Assembly (NCBI RefSeq): GCF_017640745.1
Contig: NZ_JAEPQA010000011.1
Coordinates: forward strand, 1 to 64,000
Length of the DNA: 64,000 nt
From: Nisaea sp.
GTDB taxonomy: Bacteria > Pseudomonadota > Alphaproteobacteria > Thalassobaculales > Thalassobaculaceae
Direction of reading: 5' to 3'
Below are positions 1 through 64,000 of this stretch, one piece after another. The stretch's first letter is position 1. Every line of letters begins with the position of its first letter. The notes below the pieces were generated by a model, which saw nothing but the letters and a program-made list of their open reading frames with translations, had not been told where the DNA came from and did not search any database. The translations under genes and the position numbers were made by a program.

Positions 1-60
1 AGCATCAGAAGCAACTGGCTGGGTCTTTACCTGACGGCTTGAAGAGGCAAATCGAAATGG

Positions 61-100
61 GCCATTCCCGCGGCGACGCGGGGATGGCTTTTTCTCTTTT
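61..100 (+). terminator. Intrinsic terminator of a plus-strand gene lying left of the window
   Basis: A 12-bp stem (61-72 with 77-88, one G-T pair) closes a 4-nt loop and is followed by a T-rich tract (89-100), the classic rho-independent layout for plus-strand transcription. A short plus-strand reading frame runs from base 1 to a TGA at 40-42, just before the hairpin. It may be the last 13 codons of the upstream gene, but it is too short to identify. Confidence 0.75.
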
Positions 101-103
101 CAG

Positions 104-148
104 GTCCTCGGTGCGTTAGAGAACCATCTCCTCTAACGCACCGAGGAC
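104..148. repeat. Perfect 18-bp inverted repeat with 9-nt loop
   Basis: Bases 104-121 and 131-148 are exact reverse complements, separated by 9 nt. The repeat lies between the plus-strand terminator at 61-100 and the stop codon of pseB at 163-165, so it separates convergent transcription units. Neither side has a T-run, so it is not a textbook intrinsic terminator. It could be an mRNA 3'-end stabiliser, a transcription barrier or a dispersed REP-like element. Confidence 0.8.
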
Positions 149-162
149 GCAAAACCGGGCGG

Positions 163-1191
163 CTAGAGGGTCTCCATCATCTTCGTGAGATCTTCGCCAC
201 TCAACCAGGCGGTATTGGTGTCGCTCGCGTAGCGGAAATCCGGAACGACCATCTTCGCACCGCCATCGAGATAGTCCTTCATCACCCGGTCGCTGTGCGC
301 CGGCAGGATCACGTAGCGGTCTTCAAGCTCCACCGTGGTCCGGGAATCGTCTTCCGAGATCATCACTTCATGCAGCTTCTCGCCCGGACGGATGCCAACG
401 TTGCGCAGCGGCAGATCCGGCGCCATGGTCTTGGCGACGTCGACAATCTTCATGCTCGGGATCTTCGGTACGAAGATTTCCCGCCCCTTCATCATCTGCA
501 GGCTGGAAAGAACGAAATTCACCCCCTGCTGCAGCGTGATCCAGAACCGGGTCATGCGTTCGTCGGTGATCGGCAGGTCCGTCGCTCCTTCGTTCATCAG
601 CTTGCGGAAGAAGGGGATTACGCTGCCCCGCGAGCCGATCACGTTGCCGTATCGCACGACCGAAAACCGGCAGCCCTCATGGCCGGCAATGTTGTTCGCG
701 GCGACGAAGATCTTGTCCGACGCGAGCTTGGTCGCGCCGTAGAGGTTGATCGGATTGGCGGCCTTGTCCGTCGACAGCGCGATGACCTTCTTTACTCCAC
801 TCCGCAATGCCGCTTTAACGACGTTCTCGGCGCCGTGAATGTTGGTCTGCACACATTCGAAGGGATTGTATTCCGCCGCCGGCACATGCTTCATCGCCGC
901 CGCATGAACCACGTAGTCGACCCCGCGCATCGCCAGCTCGAGCCGGTCGACGTCGCGTACATCGCCGATAAAGTATCGGATCGGCCGGCCCGGAAGCGGC
1001 GGGAATTCCTGGGCCATGTCGTAATGTTTCTGCTCGTCCCGGGAAAAAACGATGCAGCGGCGCATCTCGTTATTGGCGAGCGCGGTGCGGATGAACTCCT
1101 TGCCGAAGGACCCGGTCCCGCCGGTCACGAGGACCGTCTTGCCGTCAAGGTCGATCAGGTTCTTGTCGAAATTGAACGCCGTGTAGCTCAT
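163..1191 (-). CDS. pseB: UDP-N-acetylglucosamine 4,6-dehydratase (inverting), PseB family
   Basis: This 342-residue protein is an extended SDR of the PseB/FlaA1 type, which converts UDP-GlcNAc to the 4-keto-6-deoxy-L-arabino sugar, the first step to pseudaminic acid. The Rossmann motif GGTGSFGKE lies near residues 24-32, and the STDKA plus YGATK catalytic region near 140-155, both as in PseB. It is the last gene of a minus-strand run behind pseC, an HlyD-type adaptor and an ABC exporter. A legionaminic or other 6-deoxy-sugar dehydratase is possible, but the PseC neighbour favours PseB. The remaining pse genes (H, F, G, I) are not in the window. Confidence 0.9.
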   Translation of the reverse strand: MSYTAFNFDKNLIDLDGKTVLVTGGTGSFGKEFIRTALANNEMRRCIVFSRDEQKHYDMAQEFPPLPGRPIRYFIGDVRDVDRLELAMRGVDYVVHAAAMKHVPAAEYNPFECVQTNIHGAENVVKAALRSGVKKVIALSTDKAANPINLYGATKLASDKIFVAANNIAGHEGCRFSVVRYGNVIGSRGSVIPFFRKLMNEGATDLPITDERMTRFWITLQQGVNFVLSSLQMMKGREIFVPKIPSMKIVDVAKTMAPDLPLRNVGIRPGEKLHEVMISEDDSRTTVELEDRYVILPAHSDRVMKDYLDGGAKMVVPDFRYASDTNTAWLSGEDLTKMMETL

Positions 1192-1265
1192 GCGATCGTG
1201 GGCCTCACCCTAAGATATTCGAATCAGGCTATTTTGCCCCGTTTGCGGAAACCGGGAAACCGCCT

Positions 1266-2477
1266 TCACAGCTTCAGCACGGAAGCGAGTTCCTCGACCA
1301 CCCGGTCGACGTCGCTTTCCTCCATCGCCGGGAACAGCGGCAGACTGAGACAGCGGGCGTAATAGGCATCGGCCCCGGGCAGGTTCAGCGGACCATATCG
1401 CCTGGCGTAATAGGGCTGACGGTGTACCGGAATATAGTGGACCTGGGTGCCGATTCCGCGTTCCCTGAGGGCGTTCATGACCTCCGTGCGTGCGGTTCCG
1501 AGCGCGTCAAAATCGATCAGCGTCACGGCCAGATGCCAGGCTGGATTGCAGCCACCGGCGACGCGCTGCATCTTCACATGCGGCCCCAGACCGGCGACGC
1601 GTTCCGCATAGCGGTCGCGCAGCGCACGCCGCTTGGCGACGAAGACATCAAGCTTCTTCAGCTGGCTGAGGCCGAGTGCCGCGTTTACGTCCGACAAGCG
1701 GTAGTTATAGCCCGGCAGATGCATCTCGTAATACCAGGGCGCCGGATTGCCGCCTTCGAAGCCCATGGCCTGATTCTGGAACCGCTCCGGCTCCCGTACC
1801 ATACCGTGGTTCCGCGCCCAGCCGAGGCGGTTGGCAAGAACGTCGCTGTTCGTGGTCAGCACGCCCCCCTCGCCGGTCGCGATGGTCTTCACCGGATGGG
1901 TCGAGAACATGGTGATACCGCCGAGCGGACAGGACCCGACCGGCACCATGCCTTGACCGACATCGTACTCCCCGCCGAGGGCGTGACAGGCATCCTCGAC
2001 CATGGCGAGATGGGGAAACACCTTGCGAAGCCCGGCAATGTCCACGGTGTGACCCGTCAGATGGACCGGGAAAATCGCTTTCACCGTCCCTTCGCTCAGG
2101 CCCGCGATGGCGCGCGCCACATGTTCCGCACCCATCAGCCCGGTCTCGGGGTCGACATCCGCGAAGAGCACGTCGGCGTTCACGTACCGGACCGCGTTGG
2201 CGGTCGCGAGGAAGGTGACGCTCGGCACGACGACCACATCGCCGAAATCGAGCCCGAGCGCGATGGCCGCCATGTGGAGTCCGGCGGTGCCGCTTGAGCA
2301 GGCAACCGCATGTTTCGCACCGACACGTTCGGCAAATGCCTTCTCATATGTATCGACGGTCGGCCCGGTGGTCAGGAAGTCCCCACGCAGCACCTCAAGC
2401 ACGGCCTGCTCGTCCTCGGCGTCGATCTGCTGACGGCCGTAGGGAAGAAAACTCTTGGGCGGGGCCGTGTCTTTCAT
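1266..2477 (-). CDS. pseC: UDP-4-amino-4,6-dideoxy-N-acetyl-beta-L-altrosamine transaminase, PseC family
   Basis: This 403-residue protein is a DegT/DnrJ/EryC1-type PLP aminotransferase. It would aminate the PseB product at C4. The N-terminus (LPYGRQQIDAEDEQAVLEVL) is typical of PseC. The Schiff-base lysine is expected in HPVKTIATGEGG near residue 195, and the ACSSGTAGLH cofactor loop lies near residue 60. The start is 4 bp from the stop of the upstream HlyD-type gene, so the two are probably translationally linked. The gap to pseB is 74 bp. Confidence 0.9.
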   Translation of the reverse strand: MKDTAPPKSFLPYGRQQIDAEDEQAVLEVLRGDFLTTGPTVDTYEKAFAERVGAKHAVACSSGTAGLHMAAIALGLDFGDVVVVPSVTFLATANAVRYVNADVLFADVDPETGLMGAEHVARAIAGLSEGTVKAIFPVHLTGHTVDIAGLRKVFPHLAMVEDACHALGGEYDVGQGMVPVGSCPLGGITMFSTHPVKTIATGEGGVLTTNSDVLANRLGWARNHGMVREPERFQNQAMGFEGGNPAPWYYEMHLPGYNYRLSDVNAALGLSQLKKLDVFVAKRRALRDRYAERVAGLGPHVKMQRVAGGCNPAWHLAVTLIDFDALGTARTEVMNALRERGIGTQVHYIPVHRQPYYARRYGPLNLPGADAYYARCLSLPLFPAMEESDVDRVVEELASVLKL

Positions 2478-2481
2478 GGTG

Positions 2482-3819
2482 TCAATTTTCCCTCAAACCA
2501 AGCTCGAAGCTGCGAACCAGCGGCGCGAGCAGATATTCAAGCAGGGTCTGATCCCCTGTCGAGATAATTACGGTCGCCGGCATGCCCTGTACGAGCTCGA
2601 GCTCCGGCTGCTTGGCAAGGCTATCCCGGTCAAGTTCCACCCGTGCCTCATAATAGGGGGCGCCGCGCTCGGGCTGGACGATATCGGCCGAAACGGTGAG
2701 CAGCTTGCCGTCGATCGGCTGGGTGGTGCGCTGGCTGAACGAGGTCAGACGCACACTGGCCATGGCCCCCACCTCGACGACGTCGATATCCGCCGGATCG
2801 ATCCGCGCCTTGACGACCAGAGTGTCGCCCTGGGGAACGATGCCCAAGATCGGCTCGCCCGGACCGATGACACCGCCCACCGTAAAGAACCGCAGACCGT
2901 AGACCCGTCCACTCTGCGGCGCCCGGATCCGGGTCCGGTCAAGCGCGTCGCGCGCGGCCTTGAGACGATCCTTCAGATCGATCAGTTGATCCTGAACCTC
3001 GCGCAGGCTGGTCTCCACCTCGGTCTTGAACCGCTCCTGTGTGTTGAGGAGCTGAAACTCGGTCTCGGCGATGGTCTGCTCCGCCCGGGCGATCAGCGCC
3101 TTGCGGTTGCCGATGCTGCCTTCGAGCTGGACGGCGGTGCGCTCCAGCGCAAGCAGGCGCGGCTTTCGTTCCAGTCCCTTCTCGTAGAGCACCCGGACGT
3201 CCGCGATCTCTTCCTGGATCAGTTCGTACTGCCGCGCATCCGCCCGCTGCTGGGCCAGAAGCGCGGTGATCTCTTCCCGGGTTTTCTGGATCCGTCGCTT
3301 CAGCAGCCCGAACTGGCTGTCCCGCGCGCTGATCCGGTTGGCGAAAAGCCGCTGCTGTCCGGCGATGACTTCCTGAACGTCGGGATCGGATGCCGCCGCG
3401 ACCAGCTCCTGGGGAAAGTTCACCTCGGCAAGGTCGTCCCGTTCAGCCTCGAGGCGCGCCTTGGTGCCGAGATGTGTCAGGTACTGCTTGCGGAGCAATT
3501 CGAACTCGACCGAGGCACGGGTATCGTCGAGCCGGATCAGGATGTCCCCCTCGCGAACGACATCTCCGTCCCTGACATTGATCGCCTCGATGATTCCGCC
3601 TTCGAGGTGCTGCACGGTTTTCTGGTTGCTGGAGACCTGCAACTGACCCTGGGCGATCGCGCCGCTGCCAAGCGGCGCCAGCGCCGCCCACAGCCCAAAG
3701 CCGCCAAAGAAGAGTAACAGGACCACGAACCCGGCCCAGACGACCGGACGCCAGGCTTTCGGATTTTCGGCTTCCGAAAGCTCGAAGGCATCGTTCAGAT
3801 CGTTGGCCGCATTCGACAT
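2482..3819 (-). CDS. HlyD-family type I secretion periplasmic adaptor
   Basis: This 445-residue membrane fusion protein has a cytoplasmic N-terminus, one transmembrane helix (about residues 28-48), a biotinyl-lipoyl-like segment (QHLEGGIIEAINVRDGDVV), a long coiled-coil hairpin (about 130-290) and a beta-barrel C-terminal part (SGRVYGLRFFTVGGVIGPGEPIL). It would bridge the inner-membrane ABC exporter encoded just upstream to an outer-membrane TolC-type channel. The exporter-adaptor pairing is of the PrtD/PrtE type. No TolC homologue or obvious RTX cargo gene lies in the window. Confidence 0.92.
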   Translation of the reverse strand: MSNAANDLNDAFELSEAENPKAWRPVVWAGFVVLLLFFGGFGLWAALAPLGSGAIAQGQLQVSSNQKTVQHLEGGIIEAINVRDGDVVREGDILIRLDDTRASVEFELLRKQYLTHLGTKARLEAERDDLAEVNFPQELVAAASDPDVQEVIAGQQRLFANRISARDSQFGLLKRRIQKTREEITALLAQQRADARQYELIQEEIADVRVLYEKGLERKPRLLALERTAVQLEGSIGNRKALIARAEQTIAETEFQLLNTQERFKTEVETSLREVQDQLIDLKDRLKAARDALDRTRIRAPQSGRVYGLRFFTVGGVIGPGEPILGIVPQGDTLVVKARIDPADIDVVEVGAMASVRLTSFSQRTTQPIDGKLLTVSADIVQPERGAPYYEARVELDRDSLAKQPELELVQGMPATVIISTGDQTLLEYLLAPLVRSFELGLREN

Positions 3820-3865
3820 CTTTGGTCCCTATTGCGGGTCGGCGTAACCGGGCCCGGGCGAAGTG

Positions 3866-6187
3866 TTACTGCTTGGCACGGGGGCGCCCGGAGATGGACT
3901 GAATATCCTCGATATTGAGCGCCGCGGCCGGACGGATATTGGACGGCGGAGCAACGGATATCGGTCCCCGGGACGGCTTGGCCGTCTCGGCGGGAGCCTG
4001 TGGCTCCGGCGTCGAATTGTTTGCGGGTCTCGGAGCGGGCCGGACCGGGATGGCCTGCGGCGGCGGATGCATGCGCACCGTCTCCACCATTTTCGGCGGC
4101 CGCACCATCGGACCGGAACCTTCATCTGCGGGCGCCGGAGCGGTGCCCGGGGCCGGGCCCCGGCGGGCGAGGATTTCCATCGCCTGTGCAGATCCCTGAC
4201 CCAGCTTCGGACGGACGCCATGCCCGGTTCCTGGCTGCAACGTCGGCGGGATACCTTCGTTCGATCGGGCCCTGCGCGCAGACGGCATCCCCGACGGCAT
4301 GGCCGGCGGCGGGGGAAGATTTGCGGCCGGCACGCCCGGAATTCCCCTACGGGCGGGACTCGGGCCCACCTTTTGCTCGACGGGCTCAGGCCGTTCTGGC
4401 GGCGGCATGCGGCGGCGATCAGCCTCCGGCCGGCCACTTTGCGGCCCGGCTTCGTCAGGTTTTCCGGACGGCCTGGCCTGCTGCGGGGGCATCGTCGTCG
4501 GCCCCATCCCCGCGCTGGCCAGCACCTCGTCGCGCGAGCCGTATTTGTTGATCATGCCCTCCTGCAACACGAGCAGCTTGTCCATGTTGGCAAGCGCCTG
4601 CACCCGGTGGGTAATCATGATGATAGTCGCCCCGCGTTCCTTGAGCTCGTTCAGCGCCTTTACCAGCGCTTCGTCGCCCTTGGAATCCAGGTTCGAGTTC
4701 GGCTCATCCAGAACCACCAGCGACGGTTCGCCATAAAGCGCCCTCGCCAGGGCAACCCGTTGCCGCTGACCGCCGGAGAGCAACGCTCCGGAATTGCCGA
4801 TATCCGTGTCGTAGCCGTTCGGAAGCTGCAGGATGAGATCATGCAGCCCCGCCAGCTTGGCGGCCGCGATCACCTGTTCGGGATCCGGCTCGGAATCCAG
4901 CCGCGCGATGTTCTCGGCAATGGTTCCGCCGAACAGCTCGATGTCCTGCGGCATATATCCGATGTGCCTGCCGAGGCTTTCGGTGCTCCAGTTGTAAATA
5001 TCGGCACCGTCGAGGCGTACATGCCCGACATGCGGTTTCTCGACCCCCACGATCAGGCGGGCGAGAGTCGATTTTCCGGCCGCCGACGGCCCGACAACGC
5101 CGAGCGCTTCGCCCGGTTTCACCTCGAGACTGATCCGTTGCAAGATCGGCCGCGGCGCCCCACGCGGCTGATATCCGACGCCTTCAAGCACCAGATGGCC
5201 CTTCGGCGCAGGCAGTTCCATCCGCCGTATGCCGGACTGGGCATTGACCAGCGCCGTTTCGATAGTGCGATAGGCGGAGAGCGCCTCGACCAGGTGGCGC
5301 GCCTGCCCGATCGCCATTTCGACCGGCTGCAGCGCCCGGCCGAGGATCAGCGAGCAGGCAATCATCATGCCCGGCGTCATGTCGACTTCCGGGTTGATGA
5401 TCTGCAGCACGGCCACAGTCATGATCACCATCTGCAGGAGCATGCGGGCGGACTTCGAGACAGCGCTGAGGATCGCGGCCCGGTCGCTCGCCCGCCCCTG
5501 CAGGCTAAGCACCTGCTCGTTCTCGCGGTGCCAGCGCCCCATGATGTTGCGGCGCATCCCCATGCTCTCGACGACAGCGGCGTTACGCACTGCGGATTCG
5601 GCGGCGGAGTAGGCCTTGGAGGAGAATTCCTGCGCCGCGTTCAGCGCCGGCCGCGTCATCCGGTCGTTGATCACCCCGAGCGCGAACATCACGAGCGCAC
5701 CGATCGCCGCGGCGAGTCCCATGGCCGGATTGATCCAGAGAATCAGCGCGAGAAAGACCGGGACCCACGGCACGTCCAGCATGGTCAGCATGCCGGGGCC
5801 GGTGAGAAACATGCGCAGCGTGCTGAGCGAACGCAGCGGGTTGCTGTTCGGCTGACTGCCGCGGTCGAGCGCGTCTGTGATGATGGAGGAAAGCAGGATC
5901 GGGCCGATGCGGCGGTCGATCCAGCCGCTGATGCGCACGAAGGCATAGGCCCGGATGGTGTCGAGCGTGGCCTGGATCGCAAGCGCGAAGCCGGCAATCC
6001 CGAGCAGCAGGAACAGCGTCGCTTCGCTGCGGCTTGCCAGAACCCGGTCGAAAACCTGGAACATGAAGACCGGCAGGGTCAGCATCAGCAGATTGACGGC
6101 GAAGCTGAACACACCGGCGGAGAAAAGCGCCGTGTAGCAGGCTCGCATCAACCGGTTGACGGTTACGGGCTGATCCGCCCCTGCCAT
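3866..6187 (-). CDS. Type I secretion ABC transporter (PrtD-like) with long proline-rich C-terminal tail
   Basis: The exporter core is about 560 residues: a six-helix membrane domain, then an ATPase with Walker A (GPSAAGKST, about residue 365-373), signature LSGGQRQR, Walker B VVLDEPNSNLD and the switch histidine in ITHR. It is followed by a tail of about 212 residues rich in Pro, Arg and Ala that PrtD-type exporters normally lack. I chose the ATG at 6187 because a GAGG ribosome site sits 7 nt upstream; an in-frame start at 6235 adds 16 residues of poor quality. The gene heads the run exporter-adaptor-pseC-pseB, which suggests secretion of a glycoconjugate-associated or glycosylated protein. 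Confidence 0.92.
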   Translation of the reverse strand: MAGADQPVTVNRLMRACYTALFSAGVFSFAVNLLMLTLPVFMFQVFDRVLASRSEATLFLLLGIAGFALAIQATLDTIRAYAFVRISGWIDRRIGPILLSSIITDALDRGSQPNSNPLRSLSTLRMFLTGPGMLTMLDVPWVPVFLALILWINPAMGLAAAIGALVMFALGVINDRMTRPALNAAQEFSSKAYSAAESAVRNAAVVESMGMRRNIMGRWHRENEQVLSLQGRASDRAAILSAVSKSARMLLQMVIMTVAVLQIINPEVDMTPGMMIACSLILGRALQPVEMAIGQARHLVEALSAYRTIETALVNAQSGIRRMELPAPKGHLVLEGVGYQPRGAPRPILQRISLEVKPGEALGVVGPSAAGKSTLARLIVGVEKPHVGHVRLDGADIYNWSTESLGRHIGYMPQDIELFGGTIAENIARLDSEPDPEQVIAAAKLAGLHDLILQLPNGYDTDIGNSGALLSGGQRQRVALARALYGEPSLVVLDEPNSNLDSKGDEALVKALNELKERGATIIMITHRVQALANMDKLLVLQEGMINKYGSRDEVLASAGMGPTTMPPQQARPSGKPDEAGPQSGRPEADRRRMPPPERPEPVEQKVGPSPARRGIPGVPAANLPPPPAMPSGMPSARRARSNEGIPPTLQPGTGHGVRPKLGQGSAQAMEILARRGPAPGTAPAPADEGSGPMVRPPKMVETVRMHPPPQAIPVRPAPRPANNSTPEPQAPAETAKPSRGPISVAPPSNIRPAAALNIEDIQSISGRPRAKQ

Positions 6188-6347
6188 GAAATCACCTCGG
6201 TACGACCATCCGGACACAACCGCGCAAATTTTCACGCGGCTTTTGGCTCAAAGACAATCAATACCATACATGATTCGCCGAAGCGAAACATGAAGTCTCT
6301 GGTCTTGGTTATTGATTTTTAGTCGAAAAGGCCGGATGGCCGAGACT

Positions 6348-6653
6348 TCAATCCTCGGTGAATTTCGCCAGGTCGATATCGCCGTGACGGAACGGGACCC
6401 AATACTTGGTCTCCGGATTGAACTGCAGACCGTAGATGTTGGTGCAGAAAATCTTGGTCGGCGGGGTCTGGCCCTCGCCTTCGGTACGGGCGACGTCGAC
6501 CAGATCGGCCGGCTTGAAATAGGTTTCCCAGGCCGCCGAGACGTCGGAGCGCTCTTGCTCGGAGAGATCGTTCACCTGCATGGCGAGATCCCAAGTCTGC
6601 TCAAGATCATTCCAAAGGTCGTCGAGATACTTGCCCATCGGTCCAAAATCCAC
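6348..6653 (-). CDS. Conserved-looking small hypothetical protein, 101 residues
   Basis: I do not recognise a family. The protein is acidic and tryptophan-rich, with no signal peptide or membrane helix (LDDLWNDLEQTWDLAMQVNDL, then TKIFCTNIYGLQFNPETKYW). The furthest start is GTG at 6653. An ATG at 6638 is an alternative start, and neither has a strong ribosome site. It lies upstream of the exporter operon on the same strand, with 160 bp between them, and diverges from the sulfotransferase gene. It could be an exported or accessory protein of that locus, but nothing in the sequence proves it. Confidence 0.6.
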   Translation of the reverse strand: MDFGPMGKYLDDLWNDLEQTWDLAMQVNDLSEQERSDVSAAWETYFKPADLVDVARTEGEGQTPPTKIFCTNIYGLQFNPETKYWVPFRHGDIDLAKFTED

Positions 6654-6773
6654 AGTGTCATGTGCGGTTTGTCTTCATCGCCTTATATCGGATCGGTTTC
6701 GGCAGGTGAAGGTATAAATTACAGCTTGGCGGAGCGCCGGGCCTTGGAATATCAAAGCGCTTCACGTGTTGTC

Positions 6774-6794
6774 GCACCTTTCAAGGTGCAGGAG
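6774..6794 (+). promoter_or_regulatory. Hairpin directly abutting the sulfotransferase ribosome site
   Basis: Arms GCACCTT (6774-6780) and AAGGTGC (6783-6789) pair perfectly around a 2-nt centre (in RNA the loop would open to at least 4 nt). The AGGAG ribosome site (6790-6794) follows at once, 5 nt before the GTG start at 6800. The geometry would allow the hairpin to affect ribosome access, or the site could be a DNA dyad bound by a protein. Confidence 0.45.
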
Positions 6795-6799
6795 TCGGT

Positions 6800-7618
6800 G
6801 TGCTTTTCAAGCTGTTCGAGAACCTGTTTTCCCACCCGGACACGACCAGTCCGCTGCTCATCGGAGCCACCGGCGGCTCGGGGACCCGGGCCCTGCACGG
6901 CGCCCTCAAAGAAGCAGGCTTCTTCGTCGGAGAGCGACTCAACCATGCCGGCGACGCGATGGATTTCGAACCGTTTCTCGATGCCAACATCAATCCGGTT
7001 CTGCGCGAAACCCGGTCCCTCGACTACAGCCTCGATGACCTGAGCGACAGTGTGCGCTCGGCGGCGGTCCGCGAATTCCGCGCCGCTCTCAAGCATTACA
7101 CGCGCGAATTGCCGCGGAATGCGTCGAACTGGGGTTGGAAGAATCCTCGCAGCATGTACGTTCTGCCGATCGTAGCAGACGCCTGCCCCGGCATGCGTTT
7201 CCTGCACCTTGTCCGGGACGGCCGCGACATGGCCCTGAGCGACAACCAGAACCAGCCGAACAAGCACTACGACGCCCTCTTCGGTGAAACCTACAGCGGC
7301 GAGAGCCCCGAAAACGCGATCCGCCTCTGGGCGACCGCAAACATGCAGGTCGCGGATTGGGGCGAGCGCGTCCTCGGCCAGCGCTATGTGCGAATTCGTT
7401 TCGAAGATCTCTGCGCGACACCGCGCGCAACCCTGACGGAAGCGCTCATTGCCAACGGTTTGGAGGAGGACCTCGCCGGTCAGGTCGGCTCGGCCGCCGA
7501 AGCGGTGATCCGAATGCCGGAGTCCGTCGGCCGCTGGAATCGGCTTCCAGATCAGGAGAAGGGCAGCCTCAGCGAAATCGGCTCGAAAGCTCTCGCGCGC
7601 TTCGGCTACGCGACGTGA
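6800..7618 (+). CDS. Sulfotransferase family protein
   Basis: This 272-residue protein has the PAPS-dependent sulfotransferase layout: a P-loop-like 5'-phosphosulfate motif (GATGGSGTR, residues 22-30) and a second PAPS-binding segment (WGWKNPRSMYVLP followed by LHLVRDGRDMA). It would transfer sulfate to a carbohydrate or other acceptor, which the sequence does not reveal. The start is GTG with AGGAG 5 nt upstream. A second, larger gene with its own sulfotransferase-like domain follows 52 bp later, so the pair likely acts on the same sulfated glycan. Confidence 0.85.
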   Translation: MLFKLFENLFSHPDTTSPLLIGATGGSGTRALHGALKEAGFFVGERLNHAGDAMDFEPFLDANINPVLRETRSLDYSLDDLSDSVRSAAVREFRAALKHYTRELPRNASNWGWKNPRSMYVLPIVADACPGMRFLHLVRDGRDMALSDNQNQPNKHYDALFGETYSGESPENAIRLWATANMQVADWGERVLGQRYVRIRFEDLCATPRATLTEALIANGLEEDLAGQVGSAAEAVIRMPESVGRWNRLPDQEKGSLSEIGSKALARFGYAT

Positions 7619-7670
7619 AAGCGCCGGTTCGCTCCCCTGTACCAGCCAATATCGCGGAACCGGGAGCTTT

Positions 7671-10600
7671 GTGATATCCAAGCGACCGATTACGCGAACC
7701 GCCGACAAAGAACACGCAGCGAGTCCCCAATTCATGGCAGCGAAGACCACGCCCAAGAAGAAGATGAAGACATCGACCGCGGTCGTCATTCTCGGCATGC
7801 ACCGCAGCGGAACCTCTGCGCTGACCCGGGTCTGCAATATTCTCGGCGTCGAGTTGAGCGATAACCTGCTGCCGCCGGTCGAAGGCAACAACGAAACCGG
7901 CTTCTGGGAACATCTCGACACCGTCGTCACCGACGAGCAACTGCTGACCGACTTCGAGATGTTCTGGGACGACCCGCGCGCCTTGCCGGCCGGATGGACC
8001 GGAACAGAGGCGGCGGAGAAAGCCCGAAGGACAATCCTCGAATTCCTTGAGAAGGATTTCGCCGGGGCGAAGCTCTGGGGCATCAAGGATCCCCGGATGT
8101 GCCGCCTGATGCCGCTATGGGAACCCGTGCTGGAAGAGTTCGGGGCCGAGCCGGTCTACGTGATCATGCAGCGCAATCCGCTCGAAGTCGCGCGCTCCCT
8201 GCACCAGCGGGACGGGCTCTCGACCGGCCGCGGCCTCGTGCTCTGGCTACGCCACGTGATCGAGTCCGAGCGCGCGACACGCGGCAAGCGCCGCGCGTTC
8301 CTCAGCTACGACGGGCTGATGGCCGACTGGCAGGGCACGATCGAAAGCATGGCCAAGCGCCTCGACCTGCCGCTCGAAAAGGTCTCGGACGAATCGCGCG
8401 CCGAAATCGAGAGCTTCATCCGGCCCGGGCTCCGGCACTTTGCCCTGCACGACACCGAACTCTACGGATCGGAAATGCTCTCGCGCTGGGCCGGCCGCGT
8501 CTTTGCCGCCTGCCGTGCGCTCGAAAGCGATCCGGACGATGCCGCCGCCATCGCCGCCATCGACCTCGTCGCCGCGGAACTGGAACTCGCCGGCGCCTAT
8601 TTCGACGATATCGTCGGCGAGGCCGCACCGCGCGAGAAGAAACAGCGCGAGGAGATCGTCGACCTGCACCGCAAGGTCGCGGAACGTCAGAACTGGGCGA
8701 CGGAACAGATCAGCCGGGTGGCGGAACGGGACGCCCGGCTTCAGGAACGCGACCGGATGATCCACTCGCTGATGGTCCAGCGCGAGGATCTGCACGCGAA
8801 CTACAAGCAGGCGCAGCACGACCTCAACATCGAGAATGCGCGCATCCACCGCGAGTTGCGCTTCATTACCGGCACCTGGTCCTGGAAACTCACCCGCCCG
8901 CTCCGGGTGATAAACCGGCTCTTCCTGCGCACCCTCGGCGCCATGCGGGTGCTGAAGCACGACATGCATGTCGCTTCGGCGATCCATGCCGAGGCCCTCG
9001 GCGGCGACGTCTTCCGCTCAACAGAACCGAACCCGCAGCTGATTCTCGGCTCGCCCTGGCGCTTCCTGCCGGAAGGCTGGGTCGAGGTTTCCTACGAGAT
9101 CGAGGCCAAGCGCGGCGCCTCGCCGTTCCTTTTCGCCGATGTCGGCTACGGCTTCGAGGAAGCCTACCGGTTCCGTCTGCCGCCGACCCGCGGCGGCACG
9201 GGCAAGGCCATTGTCCGGCTGCCGAAAGGGATCTTCCAGCTCCGGTTCGACCCGGTGCATTTCGTCGGCACCTTCGAGATCAAGCATATCCGGATTCGTG
9301 AGGTCAGCCGCATCCTGCTCACCCTGCGCACGCTCTGGAGCCGCATCCGCGAGGTGGTCGAGCACAAGGATGCGCGCAAGAGGGTCGGCAAACGGCTGTT
9401 CGACCTGGTGGTGAAGCGGGACGTCAAGGGCTTCTTCGAGGGTGTCGCCCGGCTCGGCCCGGACCCGGTCAGCAGCTATACCCGCTGGTTCGAGCTCTAT
9501 GGCACGCTGACGGACGACGACCGCGCCGCGATCACGAAACATATCGCGACGATGAAGAAGAAGCCGCGCTTCTCGATCGTCATGCCGACCTACAACACGC
9601 CGGTGCAGTTCCTGCGGAAGGCCATCGAGTCGGTGCAGAACCAGCTCTATCCGGAGTGGGAACTCTGCATCGCCGACGACGCCTCCAGCTCGCAGGAGAC
9701 AAAGGATCTGCTCCGCCGCTATGCGAACGAGGACGACCGGATCAAAGTCACCTTCCGGGAGAAGAACGGACACATCTCGGCCGCCTCAAACAGTGCCCTG
9801 GAACTCGCGACCGGCGACTACATCGCCCTGCTCGACCATGATGACGAGCTGACGCCGCACGCGCTCTACATGATGGCGGTCGAGGTCCGGGATCATCCGG
9901 ATGCGGACATCATCTATTCGGACGAGGACAAGGTCGACGAGAACGGCGACCATTACGCGCCCTATTTCAAACCGGACTGGGCACCGGACATGTTCCTCGG
10001 CCAGAACCTGATCAACCATCTCGGCGTCTATCGCCGCAAGCTGGTCGAGAAGGTCGGCGGTTTCCGCCTCGGCTACGAGGGCAGCCAAGATTACGATCTC
10101 GCACTCCGCGTGATCGAGCAGACAAAGCCGGAGAACATCCGGCACATCCCGCACATCCTCTATCATTGGCGCGCCGCCGAAGGCTCGACCGCGCTCGCCG
10201 AAGAGGAGAAAGACTATACCGGCAGCGCCGCGATCCGGGCGATCCAGGATCATCTCGACCGTTCGAAGATCAAGGCAAAGGTGGTGCAGGGCCGGGACAT
10301 CTACAGCCAGCGGGTGATCTACGAGCTGCCGAAGAAGCCGCCGCTGGTCAGCCTGATCATCCCGACCCGCAACCGGGCCGACATCCTGAAGGGTGCCGTC
10401 GACGGCATCCGCGAGAAGAACGACTATCCGAACTGGGAAATCATCATCGTCGACAATGGCAGCGACGAGGAAGAGACCCTCGACTATCTCGCCAAGCTGG
10501 AAAAGGACGAGCGGATCCGGGTGCACCGGGACGACGGGCCGTTCAACTATTCCCGCCTCAACAACGACGCCGCACGGCTCGCCAAGGGCGAAATCATCGG

Positions 10601-11222
10601 CCTGATCAACAACGACATCGCGCCGATCAACGAGGACTGGCTCTCCGAGATGGTCCGCCAGGTGACGCAGCCTGGCGTCGGTGCGGTCGGGGCCAAGCTC
10701 TATTACGAGAACGATACCCTGCAGCATGGCGGTGTGATCGTCGGACTCGGCGGTGTCGCCGGACATTTCGACAAGCGCCTGCCGCGCGACAGCCGCGGTT
10801 ATTTCGGCCGTGCGATGCTGGTGCAGAACTTCTCCGCCGTCACCGCGGCCTGCCTGCTGGTACCGAAGAAGGTGTTCGAGGAAGTCGGCGGGCTCGACGA
10901 GCAGAACCTCGCGGTCGCCTTCAACGATGTCGATTTCTGCCTGAAGATCCGCGAGGCCGGTCACCGCATTGTCTGGACGCCCTATGCCGAGCTCTATCAC
11001 TACGAGTCGATCAGCCGGGGCGAGGATACCGATCCGGACAAGCGGGCCCGCTTCAACGCGGAATCCGAATATATGCAGAAACGCTGGGCCAAGGTCTGCG
11101 AGCACGACCCCTATTACAGCCCGAACCTGACGCTCGACTTCGAACAGCCGTCACCCGCCGATCCGCCGCGCGCGCTCAGGCCGTGGAACGACTATTTCGA
11201 GCTGGAAGACGCGGCGGAGTAA
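7671..11222 (+). CDS. Multidomain protein: sulfotransferase-like domain plus two GT2 glycosyltransferase domains
   Basis: The 1183-residue protein begins with a sulfotransferase-type domain (GMHRSGTSALTRV near residues 43-55, IKDPRMCRLMP and RNPLEVARSL further on). A charged helical linker (about 320-400) and a central segment follow. Two GT-A glycosyltransferase family-2 domains come next: the first starts near 632 (FSIVMPTYNTP, with the LLDHDDE motif) and the second near 891 (VSLIIPTRNRA, with the NNDIAPINEDW motif). The start is GTG with GGAG upstream; an ATG at 7735 is an alternative. It probably extends and sulfates a surface polysaccharide. No membrane helix or signal peptide is evident. 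Confidence 0.88.
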   Translation: MISKRPITRTADKEHAASPQFMAAKTTPKKKMKTSTAVVILGMHRSGTSALTRVCNILGVELSDNLLPPVEGNNETGFWEHLDTVVTDEQLLTDFEMFWDDPRALPAGWTGTEAAEKARRTILEFLEKDFAGAKLWGIKDPRMCRLMPLWEPVLEEFGAEPVYVIMQRNPLEVARSLHQRDGLSTGRGLVLWLRHVIESERATRGKRRAFLSYDGLMADWQGTIESMAKRLDLPLEKVSDESRAEIESFIRPGLRHFALHDTELYGSEMLSRWAGRVFAACRALESDPDDAAAIAAIDLVAAELELAGAYFDDIVGEAAPREKKQREEIVDLHRKVAERQNWATEQISRVAERDARLQERDRMIHSLMVQREDLHANYKQAQHDLNIENARIHRELRFITGTWSWKLTRPLRVINRLFLRTLGAMRVLKHDMHVASAIHAEALGGDVFRSTEPNPQLILGSPWRFLPEGWVEVSYEIEAKRGASPFLFADVGYGFEEAYRFRLPPTRGGTGKAIVRLPKGIFQLRFDPVHFVGTFEIKHIRIREVSRILLTLRTLWSRIREVVEHKDARKRVGKRLFDLVVKRDVKGFFEGVARLGPDPVSSYTRWFELYGTLTDDDRAAITKHIATMKKKPRFSIVMPTYNTPVQFLRKAIESVQNQLYPEWELCIADDASSSQETKDLLRRYANEDDRIKVTFREKNGHISAASNSALELATGDYIALLDHDDELTPHALYMMAVEVRDHPDADIIYSDEDKVDENGDHYAPYFKPDWAPDMFLGQNLINHLGVYRRKLVEKVGGFRLGYEGSQDYDLALRVIEQTKPENIRHIPHILYHWRAAEGSTALAEEEKDYTGSAAIRAIQDHLDRSKIKAKVVQGRDIYSQRVIYELPKKPPLVSLIIPTRNRADILKGAVDGIREKNDYPNWEIIIVDNGSDEEETLDYLAKLEKDERIRVHRDDGPFNYSRLNNDAARLAKGEIIGLINNDIAPINEDWLSEMVRQVTQPGVGAVGAKLYYENDTLQHGGVIVGLGGVAGHFDKRLPRDSRGYFGRAMLVQNFSAVTAACLLVPKKVFEEVGGLDEQNLAVAFNDVDFCLKIREAGHRIVWTPYAELYHYESISRGEDTDPDKRARFNAESEYMQKRWAKVCEHDPYYSPNLTLDFEQPSPADPPRALRPWNDYFELEDAAE

Positions 11223-11227
11223 GGGGC

Positions 11228-11887
11228 CTAGCGGCCCTCGCGGAGCTGCTTCACGAAATCGGTCAGACCGAGCTGACGGTCGCGCTTCAGGCGCTCGGCC
11301 GTCAGGATCGCGCGCACCTTCTCCACGCTCGCCTCGAGATCGTGATTCACGATGATGTAGTCGTATTCGCGGTAGTGGCTGATTTCTTCGGCGGCCTTGG
11401 ACATGCGCTGGGCGACGACCTCGGCGGAATCCTGGTTGCGGCTGAGCAGCCGGCGCTCAAGCTCACGGATCGAGGGCGGCAAAATGAAGACGCTGACGAG
11501 ATCGTCGCGCGCCGCGTCGGCGAGCTGCTGCGTGCCCTGCCAGTCGATGTCGAACAGCACGTCCCCGCCGCCGCCGAGCACCTTCTCGACGCGGTCCCGG
11601 GGCGTGCCGTAGTAGTAATTGTTGCCGAGGACCTTGGCATATTCGAGGAACTCGCCCCGGTTGATCCGGAGCTGGAACTCGGTCTGGTCGATGAAGAAAT
11701 AATCGGTTCCGTCGACTTCCCCCGGCCGGCGCGGACGGGTGGTGGCGGAGACGGACATCGCGAGATCGTCTTCGAGCTTCAGCAGTTCGCGGCAGATCGA
11801 GGACTTGCCCGCCCCGGACGGAGAGGACAGCACCAGCATCAGGCCGCGGCGGTGCAGCTCGGTATCGTTTTCGTAAGCGGTGCTCAT
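11228..11887 (-). CDS. gmk: Guanylate kinase
   Basis: This 219-residue protein phosphorylates GMP to GDP with ATP. The Walker A segment SSPSGAGKSS lies at residues 21-30, the GMP-binding region contains ATTRPRRPGEVDGTDYFF, and DVLFDIDWQGTQQL matches the conserved kinase core. The start codon overlaps the stop of yicC by 4 bp, so the two are translationally coupled. It converges on the large glycosyltransferase gene with a 5-bp gap. Confidence 0.97.
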   Translation of the reverse strand: MSTAYENDTELHRRGLMLVLSSPSGAGKSSICRELLKLEDDLAMSVSATTRPRRPGEVDGTDYFFIDQTEFQLRINRGEFLEYAKVLGNNYYYGTPRDRVEKVLGGGGDVLFDIDWQGTQQLADAARDDLVSVFILPPSIRELERRLLSRNQDSAEVVAQRMSKAAEEISHYREYDYIIVNHDLEASVEKVRAILTAERLKRDRQLGLTDFVKQLREGR

Positions 11888-12798
11888 TCGACGTTCTGCA
11901 CCTGCTCGCGGAACTGCTCGACGGTGGATTTCAGTTCGAGCCCGATATTGGTGAGCGCCAGCGAGGCCGCCTTGGAGCAGATCGTGTTGCTCTCCCGGTT
12001 CAGCTCCTGGCAGATGAAATCCAGCTTCCGTCCGATCACGCCGCCAGCCTTGATGAGGTCGCGGCAGGCGTCGATATGGGCGTCCAGCCGGTCGACCTCC
12101 TCGCGGATATCGGCCTTGGTGGCGAGCAGCGCCAGTTCCTGACCGAGGCGTTCTTCAGAGACCGGCGGCGACTGTTCGAGCAGTTCCGCGATCTGCTGCT
12201 TCATCCGTTCGCGCTGCTGTCCCGGCTGGAGGTCGGCGGTGCCCTTGGCCGAGGCGGACAGTCCGGACAGAGCCTTGAGATGAGTCGTGAGCATCTCGGC
12301 GAGCCGCTTGCCCTCTTCCGCGCGCATCGCCGAAAGAGCGCCCAGCGCCTCTTCAAGCCCTTTCAGAAGTGCCGTGAGCAGCGCGTCCTTCTGCTCCGCA
12401 TCCTGTACCGGATCCTCGTCCGTCTCCAGAATGCCGCGCACCGAGAGCAGGCTGTCGAGCCGCGGGGGAGACGGGTAGATCTTGCCTTCGGCTTCAAGCG
12501 TGGTCTGCAGTTCGAGAATCTGTTCGATCAGATCGCGGTTCACGTTGAGCGCCTTGACCGCGCTCCGGCGGGCGACCGACAGGGATACCGAGAGGGATCC
12601 GCGTCCGAGCTTCGCCCCGATCAGCTTGCGGGCCGGAATCTCCAGCGCATCGTAACCGCCCGGCATGCGGAAGCGGATATCGAGGCTCTTGCCGTTGACC
12701 GACTTGACCTCCCAGCTCCACTGCCATTCTCCGGCGCCGTCGCCAGCGTCATGGGTTCCCTCGACACGGGCGTAACCCGTCATGCTGTTGATCGCCAC
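11884..12798 (-). CDS. yicC: YicC family endoribonuclease-like protein
   Basis: This is a YicC/YloC-family protein (304 residues from the chosen start), with the hallmark SMTGYARVEG at the N-terminus and a C-terminal DUF1732-type region (LGQELALLATKADIREEVDRL, then KLDFICQELNRESNTICSKA). E. coli YicC has reported ribonuclease activity. GTG at 12798 gives the usual short lead before SMTGYAR; GTG at 12807 and ATG at 12783 are alternatives. It precedes gmk with a 4-bp overlap, a common arrangement. Confidence 0.93.
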   Translation of the reverse strand: MAINSMTGYARVEGTHDAGDGAGEWQWSWEVKSVNGKSLDIRFRMPGGYDALEIPARKLIGAKLGRGSLSVSLSVARRSAVKALNVNRDLIEQILELQTTLEAEGKIYPSPPRLDSLLSVRGILETDEDPVQDAEQKDALLTALLKGLEEALGALSAMRAEEGKRLAEMLTTHLKALSGLSASAKGTADLQPGQQRERMKQQIAELLEQSPPVSEERLGQELALLATKADIREEVDRLDAHIDACRDLIKAGGVIGRKLDFICQELNRESNTICSKAASLALTNIGLELKSTVEQFREQVQNVE

Positions 12799-12880
12799 CG
12801 ATACCACCAGATCTTTGCTATAGAAGACGCGGGCGCACTATATCCGTGCGCGGTTACGGCAACAAGACGCGGAGGCCCTG

Positions 12881-13657
12881 ATGCATGCGCCGAAATCGAT
12901 CCTGATCACCGGCGCCTCCAGCGGGATCGGTGCCGCGCTCGCCACCGCCTATGCCGCGCCGGGCGTCACCCTCTTCCTCGGCGGCCGGGACGAAGCGCGT
13001 CTCGCGGAGGTCGCCGGAGACTGCGCTTCCAAAGGCGCCTCGGTTCATACATGCCGGATCGACGTCACCGACCGGGCCGGCACGGAGCGCTGGATCGCAG
13101 AGGCCGACGCCCTGGCGCCGCTCGATCTCGCCATCGCCAATGCCGGGATCTCCCTCGGCACCGGGGACGGCGGCCCGGAACCTGCCGAGCAGGTCCGGCG
13201 GCTTTACGCGGTCAATGTCGATGGGGTTATGAACACAATCCTTCCGGCGCTGGAGAGGATGCGTCCGCGCCGCTCGGGACAGATCGCCATCATGAGTTCG
13301 CTCGCCGGCTTCCGGGGCTTTCCCGGCGCCCCGGCCTATTGCGGCTCCAAGGCCGCCGTTCGCGTGTTCGGCGAGGGCCTGCGCCCGATGGCCGCGCGCG
13401 AGGGAATCGGTGTCAGCGTGATCTGCCCGGGCTACGTCCGCTCCCCGATGACGGCTGTGAACGATTTCCCGATGCCGTTTCTGCAGGACGTCGACAAGGC
13501 GGCGAAGAAGATCCAACGAGGGCTCGCCCGCAACAAACCGCGGATCGCCTTTCCCTGGCCGCTCTACGCCGCCGTGCTGCTCCTGCAGATGCTGCCGCCC
13601 GCCTGGATCGACGGGCTGATGGGACGCCTGCCGACCAAGGGGTCGTCCGGCCACTGA
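12881..13657 (+). CDS. SDR family NAD(P)-dependent oxidoreductase
   Basis: This 258-residue classical short-chain dehydrogenase has the cofactor motif TGASSGIG (near residues 10-17), NAG in IANAGISLG, and catalytic Ser-Tyr-Lys in MSSLAGFRG and YCGSK. The C-terminus has a hydrophobic stretch (PWPLYAAVLLLQMLPPAWI) as in membrane-associated SDRs. A GGAGG ribosome site precedes the ATG. It diverges from yicC and converges on trkH with 7 bp between stops. The substrate is unknown. Confidence 0.88.
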   Translation: MHAPKSILITGASSGIGAALATAYAAPGVTLFLGGRDEARLAEVAGDCASKGASVHTCRIDVTDRAGTERWIAEADALAPLDLAIANAGISLGTGDGGPEPAEQVRRLYAVNVDGVMNTILPALERMRPRRSGQIAIMSSLAGFRGFPGAPAYCGSKAAVRVFGEGLRPMAAREGIGVSVICPGYVRSPMTAVNDFPMPFLQDVDKAAKKIQRGLARNKPRIAFPWPLYAAVLLLQMLPPAWIDGLMGRLPTKGSSGH

Positions 13658-13664
13658 TCCGCGC

Positions 13665-15107
13665 TCAGGTTTTCCAGAAGTCTCGGTCGAAGGCGACGAG
13701 GACAGTGAAAATTTCCAGACGCCCGAGGATCATGACGAAGGAGAGAAGGATCTTCGCGCTGTCCGGCAGGCTTTCGAAGGTTCCGGCAGGGCCCACAATT
13801 GCGCCGAGCCCCGGCCCGACATTGGTGATCGCCGTCACGCTCGCCGAGTAGGAGGTGTCGAGATCAAGCCCGAGAAAGGTCAGCGCGACCGTGCTGATCG
13901 CGATGGTGGCCACGAAGAGAGCGAGGAAGGCGAGCACGCCGAAAGCCGCCTCGTCGGGCAGCGGACGGCCGTTGAAGGAGGTCGGAACCACGCGGTGCGG
14001 GCTGGTCAGTCTTTTGACATGCGCCTTGATCACCTGCAGCAGCACCTGAAAGCGATAGATCTTGATCCCGCCCGAGGTCGAGCCCGAACAGCCGCCGACA
14101 AAGGTCAGCACCAGGAACAGACCGATCGCGCCGGCACCCCATGTCGTGTAATCGTCGCTCGCGAAGCCTGTCGTCGTCACGATCGAGGTCACGTTGAAGA
14201 AGGTCAGGGTGATCGCTTCGAACAGGCTGGCCTCGCTGCGCTGATGCAGCCAGATACCCGCCACCAGACTGACGATGCAGAGAAACCCGACCAGAGCCGT
14301 GACCTGGCTGTCCCGGAACATCGCCAGGCGATTGCCGCGCGCGACCTTGATATAGAGGAAGAACGGCACCGCTCCGGACAGCATGAAGATCGTGCCGGCC
14401 CATTGCATCGCGGCACCCTCGAAATAGCCGAAGGATGCGTCATGGGTAGAGAAGCCGCCGGTCGAGATCGTCGCCATGGCGTGGCAGACCGCGTCGAACC
14501 CGGTCATCCCGAGCGCCCAGAAGGTCGCGGTACAAAGCGCCGTCAGGCAGAGATAGATCAGCAGGATGTCGACCATCATGACCGACCAGCGGGATTCGAC
14601 CTTGTCGGAGGTGTCGGAGCTCTCGCTCCGGAACAACTGCGCGCCGCCGATCCGCATGAAGGGCAGCAGCACAACCGCCATGACGAGGATGCCGATGCCG
14701 CCGATCCATTGCAGCAGGGAACGCCAGAGCAGGATACCGGGTGGCAGCCCGTCGAGCCCGGTGAGCACCGTCGATCCGGTCGTGGTCAGCCCCGAGGTCG
14801 CCTCGAAGACTGCATCCGCATAGTCGAGACCGAGACCGAGAAACGGCAGCGCAGTGAAGAGGGGCAGCACGATCCAGCAGAGCCCCGTGAGCAGGAAAGC
14901 GGTGCGCAGCGACATATCGGTCGAACGCTCGCTCCAGGTCGCCAGGATGACGGATACGCTGACGAACCCCATGAACGCCGCCGAACTGGCAAACACCTTC
15001 CAGTCGGGGTTGCCTGCGAGCAGATCGACCAGCATCGGCAGCAGGGCCCCGAGGGCGGAGCCGAAGACCACAATCCCGACAATGTGGAAGACAAACTTGA
15101 TCTGCAT
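13665..15107 (-). CDS. trkH: TrkH family potassium uptake protein
   Basis: This 480-residue polytopic membrane protein is the pore-forming subunit of a Trk-type K+ system. It carries four selectivity-filter-like repeats, including FEATSGLTTTGSTVLTGLD, ATISTGGFSTHDASFG, VTSIVTTTGFASDDY and SVTAITNVGPGLG. The start ATG has AAGGAG upstream. The partner NAD-binding TrkA is not in the window and would be encoded elsewhere. The gene stands between mltG, upstream on the same strand, and a convergent SDR. Confidence 0.95.
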   Translation of the reverse strand: MQIKFVFHIVGIVVFGSALGALLPMLVDLLAGNPDWKVFASSAAFMGFVSVSVILATWSERSTDMSLRTAFLLTGLCWIVLPLFTALPFLGLGLDYADAVFEATSGLTTTGSTVLTGLDGLPPGILLWRSLLQWIGGIGILVMAVVLLPFMRIGGAQLFRSESSDTSDKVESRWSVMMVDILLIYLCLTALCTATFWALGMTGFDAVCHAMATISTGGFSTHDASFGYFEGAAMQWAGTIFMLSGAVPFFLYIKVARGNRLAMFRDSQVTALVGFLCIVSLVAGIWLHQRSEASLFEAITLTFFNVTSIVTTTGFASDDYTTWGAGAIGLFLVLTFVGGCSGSTSGGIKIYRFQVLLQVIKAHVKRLTSPHRVVPTSFNGRPLPDEAAFGVLAFLALFVATIAISTVALTFLGLDLDTSYSASVTAITNVGPGLGAIVGPAGTFESLPDSAKILLSFVMILGRLEIFTVLVAFDRDFWKT

Positions 15108-15181
15108 TTCGGTCTCCTTGACCGTCCCGCAAAACGCCCCGCCCGGCCATTCTGGTGAGCTTGGCGACCGTCAATGCACCG

Positions 15182-16150
15182 TCAGTTGGCGTCCCTGATC
15201 TTGCGCCATTTCCGGACATTGCGATTGTGTTCCGGCAAGGTCCGCGCAAAAGCATGCCCGCCGGTCCCGTCAGCAACGAAGTAGAGAAAGTCCGTTTCCA
15301 CCGGATTCATCACCGCCCGGATCGCGTCGATCCCGGGATTGGCGATCGGAGTCGGCGGCAAACCGTCGATGACATAGGTATTGTAAGGCGTTTCGACTTT
15401 CAGGTCGGCGCGGGTCAGGGGGCGATCAAGGCCCGCGGGGGAGAGTCCGTAGACCACCGTCGGATCGGACTGCAGGCGCATGCCTTTCCGCAGCCGGTTG
15501 ACGAAAACCCCGGCAACCAGTCCGCGTTCGCGCGCAATGCCGGTTTCCCGCTCGACGATCGAGGCGAGGATCAGCGCCTCCTCCGGAGATTCCAACGGAA
15601 GGTCCGGAGCCCGCAATTCCCACAGTCGCCCAAGCGCGTCGCGCATCGAGTCCTGCATCCTGGCCAGCAACTCGGCGCGCTGGTCTCCGTAGGAAAAATG
15701 ATAGGTTTCCGGAAGCAGCGAGCCCTCGTCCGGCATCGCGACATCCCCGAACAATCCCTCGGCGCGCTGCAGTCGATCCACCACCTCCGCGGTGGTCAGC
15801 CCTTCCGGAATGGTCAGCCGCCGAACGACGGTCTTGCCGGAAGCGAGGATGTCCATCACCTCCCGCGGACTGGCCTTCGCCGGGATGTGATACTCACCGG
15901 CTTTGAGTGAACGGGCCTTCTCGAAGGCCCGCGCGCCGATCGCGAAGATATAGTCGTGGCGTATGATTCCGGCACCCCGCAAGACCGAGGCGATACCGTC
16001 CAGCCCGGTTCCCGCGGGTATGATCACGTTCCGGGCCACCTGAAGCGGACCGGGTCCGGTGAATTGGGCATAACCCCAAGCGAGGACAACCGCCACCGCG
16101 ACCGCCAGAACGGTGCCCCCCGTTATCAGCCGGAGCACTGCGCGCCCCAC
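15182..16150 (-). CDS. mltG: Endolytic transglycosylase MltG
   Basis: This 322-residue inner-membrane protein has one N-terminal helix (about residues 8-28) and a periplasmic YceG domain. It cleaves nascent peptidoglycan strands and helps end glycan synthesis. The catalytic glutamate is expected in LASIVERETG; LQSDPTVVYGL and YNTYVIDGLPPTPIANPG are family signatures. The start is a GTG about 6 bp after the fabF stop, with GGAG upstream, so it is the last gene of the fab block, as in many alphaproteobacteria. Confidence 0.95.
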   Translation of the reverse strand: MGRAVLRLITGGTVLAVAVAVVLAWGYAQFTGPGPLQVARNVIIPAGTGLDGIASVLRGAGIIRHDYIFAIGARAFEKARSLKAGEYHIPAKASPREVMDILASGKTVVRRLTIPEGLTTAEVVDRLQRAEGLFGDVAMPDEGSLLPETYHFSYGDQRAELLARMQDSMRDALGRLWELRAPDLPLESPEEALILASIVERETGIARERGLVAGVFVNRLRKGMRLQSDPTVVYGLSPAGLDRPLTRADLKVETPYNTYVIDGLPPTPIANPGIDAIRAVMNPVETDFLYFVADGTGGHAFARTLPEHNRNVRKWRKIRDAN

Positions 16151-16156
16151 CGGGCG

Positions 16157-17425
16157 TTACTCCGGAGCGGAGAAAATCAGGGAAGCGTTGGTACCACCGA
16201 AGCCAAAGGAGTTCGACAGGGCGTGCTTCACCTTGCGCTCTTTTGCTTTCAGCGGGACGAGGTCGGCCGCGCCGACCTTCTCCGACGGATTGTTCAGGTT
16301 CAGGGTCGGCGGAAGAATACCGCGCTGGATCGCCAGGACGGAATAGATCGCCTCGACCGCTCCCGCGGCCCCGAGAAGGTGACCGATCGCGGACTTGGTC
16401 GAAGACATCGACGCCCCGCCGAGATCGTCGCCCATGAGCCGCTTCACGGCGCCGAGTTCGATCATGTCGCCGAGCGGTGTCGAGGTGCCGTGGGCATTGA
16501 TGTAGTCGATCTGGTCCGGCGCGAGCCCGGCACGCTTCAGCGCCGCCTTCATAGCGCGAAAACCGCCGTTTCCGTCGTCGGCCGGCGCGGTGATGTGATG
16601 CGCGTCGCCGGACATGCCGTAACCGGTCACCTCGGCATAGATCTTCGCGCCGCGCTTCTTGGCGTGTTCGTATTCTTCGAGAACGACGCAACCGCCGCCT
16701 TCGCCCATGACGAAGCCGTCACGGCCCTCGTCCCACGGACGCGAGGCCTCGGTCGGGGTATCGTTGAAACCGGTGGAAAGCGCCCGTGCAGCGGCAAAGC
16801 CAGCCACACCGAGACGGCAGACCGCGGCTTCCGCGCCGCCGGCAACCATCACGTCGGCATCGTCCAGCATGATCAGCCGGGCGGCGTCGCCAATGGCGTG
16901 GGCGCCGGTCGCGCAGGCGGTCACGACCGCGTGGTTCGGACCGCGAAACTTGTAGCGGATGGAGACATGGCCCGAGATCAGGTTGATCAGCGCGGCCGGA
17001 ATGAAGAACGGGCTGATCCGGCGCGGACCGCGCTCAAGCAGCAATTGTTCGGTGCTGGCGATGCTGGTGAGACCGCCAATACCGGAGCCGATCAGCACGC
17101 CGGTACGGTCCTGGTCTTCCTCGTCTTCCGGCAACCAGCCGGAATCCTTCACGGCCTGGTCGGCGGCAGCCATGCCGAGCATGATGAACCGGTCGACCTT
17201 GCGTTGTTCTTTCGGCTCGAGATAGGCGTCGGGATTGAACAAACCGTCCCCGCCTTCGCCTTCCGGGACGATTCCCGCGATCTTGGCGGGCAGATCGGAG
17301 ACATCGAACGCATCGATGCTTCTGATGCCCGAGTCCCCGTTGATCAAACGGGTCCAATTGTGCTCGACCCCGTCCCCGAGGGGCGTGACCATACCAAGTC
17401 CGGTAACAACAACGCGTCTCATCAC
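16157..17425 (-). CDS. fabF: 3-oxoacyl-ACP synthase II
   Basis: This 422-residue condensing enzyme of fatty-acid elongation has the thiolase-fold catalytic triad: the active-site cysteine in VVTACATGAHAIG (near residue 171), the histidine of NAHGTSTPLGD, and the histidine of KSAIGHLLGAAG. It follows acpP by 68 bp and precedes mltG by 6 bp. Together with fabD, fabG and acpP it forms the usual elongation block. Confidence 0.97.
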   Translation of the reverse strand: MMRRVVVTGLGMVTPLGDGVEHNWTRLINGDSGIRSIDAFDVSDLPAKIAGIVPEGEGGDGLFNPDAYLEPKEQRKVDRFIMLGMAAADQAVKDSGWLPEDEEDQDRTGVLIGSGIGGLTSIASTEQLLLERGPRRISPFFIPAALINLISGHVSIRYKFRGPNHAVVTACATGAHAIGDAARLIMLDDADVMVAGGAEAAVCRLGVAGFAAARALSTGFNDTPTEASRPWDEGRDGFVMGEGGGCVVLEEYEHAKKRGAKIYAEVTGYGMSGDAHHITAPADDGNGGFRAMKAALKRAGLAPDQIDYINAHGTSTPLGDMIELGAVKRLMGDDLGGASMSSTKSAIGHLLGAAGAVEAIYSVLAIQRGILPPTLNLNNPSEKVGAADLVPLKAKERKVKHALSNSFGFGGTNASLIFSAPE

Positions 17426-17493
17426 CAGGGCATTTCCAGAAATGTCATGGGACCCCGGGCGGCATCAACCGCCCGAGGGGAATCGATAGCCGG

Positions 17494-17730
17494 TTAGTTG
17501 GACGACTGCTCGATGAAAGTGATCGCGTCCTTGACGGTCAGGATCTTTTCGGCGGCATCGTCCGGAATCTCGACGCCAAACTCTTCTTCGAACGCCATGA
17601 CAAGTTCAACCGTGTCGAGGCTGTCCGCCCCGAGGTCGTCGATGAAGCTCGCGGAATCAACCACCTTGGCCTCGTCAACGCCGAGATGCTCGACCACGAT
17701 CTTCTTCACGCTAGCGGCGACGTCACTCAT
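17494..17730 (-). CDS. acpP: Acyl carrier protein
   Basis: This 78-residue acidic four-helix protein carries the phosphopantetheine attachment serine in [10 protein letters not shown] (Ser37). Its length and charge are typical. A GAGG ribosome site precedes the ATG. The 243-bp gap before it, back to fabG, is the largest in the block, so acpP may have its own promoter in addition to read-through. On the minus strand I see a possible -10 (TATATT) but no convincing -35. Confidence 0.98.
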
Positions 17731-17973
17731 TTTTGTTTTCCTCGAATCTTAAGCTCTACGGTTTTACCGGCAGCACGTCTGCGTTTACCGGCCTCAATAT
17801 ACCCCAAGAAACGCGCATTCCGTCATGGAGTAAGAAACACTTTGGCAGTACGCCTATGCGGGGCGGCGGGATACCACACTTTTTTTTAATTGCCTAGCAT
17901 CAGAAATCCCGGCGCCATATCCCCAAAACGGCCGGAAGCGCGCGCGACTCGCCCGCTCTCCCGCTCCGCCCGG

Positions 17974-18714
17974 TCAGAGCATCGCCATCCCGCCGTTCAC
18001 GTGAATGGTCGCTCCGGTGACATAGGCCGCTTCCTCGGAAGCAAGATAGACCACCGACGCCGCGATGTCCTCGGGCGTACCGAGTCTTCCGGCCGGCACG
18101 CCCGCCAGCAGCTTCTCGTGCTGCGCCTCGTCAAGTACGTCGGTCATCGCGGTCTTGATGAATCCCGGCGCCACGATGTTCGCGGTAATCCCGCGATTGG
18201 CGACTTCCTGGGCGAGCGACTTGGTGAAACCGACCATCCCTGCCTTGGAGGCGGCGTAGTTCGCCTGGCCCGGATTGCCGGTCGCGCCGACGATGGAGGA
18301 AATCCCGACGATCCGTCCCCAGCGCCGCTTCATCATGCCGCGCAGCAGGGCACGGGACAGACGGAAGCCCGAGGTCAGGTTGACGTTCAGCACGCTTTCC
18401 CAGTCCTCGTCCTTCATCCGCAGCATCAGACCGTCACGGGTGACGCCGGCATTGTTGATGAGAATGTCGATTCCGTCGGTAGCGACCTCTTCGGCCGTCT
18501 TCGCCAAAGCGGCGACCGAGTCCGCATCGCCGAGATTGGCGGTGACCACATGGGCGCGGCTGCCGAGTTCGTCCGCCAGCGCCTGCAGGGCCTCCTCGCG
18601 CGTGCCCGACAGCACGACCTCGGCTCCCTGGGCATGCAGCGCCTTGGCGATCGCATTGCCGATACCGCCGCTCGCCCCCGTCACCAGAGCCGATTTTCCA
18701 TCCAGACGAAACAT
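17974..18714 (-). CDS. fabG: 3-oxoacyl-ACP reductase
   Basis: This 246-residue NADPH-dependent SDR performs the first reduction of fatty-acid elongation. It has TGASGGIG at residues 12-19, INNAG, and the catalytic Ser with YAASK near residues 138-155; the C-terminus (VTGATIHVNGGMAML) is typical of FabG. I chose the ATG at 18714 because GGGAGAAGG lies just upstream and the protein then begins in standard FabG fashion. The same frame is open further upstream, but only as a shadow of fabD. Confidence 0.97.
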   Translation of the reverse strand: MFRLDGKSALVTGASGGIGNAIAKALHAQGAEVVLSGTREEALQALADELGSRAHVVTANLGDADSVAALAKTAEEVATDGIDILINNAGVTRDGLMLRMKDEDWESVLNVNLTSGFRLSRALLRGMMKRRWGRIVGISSIVGATGNPGQANYAASKAGMVGFTKSLAQEVANRGITANIVAPGFIKTAMTDVLDEAQHEKLLAGVPAGRLGTPEDIAASVVYLASEEAAYVTGATIHVNGGMAML

Positions 18715-18755
18715 ATGCCTTCTCCCTCGCCCGTTCCCGGGTCGACCAGACTTCT

Positions 18756-19706
18756 TTAAAGAGTTTCGAGAAACGCCGCGATCTCTTCCGGCGTGCCGAC
18801 GGCACGGCCGGCGAGCGAACGGTCGATCCGCTTCGCAAGCCCGGTCAGAACCTTGCCGGAGCCGAGTTCGACGATCTCGGTGACGCCCTGCCCCGCAAGC
18901 CAGAGCACCGACTCGCGCCAGCGCACCATCCCCGTCACCTGTTCGACCAGCCGGGTGCGGATCTCGCGCGGATCGCTGATCTTGTCGGCCAGCACGTTCG
19001 CGACGAGCGGCACGACCGGCTGCCGCAGGTCTGTGGTCGCCAGCGCCTCGGCCATCGCGTCTGCCGCCGGGGCCATCAGGCCGCAATGGAAGGGGGCGCT
19101 GACCGGAAGCAGCACGCTCTTCCGCGCGCCTTTCTCCGCCGCCGCCGCGACCGCCTTCTCGACCGCAGCCTTGGAGCCGCTGATCACCACCTGCCCCTCG
19201 GCATTGTCGTTCGCGATATCGCAGACCCCGCCATCGGCCGCACCGGCCGCCGCGACTTCCTGCGCGAGCTCGAGCGAAACGCCCAGCAGAGCAGCCATCG
19301 CGCCCTCGCCCACCGGAACCGCGGTCTGCATGGACTCGCCGCGCAGCCGCAGCAGCTTCGCCGCGTCGGCGACGTCCAGCGCGCCGGCCGCCGCGAGCGC
19401 GGAATACTCGCCGAGGGAATGCCCCGCGACGTAGCTCGCCATGTCTCCGATCGACTTGCCGCTCTCGCTCTCCAGGACCCGGACCACAGCAAGGCTCACC
19501 GCCATCAGCGCCGGCTGGGCGTTGCGGGTCAGGATGAGCTCCTCTTCCGGCCCTTCGAACATCAGCCGGGACAGGGGCTCGCCCAGCGCATCGTCAACCT
19601 GCTCGAAAACCTCGCGCGCGGCGCCATAGGCGTCGGCGAGCGCTTTGCCCATTCCGACCGCCTGGGACCCCTGGCCGGGAAACGTAAATGCGCGAACCGT
19701 CGTCAT
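18756..19706 (-). CDS. fabD: Malonyl-CoA:ACP transacylase
   Basis: This 316-residue protein loads malonyl groups onto acyl carrier protein. The FPGQGSQ motif lies at residues 9-15, the nucleophile Ser97 is in GHSLGEYSAL, and the catalytic histidine is in VSAPFHCGLM. It is the first gene of the fabD-fabG-acpP-fabF-mltG run and diverges from rpsF across a 306-bp region. An AGGA ribosome site sits 8 nt before the ATG. Confidence 0.97.
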   Translation of the reverse strand: MTTVRAFTFPGQGSQAVGMGKALADAYGAAREVFEQVDDALGEPLSRLMFEGPEEELILTRNAQPALMAVSLAVVRVLESESGKSIGDMASYVAGHSLGEYSALAAAGALDVADAAKLLRLRGESMQTAVPVGEGAMAALLGVSLELAQEVAAAGAADGGVCDIANDNAEGQVVISGSKAAVEKAVAAAAEKGARKSVLLPVSAPFHCGLMAPAADAMAEALATTDLRQPVVPLVANVLADKISDPREIRTRLVEQVTGMVRWRESVLWLAGQGVTEIVELGSGKVLTGLAKRIDRSLAGRAVGTPEEIAAFLETL

Positions 19707-19861
19707 GTTTGAAATCCTTGTATTTTAACCAAGGTATTGTTCTGTCCTTCCACGCCGGGCCTTGCGCCCGCGTGAAGGCGGCGTTTGCTACACGCCCTCT
19801 TTTCAGCGGCGCCAAAGAGAACGAGCCGGAAAAGCGCTGTCAAGCGGAACCGTCTCTCAGG

Positions 19862-19889
19862 TTGCGCGCCTCGGGGTTTTGTGTATATT
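19862..19889 (+). promoter_or_regulatory. Candidate sigma-70 promoter of the rpsF operon
   Basis: TTGCGC (19862-19867) and TATATT (19884-19889) are separated by 16 bp in the 306-bp fabD-rpsF gap. A leader of about 115 nt would follow before the rpsF ATG at 20013, with a strong TAAGGAG ribosome site at 20001-20007. The assignment rests on hexamer similarity only. Confidence 0.5.
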
Positions 19890-19911
19890 CCGCCGGTCTC
19901 GCGCTAAGGCA

Positions 19912-19987
19912 CCCCGGTGCCGGGGCGGGATTTTACATAACTCCTTGCCGGCAGAGCCGGCTTAGCAGCGTCCCTTTGAACGGGGCG
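19912..19987 (+). promoter_or_regulatory. Structured rpsF mRNA leader with three hairpins
   Basis: Three successive stems are visible: CCCCG/CGGGG (19912-19916 with 19921-19925), GCCGGC/GCCGGC (19947-19952 with 19956-19961) and CGTCCC/GGGGCG (19969-19974 with 19982-19987, one G-T pair). The last ends 13 nt before the ribosome site. In many bacteria the S6:S18 complex represses its own operon by binding this leader, so this is a candidate autoregulatory site. I cannot confirm the consensus fold by eye. Confidence 0.45.
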
Positions 19988-20012
19988 TTCTGATTATCCG
20001 TAAGGAGATAAA

Positions 20013-20492
20013 ATGCCTCTCTATGAGTGCGTGTTCATTGCACGCCAGGACATCTCGTCCGCCCAAGCCGAGCAGCTCACCAGCGATTTCTCCGAGATCA
20101 TCACCAACATGGGTGGTGAGATCAAGAACACTGAGTCCTGGGGCCTTCGCTCCCTCGCTTACAAGATCAAGAAGAACCGCAAGGGCCACTATGTGCTGAT
20201 GCACGTCGATGCCCCGTCCGATGCCATCCTCGAGATGGAACGGCAGATGCGCATCAATGAAGACGTGCTGCGCTACATCAGCCTGCGGATCGAGGAAGTG
20301 CCGGAAGGCCAGTCCGCGATTCTTCTCGCCAAGTCCGAACGCAGCGACCGTGGTGGCCGTGGCGGCCGTCCGGGTGGCGGCCGGTTCGACCGTGGCGACC
20401 GTCCGGAACGTGGCGACCGCCCGGATCGCGGCGATCGCTTCGACCGTGGCGACCGCGGCGACCGTGACAACAGCGAAGCCCAGGGAGACTGA
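20013..20492 (+). CDS. rpsF: 30S ribosomal protein S6 with RGD-repeat tail
   Basis: This 159-residue protein begins with a standard S6 domain (MPLYECVFIARQDIS, then SWGLRSLAYKIKKNRKGHYVLM) of about 105 residues. A low-complexity basic-acidic tail follows, with glycine-arginine runs and four RGDRxx hexapeptides (residues 127-150). S6 normally ends near 95-135 residues, so the tail is long. The protein binds S18 in the 30S platform. It heads rpsF-rpsR-DUF2232-rplI with a strong ribosome site. Confidence 0.97.
   Translation: MPLYECVFIARQDISSAQAEQLTSDFSEIITNMGGEIKNTESWGLRSLAYKIKKNRKGHYVLMHVDAPSDAILEMERQMRINEDVLRYISLRIEEVPEGQSAILLAKSERSDRGGRGGRPGGGRFDRGDRPERGDRPDRGDRFDRGDRGDRDNSEAQGD
20391..20462 (+). 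repeat. Four 18-bp tandem repeats encoding RGDRxx
   Basis: Codons at 20391-20408, 20409-20426, 20427-20444 and 20445-20462 encode RGDRPE, RGDRPD, RGDRFD and RGDRGD. The units differ mainly at synonymous positions and in the last two codons, which points to in-frame repeat expansion inside the rpsF tail followed by divergence. Confidence 0.85.
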
Positions 20493-20495
20493 TCC

Positions 20496-20750
20496 ATGAG
20501 CACTCTTACGATTTCCCGCGCCGCCGTTCGCAAGCCGTTCATGCGCCGCCGCAAGTCCTGCCCGTTCTCCGGCCCGAATGCGCCGCAGATCGACTACAAG
20601 GACATCAAGCTGCTGCAGCGCTTCCTCTCCGAACGCGGCAAGATCGTTCCGAGCCGCATCACGGCCGTTTCGGCCAAGAAGCAGCGTGAGCTGGCGAAAG
20701 CCATCAAGCGCGCCCGCTTCATGGCCCTGCTGCCGTACGTGCTCAGCTAA
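20496..20750 (+). CDS. rpsR: 30S ribosomal protein S18
   Basis: This 84-residue basic protein matches S18 throughout, with [60 protein letters not shown]. It partners S6 in the small subunit. It starts 3 bp after the rpsF stop and is cotranscribed. Confidence 0.98.
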
Positions 20751-20792
20751 GGGATCAGCCGACACCTGCTTTCGCGGGTTCGACGAGGCAAG

Positions 20793-21773
20793 ATGTGGTC
20801 AAAGTGGTTTCCCATAGGAGCGGCGGCACTCGCGAGCGCGCTCATGTATCTCTCCACGATCCTTGGATCGTTCGGAGCGATTCTGCTCGCCTTCCTGTCT
20901 CCGCTTCCGCTCTTCGCCCTCTCGCTTTCGCGGGGGTGGATGGCGGGGCTGACCGCGACCCTGGTTGCGGGGGCGATCGTTCTGGTCGCCGCCAATTCCA
21001 TGGCCGGCCTGTTCTTCGTGATCATTTCCGGTCTGCCGGCGGTGCTGCTGACGCGTCAGGCGTTGCTGGCACGGCCGCTGAACGACGATCCGGAGAACAC
21101 GGAGCTCGAATGGTATCCGGCCGGCATGCTGGTCATGTGGCTGACGGCGCTTCCCGCTGTGGGATTGCTGACAGCCGTTCTGGTCGCGGGCCTGCAGGGG
21201 CCGGGACTGGAAGCCATGGTCCGGACCGAGGTCGAGGGGATGTTCGCCGCGATGGGGACGGCAAGCGAAGGAATCTTCGCCCTGCCCCAGGAGCAGCTGG
21301 ACGCCGCCATGAACCTCACCGTTGCCGTCTTTCCCGGCATTGCCGGACTGCAATGGTCCATGCTGACCCTCGTCAACGGCCTGCTGGCCCAGGGCGTGCT
21401 TGCGCGCTTCGACGCCAATCTGAGGCCGTCGCCCCGAATGCGGGACATCCGATTGCCGGTCTGGGCGCCCTTTCCGCTCGCCATTGCCGCCCTGGCGGCG
21501 ATGCTCGCGGACGGAGCCCTCGGCTATCTCGGCTGGAACGCCGTGCCGATCCTGTGTCTGCCCTTCTTTCTCTCCGGTCTGGGGCTCATCCATGCCCTCG
21601 CCGGAGCGCCGAACGGCAAGCGCTGGCTTCTGCATGCGACCTATACGCTGATGGTCCTCTCCTTTCTGCTGCCCGCCCTGCAATTCATCTGGGTCCTGCT
21701 CGTTTTCGCGGGACTGGTGGATCACTGGGCGGATCTGAAGGGGCGGATCGCACGGAATTCGAATCAAACGTGA
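20793..21773 (+). CDS. DUF2232 domain-containing membrane protein
   Basis: This 326-residue polytopic membrane protein of the YybS-like DUF2232 family shows about eight hydrophobic segments (for example [20 protein letters not shown] and LYFIWVLL-like C-terminal helices). Its function is unknown. Its position between rpsR and rplI is common in alphaproteobacteria. The 42-bp gap from rpsR and the 67-bp gap to rplI fit one transcript. Confidence 0.85.
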
Positions 21774-21840
21774 TCCCGGTCGGAACCGGCCCGCGCCGCA
21801 GCTTCGCGGCAGAGGCCCCGGCCACAAAGGAGTAAGAGAA

Positions 21841-22446
21841 ATGGAAGTCATTCTTCTGGAGCGTATCGAACGTCTCGGCCAGATGGGCGACGTCGTTAAC
21901 GTGAAGCCGGGCTTCGCCCGCAACTTCCTGCTGCCCCAGGGCAAGGCCCTGCGTGCGAGCAAGAACAACCTGACCCACTTCGAAGGCCAGCGCGCCCAGC
22001 TCGAAGCGGAAAACCTTGAGCGCAAGGGCGAGGCCGAAAAGGTCGCGACCAAGCTTGAGGGCTTGGTGGTTCCGGTGATCCGGGCGGCCGGCGACAGCGG
22101 CCAGCTCTACGGCTCCGTCACCTCCCGCGACATCGCGGACGCGGTCACCGCCGCAGGCGTTACCGTCAGCAAGCGCCAGGTCATTCTGGACCGCGCCCTG
22201 AAAATGCTCGGCCTCGAAGAGATCCGCGTCGTGCTGCACCCGGAAGTGTCGGTGAACATCACCGTGAACATCGCCCGCAGCGCCGACGAAGCGGAACAGC
22301 AGAAGCTCCTCGGCCGCGCCGTCGGCACCGAGGAAGCCGAGGAAGAGGAAGAAGCCGGTCTGACGGCCGAAGCCGCTTCCGAGCTGCTCGAGGAAGGCCT
22401 CGCCGAAGCGGCTGCCGAAGAGGAAGAGAAGACCGCCGAGGCCTGA
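21841..22446 (+). CDS. rplI: 50S ribosomal protein L9
   Basis: This 201-residue protein has the conserved N-terminal L9 motif ([21 protein letters not shown]), a connecting helix and a C-terminal RNA-binding domain ([11 protein letters not shown]). It ends with an acidic, glutamate- and alanine-rich tail of about 40 residues beyond the usual length. An AAGGAG ribosome site precedes the ATG. A strong terminator follows, so rplI ends the ribosomal operon. Confidence 0.97.
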
Positions 22447-22477
22447 GCCTCTTCGCGTCCCTCTAATACTGTTCCGG

Positions 22478-22512
22478 AAACGGCCGCCCGTCGAGGCGGC
22501 CGTTTTCTTTTT
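22478..22512 (+). terminator. Intrinsic terminator of the rpsF-rplI operon
   Basis: An 11-bp perfect stem (22478-22488 with 22495-22505) with a 6-nt loop runs into a T-rich tract (TTTTCTTTTT, 22503-22512). It lies 32 bp after the rplI stop. Confidence 0.9.
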
Positions 22513-22526
22513 CACAGGGCCAAGCC

Positions 22527-22552
22527 CTTGGATTTCGGGCCGCAAATCCAAG
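22527..22552. repeat. Perfect 9-bp inverted repeat upstream of dnaB
   Basis: CTTGGATTT (22527-22535) and AAATCCAAG (22544-22552) are exact reverse complements around an 8-bp GC-rich centre. The dyad lies between the rplI terminator and the dnaB promoter candidate, so it may be an operator. Confidence 0.6.
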
Positions 22553-22571
22553 ATATCCCCGTAATTCAGCT

Positions 22572-22619
22572 TTATACACAGCCGTAAGTCTTTGATAAAT
22601 CACGGCTTGGGGATAAGAT
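22572..22619 (+). promoter_or_regulatory. dnaB promoter candidate with DnaA-box-like sites
   Basis: TTGATA (22592-22597) and TAAGAT (22614-22619), 16 bp apart, form a plausible sigma-70 promoter. TTATACACA (22572-22580) fits the DnaA box consensus TTATNCACA exactly and lies just upstream of the -35. The reverse strand of 22608-22616 reads TTATCCCCA, one base off TTATCCACA, and overlaps the -10. The layout suggests DnaA control of dnaB, but this is inference. Confidence 0.45.
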
Positions 22620-22659
22620 TGCTGGAGACGTCCACAGCCCTTCTTGGTATGTGTATTCG

Positions 22660-24171
22660 ATGTCCAGTTCAGAGCCCTTCTCGACCATCACGTCGCTCAC
22701 GCGCGCGGAACCGCAGACCAGCGAATACCGCGAGCCTCCCCACAACCTGGAGGCGGAACAGGGTCTGCTCGGCGCCATCCTCGTCAATAACCGGGCCTTC
22801 GAGAGGGTCAGCGAGTATCTGGCGCCGGAACATTTCGCCGACCCTGTCCATGGCCGAATCTTCGCTGCCTGCGGCCGGCTGATCGAGAAAGGTCAGATCG
22901 CCAACCCCGTGACCCTGAAGCCGCTGTTCGATCAGGACGATTCCCTGCAGGAGGCCGGCGGCGCGCAGTATCTGGTCCGGCTCGCCGCCTCCGTCGTCAC
23001 CGTGATCAATGCGGACGATTACGGCCAGGCGATCTATGACAGCTTCCTGCGCCGCGAACTGATCGATCTCGGCGGCGAGATCGTCAACGTGGCCTACAAG
23101 CACGATCTCGACCTGCCGGCGGCCGATCAGATCGAGGCCGCGGAATCGAAACTCTTCAGTCTCGCGGAACGCGGCTCCAGTCAGGGCGGCTTCCAGGATT
23201 TCGGCGAGGCGCTCACCACTGCGGTGCGGATGGCGGAGGAAGCCTTCAAGCGGGACGGCGGTCTCGCGGGTATTTCCACCGGCCTAACCGACCTCGATGC
23301 CAAGCTCGGCGGCCTCCACCCTTCGGATCTGCTGATCCTCGCGGGCCGCCCCGCCATGGGGAAGACCGCGCTGGCGACGAACATCGCCTTCCATGTCGCG
23401 ACCGCCGCGCTCAAGGACCCGGAACTCGACCGCCAGGTCGTCGCCTTCTTCTCGCTCGAAATGTCGGCCGAACAGCTCGCCACGCGTATTCTGGCCGAGC
23501 AGACCGAGATTTCGTCGGAGCATATCCGGCGCGGTGAGCTGACGACCGAGGACTTCCAGAAGCTGGTCGCCGCCAGCCAGGACCTCGAACGGGCACCGCT
23601 CTATGTCGACGACACACCCGCGATTACCATAGCCACGATGCGGGCCCGCGCCCGGCGCCTGAAGCGTCAGCAGGGGCTCTCGCTGATCGTGGTCGACTAC
23701 CTGCAGCTCATGCGACCGTCCGCCGGCCAGCGGGCCGACAACCGTGTGCAGGAGATATCCATGATCACCCAGGGCCTGAAGGCGATCGCAAAGGAACTGG
23801 ATGTGCCGGTCATCGCCCTCTCCCAGCTCTCGCGCGCCGTCGAACAGCGCGAGGACAAGCGGCCGGTCCTCGCCGACCTTCGCGAATCCGGATCGATCGA
23901 GCAGGACGCGGACGTCGTCATGTTCGTGTTCCGCGAGCAGTACTATCTCGAGAAGGGCGAACCGGCGCAGCGCATCGACGAATCGGACGAGAAGTTCCAC
24001 GACCGGCACGACCAGTGGAAGGACCGCTGCGAGAAGTCCTACGGCAAGGCCGAGGTGATCATCGGCAAGCAGCGCCACGGCCCGACAGGCACCGTCACGC
24101 TGCACTTCGAAGGCTCGACGACCAAATTCTCCAACTTCGTCGCGGACGATCACATCCCGGACAGTTTCTGA
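22660..24171 (+). CDS. dnaB: Replicative DNA helicase DnaB
   Basis: This protein of about 503 residues has the DnaB N-terminal primase-binding domain (PHNLEAEQGLLGAILVNNRAFERV), a linker, and a RecA-like C-terminal domain with Walker A GRPAMGKTAL (near residue 230), Walker B LIVVDYLQLM and the arginine-finger region. It is the hexameric fork helicase. I chose the ATG at 22660; a GTG at 22651 in the same frame is possible, and neither start has a good ribosome site. The stop overlaps the alr start by one base. Confidence 0.97.
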   Translation: MSSSEPFSTITSLTRAEPQTSEYREPPHNLEAEQGLLGAILVNNRAFERVSEYLAPEHFADPVHGRIFAACGRLIEKGQIANPVTLKPLFDQDDSLQEAGGAQYLVRLAASVVTVINADDYGQAIYDSFLRRELIDLGGEIVNVAYKHDLDLPAADQIEAAESKLFSLAERGSSQGGFQDFGEALTTAVRMAEEAFKRDGGLAGISTGLTDLDAKLGGLHPSDLLILAGRPAMGKTALATNIAFHVATAALKDPELDRQVVAFFSLEMSAEQLATRILAEQTEISSEHIRRGELTTEDFQKLVAASQDLERAPLYVDDTPAITIATMRARARRLKRQQGLSLIVVDYLQLMRPSAGQRADNRVQEISMITQGLKAIAKELDVPVIALSQLSRAVEQREDKRPVLADLRESGSIEQDADVVMFVFREQYYLEKGEPAQRIDESDEKFHDRHDQWKDRCEKSYGKAEVIIGKQRHGPTGTVTLHFEGSTTKFSNFVADDHIPDSF

Positions 24172-25307
24172 TGCTCGACACCACTTCGGCTCGAGACGGA
24201 TCCGGTGCCGCATCGGAACTCGTCATCGATCTCGGCGCGGTCAGACGGAACTATCTGTCGCTCCAGGAGCGCCTCGGAAAGACCGAATGTGCCGCGGCCG
24301 TAAAGGCGGACGCCTATGGAACGGGCGCCGACAAGGTCGCTCCGGCGCTCTTCGAGGCCGGCTGCAGGACCTTCTTCGTCGCAACCGTCGATGAAGCAAT
24401 TGCCGTCCGGAAGATCCTCCCCGACTGCCGAATAGCGGTCCTCAACGGGCTGCTTGCGGGCACGGAACAGGTCTTTCCGGAGCACGATCTGATCCCTGTC
24501 ATCAACGACCTGGAGCAGATCGCGCGCATTCGAGAGATGTGCGTCTCCGCCGACCGGGCGTTGCCGGCCATGCTGCATATCGACACCGGGATGAACCGGC
24601 TCGGCCTCTCGCCCTCCGACATGGACCGGGTGGCCAGGGACCCGGACGTGCTGACCGGCCCCGACTGGCTCTATGCGATCTCGCATCTCGCCAGCGGCGA
24701 CGATCCGGACAACCCGGAGAACGCGGCGCAACTCGCGCGCTTCGCCGAGCAGCGCGGCCGTCTGAAACGGCCGATGCAGGCAAGCCTCGCTAACTCGGCA
24801 GGGATCTTTCTCGGCCCGGATTATCATCTGGATCTCGCCCGCCCCGGCTTCGCGCTCTATGGCGGCCGGGTCGAGGACGGCAAGCCGAGCCCGATGGAGC
24901 CGGTGGTCCGGCTGCGCGCCCGCATCCTGCAGGTCCGTACCGTCCGGGCCGGTGACAGCGTCGGCTACGGAGGCACTTATACGGTGACCGAGGACGCGCG
25001 CATCGCCACGGTGGCGGTCGGCTATGCGGACGGTTATCTGCGCTGCCTTTCCGGCAAGGGGGTGGCCTGTATCGGCGACCGGCGCCTCCCCGTGGTCGGC
25101 CGGGTCTCGATGGACATGCTTGCCGTCGATGTCAGCCAGGTGGATCCGACCGAAGTCCATCCGGGCGGCTATATCGAGCTGCTCGGACCGCATTACACGG
25201 TGAACGACGCGGCCGACGATGCCGGAACCATCGGTTATGAAATATTGACAGCTCTCGGCCATCGCTATACCCGACGCTACATCGAAGCGGCGAGCGGAGA
25301 GTCCTGA
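24171..25307 (+). CDS. alr: Alanine racemase
   Basis: This 378-residue PLP enzyme supplies D-alanine for peptidoglycan. The PLP lysine is Lys45 in AAVKADAYGTG, and the catalytic tyrosine is in DSVGYGGTYTV near residue 266; the C-terminal domain contains VSMDMLAVDVS. The ATG overlaps the dnaB TGA (TGATG), which fixes the start and implies translational coupling, a common dnaB-alr arrangement. Confidence 0.96.
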   Translation: MLDTTSARDGSGAASELVIDLGAVRRNYLSLQERLGKTECAAAVKADAYGTGADKVAPALFEAGCRTFFVATVDEAIAVRKILPDCRIAVLNGLLAGTEQVFPEHDLIPVINDLEQIARIREMCVSADRALPAMLHIDTGMNRLGLSPSDMDRVARDPDVLTGPDWLYAISHLASGDDPDNPENAAQLARFAEQRGRLKRPMQASLANSAGIFLGPDYHLDLARPGFALYGGRVEDGKPSPMEPVVRLRARILQVRTVRAGDSVGYGGTYTVTEDARIATVAVGYADGYLRCLSGKGVACIGDRRLPVVGRVSMDMLAVDVSQVDPTEVHPGGYIELLGPHYTVNDAADDAGTIGYEILTALGHRYTRRYIEAASGES

Positions 25308-25353
25308 TCATGCGTATCCCGATGCCCGGATCCCACGAGGGACACGCCAGCGC

Positions 25354-26127
25354 ATGACCTTCCTCGCAGCCGTGGGACGGACCTTCCTCGGGTTTCTCGC
25401 CGCCACCGGGCGGCTCGCGATGTTCACGGGCACGACGCTCGGTCATTGCGTGCGTCCCCCGCTCTACTGGCGCCTGCTCATGCGCCAGATCGTCGATATC
25501 GGGTATTACTCCCTGCCTGTCGTCGGCCTGACCACGCTCTTCTCCGGCATGGTTCTGGCCCTGCAAAGCTATACCGGCTTCGCGCGGTTCAACGCCGAGA
25601 GCGCCGTCTCCACCGTCGTCGTGCTCTCCATGACCCGGGAACTCGGCCCGGTGCTGGCCGGTCTCATGGTCGCGGGCCGTATCGGCGCCTCGATGGCCGC
25701 GGAGATCGGGACCATGCGCGTGACCGAGCAGGTCGACGCGCTGACCACGCTTTCGACCAATCCGTTCAAGTATCTCGTCGTTCCGCGGGTTCTTGCCGGC
25801 ATGATCAGCCTGCCCTTCCTCGTGCTGATCGGCGACATCATCGGAGTCTTTGGCGGCTATCTGGTCGGCGTGCACAAGCTCGGCTTCAACGCCGGCACGT
25901 ATCTGAAGAGCACCTTCGAGTTCCTCGAGACGCAGGACGTGGTCTCCGGCCTCGTGAAGGCGGCCGTCTTCGGTTTCCTGATCGCCGTCATGGGCTGCTA
26001 TCACGGCTACTATTCGGGCCGCGGCGCCCAGGGGGTCGGCCGGGCGACGACCAATGCGGTGGTCTCCGCCTCGATCCTGATCCTGATATCGAACTACCTG
26101 ATCACCGAACTCTTCTTCGCCCGCTAG
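25354..26127 (+). CDS. mlaE: MlaE family lipid ABC transporter permease
   Basis: This 257-residue integral membrane protein of the MlaE family has five to six helices and the family motifs TTLFSGMVLALQSY, VLSMTRELGPVLAGLMVAGRIGASMAAEIGTM and EQVDALTTLSTNP. It would be the permease of a phospholipid transport system at the inner membrane. The ATPase gene follows 16 bp later. No MlaD (MCE), MlaB or MlaC gene is adjacent. Confidence 0.93.
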   Translation: MTFLAAVGRTFLGFLAATGRLAMFTGTTLGHCVRPPLYWRLLMRQIVDIGYYSLPVVGLTTLFSGMVLALQSYTGFARFNAESAVSTVVVLSMTRELGPVLAGLMVAGRIGASMAAEIGTMRVTEQVDALTTLSTNPFKYLVVPRVLAGMISLPFLVLIGDIIGVFGGYLVGVHKLGFNAGTYLKSTFEFLETQDVVSGLVKAAVFGFLIAVMGCYHGYYSGRGAQGVGRATTNAVVSASILILISNYLITELFFAR

Positions 26128-26143
26128 GCGGCTGGAACGCACG

Positions 26144-26932
26144 ATGGCCGAAACCACGGCGGCAACTCCCAAGATCCGGATCCGGGACCTTCGAAAGTCC
26201 TTCGGCTCCAACCATGTGCTGCGCGGGCTCGACCTCGACATCGCCGAGGCGGAATCCGTCGTGGTGATCGGCGGTTCCGGGACCGGCAAGTCCGTCCTGA
26301 TCAAGACCATCACCGGACTGATGGACGCCGACGGCGGCACGGTCGAAATCGACGGCGTCGACGTGCTCAAGCTGACCCCCTCGGAACAGCACGGCATATT
26401 GAATCGCTTCGGCCTGCTGTTTCAGGCCGGAGCACTCTTCGACTCACTGACCGTTCTGGAAAACGTCGCCTTCGGCCTGGTCGAGGCGCAGCGCATGCCC
26501 CGTGCCAAAGCGCACAAGCTGGCGCTCGACTTCATGGGCCAGGTCGGCCTGGAGCCGAGCGTCGGCGCGATGTATCCGGCCGAGATTTCCACCGGCATGC
26601 GCAAGCGCGCCTCCCTCGCCCGCACCATCGCGACCCATCCCGACGTGGTGTTCTTCGACGAGCCGACGACCGGTCTCGACCCGATCATGGGCGACATCAT
26701 CGACGAGCTGATCGTCAAATGCGTGAAGGATCTGAAGATCACCGCGCTCACCATCACCCACGACATGGACAGCGCGCGCCGGATCGGCGACCGGATCGCC
26801 ATGCTCTACGAGGGCAAGATCATCTGGCAGGGCCCGACCTCCGAGATCGACAACTCCGGAAACCCCTATGTGCACCAGTTCATCAACGGCCTCGAGGAAG
26901 GCCCGATCGAACTGGTGACACGCAGGGCCTGA
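26144..26932 (+). CDS. mlaF: MlaF family lipid ABC transporter ATP-binding protein
   Basis: This 262-residue ATPase has Walker A GGSGTGKSVLIK, Q-loop LLFQAGALFDSLTV (typical of MlaF), Walker B VVFFDEPTTGLDP and the switch histidine in TITHDM. The signature segment reads ISTGMRKRASLARTIA, with Thr in place of the usual second Gly-type residue (SGG to STG). It pairs with the upstream permease. It precedes radA by 12 bp. Confidence 0.94.
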   Translation: MAETTAATPKIRIRDLRKSFGSNHVLRGLDLDIAEAESVVVIGGSGTGKSVLIKTITGLMDADGGTVEIDGVDVLKLTPSEQHGILNRFGLLFQAGALFDSLTVLENVAFGLVEAQRMPRAKAHKLALDFMGQVGLEPSVGAMYPAEISTGMRKRASLARTIATHPDVVFFDEPTTGLDPIMGDIIDELIVKCVKDLKITALTITHDMDSARRIGDRIAMLYEGKIIWQGPTSEIDNSGNPYVHQFINGLEEGPIELVTRRA

Positions 26933-26944
26933 CGGAGCGCGGCG

Positions 26945-28348
26945 ATGGCGAAGTCCCAGTCCCGCTATGTCTGCCAGGAATGCGGCGGCGTGCAGCCCAA
27001 ATGGGCCGGCAAATGCGATGCCTGCGGCGCCTGGAACACGCTCGTCGAGGAAGTGGTCGAGAAAAGCGCGCCGAAGGGCCTCGGCGGCGCCAAGGGCCGC
27101 AGGATCGAATTCGTCGATCTCGCCGGCAGCTCCGAGAAACGGCCGCGCCGGGTCACCAAGATCGCCGAGTTCGACCGGGTCGCCGGCGGCGGCCTTGTAC
27201 CCGGCTCCGTCATCCTAATCGGCGGCGATCCCGGCATCGGCAAATCGACCCTGCTGCTGCAGCTGACGGCCAGGCTCTCCGAACATTGCCGCTGCGCCTA
27301 TGTCTCGGGCGAAGAGGCGCTCGATCAGGTGCGGATGCGCGCCCAGCGGCTCGGCGTCGCCAAGGCGCCGGTGCAGCTCGCCGCGGCGACCAGCGTGCGC
27401 GACATCGTCACCACGCTGGAGAGCGAGGACCCGCCGGATGTGCTGGTGATCGACTCGATCCAGACCATGTATGTCGACGCGATCGACAGCGCGCCGGGCA
27501 CCGTCTCGCAAGTCCGCGCCTCGGCGCAGGAGCTGATCCGCGTCGCCAAGCGCCGCGGCATCGTGCTGCTGCTGGTCGGCCATGTGACCAAGGAAGGCAC
27601 CATCGCGGGTCCCCGCGTGCTCGAGCACATGGTCGATACCGTGCTCTATTTCGAGGGCGAGCGCGGGCACCAGTTCCGCATCCTGCGCGGAGTGAAGAAC
27701 CGCTTCGGGCCGACCGACGAGATCGGCGTCTTCGAGATGACCGAGGGCGGTCTTGCCGAAGTCACCAACCCGTCCGCCCTCTTCCTCGGCGACCGGCAGG
27801 AGAGCGTTTCCGGCGCCTGCGTCTTCGCCGGCATGGAGGGTACCCGCCCGCTTCTCGTCGAGATCCAGGCCCTCGTCGCCCCCTCGCCCTACGGCACGCC
27901 CCGGCGGGCGGTCATCGGATGGGATGCGGGCCGCCTCGCCATGGTGACCGCGGTGCTGGAAGCACGTTGCGGCGTCGTCCTGGCGGGTAGCGACGTGTTC
28001 CTCAATGTCGCGGGCGGCCTGAAGGTCAGCGAGCCGGCGGCGGATCTGGCGGTCGCGGCAGCCCTGCTCTCCTCGCTCACCGGCAAGCCGGTTCCCTCCG
28101 ATGCCGTCGTCTTCGGCGAGATCGGGCTTTCCGCCGAGATCCGGGCCGTCGCCCATGCCGAGGCACGGCTCAAGGAAGCGGCCAAGCTCGGCTTCGGCCG
28201 GGCGATCCTGCCGGAGCTGCGGCGCAAGAAGGGCGAGAAGGCGTCGCGCAATGATGGCCTCTCTCTCGCCACGATCCGGCAGTTACATGATCTGGTGGCG
28301 ATGTTTCAGGACGAAGCATCGGTCGGACGCAAAGCGGGAGAGGCCTGA
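26945..28348 (+). CDS. radA: DNA repair protein RadA
   Basis: This 467-residue protein processes recombination intermediates. It has the zinc finger with C10, C13, C24 and C27 (CQECG, CDACG), the RecA-like core with Walker A GGDPGIGKST (near 93-102), the RadA-specific KNRFG motif and a C-terminal Lon-protease-like domain (EIGLSAEIRAVAHAEARLKEA). A ribosome site GGAG precedes the ATG. The cvpA-like gene follows 3 bp after its stop. Confidence 0.96.
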   Translation: MAKSQSRYVCQECGGVQPKWAGKCDACGAWNTLVEEVVEKSAPKGLGGAKGRRIEFVDLAGSSEKRPRRVTKIAEFDRVAGGGLVPGSVILIGGDPGIGKSTLLLQLTARLSEHCRCAYVSGEEALDQVRMRAQRLGVAKAPVQLAAATSVRDIVTTLESEDPPDVLVIDSIQTMYVDAIDSAPGTVSQVRASAQELIRVAKRRGIVLLLVGHVTKEGTIAGPRVLEHMVDTVLYFEGERGHQFRILRGVKNRFGPTDEIGVFEMTEGGLAEVTNPSALFLGDRQESVSGACVFAGMEGTRPLLVEIQALVAPSPYGTPRRAVIGWDAGRLAMVTAVLEARCGVVLAGSDVFLNVAGGLKVSEPAADLAVAAALLSSLTGKPVPSDAVVFGEIGLSAEIRAVAHAEARLKEAAKLGFGRAILPELRRKKGEKASRNDGLSLATIRQLHDLVAMFQDEASVGRKAGEA

Positions 28349-28351
28349 GCT

Positions 28352-29020
28352 TTGGAAAACCTGCCCGTGAACGTGACGGATCTCGCGATCATCGCAGCCG
28401 TGCTGATCTCCGGCATTCTCGCCTTCGCCCGCGGCTTCTTCCGCGAGGTCCTGTCGATCGGCTCCTGGGTCGCGGCCTTCTTCGCCGCGCTCTATCTCTA
28501 CCCCGTCGTAACCCCGTATATCCGCCAGTTGCTCGGCTGGGGAGACATGGCCAGCCTCGCTGCCGGGATCGCCGTTTTCGTCGTCTCCGTGATTGTAATG
28601 TCGCTGTTCACCCACTATGTTGCAGCCGCATTACAGGGCAGCAGCCTGAGTGCGATCGACCGTTCTCTCGGGTTCCTTTTCGGGATTGCCCGGGGCGCGG
28701 TTCTGGTCTGCCTGCTCTATCTCGGACTGAATTGGCTGATCGAGGATGATGGCTATCCGAAATGGGTAACCGAAGCCCGCACATTGCCCCTCGTGCAGCA
28801 GGGGGCGGAAACGCTTGTCAGCCTGGTTCCGCCACATCTGCGTCCGCGAATCCGCGACGCCGCCGGATCGGCCGAAACCAAAGCCCGCGAAGAAACCCAG
28901 AAACTGCTCTACGAACGCCTGATGAGCCCACCGGCGAAATCCGATGCACCGCAAGGCGGCGACGGGTATACTGCCGAGCAACGTCGGGATCTGGAGCGGG
29001 TCATCGAGAACACGCAGTAG
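28352..29020 (+). CDS. cvpA: CvpA family membrane protein
   Basis: This 222-residue protein has four predicted helices in a CvpA domain (VTDLAIIAAVLISGILAFARGFFREVLSIGSWVAAFF) and a charged soluble tail. The start is TTG, supported by GGGAGAGG at 28336-28343, 8 nt upstream. CvpA is linked to colicin V production and envelope stress, and it often sits beside purF, as here (49-bp gap). Confidence 0.9.
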   Translation: MENLPVNVTDLAIIAAVLISGILAFARGFFREVLSIGSWVAAFFAALYLYPVVTPYIRQLLGWGDMASLAAGIAVFVVSVIVMSLFTHYVAAALQGSSLSAIDRSLGFLFGIARGAVLVCLLYLGLNWLIEDDGYPKWVTEARTLPLVQQGAETLVSLVPPHLRPRIRDAAGSAETKAREETQKLLYERLMSPPAKSDAPQGGDGYTAEQRRDLERVIENTQ

Positions 29021-29069
29021 CGTGCTCATTCATGTCGCCAAGATCAACCACTGACGGGAGGGTGTCATT

Positions 29070-30551
29070 GTGACGGAAAAGGACAAACCGTTGGACCATT
29101 CCCATCAGCACGACGACGATCATCTCCACGAGGAGTGCGGGGTGTTCGGCATCTTCGGCGCTCCCGAATCCGCTGCCCTCACCGCTCTCGGTCTCCATTC
29201 CCTGCAGCATCGCGGACAGGAATCCTGCGGCATCGTTTCCTGGGACGGCGAGCATTTCCATGCCCACCGCGCGCTCGGCCATGTCGGCGAGAATTTCGGC
29301 GACGACTCCGCGAAGATCGTGGCCCAGCTCAAGGGGCACGCGGCGATCGGCCATAACCGGTATGCGACCACGGGCGCGACCAACCTGCGTAACGTGCAGC
29401 CGCTCTTCGCCGATTTCGAGTTCGGCGGCATGGCGCTCTGCCACAACGGCAACCTGACCAACGCGATCGACCTGCGCGACAGCCTGGTCCGTCAGGGCTG
29501 CCTCTTCCAGTCCACCTCCGATACCGAGACCATCATCCACCTTGTCGCCCGCAGCCCGCAGCAGACGGTTCTGGACCGGGTGATCGACGCCATGCAGAAG
29601 ATCGTCGGCGCCTATTCGCTGGTTTGCCTGACGCGCGACGCGCTGATCGGCATCCGCGATCCGCACGGTGTGCGCCCGCTGTGTCTCGGCAAGGTCGGTG
29701 ACGCGCATATCCTGACCTCGGAAACCTGCGCCCTCGACATCATCGGCGCCGAGTTCGTGCGCGATATCGAGCCCGGCGAGGTCGTCATGATCACCAGCGA
29801 CGGCATCAAGTCGCTGAAGCCCTTCGCGGCGAAACCGAGCCGCTTCTGCATTTTCGAATATATCTACTTCGCCCGCCCCGACAGCGTGATGGAAGGCAAG
29901 AGCGTCTACAACGCGCGCAAGGAAATCGGCGCCGTTCTGGCGAAGGAGAGCCATGTCGACGCGGATGTCGTCGTCCCGGTGCCGGACAGCGGCGTGCCGG
30001 CGGCGATCGGCTACGCGGCGGCGGCAGGCGTGCCGTTCGATCTCGGTATCATCCGCAACCACTATGTCGGCCGCACCTTTATCGAGCCGACGGACCATGT
30101 CCGCCATCTTGGCGTGAAGCTGAAGCACAATGCCAACACCGCGCAGCTCAAGGGCAAGCGCGTGGTCCTGGTCGACGATTCCATCGTCCGCGGCACCACC
30201 TCGACCAAGATCGTCGAGATGGTCCGTCAGGCCGGCGCCAAGGAAGTCCACATGCGGATCGCCAGCCCGCCGACGACCCATTCCTGCTTCTACGGCGTCG
30301 ACACGCCGCAGCGCGAGAAGCTGCTCGCAGCCCGCATGTCGGTCGAGGAGATGGCGGAACTGATCGGCGTCGACAGCCTTGCCTTCATCTCCCATGACGG
30401 GCTTTACAAGGCCGTCGGCGAAGCCGCGCGGAACAGCGAGCAGCCGCAATATTGCGATGCCTGTTTCACCGGCGACTATCCGATCGCGCTGATCGACCAG
30501 AATGACGGCTCCAACGTCCGGCAGCTCTCGCTGCTGGCCGAGGCCTCCTGA
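29070..30551 (+). CDS. purF: Amidophosphoribosyltransferase
   Basis: This 493-residue protein catalyses the committed step of purine synthesis, transferring glutamine nitrogen to PRPP. It has a short N-terminal His/Asp-rich leader before the nucleophile Cys23 (EECGVFGIFG), which suggests propeptide removal as in other PurFs. The PRPP-binding motif VVLVDDSIVRGTT is in the C-terminal half. The start is GTG with GGGAGGG upstream. Confidence 0.97.
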   Translation: MTEKDKPLDHSHQHDDDHLHEECGVFGIFGAPESAALTALGLHSLQHRGQESCGIVSWDGEHFHAHRALGHVGENFGDDSAKIVAQLKGHAAIGHNRYATTGATNLRNVQPLFADFEFGGMALCHNGNLTNAIDLRDSLVRQGCLFQSTSDTETIIHLVARSPQQTVLDRVIDAMQKIVGAYSLVCLTRDALIGIRDPHGVRPLCLGKVGDAHILTSETCALDIIGAEFVRDIEPGEVVMITSDGIKSLKPFAAKPSRFCIFEYIYFARPDSVMEGKSVYNARKEIGAVLAKESHVDADVVVPVPDSGVPAAIGYAAAAGVPFDLGIIRNHYVGRTFIEPTDHVRHLGVKLKHNANTAQLKGKRVVLVDDSIVRGTTSTKIVEMVRQAGAKEVHMRIASPPTTHSCFYGVDTPQREKLLAARMSVEEMAELIGVDSLAFISHDGLYKAVGEAARNSEQPQYCDACFTGDYPIALIDQNDGSNVRQLSLLAEAS

Positions 30552-30576
30552 TCAGACCAAGCAAGCTGAGAGTTTC

Positions 30577-31281
30577 ATGACCGGAAAACTCGAGGGCCGC
30601 ATTGCGGTCATTACCGGCGCCTCCCGGGGCATCGGCGCGGCCGTCGCGAAGGCTTTCGCGCGGGAAGGTGCGCATGTCGTTCTCGTCGCACGCACCGTCG
30701 GCGCACTCGAAGAGGTGGACGACGAGATCCGGGCCGCCGGCGGCAGCGCGAGCCTCGTGCCGATGGATCTGAAGGACTCGGCCGCCATCGACCGCCTCGG
30801 CGCCGCCCTCTACGAGCGCTACGGCAAGATCGACATTCTGGTCGCGAATGGCGGCATGCTCGGCACCCTGACGCCGATGCATCACTATGATCCGCAGCTC
30901 TGGGACGATGTCATCGCCGTCAACCTCACCGCCAACCAGCGGCTGGTGCGCAGCCTCGACCCGCTGCTCCGCCAGTCCGACGCCGGACGCGCGATCTTCG
31001 TCACCTGCGACGCCGCGCATGGCGAACGTCCGTTCTGGGGCGCCTATGCCGTCAGCAAGGCGGCGCTGGAAGCGATGGTGCGCAGCTACGCGGCGGAGAA
31101 CGCGCGCGGAACGATCCGCGCCAATCTTCTGAACCCGGGCGCCACCCGGACAAAGATCCGGGCCACCGCCTATCCGGGCGAGGATCAGGCGACGGTGCAG
31201 GCACCGGAAGAACTGGTGCCGCTGTTCCTCGAACTCGCCTCGCCGGACTGCCTGCGCAATGGCGATCTCGTCGATGCGTGA
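30577..31281 (+). CDS. SDR family oxidoreductase, catalytic Ser apparently replaced
   Basis: This 234-residue SDR has the cofactor motif TGASRGIG near residues 13-20 and the YAVSK active-site pair. The position of the usual catalytic serine, 13 residues before the Tyr, lies in FVTCDAAHGERPFWGAY and appears to be Cys, with Thr and Asp beside it. The ATG at 30577 has GAGAG upstream and follows purF by 25 bp; the frame is open further upstream inside purF. The pairing downstream of purF is common in alphaproteobacteria. Substrate unknown. Confidence 0.85.
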   Translation: MTGKLEGRIAVITGASRGIGAAVAKAFAREGAHVVLVARTVGALEEVDDEIRAAGGSASLVPMDLKDSAAIDRLGAALYERYGKIDILVANGGMLGTLTPMHHYDPQLWDDVIAVNLTANQRLVRSLDPLLRQSDAGRAIFVTCDAAHGERPFWGAYAVSKAALEAMVRSYAAENARGTIRANLLNPGATRTKIRATAYPGEDQATVQAPEELVPLFLELASPDCLRNGDLVDA

Positions 31282-32221
31282 AGCCGGGCGCGGCGCGCTA
31301 CTCGCCGCCACTCTCGTCGCAGGCATATCCGCAGCTTCCTACGCAGTCGAAATCCAGGGACACCGTGGCGCCCGCGGTCTGTTGCCGGAGAATTCCCTGC
31401 CGGCCTTCGCCAAGGCCCTGGATCTCGGCGTCGACGTCCTTGAGCTGGACACGGTGATTACCGCGGACGGGATCGCAATGATCCACCACGACCGCGCGCT
31501 CTCACCGGAGCTTGCGCGGAGGAACGGCTCCTGGATCGAGGCCGCGGTACCGCTGCGCTCGCTCACTGCGGAAGAACTCGCCACATACGATATCGGGCGG
31601 ATCCGGCCCGGCAGCCGCTACGAAAAGCGCTTCCCCGAGCAGAAGCCCCTGGACGGCACGAAGATCCCTCGACTTGCCGAACTCTTCCGGTTGATCGGAG
31701 ACAGGGCTGATCTGAATGTCCGGTTCAATATCGAGACCAAGCGCTCGCCCCTGCATCCGTCCGACACACCGGATCCAGAGACCTTCGCCCGCACGGTGAT
31801 CGATACCGCCCGGGAAGCCGACATGGCGCACCGGATCGCACTGCAGAGTTTCGACTGGTCGACGCTGATTGCTGCCAAGCGCATCGACCCGGCGATACCG
31901 ACCGTGTGCCTCACCGCAGAAGCCCGCTGGCTCGACAATCTGGAAATCGGCAGGGACGGCGCCTCGCCCTGGCTCGGCGGGCTCGATATCGACGATCATG
32001 GCGGGTCGGTGCAGAAAACGGTGAAAGCCGCCGGCTGCGCCGTCTGGTCGCCCTATTACCGCAACGTCACGAAGGACGCCGTCGACGCCGCCCATGACGA
32101 AGGGCTGACGGTCGTGGTCTGGACGGTGAACGAGACGGCCGACATGAAGCGGATGGTTGAACTGGGCGTCGACGGCATCATCACCGACTATCCCGACCGC
32201 GCGGCACAGATCCGGCAATAG
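31259..32221 (+). CDS. Glycerophosphodiester phosphodiesterase family protein
   Basis: This 320-residue protein has an N-terminal signal peptide (cleavage likely after AASYA) and a GDPD TIM-barrel domain: IQGHRGARGLLPENSLPAF, LELDTVITADGIAMIHHD, and the C-terminal WTVNETADMKRMVELGVDGIITDYP. It would hydrolyse glycerophosphodiesters in the periplasm. The start overlaps the upstream SDR; ATG at 31274, overlapping the SDR stop by 8 bp, is equally plausible. Confidence 0.93.
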   Translation: MAISSMREAGRGALLAATLVAGISAASYAVEIQGHRGARGLLPENSLPAFAKALDLGVDVLELDTVITADGIAMIHHDRALSPELARRNGSWIEAAVPLRSLTAEELATYDIGRIRPGSRYEKRFPEQKPLDGTKIPRLAELFRLIGDRADLNVRFNIETKRSPLHPSDTPDPETFARTVIDTAREADMAHRIALQSFDWSTLIAAKRIDPAIPTVCLTAEARWLDNLEIGRDGASPWLGGLDIDDHGGSVQKTVKAAGCAVWSPYYRNVTKDAVDAAHDEGLTVVVWTVNETADMKRMVELGVDGIITDYPDRAAQIRQ

Positions 32222-32293
32222 CGCCCCGGCATTGCCCGATTGCGCCGCTAACCTATACTGCTCGTGTGATTCGGGTGTGGACGAGGCATGAAC

Positions 32294-33277
32294 ATGGCTG
32301 ATGGCGAGAGCGGGTTGATTGCCGGTATCGGCCTGCCCCAGACCGGTGCTCACAGAGATCTGGCCTGGAGCGATCTCGAAGCCGGCCGGCCCAAGGATTA
32401 TCGCCTTACCTGGCTCCATCTCGACCAGAAGCAGGAAAGCGCACGGGCATGGATCCGGGAACAAGCGGGGATTCCGGATGTCGCCGCGGAAGCCCTGATC
32501 GCGGAGGAGACGCGGCCAAGGGTTCAGCGCTTCGACGATGGAACTCTGCTTGTACTCCGCGGCGTGAACCTCAATCCCGGCGCCGATCCGGAAGACATGG
32601 TCAGCCTCAGAATATGGATCGAGCCCGGCTTCATGATAACGGTCCGTATGCGCCGGCTGCTAGCCGTGCAGGACACCATCGATTCGATCCGCGAGGGCTA
32701 CATGCCACAATCCGCGGACGAACTGCTGACCACGATCGCCGACCGCCTGTTCAAGCGAATGGGGCCGGTGATCGACGATCTGGAGGAACGCATCGACACG
32801 GTCGACGAGGAGCAGACCGTCGGCGATCTGCGCCAGCCGACGCGGGAACTCCAGTTGCTGCGGCTCCGGACCATCATCCTCCGGCGTTATATCCTTCCGC
32901 AGCGGGATGCGCTCAGGCAGCTCACAAACGATCCGCCCGCCTGGTTCGGCCGCCGCACCATCAGCGGCCTGACGGAGGCCGCGGACCGGGTGATCCGCTA
33001 TGTCGAAAGTCTCGATGAAATTCGCGAGCGGGCCATGGTTATTCAGGACACGATCCAGAACCGGAACAGCGAGGAGCTGAACCGGCGGCTCTACCTGCTC
33101 TCGGTGATTTCCGCCATCTGTCTTCCGCTCGGGCTGCTGACCGGCCTGCTCGGCATCAATGTCGCCGGCATGCCCGGTACCGAGAGCGCCTGGGCCTTCT
33201 GGGCGGTTTCGCTTCTCATGATCGTCATCGTCGGCCTGGAACTCTGGGCGCTGAAAACGCTCAAATGGTTCAGATGA
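32294..33277 (+). CDS. zntB: CorA-family transporter, ZntB-like
   Basis: This protein of about 327 residues belongs to the CorA Mg2+/Co2+/Zn2+ family: a large cytoplasmic domain followed by two C-terminal helices. Instead of the Mg-selective GMN motif it has GIN (LLTGLLGINVAGMPG, near residue 286), as in ZntB zinc transporters. ATG at 32294 has GAGG 7 nt upstream; the earlier ATG at 32288 is too close to it. The downstream MscS gene is separated by 26 bp. Confidence 0.9.
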   Translation: MADGESGLIAGIGLPQTGAHRDLAWSDLEAGRPKDYRLTWLHLDQKQESARAWIREQAGIPDVAAEALIAEETRPRVQRFDDGTLLVLRGVNLNPGADPEDMVSLRIWIEPGFMITVRMRRLLAVQDTIDSIREGYMPQSADELLTTIADRLFKRMGPVIDDLEERIDTVDEEQTVGDLRQPTRELQLLRLRTIILRRYILPQRDALRQLTNDPPAWFGRRTISGLTEAADRVIRYVESLDEIRERAMVIQDTIQNRNSEELNRRLYLLSVISAICLPLGLLTGLLGINVAGMPGTESAWAFWAVSLLMIVIVGLELWALKTLKWFR

Positions 33278-33303
33278 TGCGAAAGGCCCGGCACGGGGAA
33301 AAC

Positions 33304-35799
33304 ATGCTGAAACGTCTTACTCTCTTCGTCGCGGCTCTGGCGCTGGCCGTGCTCTTCACCTCCGGGTTTACCGGCGACGCCTCTGCGCAGACGCTCCCGT
33401 CCGAGACCGCCCAGGAAACGCAGGCCGACCCGCTTCACAAGATCGCGCCGGAACAGATCAAGGACCTCGTTTCGACCCTGAAGGACGAGCAGGAGCGCGA
33501 CGCGCTCATCTCCAAGCTCGAGGCCCTCATCGCAGTTTCGGAGAATGATACGGTCGAACAGGAAGTCGACACCGGGCTCGCGACGGCGATGTCGGATGTG
33601 GTCAAGGGGATCAGCGATTTTCTTCAGGAAGCGGTCACCAGGCTGTCGGCGGCCGCCCTTGCCCTGACGAACGTGAAGAGCCTGCTCCCGCTGATCAACG
33701 ACCTCATCGACGACCCGCGCGGATTGATCACCCTCGCGGAATGGATCGGGATCATCGGCGGCATCGTCGCCATCGGGCTGGTCGCAGTGCATTTCGTCGG
33801 ACGGATCATCCGGCGACCGCTCGACCGCCTGGAATCCTGGGCCAGCAACGGGACGCTGCTGCATAGCACCGCCGTACTGGTCCCCCAGCTGCTTCTCAGG
33901 GCTCTGAGGCCCGTGGTTTTCTTCGCCGTCACACAACTGATCCTGACGACCGTGGACTCGACCAACGTCCAGCTCGCCGGACGTGCCTTCGTCTTTGCGG
34001 TCGCGTCTCACCTGATCTGTCGCGCGATCATCCATACGCTGCTGAAGCCGGCCGGCCTGCTCAGCCGTTCCCTCGAAATCTCGCCCGCGACAGGTGCCTA
34101 TCTGAGCATCTGGATAAACCGCGTCGTCGCCACCGGCATCTATGGCATTCTGGGTCTCCAGAGCGGTTACATCCTCGGCCTTCCCCACGCGACCTTCCTG
34201 TTCCTCGAGAAAGTCGTGTACGGCATTCTGTGGGCCCTGATGATCGCTTTCATCCTGCAGAACAGAGTGAGCTTTGCCCGAACGATCGCGCAGCGCCCGG
34301 ACGGTTCGGTACGGAACCCCTTCTGGTCACTGCTGTCCGCGATCTGGCACCTGATCGCGATCGCCTACGTGACCGCCGGGCTGATATTGCTCATGTCGAT
34401 GGGCGACGAGGGCTTCGTCAGGCTCGGCGAGATCGCCGCCTTCATGGTCGTGATCATGATCGTCTGGCGCATCGCCTGGCTCGCCATCGATACGGTCGGG
34501 CTCCGGCTGTTCTCGATTTCCCGGGAACTCACCGACCGCTTTCCGTCTCTCGAGCAACGGGCAAACCGCTACGTGCCGCATGTTCTCGGCGGGGCACGTA
34601 TCCTGATCTCCATCGCGGCCATCGGCGCGCTTCTGGAGGTCTGGGGCCTTCAGCTTTCCACCTTCCTCGCGTCGGATAACGGTCAGATCCTGATCCGCGC
34701 GCTGGCAACCATCATTCTTGTCGGAGGCGGCGCACTCATCGTCTCCGAACTGGTCGGTCTGTTCGTCGAACGCCGTCTCAAGGTCTCGGAAGAGAACGGT
34801 ACGCTGAGCGGCCGCGAAAGGACCCTGCTCCCGCTCCTCAGGCGCGCCGTCGCCATCGTCCTCGGCGTGCTCGCGGTATTCGTGATCCTCTCCGAGATCG
34901 GCGTCGACATCACTCCGCTCCTCGCCGGCGCCGGGGTGGTCGGCCTGGCGGTCGGCTTCGGCTCGCAATCGCTGGTCAAGGACGTCATCTCCGGCATCTT
35001 CCTGCTGATCGAGGACACCCTCAATGTCGGCGATTACATCGATGTCGGCGGCAAGACCGGGACCGTCGAGGCGCTCAGCATCCGCACCCTCCGTTTGCGC
35101 GACGTCGCCGGCGACCTGCACACCATTCCCTTCGGCAGCGTCGATACCATCACCAACATGACCAAGGATTTCGCCTATGCCCTGGTCGATGTCGGAATTG
35201 CCTATCGCGAGGACGCCGACGCGGTGATGAAGCTGCTGAGCGAGATCGGCAACGAAATGGTCGAGGACGAAAAGATCAAGCCGTCGATCATTGGGCCGTT
35301 CGAAGTCTTCGGTGTTCAGGATCTCGCGGATTCCAGCGTCAATATCCGCACAAGGGTCAAGACCAAGGGCGGCATGCAATGGTCGGTGCGCCGCGAGTTT
35401 CTGCGCCGGGTGAAGCGGCGCTTCGATGCCGAGGGCATCGAGATCCCGTTCCCGCACCAGACGCTTTATTTCGGCGCCGACAAGAACGGCGCCGCCCCGC
35501 CTGCCTTCGTCAAGGTTTCGCAGCAGACCCGCGAACGCAAGACGGACAAGGACGGCGCGGAAACCGGCAAGGGTGCCAACGGCTATTTCGAAACGGCCAA
35601 TCCAGAGATGGCCGACGCGGAAGCTGCCCGCAATGCGGAAAAGCAGGCCCAGGAAGCGGAGCGCCGCAAGCGGGAAGAGGAGCGCGCAAAGGCGGCCGAG
35701 GAGGTCAAGGAAGCGCAGGAGGATCTCGAGCACGACGACCCGGCGAACATGGACGAGGACGACAGCGCACGATCCACCGATAAGAATAAGCCGGAATAG
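33304..35799 (+). CDS. Large MscS-family mechanosensitive channel
   Basis: This 831-residue protein has a signal peptide (cleavage near GDASAQ), a helical periplasmic domain, about eight to ten membrane helices, and the MscS pore helix and beta domain (GAGVVGLAVGFGSQSLVKDV near residue 541-560, then LNVGDYIDVGGKTGTVEAL). A charged coiled-coil C-terminal tail of about 60 residues rich in Glu, Lys and Asp extends beyond the MscS fold. It would release solutes on hypo-osmotic shock. ATG at 33304 has GGGGA upstream and gives the clean signal peptide. Confidence 0.92.
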   Translation: MLKRLTLFVAALALAVLFTSGFTGDASAQTLPSETAQETQADPLHKIAPEQIKDLVSTLKDEQERDALISKLEALIAVSENDTVEQEVDTGLATAMSDVVKGISDFLQEAVTRLSAAALALTNVKSLLPLINDLIDDPRGLITLAEWIGIIGGIVAIGLVAVHFVGRIIRRPLDRLESWASNGTLLHSTAVLVPQLLLRALRPVVFFAVTQLILTTVDSTNVQLAGRAFVFAVASHLICRAIIHTLLKPAGLLSRSLEISPATGAYLSIWINRVVATGIYGILGLQSGYILGLPHATFLFLEKVVYGILWALMIAFILQNRVSFARTIAQRPDGSVRNPFWSLLSAIWHLIAIAYVTAGLILLMSMGDEGFVRLGEIAAFMVVIMIVWRIAWLAIDTVGLRLFSISRELTDRFPSLEQRANRYVPHVLGGARILISIAAIGALLEVWGLQLSTFLASDNGQILIRALATIILVGGGALIVSELVGLFVERRLKVSEENGTLSGRERTLLPLLRRAVAIVLGVLAVFVILSEIGVDITPLLAGAGVVGLAVGFGSQSLVKDVISGIFLLIEDTLNVGDYIDVGGKTGTVEALSIRTLRLRDVAGDLHTIPFGSVDTITNMTKDFAYALVDVGIAYREDADAVMKLLSEIGNEMVEDEKIKPSIIGPFEVFGVQDLADSSVNIRTRVKTKGGMQWSVRREFLRRVKRRFDAEGIEIPFPHQTLYFGADKNGAAPPAFVKVSQQTRERKTDKDGAETGKGANGYFETANPEMADAEAARNAEKQAQEAERRKREEERAKAAEEVKEAQEDLEHDDPANMDEDDSARSTDKNKPE

Positions 35800-35817
35800 G
35801 GATCGGCGGCAGAGAAC

Positions 35818-36996
35818 ATGCGCAAGTTCGATTGCCTGATCGTCGGCGCCGGCGCTGCCGGCATGATGTGCGCTGCCGAGGCGGCCCGGCGCGGCCGCTC
35901 GGTGCTGCTCGTCGACCACGCGAAAGCGCCGGGCGAGAAAATCCGGATTTCCGGCGGCGGACGCTGCAACTTCACCAATCTGCGCACGGCGCCCGAGAAC
36001 TTTCTCTCCGCCAATCCCCGCTTCTGCATCTCGGCGCTCCGGCGCTACACACAGCGCGACTTCATCGCCCTCGTCGAGCGCCACGGCATCGCCTATCACG
36101 AAAAGACCCTGGGGCAGCTGTTCTGCGATGACAGCTCGAAACAGATCGTCGAGATGCTGACCACCGAACTGCGCCAGGCGGGCGCGCGGCTCGAGCTCTC
36201 GACGTCGGTTGCGAGCATCGCACGGTTCGGCAGCGGTTTTCGCGTCGAACTGTCCTCCGGGAGCGTCGAAGCGGCCTCGCTGGTGATCGCGACCGGCGGC
36301 AAGTCGATCCCGAAGATGGGCGCGACCGGCTTCGCATACGGCGTCGCGGAACAGTTCGGCATCAAGGTCGTGCCGCCGCGTCCCGGCCTCGTCCCCCTCA
36401 CCTTCGATCCGGACACGCTGGAGCGCCTGAAGGCGCTCTCCGGCATCTCCGTCGAGGCCGAGGTCGCCTGCGGCAAGACCCGCTTTGCAGAGGGCCTGCT
36501 CTTCACCCACCGCGGCCTCAGCGGTCCCTCGATCCTGCAGATCTCCTCCTACTGGCGCGAAGGCGATGAGATCAGGATCGATCTCGCCCCCGGCACCGAA
36601 GTTTCAGAGGCCCTGCTGAAGGCGAAATCGGACAGTCCGAAGCAGGCCGTGCAAACCGCCCTCGCCGGAACCCTCCCAAAACGCCTCGCTGCTGCGATCG
36701 CGGAGGAAGCCGGAACCCTCCGACCGCTCGGGGATACCGGCGACAAGGCGCTCAGGGCCCTCGGTGAACGGGTAAACCGCTGGCGCGTGAAACCGGCGGG
36801 ATCGGAGGGCTATCGGACCGCCGAAGTTACGCTCGGCGGCATCGATACCGCCGCGCTAGACCAGAAGAGCATGGAAGCGAAAGCCGTGCCCGGCCTCTAT
36901 TTCATCGGCGAGGCCGTCGACGTCACGGGCTGGCTCGGCGGCTACAATTTCCAGTGGGCCTGGTCCAGCGGCTGGAGCGCCGGGCAAGCCGTCTAG
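35818..36996 (+). CDS. NAD(P)/FAD-dependent oxidoreductase, HI0933/YhiN family
   Basis: This 392-residue flavoprotein has the FAD-binding GAGAAGMMCAAEAARRG motif at the N-terminus, the family motif EKIRISGGGRCNFTN, and the C-terminal FAD-contact region FIGEAVDVTGWLGGYNFQWAWSSGW. The biochemical role of the family is not settled. It converges on the MFS gene with its stop codon sharing the palindrome CTAG. Confidence 0.93.
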   Translation: MRKFDCLIVGAGAAGMMCAAEAARRGRSVLLVDHAKAPGEKIRISGGGRCNFTNLRTAPENFLSANPRFCISALRRYTQRDFIALVERHGIAYHEKTLGQLFCDDSSKQIVEMLTTELRQAGARLELSTSVASIARFGSGFRVELSSGSVEAASLVIATGGKSIPKMGATGFAYGVAEQFGIKVVPPRPGLVPLTFDPDTLERLKALSGISVEAEVACGKTRFAEGLLFTHRGLSGPSILQISSYWREGDEIRIDLAPGTEVSEALLKAKSDSPKQAVQTALAGTLPKRLAAAIAEEAGTLRPLGDTGDKALRALGERVNRWRVKPAGSEGYRTAEVTLGGIDTAALDQKSMEAKAVPGLYFIGEAVDVTGWLGGYNFQWAWSSGWSAGQAV

Positions 36997-38300
36997 GACG
37001 CCGCGGGAGCGGCCGCTCTGCGGATTCCGAAGAGGAGCCCGCTCAGCAGAAGCGCACAGATCCCCGTCAGCACCCAGAGACTGACCGTGAAGCCGCCGGT
37101 CATGTCGTGGATCACGCCGATCGCGACCGGACCGGAGACCCCTCCGATCTCCGCGGCGGAGAAGAACAGCCCACCTGCCGAGCCCGCGTTCTTGGAGCCG
37201 ACACCGCGCGCCTCGACGAGGAACAGCAGCGCGATGGTCATCATCGATCCGCGCGCGAGACCCTGGCAGACCAGTGCGACGAAGAGCCCCGGGCCCTCGC
37301 CGAGCTGCAGCAGAAGGGTGCAGGCGCCCGCCAGCACGAACAGGCCGCCGAGGATCGCGGCGCGGCGCTCCGGCGTCGCGAGACGCGGGATGGTCAGCGA
37401 GCCGAACACCCCGACCACCGTCGGCAAGGCCGCCCAGTAGCCGGCTTCAACGGCACTCATGCCGGTCGATTTCAGGATTTCCGGCAGCCAGTTGTTGGTG
37501 CCGTGGTTGAAGAAGAAGATGCCGACGCTCATCGCCAGAATGATCCGCACCACCGGGTTCGCCATCAGGTCCTTGAAGATCTCGACCTGGGAGCGTCGCG
37601 GCGCCGCCTTCTCCGCCGCCTCGCGGGCGCGGGCCTCGGCATGCTGTGCGATCAGCAGCCAGATCAGGCCGGAGGCAGCGGTGATCAGGGCGTAGTCCGT
37701 CACCACCATGCGCCAGTCGCCGTCGTGGAACGGCAGCACCATCGCGTTGGTCAGGCTGAGCGAGAGGATGCCGCCCATCGCCGGGCCGGTGATGTAGATC
37801 CCCATGGCGAAGCCGCGTTCCTTGCCCTCGAACCATTCGGCGATGATTTTCGGAGCGCCGATGGAGATCAGCGGCCCGCCGAACCCGAAGATCCCGACGG
37901 CGAGAAACAGCGTCAGGTGGTCGATCGCGACGGCGCGGGCGAGGCCGGAGGCCGCCATGATCACCGCCGCCAGCAACAGCGCCTTCCGCGCTCCGATCCG
38001 GTCGAGCAGGATTCCGCAGGGCACCGCCGCGCCGATATAGACGAAGGGCCAGGCGCCGAGCACTGTTCCCATCGCGCCGTGGCTGAGGCCGAGATCGCTT
38101 GTGATCGGCCCGACCATCGGGGCGAGCGCGCTGATCGTCAGGCCGAAGGCGAAATAGATCAGCCAGACACCGAACAGCATGGCCCAGCGGTAGGGATGCG
38201 GGGCCGGTACCGCCTCGGCGGAGGTATGGGGCTCTGACACGGGATCGGGCTCAAGCGGCTGTGACTGTGATCCCCCAAGAGTACGGCGCGCGTTCGACAC
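36993..38300 (-). CDS. MFS transporter
   Basis: This protein of about 435 residues is a twelve-helix major facilitator with a proline-rich cytoplasmic N-terminus of 38 residues. The loop between helices 2 and 3 (GAWPFVYIGAAVPCGILLDRIGARKALL) carries the MFS motif A pattern, and helix 4-5 follows (FGGPLISIGAPKIIAEWFEGKERGFAMG). It resembles oxalate/formate or cyanate-type carriers, but the substrate cannot be read. The GTG start at 38300 is the furthest; a GTG at 38240 would shorten the tail. Stops overlap the convergent flavoprotein gene by 4 bp. Confidence 0.88.
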   Translation of the reverse strand: MSNARRTLGGSQSQPLEPDPVSEPHTSAEAVPAPHPYRWAMLFGVWLIYFAFGLTISALAPMVGPITSDLGLSHGAMGTVLGAWPFVYIGAAVPCGILLDRIGARKALLLAAVIMAASGLARAVAIDHLTLFLAVGIFGFGGPLISIGAPKIIAEWFEGKERGFAMGIYITGPAMGGILSLSLTNAMVLPFHDGDWRMVVTDYALITAASGLIWLLIAQHAEARAREAAEKAAPRRSQVEIFKDLMANPVVRIILAMSVGIFFFNHGTNNWLPEILKSTGMSAVEAGYWAALPTVVGVFGSLTIPRLATPERRAAILGGLFVLAGACTLLLQLGEGPGLFVALVCQGLARGSMMTIALLFLVEARGVGSKNAGSAGGLFFSAAEIGGVSGPVAIGVIHDMTGGFTVSLWVLTGICALLLSGLLFGIRRAAAPAAS

Positions 38301-38321
38301 CGCACAAGTGCCGGAAAGGCT

Positions 38322-38639
38322 TCAGGTCCTGTCGAGAATCTTCTTCATTCCCTGCGCCGCGAGGCGGAGATTGCGGGCCATCTGCTCCATCTCCTTGCGC
38401 TGGCGGTAGGTCAGGTCGTCGAAGCGGAGCGCGAACTCGATGCCCTCGGCCCGGTCTTCTAGCCGCTTCAGGCGCACATCGTCCTGCACCACATCGCGCT
38501 TGCGCTTGGAACTCAGGACCGGCGTCTCGACCTTCCAGCGGCGGTAGTAGCGCTGTTTCTGGCTCTCCGAGAGGGTTTCGTAGAGAGCGGAGATGTCGTC
38601 GATCGAGAGCTGGTGACGGGTGATACGGCGGCGGCTCAT
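38322..38639 (-). CDS. Conserved hypothetical protein, 105 residues
   Basis: The protein is highly charged and predicted mainly helical, with a basic N-terminus (MSRRRITRHQLSIDDISALYE) and a C-terminal helix rich in Arg, Glu and Gln. It has no signal peptide or membrane segment. I do not recognise a named family. ATG at 38639 fits the start of regular composition; longer in-frame options upstream have the Arg/Ser bias of a shadow frame. It sits 21 bp from the MFS start and 88 bp after the amidase stop, so it may be cotranscribed with both. Confidence 0.7.
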   Translation of the reverse strand: MSRRRITRHQLSIDDISALYETLSESQKQRYYRRWKVETPVLSSKRKRDVVQDDVRLKRLEDRAEGIEFALRFDDLTYRQRKEMEQMARNLRLAAQGMKKILDRT

Positions 38640-38727
38640 GGGCGCAATTATGCTGCGGACATCGGCGCCCTCACAAGCGCCGATCCGCCCGTTGACGAAC
38701 TCGCGATCCCGCGTGAAGGGCGCCGCG

Positions 38728-40167
38728 TCAGCGGAGCCCCTTGCGGCGCCAGAGCTCGTGGATCTGGATCCCGTTCGCCCGCTCCAGCGCCTCGGCGGCA
38801 TCGAGGGCCAGATCCTCGCGGAAGCGGCGGGCGATGAGCTGCACCGAGAGCGGCAGCCCCTCATGATACCCTGCCGGCGCGATGGAGGCCGGCAGGCCGA
38901 GGAAGTTGATCATCCAGCTGTAGACCGAGGAGTCGAAGATATCGCGGGTGCCCGCGGAGCTGTCCGCATCCTCGTTCCAGGTAAAGCCCGGCCGCATCAT
39001 GAAGGGTGTCAGGACCAGCGGATATTCTTCCAGGAAGAGGTTCCAGGCCCGGAGATAGCGCGTGCGGCGGGACATCGCCTTGAGGAGACCGACGGCATCG
39101 GTCGGCGGATAGTTCTCGAAATAATAGCCGAAGACCTTCTGGATATCGGCGCTGCCGTATTTCTTGATCGCCTCGCCGAGGAAGATCTCGCAATCGGCAT
39201 AGAGCGCCGGCAGGGCCTCCGCCGCCGCCTCGCGGATCATCGGCGGCGCGGCTTCCTCGACCAGATACCCGGCCTTCTCCAGCTCCGCCGCGGCGGCTTC
39301 CAGCGCCGACACGATGGCCGGGTGAATGTTGTAGCCATTGGTCTCGCGGCAGAAGGCGACCTTGATCGGCTGGTCGACCGGCGGGCCGTCGAACGGAACC
39401 GGCACCTGCAGCGGATCCCGCGGATCCGGCTGCATCAGCACGCGGGTCGCGAGCCGGACGTCCCGCACCTCGCGGGCGATGATGCCCTGCACGGACATGA
39501 GCTGCGCCAGCAGCGAGCGCTCTTCCTTGCCCGAGGGATTGTAGGCCGGCACGCGGCCCTGGCCCGGCTTCACTGTCACGGCGCCGGTCTGATAGGCCGG
39601 AAAGCGGAGCGAGCCGCCGATATCGTTGCCGTGCGCGATCGGGCAGAAACCGGCCGCGACGGCTGCCGAGGCGCCGCCCGAGGAGCCGCCCGGCGAGTGG
39701 TTGTCGTCCCATGGATTGTAGGTCCGCCCGTGCAGCTCGTTCACGGTCGTGGCGCGGAAGGAGAATTCCGGCGTGTTGCTGCGGCCGACGATGATCGCGC
39801 CCGCCTTCTTCAGGTTGCTCACGACCGGCGCGTCGCCCGGCGCGATCATGTCCTTGAAGGCGGTGACGCCGTTGCTGTTCGCCGTGCCCTCCTGGTCGAC
39901 ATTGATCTTGATCGAAACCGGAACCCCGTGCAGCGGGCCGATCGGACCGTTCTTCCGAAGAATCTCGTCATAGGCGGCGGCCTGTTCCAGCGCCGCGTCC
40001 GTCTGGTCCACCACGATGGCGTTGATGTGGCCGTTCTCGGCCCGGATACGCTCGACGGTGGAGGCGACGGCATCGGCGGCGCTGACGCGGCGGTCACGGA
40101 TGGCGCCGGATAGCTCGACGGCGCTCCATTGCCAAAGCGGAGCGGTGGTGCGGTTTTCGCTGCTCAT
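38728..40167 (-). CDS. Amidase signature family protein
   Basis: This 479-residue amidase of the GatA/fatty-acid-amide-hydrolase type has the Ser-cisSer-Lys triad: the lysine in LHGVPVSIKINVDQEG and the serines in HSPGGSSGGASAAVAAGF, followed by GNDIGGSLRFPA. The substrate is not predictable. ATG at 40167 has GAGG upstream. It is the first gene of the amidase-hypothetical-MFS run, which suggests uptake and hydrolysis of an amide or related compound. Confidence 0.92.
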   Translation of the reverse strand: MSSENRTTAPLWQWSAVELSGAIRDRRVSAADAVASTVERIRAENGHINAIVVDQTDAALEQAAAYDEILRKNGPIGPLHGVPVSIKINVDQEGTANSNGVTAFKDMIAPGDAPVVSNLKKAGAIIVGRSNTPEFSFRATTVNELHGRTYNPWDDNHSPGGSSGGASAAVAAGFCPIAHGNDIGGSLRFPAYQTGAVTVKPGQGRVPAYNPSGKEERSLLAQLMSVQGIIAREVRDVRLATRVLMQPDPRDPLQVPVPFDGPPVDQPIKVAFCRETNGYNIHPAIVSALEAAAAELEKAGYLVEEAAPPMIREAAAEALPALYADCEIFLGEAIKKYGSADIQKVFGYYFENYPPTDAVGLLKAMSRRTRYLRAWNLFLEEYPLVLTPFMMRPGFTWNEDADSSAGTRDIFDSSVYSWMINFLGLPASIAPAGYHEGLPLSVQLIARRFREDLALDAAEALERANGIQIHELWRRKGLR

Positions 40168-40312
40168 TGCGGATCCTCAATCGGAAAGGCGGTCTCGGGA
40201 AGGAGGTTAATGATGTCTCCTCAAAGGCCGCTTGCCAAGGGGACTGGTGAACGGACCGGAACGCGGGCTATAGATGCCGCCCGACCAATCCACCCCGTTC
40301 CGGGAGCCCCCG

Positions 40313-41353
40313 ATGAAAGCCGTCCTCTACGAAGCCTTTTGCGAACCGCCGAAGCTGGTCACGGTTCCGGACCCGGTGCCGGAGCGCCACGGCGTCGTGC
40401 TCAAGGTCGAGGCGACCGGCGTCTGCCGCAGCGACTGGCACGGCTGGGTCGGTCATGACGGCGATATCGAACTGCCGCATGTGCCCGGGCACGAACTCGC
40501 GGGTATCGTCGCGGAAGTCGGCAAGGACGTCACCCGCTGGAAGGTCGGCGACCGGGTGACGGTACCCTTCGTCGGCGGCTGCGGCACCTGCCCCGAATGC
40601 CATGCCGGCCACCAGCAGGTCTGCGAGAACCAGTTCCAGCCCGGCTTCACCCATTGGGGCTCCTTCGCCGAACTGGTCTCGATCCACAAGGCGGACCTGA
40701 ACCTCGTCGCCCTGCCCGAGCAGGTCAGTTTCGCCACCGCCGCGAGCTTCGGCTGCCGCTTCGCCACATCCTTCCGCGCCGTGGTCGACCAGGGCAAGAC
40801 GTCCGCCGGCCAGTGGGTCGCCGTGCATGGCTGCGGCGGGGTCGGACTGTCCGCCATCATGATCGCGGAGGCGATCGGCGCGAACGTGGTCGCCATCGAC
40901 ATTTCCGACGAGAAGCTGGCGCTGGCGAAGAAGCTCGGCGCCGTGCACACGATCAATGCGGCGGCGGTCGCCGACGTGCCGGAAGCGGTCATCGAACTGA
41001 CCAGGGGCGGCGCGCATGTCTCGCTCGACGCGCTCGGCCATCCATCGACCTGCTTCAACTCGATCCGGAACCTGCGCAAGCGCGGCAAGCACATTCAGGT
41101 CGGCCTGATGCTGGCGGAACACGCAACGCCGGCCGTGCCGATGGCGAAGGTGATCGCGGACGAGCTGGAAATCCTCGGCAGCCATGGCATGCAGGCGCAC
41201 CGCTACGACGCGATGCTCGCCATGGTGCTCTCCGGCAAGCTCTCTCCGAATCTTCTGGTCGGCAAGGAGATCAGCCTCGAAGAGTCCATCGAGGCGCTGA
41301 TGCAAATGGACAGCTTCCAGGCGGTCGGCGCGACGGTCGTCACCCGGTTCTGA
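40313..41353 (+). CDS. Zinc-dependent alcohol dehydrogenase
   Basis: This 346-residue MDR-family enzyme has the catalytic-zinc ligand Cys in [11 protein letters not shown], the GHE motif in PGHELAGIV, and the structural-zinc loop with four cysteines ([17 protein letters not shown]). The NAD-binding motif [18 protein letters not shown] follows. It would oxidise an alcohol, substrate unknown. ATG at 40313 is preceded by GGGAG. An in-frame start at 40274 adds 13 unlikely residues. Confidence 0.93.
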
Positions 41354-41366
41354 GACCGGGTGAGGC

Positions 41367-42782
41367 CTAGTCGTCCTTCACGTAGGGATTCTTGCCGCCG
41401 CGCAGGTAAAAGCGGATCGGCACGGCCGAGAGCTTGAACATGTCGCGCAGCCCGTTCACCAGATAGCGGATATAGGCCTCCGGCAGTTCGGTCGGCTGGC
41501 TGACGAAGGCGGCGAAAGTCGGCGGACGGGTCTTGATCTGCGTCATGTAGCGCAGCTTGATCCGGCGGCCCTTGGCGAGCGGCGGCGGATGCATCTCCGT
41601 CATGTCCTGCAGCCAGCGGTTCAGGCGCGAGGTCGAGACCCGGCGGTTCCAGGTTTCGTAGGTCTCGACCACCGCCTTCAGCAGCTTGTCGAGATTGCGT
41701 CCGCGCTCCGCCGAGATGGTGATGTAGGGAATGCCCTTCACCTGAGGCAACGAGGTCTGCAGCCGGTCGCGCAGATGCCCGAGCGCCTTCTCCCTGTCCT
41801 CGACGATGTCCCACTTGTTGGCGGCGATGACGAGCGCGCGGCCCTCCTCGATCACCATGCGGGCGATCGTCAGATCCTGCTTCTCCAGCATCGTCGTCGC
41901 ATCCAGCATCAGCACCACGACATGGGCGAACTGGATGGCGCGTCTTGTGTCCTCACCGGAGAGATATTCAAGCCGCTGGGTGACCTTGGAACGGCGCCGC
42001 AGACCGGCGGTGTCGAACAGCTTGAAGGGCCGGCCTTCGAACTCCCAGTCGCTCTCGATCGCATCCCGGGTGATACCGGCCTCGGGACCGGTCAGCATCC
42101 GGTCCTCGCCGAGAAGGGCGTTCACGAAGGTGGATTTACCGACATTCGGACGGCCGACGATGGCGAGCCGGATCGTGTCCGGAGTCTTTGCGTCGATCCA
42201 GGTCTCCGCGCCGTCCGGCGACTCCTCGACAATGTCGTCCGGTTCCTCGGCGTCGGCGGCGAGCGCTTCGTAATCGTCATGCGCCTCTTCCGGCGCGAAG
42301 GCGTCGAGCGCGTCATAGAGCTCGCTCAGTCCTTCGCCATGCTCGGCCGAGAGCGGCACCGGATCGCCGAGACCGAGCCCGAAGGCTTCGTAGAGGCCCG
42401 GCGCGCCCGCCCTGCCCTCGCACTTGTTGGCGACGAGGATCACCTTGTCCTTCACGCGCCGCAGCCAGCGGGCGAAGTGATCGTCCAGCGGAGTCACGCC
42501 GGCGCGGGCATCGATCACGAAGAGCACCGCATCGGCCTCTGCGACGGCCGCCTCGGTCTGCAGACGCATCCGGCCTTCGAGGCTCTCGTTCTCGGCATCC
42601 TCGAGACCTGCGGTATCAAAGAGCCGGAAGGTCAGATCGCCGACCCGTCCCTCGCCCTCGCGGCGGTCGCGCGTGACCCCCGGCTGGTCGTCGACGATGG
42701 CAATCCGCTTGCCGACGAGTCGGTTGAACAGGGTCGATTTACCGACATTGGGCCGGCCGATGATGGCGACTGTAAAACTCAT
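41367..42782 (-). CDS. der: Ribosome biogenesis GTPase Der (EngA)
   Basis: This 471-residue protein has two tandem GTPase domains, each with G1 GRPNVGKST (residues 8-16 and about 209-217), followed by DTAG G3 and NKCE or NKWD G4 motifs, and a C-terminal KH-like domain. It acts in 50S assembly. An acidic inter-domain linker of about 40 residues lies between the GTPase domains. It follows bamB on the same strand, which is common in proteobacteria. Confidence 0.97.
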
Positions 42783-42862
42783 GGCTGTTCCGTAGTCCCG
42801 GCATGCCCTTCAGATCAAGCAGTCTTGCGGCATGGCCGCCATGCAGCAGTGCGGCCCGAGGA

Positions 42863-44206
42863 CTAGCGGAACGCCTCGAGATCGCCGTCGTCGGTCAGGA
42901 AATACACCGTTCCTCCCGCCACCACCGGCGGAATGAAGACTGCGGCCCCGACATCGATCTTGCCGAGAATCTTCCCGGTATAGGGCGAGATCGCGTAAAC
43001 CTCCCCGGTCGACGAGCCGACCAGCAGACGGTCGCTGACAAGCACCGGCCCGGAATAGGTGATCAGGCCTTCCTTGTCCTCGGGGTTCTCGAAAACCGGA
43101 AGCTGCTGGATCCAGTGGATCCGTCCCCGCGACTTGGTCAGGGCGAGCACTTCGCCGAGATTGGAGACAACAAAGACGTAGTCTCCGGCAACCCACGGCG
43201 TCTGGTCCCCGCCGACGCGGGCTTCCCAGACCCGGCGGCCGGAATTCAGGTCGGTCGCGATCAGCCGTCCCGACTGGCTGATGGCGATGACGAGATCGTC
43301 GTCGACCACCGGGTTGCCGCGAATGTCGGACAGCTTGGACACCGCATTGATGCCGCGTACCGAGCTCAGATTGTCGTTCCAGAGCAACCGGCCGTTCTCG
43401 ACCCGGAGCACGAACAACTCGCCCGAGGTATAGGGAACGATCGCGGAACCGCCGCTGACCGCAACGCTTGCGTTCCCGAGCAGAGCGGACTCCTCGGCGA
43501 TCCCGGTATGGGACCAGATCCGCGTGCCGTCGTTCAGATCGAGCGCGAACGCCTGATTTCCGAGAATGGTCACGAAGACCCGCCCGTCGGCAACGGTCGG
43601 CGCGCCCCTGGCCGGCCCCGGCAGCCGGCTGCGCCAGAGTTCCTCGCCGCTCTTCAGATCGAAGGCGATGACCTCGCTGTAGCCGGTTGCTGCAATGAGC
43701 TTGCCGCCGCCGGCCGCAAGCGCGCCCGGATAGATCGTCTCGTCCTCGTCGTCAGGCTGTGTATCCGCCGACCAGACGCGCTCGCCGTTGACGGTCTTGA
43801 GCGCGGAGACTTCGCCTTCGGCGTCCATCGCGTAGATCATGCCGTCCACGACGATCGGGCTCGAGATCAGCTGGGTATCGTCATCCGAACCGCTGCCGAT
43901 ATCCGTCGTCCAGACACGGCGCAGCACGTCGCCGGCGGCGAGATGATGCATCGCATGCACGGCGTTGCCGCCGGGCTGTGGCCAGTCGGCATTCTCCACC
44001 GGGCGCGGCAGGATGACCCTCTGCTCGGCGAGATTGGGGTCCGGCACGAGGCTCTTTTCCAGCGCCAGGATCGGCAGCCGCTCGCCCGGAAGCGGCGGTC
44101 CTTCCTTCTCCTCGCCGAAGAACAGTCCGTCGCTGCAGCCCTGGAGCACCAGGAATCCGGCGAGAAGCGCGAAATGCGGAAGCCGCCCCAAGTACCGACC
44201 GGTCAT
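42863..44206 (-). CDS. bamB: Outer membrane assembly lipoprotein BamB (PQQ-like beta-propeller)
   Basis: This 447-residue protein has a lipoprotein signal (lipobox LQGC at about residues 20-23 from the ATG at 44206) and WD/PQQ-like beta-propeller repeats ending in GDLEAFR. It is part of the BAM complex that inserts outer-membrane proteins. ATG at 44206 has GGGAG upstream and gives the lipobox; a longer frame exists to 44287 but lacks support. It lies between the YfgM-like gene and der. Confidence 0.95.
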   Translation of the reverse strand: MTGRYLGRLPHFALLAGFLVLQGCSDGLFFGEEKEGPPLPGERLPILALEKSLVPDPNLAEQRVILPRPVENADWPQPGGNAVHAMHHLAAGDVLRRVWTTDIGSGSDDDTQLISSPIVVDGMIYAMDAEGEVSALKTVNGERVWSADTQPDDEDETIYPGALAAGGGKLIAATGYSEVIAFDLKSGEELWRSRLPGPARGAPTVADGRVFVTILGNQAFALDLNDGTRIWSHTGIAEESALLGNASVAVSGGSAIVPYTSGELFVLRVENGRLLWNDNLSSVRGINAVSKLSDIRGNPVVDDDLVIAISQSGRLIATDLNSGRRVWEARVGGDQTPWVAGDYVFVVSNLGEVLALTKSRGRIHWIQQLPVFENPEDKEGLITYSGPVLVSDRLLVGSSTGEVYAISPYTGKILGKIDVGAAVFIPPVVAGGTVYFLTDDGDLEAFR

Positions 44207-44219
44207 AAAACGCTCCCGA

Positions 44220-44864
44220 TCACTCGCGGCCGATGGCGCTGAGCAGTTCGGTCGCCCGCGCCCGCAGCTGGCCAGGCGTCTCGGCATCCGCCGTCAGTTC
44301 CTCGAGGATTTCCCGCGCCTTCGCCTTGTCGCCGGCTTTCAGCGCGATCAGCGCCTCGGCTTCGCGGGCGAGCGGACGCCACGGCCCGGTCGTGTTCGCC
44401 AGCGCCGCGATCTCGCGGGAGAGCTCAGCTGGGTCGCCGCTGTCGATCCGGTGCGTCACCGAAAGCAGACGGGCGAGATCCCGGAACAGGGCCGGGGTGC
44501 CCTGATCACCCGCCAGCTTCTTGTAGGTGATGATTGCCGCTTCGAGGTCCCCGGCTTCCACGAGCGCCGCGGCCTGCCGGAGGGCGGCCAGCGCCGCATA
44601 TCCCTTGTTGCCGTCCTGGGCGAGCGCGCCGAAAGCTTCCGCCGCCCCAGCCGGGTCCTCCGCCAGGGCACTTGCGGCCGCTTCGTAACGGGCCGACTCG
44701 GCCGCTTTCTGCTTCGCGTCGTAGGACAGCCAGAAGCGGTAGCCTCCGACTCCGAGGACGATCAGAACGGCGAGCGCGATGACATAGGGTCCGTACCGCT
44801 TCCAAAGCTTTGCGGCCTTCTCCTGCTGGAGTTCCTCGTCGATCTCGCGAAAAATATCTGCCAC
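44220..44864 (-). CDS. YfgM-like tetratricopeptide membrane protein
   Basis: This protein of about 214 residues has one N-terminal helix (YGPYVIALAVLIVLGVGGY) followed by a periplasmic TPR-like region rich in Ala, Leu and Glu. YfgM-type proteins work with the SecYEG/BAM pathway in the periplasm. GTG at 44864 is chosen because GGAG lies 6 nt upstream; a frame open to 44918 is unsupported. The bamB start is 13 bp after its stop, matching the conserved yfgM-bamB-der order. Confidence 0.9.
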   Translation of the reverse strand: MADIFREIDEELQQEKAAKLWKRYGPYVIALAVLIVLGVGGYRFWLSYDAKQKAAESARYEAAASALAEDPAGAAEAFGALAQDGNKGYAALAALRQAAALVEAGDLEAAIITYKKLAGDQGTPALFRDLARLLSVTHRIDSGDPAELSREIAALANTTGPWRPLAREAEALIALKAGDKAKAREILEELTADAETPGQLRARATELLSAIGRE

Positions 44865-44962
44865 GCCTGTCTCCGTTGCGAAGCGCCGGCCCGGCAGTCC
44901 GGTCCGGCCACGTTTCACCCGCTTCAGCGGAAGAGCGCAACCTACATGGCGCGCCCCCCGAA

Positions 44963-44996
44963 ATCAAACCGCTCTCGCAGCCCCGGTCGGTTTGAT
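44963..44996. repeat. 9-bp inverted repeat in the divergent gap before the DUF2794 gene
   Basis: ATCAAACCG (44963-44971) and CGGTTTGAT (44988-44996) are exact reverse complements, 16 bp apart. They lie in the 212-bp region between the divergent YfgM-like and DUF2794 genes. An operator is possible, but I see nothing that identifies a regulator. Confidence 0.4.
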
Positions 44997-45076
44997 GAAC
45001 GCGGACTTTACGCCGGTGGTTTTTTCGGGAAAACTGCATCTCATGAACTGGCAAGATTTCCGTAGGTGAGCGGCCC

Positions 45077-45415
45077 ATGGCGGACCTGATTCGGCTCAAG
45101 AAAAGCCGGTCGCCGCAGCGCGGTCTCTTCTTCACGAAAAAGGAACTCGGCCAGCTCCTTTCCCTTTATTCCAGCCGGGTCATATCGGGCGAGTGGCGCG
45201 ACTATGCGATCGACCATACCGAGGACGGTGTCGCCTTCTCGATCTTCCGGCACAGCCACGAGCTGCCGCTCTTCTCCGTCTCCAAGAAACAGCGCAAGGG
45301 GCAGCGCCAGCCGACCTTCGAGCTGACCTCCGGATACAAAAAGCTCGCTTCCTCCGCCTCCCTGGTCGACGTTATCTCCCGTTTCGAAAAACTCCCCCGC
45401 CTCGTTACCGGCTAG
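45077..45415 (+). CDS. DUF2794 domain-containing protein
   Basis: This 112-residue protein matches the DUF2794 family of alphaproteobacteria: a basic N-terminus, then LYSSRVISGEWRDYAIDH and AFSIFRHSHELPLFSVSKK. Its function is unknown. It has no membrane segment. The CoA-transferase gene starts 4 bp after its stop, so the two are probably cotranscribed. Confidence 0.88.
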   Translation: MADLIRLKKSRSPQRGLFFTKKELGQLLSLYSSRVISGEWRDYAIDHTEDGVAFSIFRHSHELPLFSVSKKQRKGQRQPTFELTSGYKKLASSASLVDVISRFEKLPRLVTG

Positions 45416-45419
45416 AACC

Positions 45420-46805
45420 ATGTCATCGCTTTCGTACTTCCTCTCCGAAATCCGGAAAGCCGCACGCCTGCCCGAACGGCCGGCTCCCCTCTTCGCGGAA
45501 CCTGGCGCCTTGCCCTCGGTCTATGCCGTCTCCGATCTCGCCGCCGCCTCGGTTGCCGCCGCGGGGGAGGCGCTGTCGGACCTGATCGCCGCACGCCACG
45601 GCACGCCCGCCGAGGTCGCGGTCGACCGCCGGCTCGCGTCCTTCTGGTTCAAGAGCTCGCTCCGCCCCGACGGCTGGGAGCTGCCGCCGGTCTGGGATCC
45701 GGTGGCCGGCGACTATCAAACCGGCGACGGCTGGATCCGCCTCCACACCAATGCGCCGCACCATCGCAAGGCGGCGCTTTCCGTGCTCGGGATCCGCAAT
45801 GACGAGACCGCCGACCGGACCAAGGTCGCCGCCGCGGTCGCCGAATGGGACGGCACTCCGCTCGAGGACGCCATCGTGGCCGCCGGCGGCTGCGCCGGCG
45901 AAATGCGGTCCGCCGAAGCCTGGGCCGCCCATCCACAGGGCAAGGCCGTCGCCGCCGAGCCGCTGCTGCGCCATGAAAGCTTTGCCGGCCCCGCCGCGGC
46001 CGCGTGGGAAATCGTCCCCTCCCGGCCGCTCTCCGGCATCAGGGTGCTCGATCTGACCCGCGTGCTTGCCGGACCGACCGCGACGCGGTTCCTCGCCGGC
46101 TACGGTGCCGATGTGCTGCGCATTGATCCCCCGTCGGACCTTTGGAGCGAGGCGCTGGAGGAGGAAATGCTGCTCGGCAAGCGATCCGCCGTGCTCGACT
46201 TGCGGACCGCCGAAGGGATGGAACGGCTGAAGGAGCTGATCGCGGGCGCCGACGTGATGGTGCATGGCTACCGCTCGGATGCGCTCGCCGGTTTCGGGCT
46301 CGACTCCGCGCGGCGGCGCGCGCTCAACCCGGGCCTCGTCGATGTTGCGCTGTGCGCCTATGGCTGGAGCGGTCCCTGGGCGAAGCGGCGCGGCTTCGAC
46401 AGCATCGTGCAGATGAGCAGCGGCATCGCCGAGACCGGGATGCTTCATTACAAGCAAGACAAGCCGACTCCCCTTCCCGTGCAGGCGCTGGATTACGCGA
46501 CCGGCTTCATCCTCGCCGCCGCGGCCCTCAGCGGCCTCGCCGAACGCGTGCGCAGCGGTGCCGGTTCCAGTTTCCGCACCTCCCTCGCGCGCACCGCAGC
46601 ACTTCTGGAAGGGCGTTTCGAAGACCCGGACGCGCGTTCTTTCGCCCCCGAAACCGCAGCCGATCTGGCACCCAGGGTTGAGAACACGCACTGGGGTCCG
46701 GCGCGCCGCCTTGCCAGCCCTGTCGAACTCTCGACGACCCCGGTTTTCTGGGACTTTCCGGCCGGCCCGATCGGCACCTCCGGCCCCGTCTGGCGCTCCC
46801 GTTAG
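45420..46805 (+). CDS. CoA transferase, CaiB/BaiF family, unusual domain order
   Basis: This 461-residue protein contains the family-III CoA-transferase motif GIRVLDLTRVLAGPTATRFL at about residues 205-225, a position that normally lies at the N-terminus of a 390-420-residue enzyme. The first 200 residues include DGWIRLHTNAPHHRKAALSVLG and a following helical part, which resemble the small domain that usually follows. The order therefore looks permuted, or like the back half of one subunit joined to the front half of another. No clear active-site aspartate can be assigned by eye. Substrate unknown. Confidence 0.82.
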   Translation: MSSLSYFLSEIRKAARLPERPAPLFAEPGALPSVYAVSDLAAASVAAAGEALSDLIAARHGTPAEVAVDRRLASFWFKSSLRPDGWELPPVWDPVAGDYQTGDGWIRLHTNAPHHRKAALSVLGIRNDETADRTKVAAAVAEWDGTPLEDAIVAAGGCAGEMRSAEAWAAHPQGKAVAAEPLLRHESFAGPAAAAWEIVPSRPLSGIRVLDLTRVLAGPTATRFLAGYGADVLRIDPPSDLWSEALEEEMLLGKRSAVLDLRTAEGMERLKELIAGADVMVHGYRSDALAGFGLDSARRRALNPGLVDVALCAYGWSGPWAKRRGFDSIVQMSSGIAETGMLHYKQDKPTPLPVQALDYATGFILAAAALSGLAERVRSGAGSSFRTSLARTAALLEGRFEDPDARSFAPETAADLAPRVENTHWGPARRLASPVELSTTPVFWDFPAGPIGTSGPVWRSR

Positions 46806-46915
46806 ACCTGCCTGTACCGCAGTTCATGACGTAATCCGTTATGGCTGGGGATGCTTGTTCACCCCAAATGTTCTTGTTATGTTCTCACCTCGTCAGCGAA
46901 ACGGGAACAGGGCGG

Positions 46916-47197
46916 ATGGGACGCTTCAAGGACAGGGCATTGCAGCGGGACGAGCAGCGCAGCCGTCCGGCCACCCTCGCGGATCTCGCCCGCGCCGGGA
47001 TCGGCGTCTTCTGCTGGTGCAACCGCTGCGGCCATAATGCCGAGGCGGCGACGGCGATGCTGATCTCGCAGCTCGGCCCGGAGTTCCCGGTGCCGGAGGT
47101 CGGCACGCGGATGCGCTGCAGCTCTTGCGCCTCGAAGGACGTCGCCACCCGCCCCGCCTGGCCGACCCGCGACCAGGTCGTCGCCCGGCACAGCTAG
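46916..47197 (+). CDS. Small zinc-ribbon-like hypothetical protein
   Basis: This 93-residue protein has a CWCNRCGH motif near residue 33 and a CSSC motif near residue 70, a spacing that suits a treble-clef or zinc-ribbon site. The rest is basic with no membrane segment. Start ATG 46916 is the best of the in-frame options; a longer frame begins at 46841. No family recognised. It precedes the sigma-54 promoter region of the PilZ gene by about 160 bp. Confidence 0.65.
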   Translation: MGRFKDRALQRDEQRSRPATLADLARAGIGVFCWCNRCGHNAEAATAMLISQLGPEFPVPEVGTRMRCSSCASKDVATRPAWPTRDQVVARHS

Positions 47198-47356
47198 ACG
47201 TCAAGTCCAGGACAGGGACAGGCGGCAGAATGGGTCCGGCAGATCTTGCCGCAGTCCGCGAGAAGACGGTGAAAACCGCCTCCCACGGGGCTTTCCGGGA
47301 TTCGGAGCCGGCTCGTTAAGATCCGTAAAGAAAGGTTTTCGGGCACTTGCCGGAAA

Positions 47357-47372
47357 TGGCACGGGGGTTGCT
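47357..47372 (+). promoter_or_regulatory. Sigma-54 promoter upstream of the PilZ gene
   Basis: TGGCACG (47357-47363), 4 bp, TTGCT (47368-47372) match the consensus TGGCACR-N4-TTGCW at every defined position, including the essential GG and GC 10 bp apart. The start point would be near 47383, leaving a leader of about 70 nt before the ATG at 47453. The 255-bp gap gives room for an activator site, but I do not see a clear one. Confidence 0.8.
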
Positions 47373-47452
47373 TAGAGGAACGGCATCACCCGCGGGGTGC
47401 GCCAGAAAGGGCGCTGCCGCCAAGAAAACCCGAAGACAGAACGAGGCCGCCC

Positions 47453-47821
47453 ATGCCGCAGTCCCCCGACCAGTCCACCGTCACCTCCGGGCAAAAAGGA
47501 CACGAACGCCGCCGCGCGCCGCGCGCCACCGCGCCGATGACCGCCGTCGTCGGATCGACCCCCTACACGATCGACGACTGGAACACGCTCGGCATCAAGA
47601 TCGTCGGGTACTACGGCAACCTGAAACCGAACGACCGGGCCGAGCTGCGTGTGCTGGTACCGACCGCCGGCCCCGGCGCCCTCTTCGCCGCCAAGACCTC
47701 GGTCCGGCGCTACGACGAGGAAACCGCCGCCCTCACCCTGCTGTTCGACCCTGTCGAGCCTGTTGCAACCGTCACGCTGAACCGCTACTTGCATGAGATG
47801 GTGGCGCAGGGATGCGCCTGA
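47453..47821 (+). CDS. PilZ domain protein
   Basis: This 122-residue protein resembles a PilZ c-di-GMP receptor domain: an arginine-rich lead HERRRAPRA (RxxxR-type) and a following GIKIVGYYG segment where the D/NxSxxG motif would lie, here IDDWNTLG with Asn-Thr in place of the usual Asp-x-Ser. It lacks other domains. GAGG lies upstream of the ATG. The sigma-54 promoter links it to sigma-54 regulons, often flagellar in alphaproteobacteria. Confidence 0.72.
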   Translation: MPQSPDQSTVTSGQKGHERRRAPRATAPMTAVVGSTPYTIDDWNTLGIKIVGYYGNLKPNDRAELRVLVPTAGPGALFAAKTSVRRYDEETAALTLLFDPVEPVATVTLNRYLHEMVAQGCA

Positions 47822-47831
47822 GACCCGACGG

Positions 47832-48449
47832 ATGAACAGTTTCACGGGAGCGCGACGCCTGATGGCCGATGACCGGACGCCGGCGGTGTTCGATCTGCGA
47901 CGCGACGCTTCTGAAGACGAGAAGAAAGAGCGTGCGTCGGACTCGCCGTTCCCCAGCCTGAAACGCCGTCCCGCCGAGGAGCGGGCGAACCAGATCGTCG
48001 AGGACCTGAAGGAGGTGATCCTCAATCCGGGCCGTGGCGAGGGCAAGACCGGCATGTATGTCGGCGACTGGACCAAGCTCGCCCGCAAGGACATCACCCG
48101 CGCCATCCGAGACGCCGAGACCAGCGCCGCCTTCCGCGAACTGATGTCCGCCAACCGCATCGGCGGGCTCTGCCTGCGCATCGGCTTCCTTCTGCTCGCG
48201 TCCGTCGCCTCCTTCGCCGCCTTCTGGTGGGGCATCGTCGTGATCGGCCGCGAATACGGTCCGCTCTGGGGATTTGGCGCCACCATGTCCGCCCTCGGCC
48301 TCTCCCTCGCCTTCGTGATCGCCGGCCTCGTTTACGGTCACGAGGGGCACGAGAAGGCCCTCGACAAGGCGATGAAGAAACACACTGAGGACGAGGACCG
48401 GGAGCTTGAGGCCCGGATCAAGCGCGTGCTGGAGAAGAAGCGGGGCTAA
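47832..48449 (+). CDS. Hypothetical membrane protein with two helices and coiled tail
   Basis: This 205-residue protein has a long hydrophilic N-terminus (to about 110), two predicted transmembrane helices (LRIGFLLLASVASFAAFWW and MSALGLSLAFVIAGLVY) and a charged C-terminal helix rich in Glu, Lys and Arg. No family recognised. ATG at 47832 follows the PilZ stop by 10 bp, so both are probably transcribed from the sigma-54 promoter. ATG at 47862 is an alternative start. Confidence 0.7.
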   Translation: MNSFTGARRLMADDRTPAVFDLRRDASEDEKKERASDSPFPSLKRRPAEERANQIVEDLKEVILNPGRGEGKTGMYVGDWTKLARKDITRAIRDAETSAAFRELMSANRIGGLCLRIGFLLLASVASFAAFWWGIVVIGREYGPLWGFGATMSALGLSLAFVIAGLVYGHEGHEKALDKAMKKHTEDEDRELEARIKRVLEKKRG

Positions 48450-48585
48450 TTGCCCGCTGCTTGCCAGAGGTCGACCTTTCTCTTCGCGCCGGAACGAATT
48501 CCGCGCCGTTTTCCACTCTTTCGCAGTGCAGCAACACCGCTATAGTCGCTCCCTACAGAAACCAAATCCGAATTGGGGGGTAACC

Positions 48586-49362
48586 ATGAAGCTCGATCTC
48601 ACGGGCAAGCGCGCACTCATCACCGCCGGCGCCGGGGGTATCGGCCGCCGCACGGCCGAGCTGTTCAGCCAGGCCGGCGCGAAAGTGTTCATCTGCGACA
48701 TCGACCGGGACCAGCTCGAGGACGCGCGCGACAAGGTGCCGAACCTGGACGGCACCCTGACGGACGTGTCGGACCGGGCGGCCCAGAAGGAGATGTTCGC
48801 CGCCGCGATCGACTATCTCGGCGGGCTCGACATTCTGGTGAACAATGCGGGCACCGCGGGACCGACCGCACCGGTCGAGGAAGTCAGCCTCGACGACTGG
48901 GCGGCCTGCATCGACATCAACCTGACCTCGACCTTCCTGATGACACAGATGGCGGTCCCGCACCTGCGCAATGCGGGCGGCGGCGCGATCATCAATCTCT
49001 CCTCGGCGGCCGGAAAGTTCGGCTTCCCGATGCGCAGCCCCTATTCGGCCGCGAAATGGGGCATTGTCGGCTTCACCCGCACCATCGCGATCGAACTCGG
49101 TCCAGACCGGATCCGCTGCAACGCGATCCAGCCGGGCGCCGTCGAGGGCGCGCGGATCGACCGGGTGATCAAGGCCAAGGCCGAAGCCAAGGGCATCTCC
49201 GAGAACGCGATGCGCAACGAACTTGCCTCCATCGCCTCGCTGAAGGAGTTCGTCACGTCGGACGATATCGCCTCGATGATCCTCTTCCTCTGTTCCAAGG
49301 CCGGCGCCCATGTCACCGGTCAGGCGATCAGCATCGATGCCGGTCTCGAGGGCCTTGTCTAA
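48586..49362 (+). CDS. SDR family oxidoreductase
   Basis: This 258-residue classical SDR has the cofactor motif TAGAGGIG (residues 13-20), VNNAGTAGP, catalytic Ser in NLSSAAGKFG and YSAAK. The C-terminal half (SIDAGLEGLV) is of FabG-like length. ATG at 48586 has GGGGGG upstream, and an in-frame stretch before it is non-coding in character. The DMT transporter gene starts directly after its TAA, so the pair likely works together. Substrate unknown. Confidence 0.9.
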   Translation: MKLDLTGKRALITAGAGGIGRRTAELFSQAGAKVFICDIDRDQLEDARDKVPNLDGTLTDVSDRAAQKEMFAAAIDYLGGLDILVNNAGTAGPTAPVEEVSLDDWAACIDINLTSTFLMTQMAVPHLRNAGGGAIINLSSAAGKFGFPMRSPYSAAKWGIVGFTRTIAIELGPDRIRCNAIQPGAVEGARIDRVIKAKAEAKGISENAMRNELASIASLKEFVTSDDIASMILFLCSKAGAHVTGQAISIDAGLEGLV

Positions 49363-50262
49363 GTGAAAACCGGAGCGCTCTCGAACAACCTACAGGGAGC
49401 GCTCTGGATCCTCGCCTCCTGCCTCGCGGCAACGGTCATGACCGTCGGGGTCAAGCTGGCCTCCGACGGTCTCGCCTCGACGCAGATCGTCTTCGTGCGC
49501 TGCGTGCTCTCGCTTGCCATGACGATCCCGTTCCTGATCGGCTACGGCAAGCGCGTGCTGTTCAGCCGGCGCTGGAAAATGCATCTGGTCCGGGGCGCGA
49601 TCGGCGCGATCTCGATGAATGCGGGCTTCTACGCCCTCTCCGTCCTGCCGATCACGACGGCCTCGGTGCTGTTCTTCTCGACCCCGCTCTTCATGACGGC
49701 GCTGGCCGGGCCGATGCTCGGCGAGAAGGTCGGCATCCACCGCTGGGGCGCCACCCTCGTCGGCTTCGCCGGGATCGTCGTCGTGGTCGATCCGAGCCTC
49801 GACGGTCTGCAGTTCGCCATGCTCTCCGCCCTCGTCAGCGCGGCGCTCTTTGCCGTCATGCTGATCCAGGGCAAGACCCTCTCGAAGGACGATCCGCCGG
49901 GCACGCTGATGGTCTATTTCATGGTGATGAGCACGCTCGCCAGCATGCCTCCGGCGCTCTCGCACTGGGAATGGCCGGACACCGATCTCTGGATCGTCCT
50001 TATCGTGCTCAGCGTCGGCGCCACCGCCCGCGTCTATTTCGACATCAAGGCCTACGCCGTCGGCGAGGCGAGCGCGATTTCGGTCTTCCAGTACCTGCGC
50101 CTGATCACCATCGCCTTCGCCGGCTATCTCGTCTTCGCCGAGATCCCCGACGAACGCACGATCATCGGCGCCGGGCTCATCGTCGCCAGTACGCTCTATA
50201 TCGCCCAGCGCGAGGCTATGCGGGCGCGGCAGGCACGCGCTGCGGCGGAAGCGAGCGACTGA
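49363..50262 (+). CDS. DMT superfamily transporter (EamA family)
   Basis: This 299-residue protein has ten predicted helices in two EamA repeats. The start is GTG, directly after the SDR stop codon. Families of this type export amino acids or other small molecules, and the substrate cannot be read from the sequence. It converges on the amidase gene. Confidence 0.9.
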   Translation: MKTGALSNNLQGALWILASCLAATVMTVGVKLASDGLASTQIVFVRCVLSLAMTIPFLIGYGKRVLFSRRWKMHLVRGAIGAISMNAGFYALSVLPITTASVLFFSTPLFMTALAGPMLGEKVGIHRWGATLVGFAGIVVVVDPSLDGLQFAMLSALVSAALFAVMLIQGKTLSKDDPPGTLMVYFMVMSTLASMPPALSHWEWPDTDLWIVLIVLSVGATARVYFDIKAYAVGEASAISVFQYLRLITIAFAGYLVFAEIPDERTIIGAGLIVASTLYIAQREAMRARQARAAAEASD

Positions 50263-50271
50263 AGCGCGGGG

Positions 50272-51594
50272 TCAGCCGCCCAGTTCGCGGTCCAGCCAGC
50301 GGGCCGTGCGCAGCAGCTTGCCGTCCTCACCGGGCTTGCCCACCAGCTGAACGCCAAGCGGGAGACCGTCGAGGCTCAGCCGCGGCAGGGACACGCAAGG
50401 CACGCCGAGATAGGTCCAGAGACCGTTGAAGATGGGATTGCCGGTCGAACCGAGGCCTTTGGGCGCCGCGCCGGGGGCCGGAAGACACAGCACCGCGTCA
50501 TAGCGATCCAGCAACGACGCCAGCGCATCGTTGATTTGTCCGCGCGCCAGCTGCGCCTCGACATAATCGCCGGCACGAACGTCGCGGGCCGCGGACAGGC
50601 GCGCTTTCAGCGGATCGCTGACCTTGTCGGGGCTGGCCTCGGCGTCCGGGCCGTAATAGGTCAGCATTTCCGCCGCCATAACCGTGGCATGGAAGGCGAG
50701 GACACGGTCGAACGGAGACGGCAGGCTCTCCCTGACGCAGCGGGCGCCGAGCCCCTCGACCACGCGCTCGATGGCGTCGCGCGCGCCCGCGTCCGCCTGA
50801 GGCCAGGCAGGGGTCTCGAGAAAGGCAAATCTGGGTGCCGGGGCCTCAAGATTCAGATCGGCGGTGAGACTGGAACGGCGGCCGCCGAAGCTGAAGGCAT
50901 CCGTCGCATCGAACGCCGCCACGCTGTCCGCGATCAGCGCCAGATCCTCGACGGAACGGCCGTAGACCCCGACCGTGTCGAGTGTATGCGACTGCATCAG
51001 CACGCCCTCGCGCGCGATCAGTCCAAGCGACGGCTTCAGGGCATGGATGCCATTGAACGAACCGGGCCGGATGACCGACCCGGCAGTCTGGGTTCCGAGC
51101 GCGAGCGTGACCTGGAAATCCGCGACCGCGGCCGCCGAGCCCGCGGACGATCCCCCCGGCGTATGCTCCGGATTGTGCGGATTGCGGGTCTTGCTCGGAC
51201 AGGTGTTCGCGAGCTCGGTGGTCACCGTCTTGCCCATGATCACCGCGCCGGCATTGCGCAGCCGGGCGACGCACGCGGCGTCGCGCCCCGTCCGCTGCCC
51301 GCGATAGAGATCGGAGCCGTTCTCGGTCGGCATGTCGGCGGTCTCGATGATGTCCTTGATGCCGACCGGCAGGCCATGGAGCGGGCCGAGCGCGTTGCCC
51401 GCCTGGCGATGCCGGTCCGCGGCCCGCGCATTGGCGAGTGCCAGCTCGGGATCGAGGAAGGCCCAGGCCCGGACCGTGTCGTCGCGCGCGGCGACTCGGT
51501 CGAGGCAGACGCGCATCAGGTCCTCGGCTGAGGCCTCCCCGGAGGCCAAAACCCGTGCGGCTTCGGACGCTGTCAGCTCGTTCAGTTCGGTCAT
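50272..51594 (-). CDS. Amidase signature family protein
   Basis: This 440-residue amidase has the Ser-cisSer-Lys motif: lysine in LPVGIKDIIETADMPTENGS and serines in HTPGGSSAGSAAAVADF, followed by LGTQTAGSVIRPGSF. ATG at 51594 has GAGG upstream; a start at 51666 in the same frame adds 24 residues and overlaps the glnT/gmaS end. It lies 49 bp after gmaS on the same strand, so it may be the last gene of the mgs-gmaS operon. It differs from the amidase at 38728. Confidence 0.9.
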   Translation of the reverse strand: MTELNELTASEAARVLASGEASAEDLMRVCLDRVAARDDTVRAWAFLDPELALANARAADRHRQAGNALGPLHGLPVGIKDIIETADMPTENGSDLYRGQRTGRDAACVARLRNAGAVIMGKTVTTELANTCPSKTRNPHNPEHTPGGSSAGSAAAVADFQVTLALGTQTAGSVIRPGSFNGIHALKPSLGLIAREGVLMQSHTLDTVGVYGRSVEDLALIADSVAAFDATDAFSFGGRRSSLTADLNLEAPAPRFAFLETPAWPQADAGARDAIERVVEGLGARCVRESLPSPFDRVLAFHATVMAAEMLTYYGPDAEASPDKVSDPLKARLSAARDVRAGDYVEAQLARGQINDALASLLDRYDAVLCLPAPGAAPKGLGSTGNPIFNGLWTYLGVPCVSLPRLSLDGLPLGVQLVGKPGEDGKLLRTARWLDRELGG

Positions 51595-51643
51595 CTGGGA
51601 TTCCTCATCGACGCGGTGAACCGCTATCAGGGCATCCCGATTT

Positions 51644-52951
51644 TCAAATGTCGAGCGTGGTTTCACGTTCCCATTCGGTGAGATGCGCGGTGTAGCTGTT
51701 CCACTCGCCGGTCTTGAGCTTCACATAAGCCGCGGAGAATTCCTTGCCCATCGCCGCGGTCAGCCCCTTGTCGGCTTCGAAGGTCCGGATCGCGTCCAGA
51801 AGGTTGAGCGGCAGCTTCGGCGCATCGGCAGCGAGAGCGGGTTCGGCATACATGTCGTGATCGTAGCGCTTGCCCGGGTCGGCTTTGGCGGCCAGCCCGT
51901 CGAGGCCGGCCGCGATCACCGCCGCCTGCAGCAGATACGGGTTCGCCGCCCCGTCCGGCAGGCGCAGCTCGAACCGCCCCGGCCCCGGCACGCGCACCAT
52001 ATGTGTGCGGTTGTTGCCGGACCAGGTGACCGAGTTCGGCGCCCAGGTCGCGCCCGAGAGCGTCCCGGCGGCATTGATCCGCTTGTAGGAATTCACCGTC
52101 GGGTTGGTGATCGCGGCAAGCGCCCGCGCATGACTCATGATTCCGCCGAGGAAATGCATGCCGTCCTTCGAGAGACCAAGTTCGTCCTTCTTGTCGGCGA
52201 AGACGTTCTCCTTGCCCTTCTTGTCCCAGACCGAGACATGGCAGTGGCAGCCGTTGCCGGTCAGGTGGCTGAAGGGTTTCGGCATGAAGGTGGCGCGCAG
52301 CCCGTGCTTCTCGGCCACCGACTTGACCATGAACTTGAAGAAGGAATGTTTGTCCGCCGTCTTCAGCGCATCATCGAACTCCCAGTTCATCTCGAACTGG
52401 CCGTTGGCGTCCTCATGGTCGTTCTGGTACGGCCCCCAGCCGAGCTCCAGCATGTAGTCGCAGATCTCTGAGATGACGTCGTAGCGCCGCATCACCGCCT
52501 GCTGGTCGTAGCAGGGTTTCACCGCGGTATCGCGCGGATCGGAGATCTCGGAGCCGTCCGGCAGGATGAGAAAGTATTCCGCCTCTACACCGGTCTTCAC
52601 CCGCAGACCCTTCTTCGCCGCTTCATCGACAAGGCGGAGCAGCGTGTTGCGCGGCGCCTGCGCGACCGGTTTCTCCTCCATGAAGCAGTCCGCCGCGACC
52701 CAGGCGACCTCCTTCTTCCAGGGAAGCTGGGTCACCGAGGCCGGATCCGGAACCGCGAAGAGATCCGGATGCGCCGGCGTCATGTCGAGCCAGGTCGCGA
52801 AGCCGGCGAAGCCCGCCCCCTCCTTCTGCATGTCGGCGATGGCGGCGGCCGGGACCAGCTTGGCGCGCTGGGCGCCGAACAGGTCGGTGTAGGAGATCAT
52901 GAAGTATTTGACCCCCTTCTCTTTCGCAAAAGCTGCGAGATCCTTCGTCAT
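51644..52951 (-). CDS. gmaS: Type III glutamine synthetase-like, probable gamma-glutamylmethylamide synthetase
   Basis: This 435-residue GS-family ligase has the N-terminal motif YFMISYTDLFGAQRAKLVPA, the ATP/Glu segment VEAEYFLILPDG, the GNGCHCHVSVWD catalytic region and RVPGPGRFELRLPDGAANPYLL. It matches the GlnT/GmaS group that ligates methylamine to glutamate. It is the last core gene of mgsA-mgsB-mgsC-gmaS, the N-methylglutamate pathway, and the context favours methylamine over ammonia. A true type III glutamine synthetase cannot be excluded. Adenylylation-type control of GSI is not apparent. Confidence 0.85.
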   Translation of the reverse strand: MTKDLAAFAKEKGVKYFMISYTDLFGAQRAKLVPAAAIADMQKEGAGFAGFATWLDMTPAHPDLFAVPDPASVTQLPWKKEVAWVAADCFMEEKPVAQAPRNTLLRLVDEAAKKGLRVKTGVEAEYFLILPDGSEISDPRDTAVKPCYDQQAVMRRYDVISEICDYMLELGWGPYQNDHEDANGQFEMNWEFDDALKTADKHSFFKFMVKSVAEKHGLRATFMPKPFSHLTGNGCHCHVSVWDKKGKENVFADKKDELGLSKDGMHFLGGIMSHARALAAITNPTVNSYKRINAAGTLSGATWAPNSVTWSGNNRTHMVRVPGPGRFELRLPDGAANPYLLQAAVIAAGLDGLAAKADPGKRYDHDMYAEPALAADAPKLPLNLLDAIRTFEADKGLTAAMGKEFSAAYVKLKTGEWNSYTAHLTEWERETTLDI

Positions 52952-53020
52952 GAACCCTCCTAAGTCCCCAATTCTCCCTGTCGATGCGCACGGCGTTCGG
53001 CGCCGCGTCGTTCGGCGTGT

Positions 53021-54349
53021 TCAGAGCCCGGTCTTGCCGGGTATCCAGTCGGTGCCTGCGAGCGGCACACCGGCCATGGCCGAGGCCTCGATGGTCAGCG
53101 CGCAGAGATCCTCCGGTTCGAGATTATGCACGTGGCTCTTGCCGCAGGCGCGCGCGATGGTCTGCGCCTCCAGCGTCATCACCTTGAGGTAATTGGAGAG
53201 GCGCCTCCCGGCCGCGACTGGATCGACCCGCTTCATCAGCTCCGGATCCTGGGTCGAGATGCCCGCCGGATCCCGGCCTTCGTGCCAGTCGTCATAGGCG
53301 CCGGCCGTGGTCCCGAGTTTCTGGTATTCCGCTTCCCATTTCGGATCGTTGTCGCCGATCGCGACCAGCGCCGCCGTGCCGATGGAAACCGCGTCCGCAC
53401 CGAGCGCCAGCGCCTTCGCGACATCCGCGCCGCTGCGCACCCCGCCCGAGACCACGAGCTGGACCTTGCGATGCATGCCGAGCTCCTGCAGCGCCGCGAC
53501 GGCGGGCCGGATGCAGGCGAGCGTCGGCAGGCCGACATGCTCGATGAAGACCTCCTGGGTCGCTGCCGTACCGCCCTGCATGCCGTCCAGCACGACCACG
53601 TCGGCACCTGACTTCACCGCGAGCGCGGTGTCGTAATAGGGGCGTGCGCCTCCGACCTTCACATAGATCGGCTTCTCCCAGTCGGTGATCTCGCGCAGCT
53701 CCTGGATCTTGATCTCGAGATCGTCCGGCCCGGTCCAGTCCGGGTGTCGGCAGGCGGAGCGCTGGTCGATGCCTTCCGGCAGGGTGCGCATCGCGGCCAC
53801 GCGCTCGGAAATCTTCTGGCCGAGCAACATGCCGCCGCCGCCCGGTTTCGCGCCCTGCCCGACCACCACCTCGATCGCGTCGGCGCGGCGGAGATCGCGC
53901 GGGTTCATGCCGTAGCGCGACGGCAGGTACTGGTAGACGAGGATCTCGGAATGGCCGCGCTCCTCCTCCGTCATGCCCCCGTCGCCCGTGGTCGTCGAGG
54001 TGCCGGCGAGGGTCGCGCCGCGGCCGAGCGCTTCCTTCGCAGGGCCTGAGAGCGAGCCGAAACTCATGCCCGCGATGGTGATCGGGATCTTCAGCTCGAT
54101 CGGCTTCTTCGCGAAGCGGGTGCCGAGCACGACATTGGTGCCGCAGGCCTCGCGGTAGCCTTCCAGCGGGTAGCGCGAGATCGAGGCGCCGAGGAACAGC
54201 AGGTCATCGAAATGCGGCACCTTGCGCTTCGCCCCGCCGCCCCGGATGTCGTAGATCCCGGTCGCCGCCGCACGGCGGATCTCGGAGAGCGTATAGTCGT
54301 CGAAGGTGGCGGACTGGCGCGGGACGGTCGGGGGATTGCTATAGGTCAT
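53021..54349 (-). CDS. mgsC: N-methylglutamate synthase subunit C (glutamate synthase large-chain FMN domain)
   Basis: This 442-residue protein matches the FMN-binding synthase domain of GltB: FDDLLFLGASISRYPLEGYR, GMSFGSLSGPAKEALG, DVVVLDGMQGGTAATQEVF and the FMN-phosphate loop SGGVRSGADVAKALALGADAVSIG. In MgsC/GlxD-type systems it forms the core of N-methylglutamate synthase. It follows mgsB by 10 bp. C-terminal cysteines are compatible with a 3Fe-4S-type region but I cannot count a full ligand set. Confidence 0.88.
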   Translation of the reverse strand: MTYSNPPTVPRQSATFDDYTLSEIRRAAATGIYDIRGGGAKRKVPHFDDLLFLGASISRYPLEGYREACGTNVVLGTRFAKKPIELKIPITIAGMSFGSLSGPAKEALGRGATLAGTSTTTGDGGMTEEERGHSEILVYQYLPSRYGMNPRDLRRADAIEVVVGQGAKPGGGGMLLGQKISERVAAMRTLPEGIDQRSACRHPDWTGPDDLEIKIQELREITDWEKPIYVKVGGARPYYDTALAVKSGADVVVLDGMQGGTAATQEVFIEHVGLPTLACIRPAVAALQELGMHRKVQLVVSGGVRSGADVAKALALGADAVSIGTAALVAIGDNDPKWEAEYQKLGTTAGAYDDWHEGRDPAGISTQDPELMKRVDPVAAGRRLSNYLKVMTLEAQTIARACGKSHVHNLEPEDLCALTIEASAMAGVPLAGTDWIPGKTGL

Positions 54350-54359
54350 CTGTCCGTCC

Positions 54360-55046
54360 TCAGTAGGCGTCGGCGTTGTCGATGTTGAAATTGTAGAGCT
54401 GGCGGGCGGAGCCGTAGCGGGTGAACTCCTCCGGCTTCACATCCGTGATCCCGGCGCGCTCAAGAAGATCGGCCAGAAGCTCCAGATGCTTCGGCTTCAT
54501 CTTCTTTTTCACGCAGTCGGCCCCGAGGCTCTTCACCTTGCCGCGGACGAACAGCTTGGCCTCGTAGAGCGAGTCGCCGAGCGCGTCCCCCGCATCGCCG
54601 AGAACGACGAGCGTGCCGGCCTGGGCCATGAAGGCGGACATGTGGCCGATATTGCCCTTCACGACAATATCGATGCCCTTCATGGAGATGCCGCAACGCG
54701 AGGAGGCGTTGCCCTCGATCACCAGCAGGCCGCCATGTCCGGTCGCTCCCGCATACTGGCTCGCATCGCCCTTCACCACGACGGTGCCCGACATCATGTT
54801 CTCGGCGACGCCCGGCCCGACGCTGCCATGCACGGTGACGGTCGCCTCGGCATTCATGCCGGCGCAGTAGTAGCCGCAGTTCCCGCGCACATCGACAGTG
54901 ACCGGCGCGTCGATCCCGACTGCCACGGCATGCGCGCCGCGCGGGTTCAGCACCTCGAAATCAATCTCGTTCGTACCGGCGGCCACATTGTGCAGCGCCT
55001 GATTCAGTTCGCGGAGCGGCACCTTCGCCAGATCAAAGCTCGGCAT
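54360..55046 (-). CDS. mgsB: N-methylglutamate synthase subunit B (GXGXG domain)
   Basis: This 228-residue protein is the GltB C-terminal GXGXG-repeat domain as a separate chain. Beta-helix-type repeats such as GNCGYYCAGMNAEATVTVHGSVGPGVAENMMSG and GHGGLLVIEGNASSRCGISMKG are visible. It is the MgsB/GlxC component, cotranscribed with mgsA (3-bp gap) and mgsC. No separate catalytic residue is expected. Confidence 0.87.
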   Translation of the reverse strand: MPSFDLAKVPLRELNQALHNVAAGTNEIDFEVLNPRGAHAVAVGIDAPVTVDVRGNCGYYCAGMNAEATVTVHGSVGPGVAENMMSGTVVVKGDASQYAGATGHGGLLVIEGNASSRCGISMKGIDIVVKGNIGHMSAFMAQAGTLVVLGDAGDALGDSLYEAKLFVRGKVKSLGADCVKKKMKPKHLELLADLLERAGITDVKPEEFTRYGSARQLYNFNIDNADAY

Positions 55047-55049
55047 TGC

Positions 55050-55946
55050 TCAATGCTCCCAGAAATATACGGTTGCCGGCTCCGGCTCCCAGACCCGCGC
55101 ATTCGCGATCCCGGGCAGGCCGACCAGCGCGCGGTATTCGGAGCCGAAGGCGACATATTCGTCGGTCTCGGCCATCACCGCCGGCTTGCAGGCGATCGGA
55201 TCGCGCAGCACGCCGAAGCCCGACTTGGTGCCGACGACGAAGGTATAGAAACCGTCAAGATCGCTGAGGCCGCTTTCGAGCGCCGCGCCGAGATTCTGTC
55301 CCTCCGCCAGCTTGTGGCTGAGATAGGCCGCCGCGACCTCGGTGTCGTTCTCGGTCTCGAAACGGAGCCCCGCCTTGATCAGCTCGCGGCGCAGATTGTT
55401 GTGGTTGGAGAGCGAGCCGTTATGGACGAGGCACTGGTCCGGCCCGGTCGAGAAGGGATGCGCGCCGAAGGTCGTCACGGCGGATTCCGTCGCCATCCTT
55501 GTGTGGCCGATGCCGTGAGTGCCGCTCATCTTGCCGATGCCGAACCGCTCGGCCACGTCCTTCGGCAGCCCCACCTCCTTGAAGATCTCGACGCTCTCGC
55601 CCCGTCCCATGACGGTGATCCCGGGCCGGAGTTCTTTCAGCGCATCGCGCGCCGTATCCAGCTTTTCCGCCGCGAGCGAGATCACGGCATGGGTCGCCCG
55701 TACATCGACGGAGACCTCCGTGCCGATCTTCTTGGAGAGCGCCGCTCCGAGGCCCTTGAAGTCGCTTTTCGGATCGGCCGACTGGACGGTGATCTTGCCC
55801 GCACCTTTCGCGGACGGGCCATAGATCGCGATCCCGGCGCTGTCCGGACCGCGGTCGGTCATGGTGATCAGCATGTCCGAAAGCAGCGCGCCGAGCCTCG
55901 GCTCCAGCGCCTTGTCCTTCAGAAACAATCCAACGATGCCGCACAT
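55050..55946 (-). CDS. mgsA: N-methylglutamate synthase subunit A (class II glutamine amidotransferase)
   Basis: This 298-residue Ntn-hydrolase glutaminase domain starts MCGIVGLFLKDK, so Cys2 is the nucleophile; the ATG at 55946 must be the start and a TTG three codons upstream would hide the Cys. GGAGG lies 9 nt upstream. Other class II features: GIGHTRMATES and NGSLSNHNNLR. In the pathway it takes gamma-glutamylmethylamide or glutamine. First gene of the mgsABC-gmaS run behind a perfect dyad. Confidence 0.9.
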   Translation of the reverse strand: MCGIVGLFLKDKALEPRLGALLSDMLITMTDRGPDSAGIAIYGPSAKGAGKITVQSADPKSDFKGLGAALSKKIGTEVSVDVRATHAVISLAAEKLDTARDALKELRPGITVMGRGESVEIFKEVGLPKDVAERFGIGKMSGTHGIGHTRMATESAVTTFGAHPFSTGPDQCLVHNGSLSNHNNLRRELIKAGLRFETENDTEVAAAYLSHKLAEGQNLGAALESGLSDLDGFYTFVVGTKSGFGVLRDPIACKPAVMAETDEYVAFGSEYRALVGLPGIANARVWEPEPATVYFWEH

Positions 55947-56008
55947 GGCCGGCAACCTCCGTTACGTGGTCTCGAACGGACGTTAGCAGGCGGCTCAGAA
56001 GAGCACAA

Positions 56009-56035
56009 TTCTGAAGAAACAAATTTTCTTCAGAA
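56009..56035. promoter_or_regulatory. Perfect 11-bp dyad, operator candidate for the mgs-gmaS operon
   Basis: TTCTGAAGAAA (56009-56019) and TTTCTTCAGAA (56025-56035) are exact reverse complements with a 5-bp spacer. The right arm also nests a smaller palindrome TTCTTC-A-GAAGAA (56026-56038). The dyad sits 63-90 bp before the mgsA start and just after the XRE-cupin gene, whose product is the obvious candidate to bind it. Confidence 0.7.
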
Positions 56036-56046
56036 GAATATTACGT

Positions 56047-56721
56047 TCACTCGGATCCGGAGCGCTGGGGATAGGAGATGATCGAGAGATAGCGGATCGG
56101 CCGCCGGATCAGTTCCTCCGGCCCGTGCGGCGCGTCGGCATCGAAGAACAGGCTGTCGCCCGGCAGCATCCGGTAGGTCGCGTCCCCGTGCCGGTAGAGC
56201 AGTTCCCCTGCCAGCATGTAGATCAGCTCGGTTCCGGGGTGCTGGAAGGTCGGAAAAACGTCAGAATCCTCTGACAGCGTGATCAGGTAGGGCTCGACCA
56301 GCACGCCGCTGGTATTGCCCTCAAGATAGCCGAGGAGATTGTACTGGTGTCCGGCTCGGGTCCCCCGGCGTTCGACCTGCACCCCCTCGCCTGCTTTCAC
56401 GAAGACCGCGTTGCGCGGCTCTTCGAAACGCTTGAAGAGATCGGTGATCGGCACGCCGAGGGCACGGGCGACGGATTGCAGCGTGGTCAGCGAGGGTGAG
56501 ATCGCGCCGTTCTCGATCTTCGACAGCATGCCGACGGAAAGCCCGGTCGTGCTTGCGAGATCCGCCACCGTGATGCCGAGCGCCTTGCGGAACTCGCGAA
56601 CCTCCCGGCCGATGGCCAGTTCGAGATTGTTCTCCGCGGGCTCCTTGACCGCATGCGGATCCTGCGCGAGCGCGAGCTTGCGTTCCTTGGCCTTTCCCGG
56701 CTTTCCTGCTTGCGATGCCAT
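56047..56721 (-). CDS. XRE-type HTH regulator with C-terminal cupin domain
   Basis: This 224-residue protein has an N-terminal basic lead, a lambda-repressor-like HTH (about residues 30-85, ITVADLASTTGLSVGMLSKIENGAISPSLTTLQSVARAL) and a C-terminal cupin domain (about 130-220) with the usual YMLAGELLYRHGDATYRMLPGDSLFFDADAPHG motifs. Such proteins often sense amine or amino acid ligands in the cupin. It lies directly upstream of the mgsA operator candidate and downstream of the nucleoside hydrolase gene, which ends 6 bp from its start. Confidence 0.92.
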   Translation of the reverse strand: MASQAGKPGKAKERKLALAQDPHAVKEPAENNLELAIGREVREFRKALGITVADLASTTGLSVGMLSKIENGAISPSLTTLQSVARALGVPITDLFKRFEEPRNAVFVKAGEGVQVERRGTRAGHQYNLLGYLEGNTSGVLVEPYLITLSEDSDVFPTFQHPGTELIYMLAGELLYRHGDATYRMLPGDSLFFDADAPHGPEELIRRPIRYLSIISYPQRSGSE

Positions 56722-56727
56722 GGTGCC

Positions 56728-57639
56728 TCAGGAATACCGCGCGAGGCGGTCGAGCAGGCGGGAAAGGAATTCGGGCGCGTCGATCTCCATGATCACCGTC
56801 GCGTTCGGAGCGCCGTCGCCCGCCGTATGCACGATGCTGCGCCCGGCCTCCTCGCCCTCGGTCACAATCTCCACCCGCCGTTCCTCGCCGGAGAAGAGCT
56901 CCGGCCAGAGCAGGGAGCCTACCGTCAGAACATCGTGCAGCGCCGGATCGTTGTCACTGTCGTAGAAGGTCAACATTCCGGCGGCGGTATCGCCGACCTT
57001 CGTGCCGAGCGCCCGGAGCTCGGCGATCCAGTCCGGCTTCGCGCGCACCTGGTGGGTGACGTTGAGCCCGTGCATGACGATCGGCGCGCCGCTCTCGAAG
57101 ACGATGCGGGCGGCATGCGGGTCGACATGGAAATTGAACTCGGCATGGGGCGTGATGTTGCCCCGTCCGGTGCTCCCCCCCATCAGCACGATGGAGGAGA
57201 CCTCGTCCGCCAGTTCGGGACGCGCCACGAGAGCATGCGCGACATTGGTCAGCGGCCCGACCGGGAGCAGCTTGGTCCCGCCGGGCGCGGCAGCGAGTTC
57301 CCGCCGCAAAACATCGGCGCCATGCCCGTCCGCCAGCCTCGAGGCCGGTTCCGGCAGCTCGCTGCCGTCGAGACCGGTCTTGCCGTGCACGTCGTCCGCC
57401 GTCACCAGAGGCTTCAGAAGAGGGCGCGGACAACCGGCATGGATCGGGATCTCGTGACGCCCCGCCAGGTCCCGGATTCGCCGTGCATTGGCCTCGGTCC
57501 GGTGCAGCGGAACATTGCCGGCTACCGTGGTGATCGCCTTCACATCGATCTCTTCCGGGCTGGCGAACGCGAGCAGCAGAGCCACCGCGTCGTCAATTCC
57601 CGGATCGCAGTCAATGATGATAGAATCGCGCTTTGTCAT
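56728..57639 (-). CDS. Nucleoside hydrolase
   Basis: This 303-residue IunH-type hydrolase cleaves the N-glycosidic bond of ribonucleosides. The Ca2+-binding aspartate cluster is IIIDCDPGIDDAVALLLAF (residues 7-25), and the family's VAGNVPL segment and MHGLNVTHQV catalytic region follow. It lies 6 bp upstream of the XRE-cupin gene on the same strand. Base preference cannot be read. Its link to methylamine metabolism is unclear; it may be co-regulated for nitrogen recovery. Confidence 0.92.
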   Translation of the reverse strand: MTKRDSIIIDCDPGIDDAVALLLAFASPEEIDVKAITTVAGNVPLHRTEANARRIRDLAGRHEIPIHAGCPRPLLKPLVTADDVHGKTGLDGSELPEPASRLADGHGADVLRRELAAAPGGTKLLPVGPLTNVAHALVARPELADEVSSIVLMGGSTGRGNITPHAEFNFHVDPHAARIVFESGAPIVMHGLNVTHQVRAKPDWIAELRALGTKVGDTAAGMLTFYDSDNDPALHDVLTVGSLLWPELFSGEERRVEIVTEGEEAGRSIVHTAGDGAPNATVIMEIDAPEFLSRLLDRLARYS

Positions 57640-57696
57640 ATAGCGGAAGATAGGCGTGCCCGGAAAAGACCGGCAAGCGCTTTCACCCGAACGCCT

Positions 57697-57716
57697 TGAA
57701 CCGGAGCGCCGGTTCA
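57697..57716. repeat. 8-bp inverted repeat in the divergent gap before the DUF3126 gene
   Basis: TGAACCGG (57697-57704) and CCGGTTCA (57709-57716) flank a 4-nt centre. The dyad lies in the 114-bp region between nucleoside hydrolase and the DUF3126 gene. It could be an operator or a hairpin in the leader of the short gene. Confidence 0.4.
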
Positions 57717-57753
57717 GCTATTCCCGACGGCTCAACGAACAAAGGGGTCACCC

Positions 57754-57963
57754 GTGAACAAAAGCGAAATCGAGAAAGTCCAGCGCTACCTGCGCCGCAC
57801 CTTCGGCAATCACGGCATCACCATCGACAGCCGCCCGAACAAGGACGATTCGGCCGAAGTCTCGCTCGACGGGGAATTCATCGGCGTCATCTTCCGGGAC
57901 GATGAAGAGGGCGACGTTTCCTATGATTTTCATATGACTATTCTGGAAATGGACCTCGACTGA
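57754..57963 (+). CDS. DUF3126 family protein
   Basis: This 69-residue acidic protein (MNKSEIEKVQRYLRRTFGNHG, then DDSAEVSLDGEFIGVIFRDDEEGD) matches the DUF3126 family found in alphaproteobacteria. The function is unknown. No signal peptide or membrane helix. The start is supported by the family N-terminus. It is followed by another short gene 89 bp later. Confidence 0.85.
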   Translation: MNKSEIEKVQRYLRRTFGNHGITIDSRPNKDDSAEVSLDGEFIGVIFRDDEEGDVSYDFHMTILEMDLD

Positions 57964-58052
57964 GGGGTCCGTTCTCCGCTCTCGCGGAAACTCCATAAAA
58001 CCGACACCCCGGATGTGTCATCCTGTTCCCGCAACGGAACGGAGGACGCCGC

Positions 58053-58244
58053 ATGCGTCTCGATGACATGGTTACGGTGACCTGCACCGATACCGACAAG
58101 ACCGAGAAGGGCAAGGTGGTCCGCCTCGGACGCGACCGCGCCGACATCATGGTCGGTCCGGCGGTGATTTCCTTTCGGATGACGAAGCCCGGCCTCTATG
58201 TCGGCAACCTGCATGGCCTCGAATTCACAATGAAAACGGGCTGA
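58053..58244 (+). CDS. Small hypothetical protein, 63 residues
   Basis: This small protein is predicted to be mainly beta (MVTVTCTDTDKTEKGKVVRLGRDRAD, then GPAVISFRMTKPGLYVGNLHGLEF), a pattern compatible with an SH3-like or PilZ-like barrel, but I do not assign a family. GGAGG precedes the ATG by a good spacing. The stop is inside the shared hairpin at 58237-58264. Confidence 0.7.
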   Translation: MRLDDMVTVTCTDTDKTEKGKVVRLGRDRADIMVGPAVISFRMTKPGLYVGNLHGLEFTMKTG

Positions 58245-58264
58245 GGCCTTTCGGCCTCAGCCCG
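58237..58264 (-). terminator. Bidirectional hairpin between convergent genes, terminator of the TonB receptor
   Basis: A perfect 12-bp stem (58237-58248 with 58253-58264) has a 4-nt loop. On the minus strand it is followed by TTTT, which suits termination of the TonB-dependent receptor gene. It overlaps the last codons and stop of the 63-residue gene on the plus strand. Confidence 0.7.
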
Positions 58265-58289
58265 CTGCTTCAAGTTCGCCGAGCCGCGA

Positions 58290-60476
58290 TCAGAACTTCG
58301 CGGTCATGGTCAGCATGAAGGTGCGCGGACGCCCCTGCAGCAGGTAGTTCGCCCCCGGGAAACCGCCGGTCGATTTCCAGTAGGATTCGTCGGTCACGTT
58401 GTCGATCCGGCCGCGGAAGGTCACCGGCACTTCGTAGAGCTGGGCGACATAGCGCACACCGAGATCGAGGGTCGTCCAGCTGTCGAGCTCGGCCGTATTG
58501 GCCTCGTTCACATACTGCTCGCCCGTATAGGTCACACGGCCGTCCAGGGTCAGCCCCTCGACATAGGGCAGGTCCCACTCGGCGAGGAAGGTACCCTGGA
58601 ACTCCGGCACGCCGATCGCCTTGTTACCCTCGTTGGTGCCGCCCTCCGTTTTTTCCAGCTCGGCGTCGACGAAGGTCACGCCGCCAAGCAGGCGGACGCC
58701 CTCCATCGGCTCGCCGAAGACGGTGAGCTCGATCCCACGGTTCCGTTGCTCGCCGTTGGCCTTGTAGGTCTGGTTCTCGACGATTGCGTTCTGCTGGGTG
58801 ATGGAGAAGACGCTCGCGGTCGCCCCGAAGGTTCCGAGATCGTACTTCACGCCGACCTCGATCTGCTCGCTCTTGAACGGCTCGAGCGCCTCGCCGGCGT
58901 TGGTGATTGCCGTCCCGCCACTCGTGGCCGGCGCGATCTCGCCCGGCTGCAACGCCTCGGCATAATTGCCGTAGAGCGAGAGGTTGGGCAGGGCCTTGTA
59001 GACGATCCCGAGAGCCGGGGTGATCGCCTCGTCCGAATATGACGACGCTTCCGCACCCGTGTTGTAGTTGAAGGTCTTGGTCTCGATCTGCTGGTAGCGG
59101 ACGCCAAGCGTGGTCAGCAGCCGGTCATCGAAGAAGCCGAGCGTATCGGCAAGCGCGACACTCGAATTCGTCGTCTCCTCCGTTTTCAGCGGATTGTCGA
59201 GATCGCCGCCGATGAAGAAATTCGCATCCGGAGCCACGACATCGACCGGATTGTAGAGGTTGTTGGAGAAACCGGAGAAATTGGAGAACGCATAGGCGTT
59301 CTTGCTTTCGAGATGCGTCGCGGAGACCGAGGCAACCACCCGGTGACCCACCGGCCCCGTACGGAACTCGCCGCGCACGCCGGCATCGCCGGAGACGACG
59401 CTATCCTCGCGCGTATTGTCGAAGCGATAGGCCGTGAGTGTGCCGTCGGCCGTCGATCGCGGGTTGGCCAGCACATTCGCTTCGTCGCCGTCACGCATGC
59501 CGCCCGCGAGCCAAACAGTCACATGGTCGGTCACGTCGAACTCGCCGCGGACCGCGCCGAAGAGCTGCTGCTCGTCCGCATAGGTCCAGTCCTGGGCATA
59601 GTTGGTCGTGCTGTCCGGCGCATCGGGCACGTCGCCGAGCGGCGTCACTTGCGGGCGCGGAGAGTCGATGCGGTTGTCCTGGAAACCGAGATCGGCGGAG
59701 AAGCGAAAGCGCTCACCCGCGTAATCGGTGCCGAGAGAGGTCGCGAGCAGGCTGCGCTCCTCGTCATCCACCGCGGTTTCGCCGTCGCGCCCCACGACAT
59801 TGAGGCGGAGCCCCCATTCCTTCGACGGACCGAAACGCTCGCCGAGATCGATGGCGCCGAGAAACTGGCTATCGCTTTCGACGCCGCCCGTGACACTGCG
59901 GATACCTTCGTCCGGTGCCCGCTTCGGCACCAGATTGACGGTGCCGCCGACCGCGCTGCCGCCCGGCGCCGCGCCGTTGATGAAGGCATTGGCGCCGCGG
60001 AACACCTCGACGCGCTCCATCAGGCTGGCGGAGACGAACTGGCGCGGCAGGATTCCGTAGAGGCCGTTCAGCGTGATGTCGTCCGAATAGACCGGGAAGC
60101 CGCGGATGACATAGACCTCCTGGAAATTGCCGAAGCCCTTGGCGATGCGGACGGTCGGATCGTTCTTCAGCACATCGCCGATGCTGTCGGCCTGCTGGTT
60201 CTCGATCAGCTCCTGGGTATAGGCGCTGCCGCTGAAGGGAGATTCGAGGAAATCGAGATTGCCGAGCAGGCCCGCCCGGCCGCCGGTTGCGACCTGTCCG
60301 CCGGCATAGGGCTCCGTCAGTTCGACCTGCGAGCCCTCGACCACGATCGGTTTCAGTGTCTCGGTTGCTGACTTGCTCGAACTGTCCTGCGCCTTCGCGG
60401 CACCATGCGCCAGAATCGCCGTCGCCGCCGCGAAGAGAAGCGTGACCTTCCCGCTCTTAACTTTCCACATGAACAC
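58290..60476 (-). CDS. TonB-dependent siderophore receptor
   Basis: This 728-residue outer-membrane receptor has a signal peptide (cleavage near AKAQ), a plug domain (IGDVLKNDPTVRIAKGFGNFQEVYVIRGFPV and a FRGANAFINGAAPGGSAVGGTVNLVPKR motif typical of siderophore receptors) and a 22-strand-type beta-barrel ending in Phe. It would import an iron-siderophore, species unknown. A Fur-box-like site lies upstream. No TonB-ExbBD or siderophore biosynthesis gene adjoins it. Confidence 0.93.
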   Translation of the reverse strand: MFMWKVKSGKVTLLFAAATAILAHGAAKAQDSSSKSATETLKPIVVEGSQVELTEPYAGGQVATGGRAGLLGNLDFLESPFSGSAYTQELIENQQADSIGDVLKNDPTVRIAKGFGNFQEVYVIRGFPVYSDDITLNGLYGILPRQFVSASLMERVEVFRGANAFINGAAPGGSAVGGTVNLVPKRAPDEGIRSVTGGVESDSQFLGAIDLGERFGPSKEWGLRLNVVGRDGETAVDDEERSLLATSLGTDYAGERFRFSADLGFQDNRIDSPRPQVTPLGDVPDAPDSTTNYAQDWTYADEQQLFGAVRGEFDVTDHVTVWLAGGMRDGDEANVLANPRSTADGTLTAYRFDNTREDSVVSGDAGVRGEFRTGPVGHRVVASVSATHLESKNAYAFSNFSGFSNNLYNPVDVVAPDANFFIGGDLDNPLKTEETTNSSVALADTLGFFDDRLLTTLGVRYQQIETKTFNYNTGAEASSYSDEAITPALGIVYKALPNLSLYGNYAEALQPGEIAPATSGGTAITNAGEALEPFKSEQIEVGVKYDLGTFGATASVFSITQQNAIVENQTYKANGEQRNRGIELTVFGEPMEGVRLLGGVTFVDAELEKTEGGTNEGNKAIGVPEFQGTFLAEWDLPYVEGLTLDGRVTYTGEQYVNEANTAELDSWTTLDLGVRYVAQLYEVPVTFRGRIDNVTDESYWKSTGGFPGANYLLQGRPRTFMLTMTAKF

Positions 60477-60514
60477 TTACCCCCAGAGAAGAAACTTGAG
60501 GGCTTGTAAATGCG

Positions 60515-60527
60515 AATGATTTTCATT
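60515..60527. promoter_or_regulatory. Fur-box-like site upstream of the TonB receptor
   Basis: AATGATTTTCATT (60515-60527) has inverted AATGA/TCATT arms. The 19-bp window 60512-60530 agrees with the Fur consensus at 12 of 19 positions. It lies about 40 bp upstream of the receptor ATG at 60476, and fits iron-repressed expression. Alphaproteobacteria may instead use Irr or RirA, so the regulator is not certain. Confidence 0.55.
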
Positions 60528-60589
60528 TCAAGCCGCAGAATGCGACGAGACAGCGCCCCGTGGATCATTTCCGCGAAGCGGATGCCTGG

Positions 60590-62002
60590 TCAGAAGAGGG
60601 AGAAATATTCCCGTTCTTCCCATTCGGAGACCGCCTGGGCGTACCGGTCCCACTCCGCCTGCTTGATGCGGGAATAGTAATCGACATAGGCGTCGCCGAG
60701 CGCGGCGCGGAAGAAGCTGCTCCCGCGGAACAGGGCGAGCGCCTGATCGAGACTGGTGGGAAGACGCGCGGCATCGCTCTCGTAAGGGCGCTCGACGGGC
60801 GCCGGCGCCTCAAGCCCGCGCTCGACCCCATCGAGACCGGCGAGGATCTGCGAGGCGATATAGAGATAGGGGTTCGCCGCCGGCTCGCCGATACGATTCT
60901 CGATCCGGCTGGCGCCATCGCCCGGACGGGCGAGCGCCCGGATCATCGCGCCCTTGTTGTCCCTCCCCCATTGCACCCGGTCGGGCGCGAGTGTGAAGGG
61001 GCGGTAGCGCTTGTAGCCGTTCACCGTCGGGGTCGAGAGCAGGCAACCCTCGGCGGCATGTTCGAGCAGCCCGGCGACCCAGCTGCGGCCAGGTTTGGAG
61101 AGCGCCTCGCCCTCCTCCGGCACCATCAGATTGTCGCCGCTCTCGAGATCGACCAGCGACTGGTGCAGATGCCAGCCGCTTGCCATCGCATCCTTGAATT
61201 TCGGCCGGCACATGAAGGTCGCATGCAGGCCCTCGCGGCGGCAGACCTGCTTCACCATGGAACGGAACAGCACCATGTTGTCGGCATGCTCCGTCGCGGA
61301 CGCCGGGTGGAAGGTCACCTCGCACTGGCTCGGCCCGAACTCGGTCTCGAAGGAGCGCACCGGCAGGCCGAGCGCAACGGCATTGCGGCGGACGAGATCG
61401 AAGACCTCTTCCAGCCGGTCGTAGCGGTCCTCCGTCAGATACTGGTAGCCGTGCGCCAGCAGCTCGGTTTCGGGCGGCGTCTCCGGCTGGCCGGTGTCGT
61501 CATGGCCGAGTTTGGGGTCGATCACGCGCAGTACATGGAATTCGACCTCAAGCCCGGTGACGAGATCGTATCCCTGAGTGTTCAGCTTCTCCACCGCGCG
61601 TCGGAGAATGCCGCGAGAACAAACTTCGAGCGGGTTGCCGTCCGTATCGGTCAGGTCCGCCTGCATCCAACTGGAGTGCGGCGACCAGGGCAGCACCCGG
61701 AACGTCGCGGGATCGGGCCGCATCAGCACATCGCCGGCGCCAGTCAGGCGCCCGGGACCGAATCCGGCATCCTCCTGCCAGACAGGGAAAACCGTGCGGT
61801 GCGAGGTGTCCTTCAGCAGAAGGGTCGAGGTCATGGCGATGCCGGAGCGGAAGGCGCTCTCCAGAGAGTCCGCCATGATCGTCTTGCCGCGCAGGATGCC
61901 GTGCTGGTCCGCGAAGGAGATGCGGACGACCTCCAGCCCCTCTTCCGCAACCCGCTTCAGGACCGCGTCGATGGCGGCCTGCTTGCCGTCTGACGCGGTC
62001 AC
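60590..62002 (-). CDS. Glutamine synthetase-like ligase, candidate gamma-glutamyl-amide synthetase
   Basis: This protein of about 470 residues has GS motifs: LEVEFHVL, ETEFGPSQCEVTF, a PKFKDAMASGWHLHQSL catalytic segment and SRIENRIGEPAANPYLYI. It lacks the GSI adenylylation tyrosine region, as do PuuA, GmaS and TdnQ-type gamma-glutamyl ligases. The GTG start at 62002 overlaps the Rieske gene stop by 3 bases, so it is translationally coupled to it. That coupling suggests the ligase adds glutamate to an amine substrate or product. It is distinct in sequence from the GmaS at 51644. Confidence 0.85.
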   Translation of the reverse strand: MTASDGKQAAIDAVLKRVAEEGLEVVRISFADQHGILRGKTIMADSLESAFRSGIAMTSTLLLKDTSHRTVFPVWQEDAGFGPGRLTGAGDVLMRPDPATFRVLPWSPHSSWMQADLTDTDGNPLEVCSRGILRRAVEKLNTQGYDLVTGLEVEFHVLRVIDPKLGHDDTGQPETPPETELLAHGYQYLTEDRYDRLEEVFDLVRRNAVALGLPVRSFETEFGPSQCEVTFHPASATEHADNMVLFRSMVKQVCRREGLHATFMCRPKFKDAMASGWHLHQSLVDLESGDNLMVPEEGEALSKPGRSWVAGLLEHAAEGCLLSTPTVNGYKRYRPFTLAPDRVQWGRDNKGAMIRALARPGDGASRIENRIGEPAANPYLYIASQILAGLDGVERGLEAPAPVERPYESDAARLPTSLDQALALFRGSSFFRAALGDAYVDYYSRIKQAEWDRYAQAVSEWEEREYFSLF

Positions 62003-63321
62003 GAGAGTGCCGCGTCCCAGCTGCAGGCCGCCCGTCGGCCGGCATCGCGGTCGGTCCAGACCGTCTCCCATGCTTCCGTCGGTCCGATGGCGTCGATCGA
62101 GATCGGCCCCTTCACCTGTTCGGCCGCGGCCTGGTCCAGTACCAGCGGCAACGCGCCCTCGCCGTCCTTGACGCTCTTGATCGCGGACCGGAGCAGGCGG
62201 CGATAGCGCACGATGGCGGCATCGGAAGAGGCCAGATGCTCGTGCCGCCGGTCCTGGATCGCGCCCATCGACTCGACCGCCCACTGATCGTGCACGTTGA
62301 TGTCGAGCCCCATGCCCGTATAGGTCAGGGTCTTCTGCTCTTCCGGATCGTAGCCGTACTGGTTCGTCTTGTTGCGGATCGGCGCGAAATCCGGCAGCCG
62401 GTGTTCCTTGATCCGCTGCTCCCACATCTTCTTCTTGTCGACCGGCGCGCCGAAGCTGGTGAAGACCGAGTACCAGTAGCAATGGGTGTCGTCGACCGGC
62501 ACGTGCCACTGGGTGATCGTCATCTCGTTGGACAGAGGGATGGTGATGGCACAGGGGAAAACCTGGTTGGTCACCCGGACATGACGTTGGCCGTTGCCGA
62601 GATCGCGCAGCGCGATGATGCGGAGGCCGTAGTCAGTCTCCTCCACCTTCAGCTCCGGATTGGCGAATTCGCGCAGCACCTTGGTCATCGGCATGTCGCT
62701 CTGCGCCGCCTTGTCGCGGAACTGCTTGCCGTAGCCGTCCGCCGGATCCTCGTCCTGGAGGAAGCGGTGCAGGAAGGAGGCATGCGCCGGGTCGATGCCG
62801 ATCTCCAGTGCCTGAAGCCAGTTGCACTCCCAGAGCCCCTTGAAAGCGAAGACATGGCTGTCCGGCGCGCGGAAACAATCGAGCGCAGGGAAGGCCGGCG
62901 GCTCGCCCGGCCCCATATAGGTCCAGATGACGCCGGCCTTTTCGACCACAGGATAGCTGGAGATCTTGATGCGCTCGTGCATCTTCGAGTCGTCCGGTTC
63001 CGCCGGTTGCTCGGTGCATTGTCCCGTCTGGTCGAAATGCCAGCCGTGGAACGGACAGCGGATACCGCCATCCTCGAGCCGGCCGTAGCAGAGATCGACG
63101 CCGCGGTGCGGGCAGAAGCGACTCATCAGGCCAAGCGTCTCGTCCTCGCGGCGGAACAGCACCAGATCCTCGCCCATCAGACGGACCGGCACCACCGGGC
63201 GCGGCCCCTCCTCCAGCTCCACGGCAAGCGCGGCGGGCATCCAGTAGCGGCGCAGGACCTGGCCCGCCGGCCGGTCGGCGCCGACCAGCGTGATCTCGTC
63301 GTTCTTTTCCTGGCTCATCAT
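61999..63321 (-). CDS. Rieske non-heme iron oxygenase alpha subunit (ring-hydroxylating or demethylase type)
   Basis: This 440-residue protein has the Rieske ligands C70, H72, C89 and H92 (SRFCPHRG, RCPFHGWH) and the mononuclear iron motif E173-x3-D177-x2-H180-x4-H185 (EIGIDPAHASFLHR). It is a single-subunit alpha-type enzyme; no beta subunit gene follows. It would take electrons from the ferredoxin encoded 40 bp upstream. Substrates of such enzymes include aromatic acids, anilines and quaternary or methyl amines. The GS-like partner points to an amine. ATG at 63321 has GGAG upstream. Confidence 0.9.
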   Translation of the reverse strand: MMSQEKNDEITLVGADRPAGQVLRRYWMPAALAVELEEGPRPVVPVRLMGEDLVLFRREDETLGLMSRFCPHRGVDLCYGRLEDGGIRCPFHGWHFDQTGQCTEQPAEPDDSKMHERIKISSYPVVEKAGVIWTYMGPGEPPAFPALDCFRAPDSHVFAFKGLWECNWLQALEIGIDPAHASFLHRFLQDEDPADGYGKQFRDKAAQSDMPMTKVLREFANPELKVEETDYGLRIIALRDLGNGQRHVRVTNQVFPCAITIPLSNEMTITQWHVPVDDTHCYWYSVFTSFGAPVDKKKMWEQRIKEHRLPDFAPIRNKTNQYGYDPEEQKTLTYTGMGLDINVHDQWAVESMGAIQDRRHEHLASSDAAIVRYRRLLRSAIKSVKDGEGALPLVLDQAAAEQVKGPISIDAIGPTEAWETVWTDRDAGRRAACSWDAALS

Positions 63322-63361
63322 GGCGGAAGTCTCCTTCGTCGAAGACGCGGATGAAAGGCGG

Positions 63362-63694
63362 CTAGTACTGGGTTTCGGGAATGGTGACGGTAAGGCCGTC
63401 CATCTCCGGGGTCAGCTTGATCTGGCAGGAGAGCCGGCTGGTCTCGCGCCGCTCGGCGGCCGCGTCATCCAGCATCGCCAGCTCGTCCTCCTGCGCCGGC
63501 GGCGCGAGCTTCATGCCTTCTTCATCGAGATAGACATGGCAGGTGGCACAGACGCAGCTTCCGCCGCACTCGGCCTCGATGCCCTCGACATCGTTGAAGA
63601 CGGCGGCCTGCATGACGGACTCGCCGGTCTCGGCCTCGACGGTTTCCTGCGTGCCATCCGGCTTCACGAAGGTTACGGAGATCTTCTCTCCCAC
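63362..63694 (-). CDS. [2Fe-2S] ferredoxin, adrenodoxin type
   Basis: This 110-residue electron carrier has cysteines C43-x5-C49-x2-C52 and C90 (ECGGSCVCATCHVY, LSCQI), the adrenodoxin/putidaredoxin spacing, plus an extra C47. It would pass electrons from a reductase to the Rieske oxygenase encoded downstream. No reductase gene is seen in the window, so it may lie to the right or elsewhere. It is the first gene of the cluster and diverges from the IclR-type gene. Confidence 0.93.
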   Translation of the reverse strand: MGEKISVTFVKPDGTQETVEAETGESVMQAAVFNDVEGIEAECGGSCVCATCHVYLDEEGMKLAPPAQEDELAMLDDAAAERRETSRLSCQIKLTPEMDGLTVTIPETQY

Positions 63695-63765
63695 GGCAGC
63701 TCTCTCCTTGCAGGTCCTGACAGGACGCCCGACCCGCTGTTTTGTTTGACCGATTATCGAACATT

Positions 63766-63798
63766 CGGTCTATTATTGATCAAAGACAAAATAGACCG
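63766..63798. promoter_or_regulatory. Perfect 9-bp inverted repeat in the ferredoxin-IclR gap
   Basis: CGGTCTATT (63766-63774) and AATAGACCG (63790-63798) are exact reverse complements, 15 bp apart. A second partial dyad GACCGA (63748-63753) with TCGGTC (63765-63770) and the palindrome CGAA-CA-TTCG (63758-63767) overlap on the left. The cluster lies in the 139-bp divergent gap and is a likely operator for the IclR-type regulator. Confidence 0.7.
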
Positions 63799-63833
63799 CA
63801 GCCATATGGCCCGGTCAAGCCCATGGGAGCACT

Positions 63834-64000
63834 ATGACCGTCCCAGCGCCAGAGAAAGCCGCGCCACATTCCACCGCGATCGCCGACAAGGATATCTCGC
63901 TGACCTTCGCAAAGGGCATGGAGGTGCTGGAAGCCTTCGAGAGCGCGGCCGCTCCCATGACCATTCCCGATCTCGCCCGCCAGACCGGCATCAACCGGTC
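63834..64000 (+). CDS. IclR-type transcriptional regulator, 5' part only
   Basis: The first 55 residues are in the window; the gene runs past 64000. After a variable lead it reads DISLTFAKGMEVLEAFESAAAP and MTIPDLARQTGINR, the start of the IclR winged-helix domain (PcaR/PobR-like). GGGAG precedes the ATG at 63834. It diverges from the ferredoxin-Rieske-GS operon, so it is the likely regulator of that operon. Confidence 0.85.
   Translation, partial: MTVPAPEKAAPHSTAIADKDISLTFAKGMEVLEAFESAAAPMTIPDLARQTGINR

Follow-up and report, generated by a model that had tools for sequence, protein, structure and literature searches.

A sad-type operon in Nisaea pairs a Rieske oxygenase with a glutamine synthetase-like ligase and is a candidate for 4-aminobenzoate oxidation

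We identified a three-gene operon at the right end of the window (the whole stretch of 64,000 nucleotides of DNA of the marine bacterium Nisaea sp. that was analyzed) which, from its gene content, appears to belong to a known, little-studied kind of operon, the sad type. The unit probably glutamylates an aromatic amine that bears an acid group in the para position, most likely 4-aminobenzoate, and then oxidizes it to protocatechuate.

The operon and its surroundings

The sequence-only reading of this DNA had described ferredoxin, Rieske oxygenase and glutamine synthetase (GS)-like genes in one direction and an IclR-type gene divergent from them, and four open frames with their family matches bear this out. 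On the minus strand, the gene for a [2Fe-2S] ferredoxin (sadC-like, positions 63362 to 63694, 110 aa, Pfam Fer2 4.8e-11) has a GTG start with AAGGAG upstream, and lies 40 nt upstream of the gene for a single-subunit Rieske non-heme iron oxygenase (sadA-like, 61999 to 63321, 440 aa). This is followed, also on the minus strand, by the gene for a GS-like glutamyl-organic-amine ligase (sadB-like, 60590 to 62002, 470 aa from a GTG start). The last two genes overlap by 4 nt (GTGA) and not by 3 as first read, with the oxygenase TGA at 62001-61999 and the ligase GTG at 62002-62000. As had been claimed, there is no gene for a beta subunit or an amidotransferase between the ferredoxin and ligase genes or adjoining them. 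The operon has the sad-type gene set, a lone Rieske alpha subunit, a GS-like ligase and a [2Fe-2S] ferredoxin. The view that the combination matches no standard named operon must be given up, as the sad operon of Hydrogenophaga, in the accessible part of its description (PMC5632844), encodes a Rieske oxygenase together with a glutamine synthetase and a ferredoxin.

The IclR-family regulator gene is on the plus strand, with its 5' part in the window (63834 to 64000) and its end at position 64631 of the same contig; its product matches Pfam IclR_C (5.6e-35). The divergent intergenic region contains a predicted operator, GACCGA-N11-TCGGTC (63748 to 63770, strand unassigned), with half-sites identical in five of five same-genus genomes. 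The layout of ferredoxin, oxygenase and ligase genes with a divergent IclR gene is retained in all five same-genus genomes searched, including that of the window, and is therefore not due to chance. Nisaea denitrificans DSM 18348 has an orthologous operon.

A search of the window, and of the contig as far as position 77000 (about 13 kb to the right), gave no homologue of the JS666-type ferredoxin reductase; the best homologue (40%) is on a different contig, beside genes that look by eye ABC-transporter-like. No transporter was recognized by eye in the ORF list to the right of the window. About 3 kb to the right of the IclR gene are genes for an FAD monooxygenase and an intradiol dioxygenase of the catechol/hydroxyquinol type. 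N. denitrificans and N. nitritireducens also keep the latter close to their operons, and no homologue was found in the remaining operon loci compared. An SDR gene, metA and a PAS-domain gene (read by eye) stand between the operon and this module, and because other genes intervene we rejected a coupling of the operon to the intradiol dioxygenase. We likewise rejected a link to the TonB receptor encoded downstream (58290-60476), whose counterpart in the two other wide-flank Nisaea loci matches at only 26%. The 113-nt gap before the receptor contains, by eye, a Fur-box-like stretch.

The ligase

The ligase matches Pfam Gln-synt_C (1.4e-83, scanned as 60590-62011), and its closest solved structure is NpaA1 (8wwu; E 3.1e-127, with the runner-up at 5.4e-55). 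In a FastTree phylogeny without further tests, which included one aniline-type ligase and left out IpuC and GmaS, it shared a clade with DcaQ, whereas E. coli GlnA, PuuA and the five further GS encoded by the genome lay outside. The aniline-type ligase was nested inside the clade of the window ligase, with local supports of 0.994 and 0.941. We take DcaQ to be the name of the ligase of the chloroaniline plasmid pLME1, the record of which reads "glutamine synthetase family protein". The window ligase is 47.6% identical to DcaQ, 28.9% to the window's own GlnT-like protein (presumably GlnT, the name that we have given it) and 23.4% to PuuA. Its NCBIfam scores are far below the cut-offs for the PuuA-type (251.6 against 650), GlnA (224.6 against 429.15) and type III (229.8 against 469.6) families, and on these scores, together with the separate clade, we rejected an ordinary GSI or PuuA identity. 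The proposal of an amine substrate in the sequence-only reading is upheld, in that the ligase falls with the amine-glutamylating enzymes NpaA1 and DcaQ and is linked to every oxygenase orthologue examined.

The ligase also has the features of a glutamyl-organic-amine synthetase (GoaS): it groups with NpaA1 and DcaQ, the catalytic Asp50' of ordinary GS is gone, and an extra N-terminal loop is present. Where ordinary GS has D50 and E327, numbered GSI residues whose roles we presume, all of 68 ligases, a count that includes the DcaQ-type protein, have other residues, and six metal-site residues are retained in all 68. At the position of Arg339 in ordinary GS the window ligase has a Lys, which is found in 17 of the 68. 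Lys64, in the amine-entry loop, is present in 67 of 67 ligases (64 distinct sequences), and the same place is occupied by Phe in NpaA1 and DcaQ. The loci L028-L046, which were chosen via the ligase, are included in these residue counts and excluded from the linkage counts below. In the accessible part of PMC11335346, docking has F75' of NpaA1 touching the ring, and Glu357 is named as the lost residue. In our alignment all 68 sequences retain E357, and the Glu that has been lost is E327; the numbering or the roles may differ.

The oxygenase

The oxygenase has Pfam Rieske (1.4e-19) and LigXa_C (4.3e-33) domains. Its Rieske and iron ligands (C70-H72/C89-H92, D177, H180 and H185) are complete, as previously stated, and D357 occupies what is probably the carboxylate-ligand position and presumably serves the iron in that role. 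In three relatives the Rieske domain is encoded in a separate gene. The nearest solved structures are isophthalate dioxygenase (IPDO, 9ina) and phthalate dioxygenase (PDO, 7v25), matching at 246 and 232 bits, compared with at least 491 bits for the oxygenase orthologues. Arg249 aligns with IPDO R234 and PDO R244, which bind the substrate carboxylate according to the portion of PMC12445078 available, and is invariant among 66 of 66 oxygenases (64 distinct). All 16 paralog rows (15 distinct) have this Arg as well, and so it marks the aromatic-acid class and not the substrate of the sad-type oxygenase. With CxH/CxxH and D-x2-H-x4-H motifs, a LigXa_C domain and the carboxylate-anchoring Arg, the enzyme is phthalate-dioxygenase-like.

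The sequence-only reading had weighed its amine proposal against the possibility that the ligase would group with ordinary GSI or PuuA and the oxygenase with aromatic-acid enzymes. The ligase stands apart from GSI and PuuA, but the oxygenase does fall in the aromatic-acid, phthalate/isophthalate dioxygenase-like class. An amine-type ligase with an oxygenase of the aromatic-acid class suggests an aromatic amine with an acid group.

Linkage of the oxygenase and ligase

A ligase gene is near the oxygenase orthologue in all 15 relatives, all 23 phylum-sample genomes and all 13 best plasmid matches, and near none of the distant oxygenase paralogs at the 14 loci examined (flanks of about 1.5 kb). 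"Near" denotes a ligase detected by tblastn in the flank, which was about 1.5 kb for the relatives and phylum loci; these two samples share genomes G000 and G003, and seven of the 13 low-scoring oxygenase rows of the phylum sample were examined. In genome G377 the ligase follows the oxygenase at a distance of about 1.5 kb, beyond the locus first taken. The plasmid matches are those with at least 56.7% identity among the best 30 of 664 records, the others having at most 39.4%, and their oxygenase and ligase genes are adjacent in 10 of 13 cases and separated by 1.5 to 6.4 kb in three.

Substrate and proposed mechanism

The clues favor an acidic arylamine as the substrate, the best candidate being 4-aminobenzoate, converted to protocatechuate; they are Lys64, Arg249, PnbB near plasmid operons, and co-occurrence with protocatechuate dioxygenase. 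PnbB (4-hydroxylaminobenzoate lyase), which leads to protocatechuate, is encoded near five of the 13 plasmid operons, and pcaHG adjoins one. In the phylum sample, where shared ancestry confounds co-occurrence (one family supplies 11 of the 23 operon genomes), PcaH or LigA was found in 121 of all 397 genomes and in 22 of the 23 that have the operon (p 2e-11); by genus the figures are 10 of 11 with the operon against 72 of 222 (p 7e-5). These counts are per genome, irrespective of distance from the operon. Counted likewise, PnbB occurs in nine of 397 genomes, and five of these carry the operon (p 5e-5; 3/7 by genus, p 0.003). The signal is weaker among 61 close relatives, with PcaH over the cut-off in 12 of 15 that have the operon and 18 of 46 that do not. 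The Nisaea genome has a sole PcaH over the cut-off (354.3 bits against 296.4), with pcaHG on a different contig from the operon; no PnbB was found in this genome.

In the mechanism that we infer, from the substrate and every chemical step to the electron route and the regulation of the operon, the ligase would use ATP and glutamate to form the gamma-glutamyl amide of an aromatic amine with a para acid group. The Rieske oxygenase would draw its electrons from the ferredoxin and from a ferredoxin reductase encoded at another site, anchor the carboxylate with Arg249 and dihydroxylate the ring at C3/C4, giving an unstable product that would shed the glutamyl amide and rearomatize to protocatechuate. 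The ring of protocatechuate would then be opened by the protocatechuate 3,4-dioxygenase (PcaHG) of the genome. The IclR protein would control the operon via the intergenic palindrome.

The same mechanism could act on another acid-bearing arylamine (3-aminobenzoate, aminosalicylate, 4-aminophenylacetate or similar), followed by a different ring-cleavage enzyme such as the dioxygenase beyond the window. Lys64 and Arg249 indicate just an acidic arylamine, the FAD monooxygenase and intradiol dioxygenase are nearby, with the dioxygenase retained in two Nisaea species, and three operon genomes (G377, G018 and G042) have neither PcaH nor LigA over the cut-off. We nevertheless consider this unlikely, given that other genes separate the dioxygenase module, that no homologue was found in the remaining operon loci compared, and that PnbB and protocatechuate dioxygenase are part of the para-carboxylate, protocatechuate branch.

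It is improbable that the operon is a true 4-aminobenzenesulfonate (sulfanilate) 3,4-dioxygenase system like that of Hydrogenophaga PBC, even though its gene set equals sadABC as given in the accessible part of PMC5632844. Plasmid pSA3 of Novosphingobium resinovorum SA1 also carries a homologous Rieske-GS pair, in the vicinity of genes for a ferredoxin, a reductase and a maleylacetate reductase. However, sulfanilate is mainly man-made, yet the operon occurs in five of five same-genus genomes and many others, and the genome lacks a second PcaH over the curated cut-off that might be a copy of the sulfocatechol type. The authors of the Hydrogenophaga study themselves considered a natural sulfanilate-like compound, left unnamed in the part of their paper available, to be the probable original substrate (PMC5632844).

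Glutamylation of an alkylamine or N-methyl compound, with subsequent oxidation or demethylation, is very improbable. The monomeric N-demethylases NdmA and NdmB are among the weaker structure matches, but the ligase is closer to DcaQ than to PuuA or the GlnT-like protein, the solved structures nearest to the oxygenase are those of aromatic-acid dioxygenases, and plasmid neighbors include aromatic-acid genes. No evidence was found for the demethylation option of the sequence-only reading, and N-demethylation was rejected on the oxygenase class and neighbor genes. Scarcely credible is an operon shared by two unrelated activities, for instance a ligase for detoxification beside an aromatic-acid dioxygenase. 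While the chemistry that couples the two enzymes is one that we infer, they are linked in all orthologues examined in three samples and their genes in the window overlap by 4 nt.

The gene company of the operon makes 4-aminobenzoate, a building block of folate, a testable candidate for the natural substrate of sad, and Lys64 is a candidate residue for substrate choice. Tentatively, the operon may be a natural 4-aminobenzoate route, widespread in Proteobacteria, that proceeds via gamma-glutamyl-4-aminobenzoate and from which sad was recruited; a single Lys/Phe position may then set acid-bearing against plain aniline, with the aniline ligases having arisen inside the clade. If true, this would explain how soil and marine bacteria recycle the folate building block, and would offer a possible origin of the pollutant-degrading aniline and sulfanilate systems. 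A search that was thin on subscription journals found no paper on aminobenzoate oxidation by a GS-like ligase and a Rieske oxygenase.

Comparison with known systems

The sad operon of Hydrogenophaga has the same three components and, in the accessible part of PMC5632844, deaminates an acid-bearing aniline to a catechol; the substrate is 4-aminobenzenesulfonate and the product 4-sulfocatechol. We liken the Nisaea operon to it by gene set, SadA and SadB (WP_009515254.1, WP_009515256.1) being outside the sequence comparison. The Nisaea operon differs in having the order ferredoxin-oxygenase-ligase and no adjacent reductase. With the pSA3 pair of N. resinovorum SA1, which degrades sulfanilate, the Nisaea oxygenase shares 59.0% identity and the ligase 52.2%. 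PDO (7v25) and IPDO (9ina) share their domain class and the aligned carboxylate-anchoring Arg with the Nisaea oxygenase, and in IPDO the substrate is positioned with its C3/C4 at the iron, as far as the available part of its description goes.

The aniline systems AtdA1-A5, TdnQTA1A2B and DcaQTA1A2B, and also NpaA1-A5, have a GS-like ligase of the same clade as that of Nisaea, and this ligase makes a gamma-glutamyl amide ahead of Rieske oxidation, according to the accessible part of PMC11335346. In these systems the oxygenase is built from an alpha and a beta subunit and is accompanied by an amidotransferase-like protein and a reductase. The alpha subunit, beta subunit and amidotransferase-like protein that together characterize the aniline dioxygenases (Atd/Tdn/Dca) do not occur as a set at the Nisaea locus, which in contrast encodes a single-subunit, phthalate-dioxygenase-like oxygenase and a ligase with Lys, not Phe, in the amine loop.

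Gene arrangement

Three genes make up the operon on the minus strand: 63362-63694 encodes a [2Fe-2S] ferredoxin, 61999-63321 a Rieske oxygenase and 60590-62002 a GS-like ligase. The operon is divergent from a plus-strand IclR gene that starts at 63834 and ends at 64631, past the window edge. The ligase start overlaps the oxygenase stop by four bases (GTGA), not three as originally read. A palindrome, GACCGA-N11-TCGGTC (63748-63770), lies between the divergent genes, and its half-sites are identical across the same-genus genomes (5/5).

In Nisaea loci a nucleoside hydrolase gene (56728-57639) accompanies the operon at a distance of a few kb; in a Granulosicoccaceae MAG a homologue (42% identical; L042:3393-4316, locus numbering) lies immediately upstream of the oxygenase gene. 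The minus-strand run at 50272-56721 encodes an amidase (PF01425), a PuuR-like XRE regulator, a second GS-like protein that we take to be GlnT-like, and three glutamate synthase-like parts: large-subunit, GXGXG-like and class II amidotransferase. It seems to be a distinct amine or glutamate unit.

Linkage of the oxygenase and the ligase

In the alignment the oxygenase orthologues have identities from about 52% upwards and the paralogs about 30-36%. Of the 61 close relatives, 15 have an oxygenase orthologue (the Nisaea genome itself counted), and in all 15 a ligase gene is nearby; in the 397-genome phylum sample the figure is 23/23, 22 within the flank and one about 1.5 kb downstream; genomes G000 and G003 belong to both samples. 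The same is true of 13/13 plasmids (oxygenase at least 56.7% identical, among the best 30 of 664 records), with the pair adjacent in ten and 1.5 to 6.4 kb apart in three. In contrast, the flanks of the paralogs examined contained no ligase (0/7 and 0/7 loci, or 0/14), and the co-occurrence that the sequence-only reading proposed to look for is borne out in the orthologues examined.

The plasmid loci also contain a ferredoxin and FAD reductase (9/13), a C26-type gamma-glutamyl hydrolase (4/13) and a type-1 glutamine amidotransferase (1/13). In loci L083, L084, L086, L011 and L012 the oxygenase is 64-69% identical to that of the window and the partner ligase only 43-53%; the two may therefore have diverged at unequal rates, or the ligase may have been replaced. 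A small CHMI-like protein is encoded just 3' of the ligase in L051, L056, L057, L037 and L043 (PF02962 in the two checked).

The ligase

In a tree of 77 sequences, the window ligase, all oxygenase-linked ligases and a chloroaniline-plasmid ligase, presumptively named DcaQ here, form one clade separate from E. coli GlnA, PuuA and five other GS of the same genome, which supports the earlier amine reading. Six metal-site residues are retained in 68/68 ligases, and the Asp50 and Glu327 positions of ordinary GS are altered in 68/68. At the Arg339 position 51 ligases have Arg and 17, that of the window among them, have Lys.

The closest solved structure is NpaA1 (8wwu; 3.1e-127, with the runner-up at 5.4e-55), described as a 1-naphthylamine ligase (PMC11335346). 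That account reports the NpaA1-type group as being without Asp50' and a Glu357, unlike our alignment, where E357 is retained and E327 lost; the numbering or the role may differ. Docking there made Phe75', in the amine-entry loop, one hydrophobic ring contact (PMC11335346). DcaQ has Phe at this position, and 67/67 oxygenase-linked ligases have Lys (Lys64 in the window), a mapping that depends on one alignment, in which the published V68-M81 reads off as a single stretch. Five residues further on, 63/67 have Arg or Lys. As judged from sequence, Lys64 and the nearby basic residue would be the pattern expected for amines bearing an acid group.

The oxygenase

The oxygenase is of the single-subunit, phthalate-dioxygenase-like class (LigXa_C), with ligands C70-H72/C89-H92 and D177/H180/H185, and D357 at the likely carboxylate-ligand position. 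Among solved structures, its nearest matches are isophthalate dioxygenase (IPDO, 9ina) and the phthalate dioxygenase (PDO, 7v25) group. Arg249 aligns with IPDO Arg234 and PDO Arg244 (positions counted by hand on the alignment), which bind the substrate carboxylate, and replacement of Arg234 is reported to abolish activity (PMC12445078). Arg249 is invariant in 66/66 orthologue rows and likewise in 16/16 paralog rows, and therefore marks the class. IPDO is described as positioning substrate C3 and C4 at the iron (PMC12445078); by analogy, such placement of 4-amidobenzoate would bring the nitrogen-bearing carbon and its neighbour to the iron.

A second Rieske oxygenase of the same genome (contig 77, L006:8130-10473; 32% identical) is divergent from a reductase-like gene and close to TRAP/TAXI-like transporter genes (named by eye). 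The 19-kb stretch around it contained no GS-like homologue.

Three of the 66 orthologue rows, in one clade (Mesorhizobium xinjiangense, Pseudooceanicola algae and Palleronia sp.; L037:4244-5971, L056:12840-14513 and L057:3903-5600), have a catalytic oxygenase without the [2Fe-2S] ligands that retains D..H....H. Directly upstream is a separate Rieske ORF of 132-146 aa with intact ligands (the Pfam check covered the L056 pair), and the clusters include a flavodoxin and FAD reductase. NdmC/NdmD of caffeine demethylation, with the Rieske domain relocated to the reductase, is a reported precedent (PMC4408171).

The candidate substrate

Our favoured candidate is the acidic arylamine 4-aminobenzoate. 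The 4-hydroxylaminobenzoate lyase PnbB (PF16155) takes 4-nitrobenzoate to protocatechuate. Its gene occurs in 5/13 plasmid loci (8-12 kb flanks; two confirmed by Pfam, three by similarity), a nitroreductase gene also occurs in 5/13, and in Palleronia pcaHG adjoins the operon. In the phylum sample the protocatechuate dioxygenase PcaH is present in 19/23 operon genomes versus 97/397 overall (p 2e-9), and PcaH or LigA in 22/23 versus 121/397 (p 2e-11) or, by genus, in 10/11 versus 72/222 (p 7e-5). PnbB is present in nine of 397 genomes, five of these with the operon (p 5e-5; by genus 3/7, p 0.003). These tests handle ancestry by genus count only, and a single family contributes 11 of the 23 operon genomes.

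Among the 61 close relatives, PcaH is over the cut-off in 12/15 genomes with the operon, including the Nisaea genome itself (354.3 bits, contig 19), and in 18/46 without it. Of the other operon relatives, G036 has LigA, and G018 and G042 have neither over the cut-off. To the right of the window (contig 67546-69619; L005:9547-11620), a FAD monooxygenase gene adjoins one for a catechol/hydroxyquinol-type intradiol dioxygenase, and two other Nisaea loci have retained this dioxygenase (76-78%).

Comparison with known systems

The suggestion that the operon matches no standard named one does not stand, as the sad operon of Hydrogenophaga has the same gene set (PMC5632844). As described there, sad deaminates 4-aminobenzenesulfonate to 4-sulfocatechol, and its authors suspected a natural substrate. 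Aniline dioxygenase systems have a similar ligase step, but their ligase works with a two-subunit oxygenase. Given the gene set shared with sad and the ligase step resembling that of the aniline systems, the window operon belongs to a known kind. To these systems our analysis, in which we infer operon function throughout, adds candidates for the natural substrate and for a selectivity residue, together with a picture of the family's spread.
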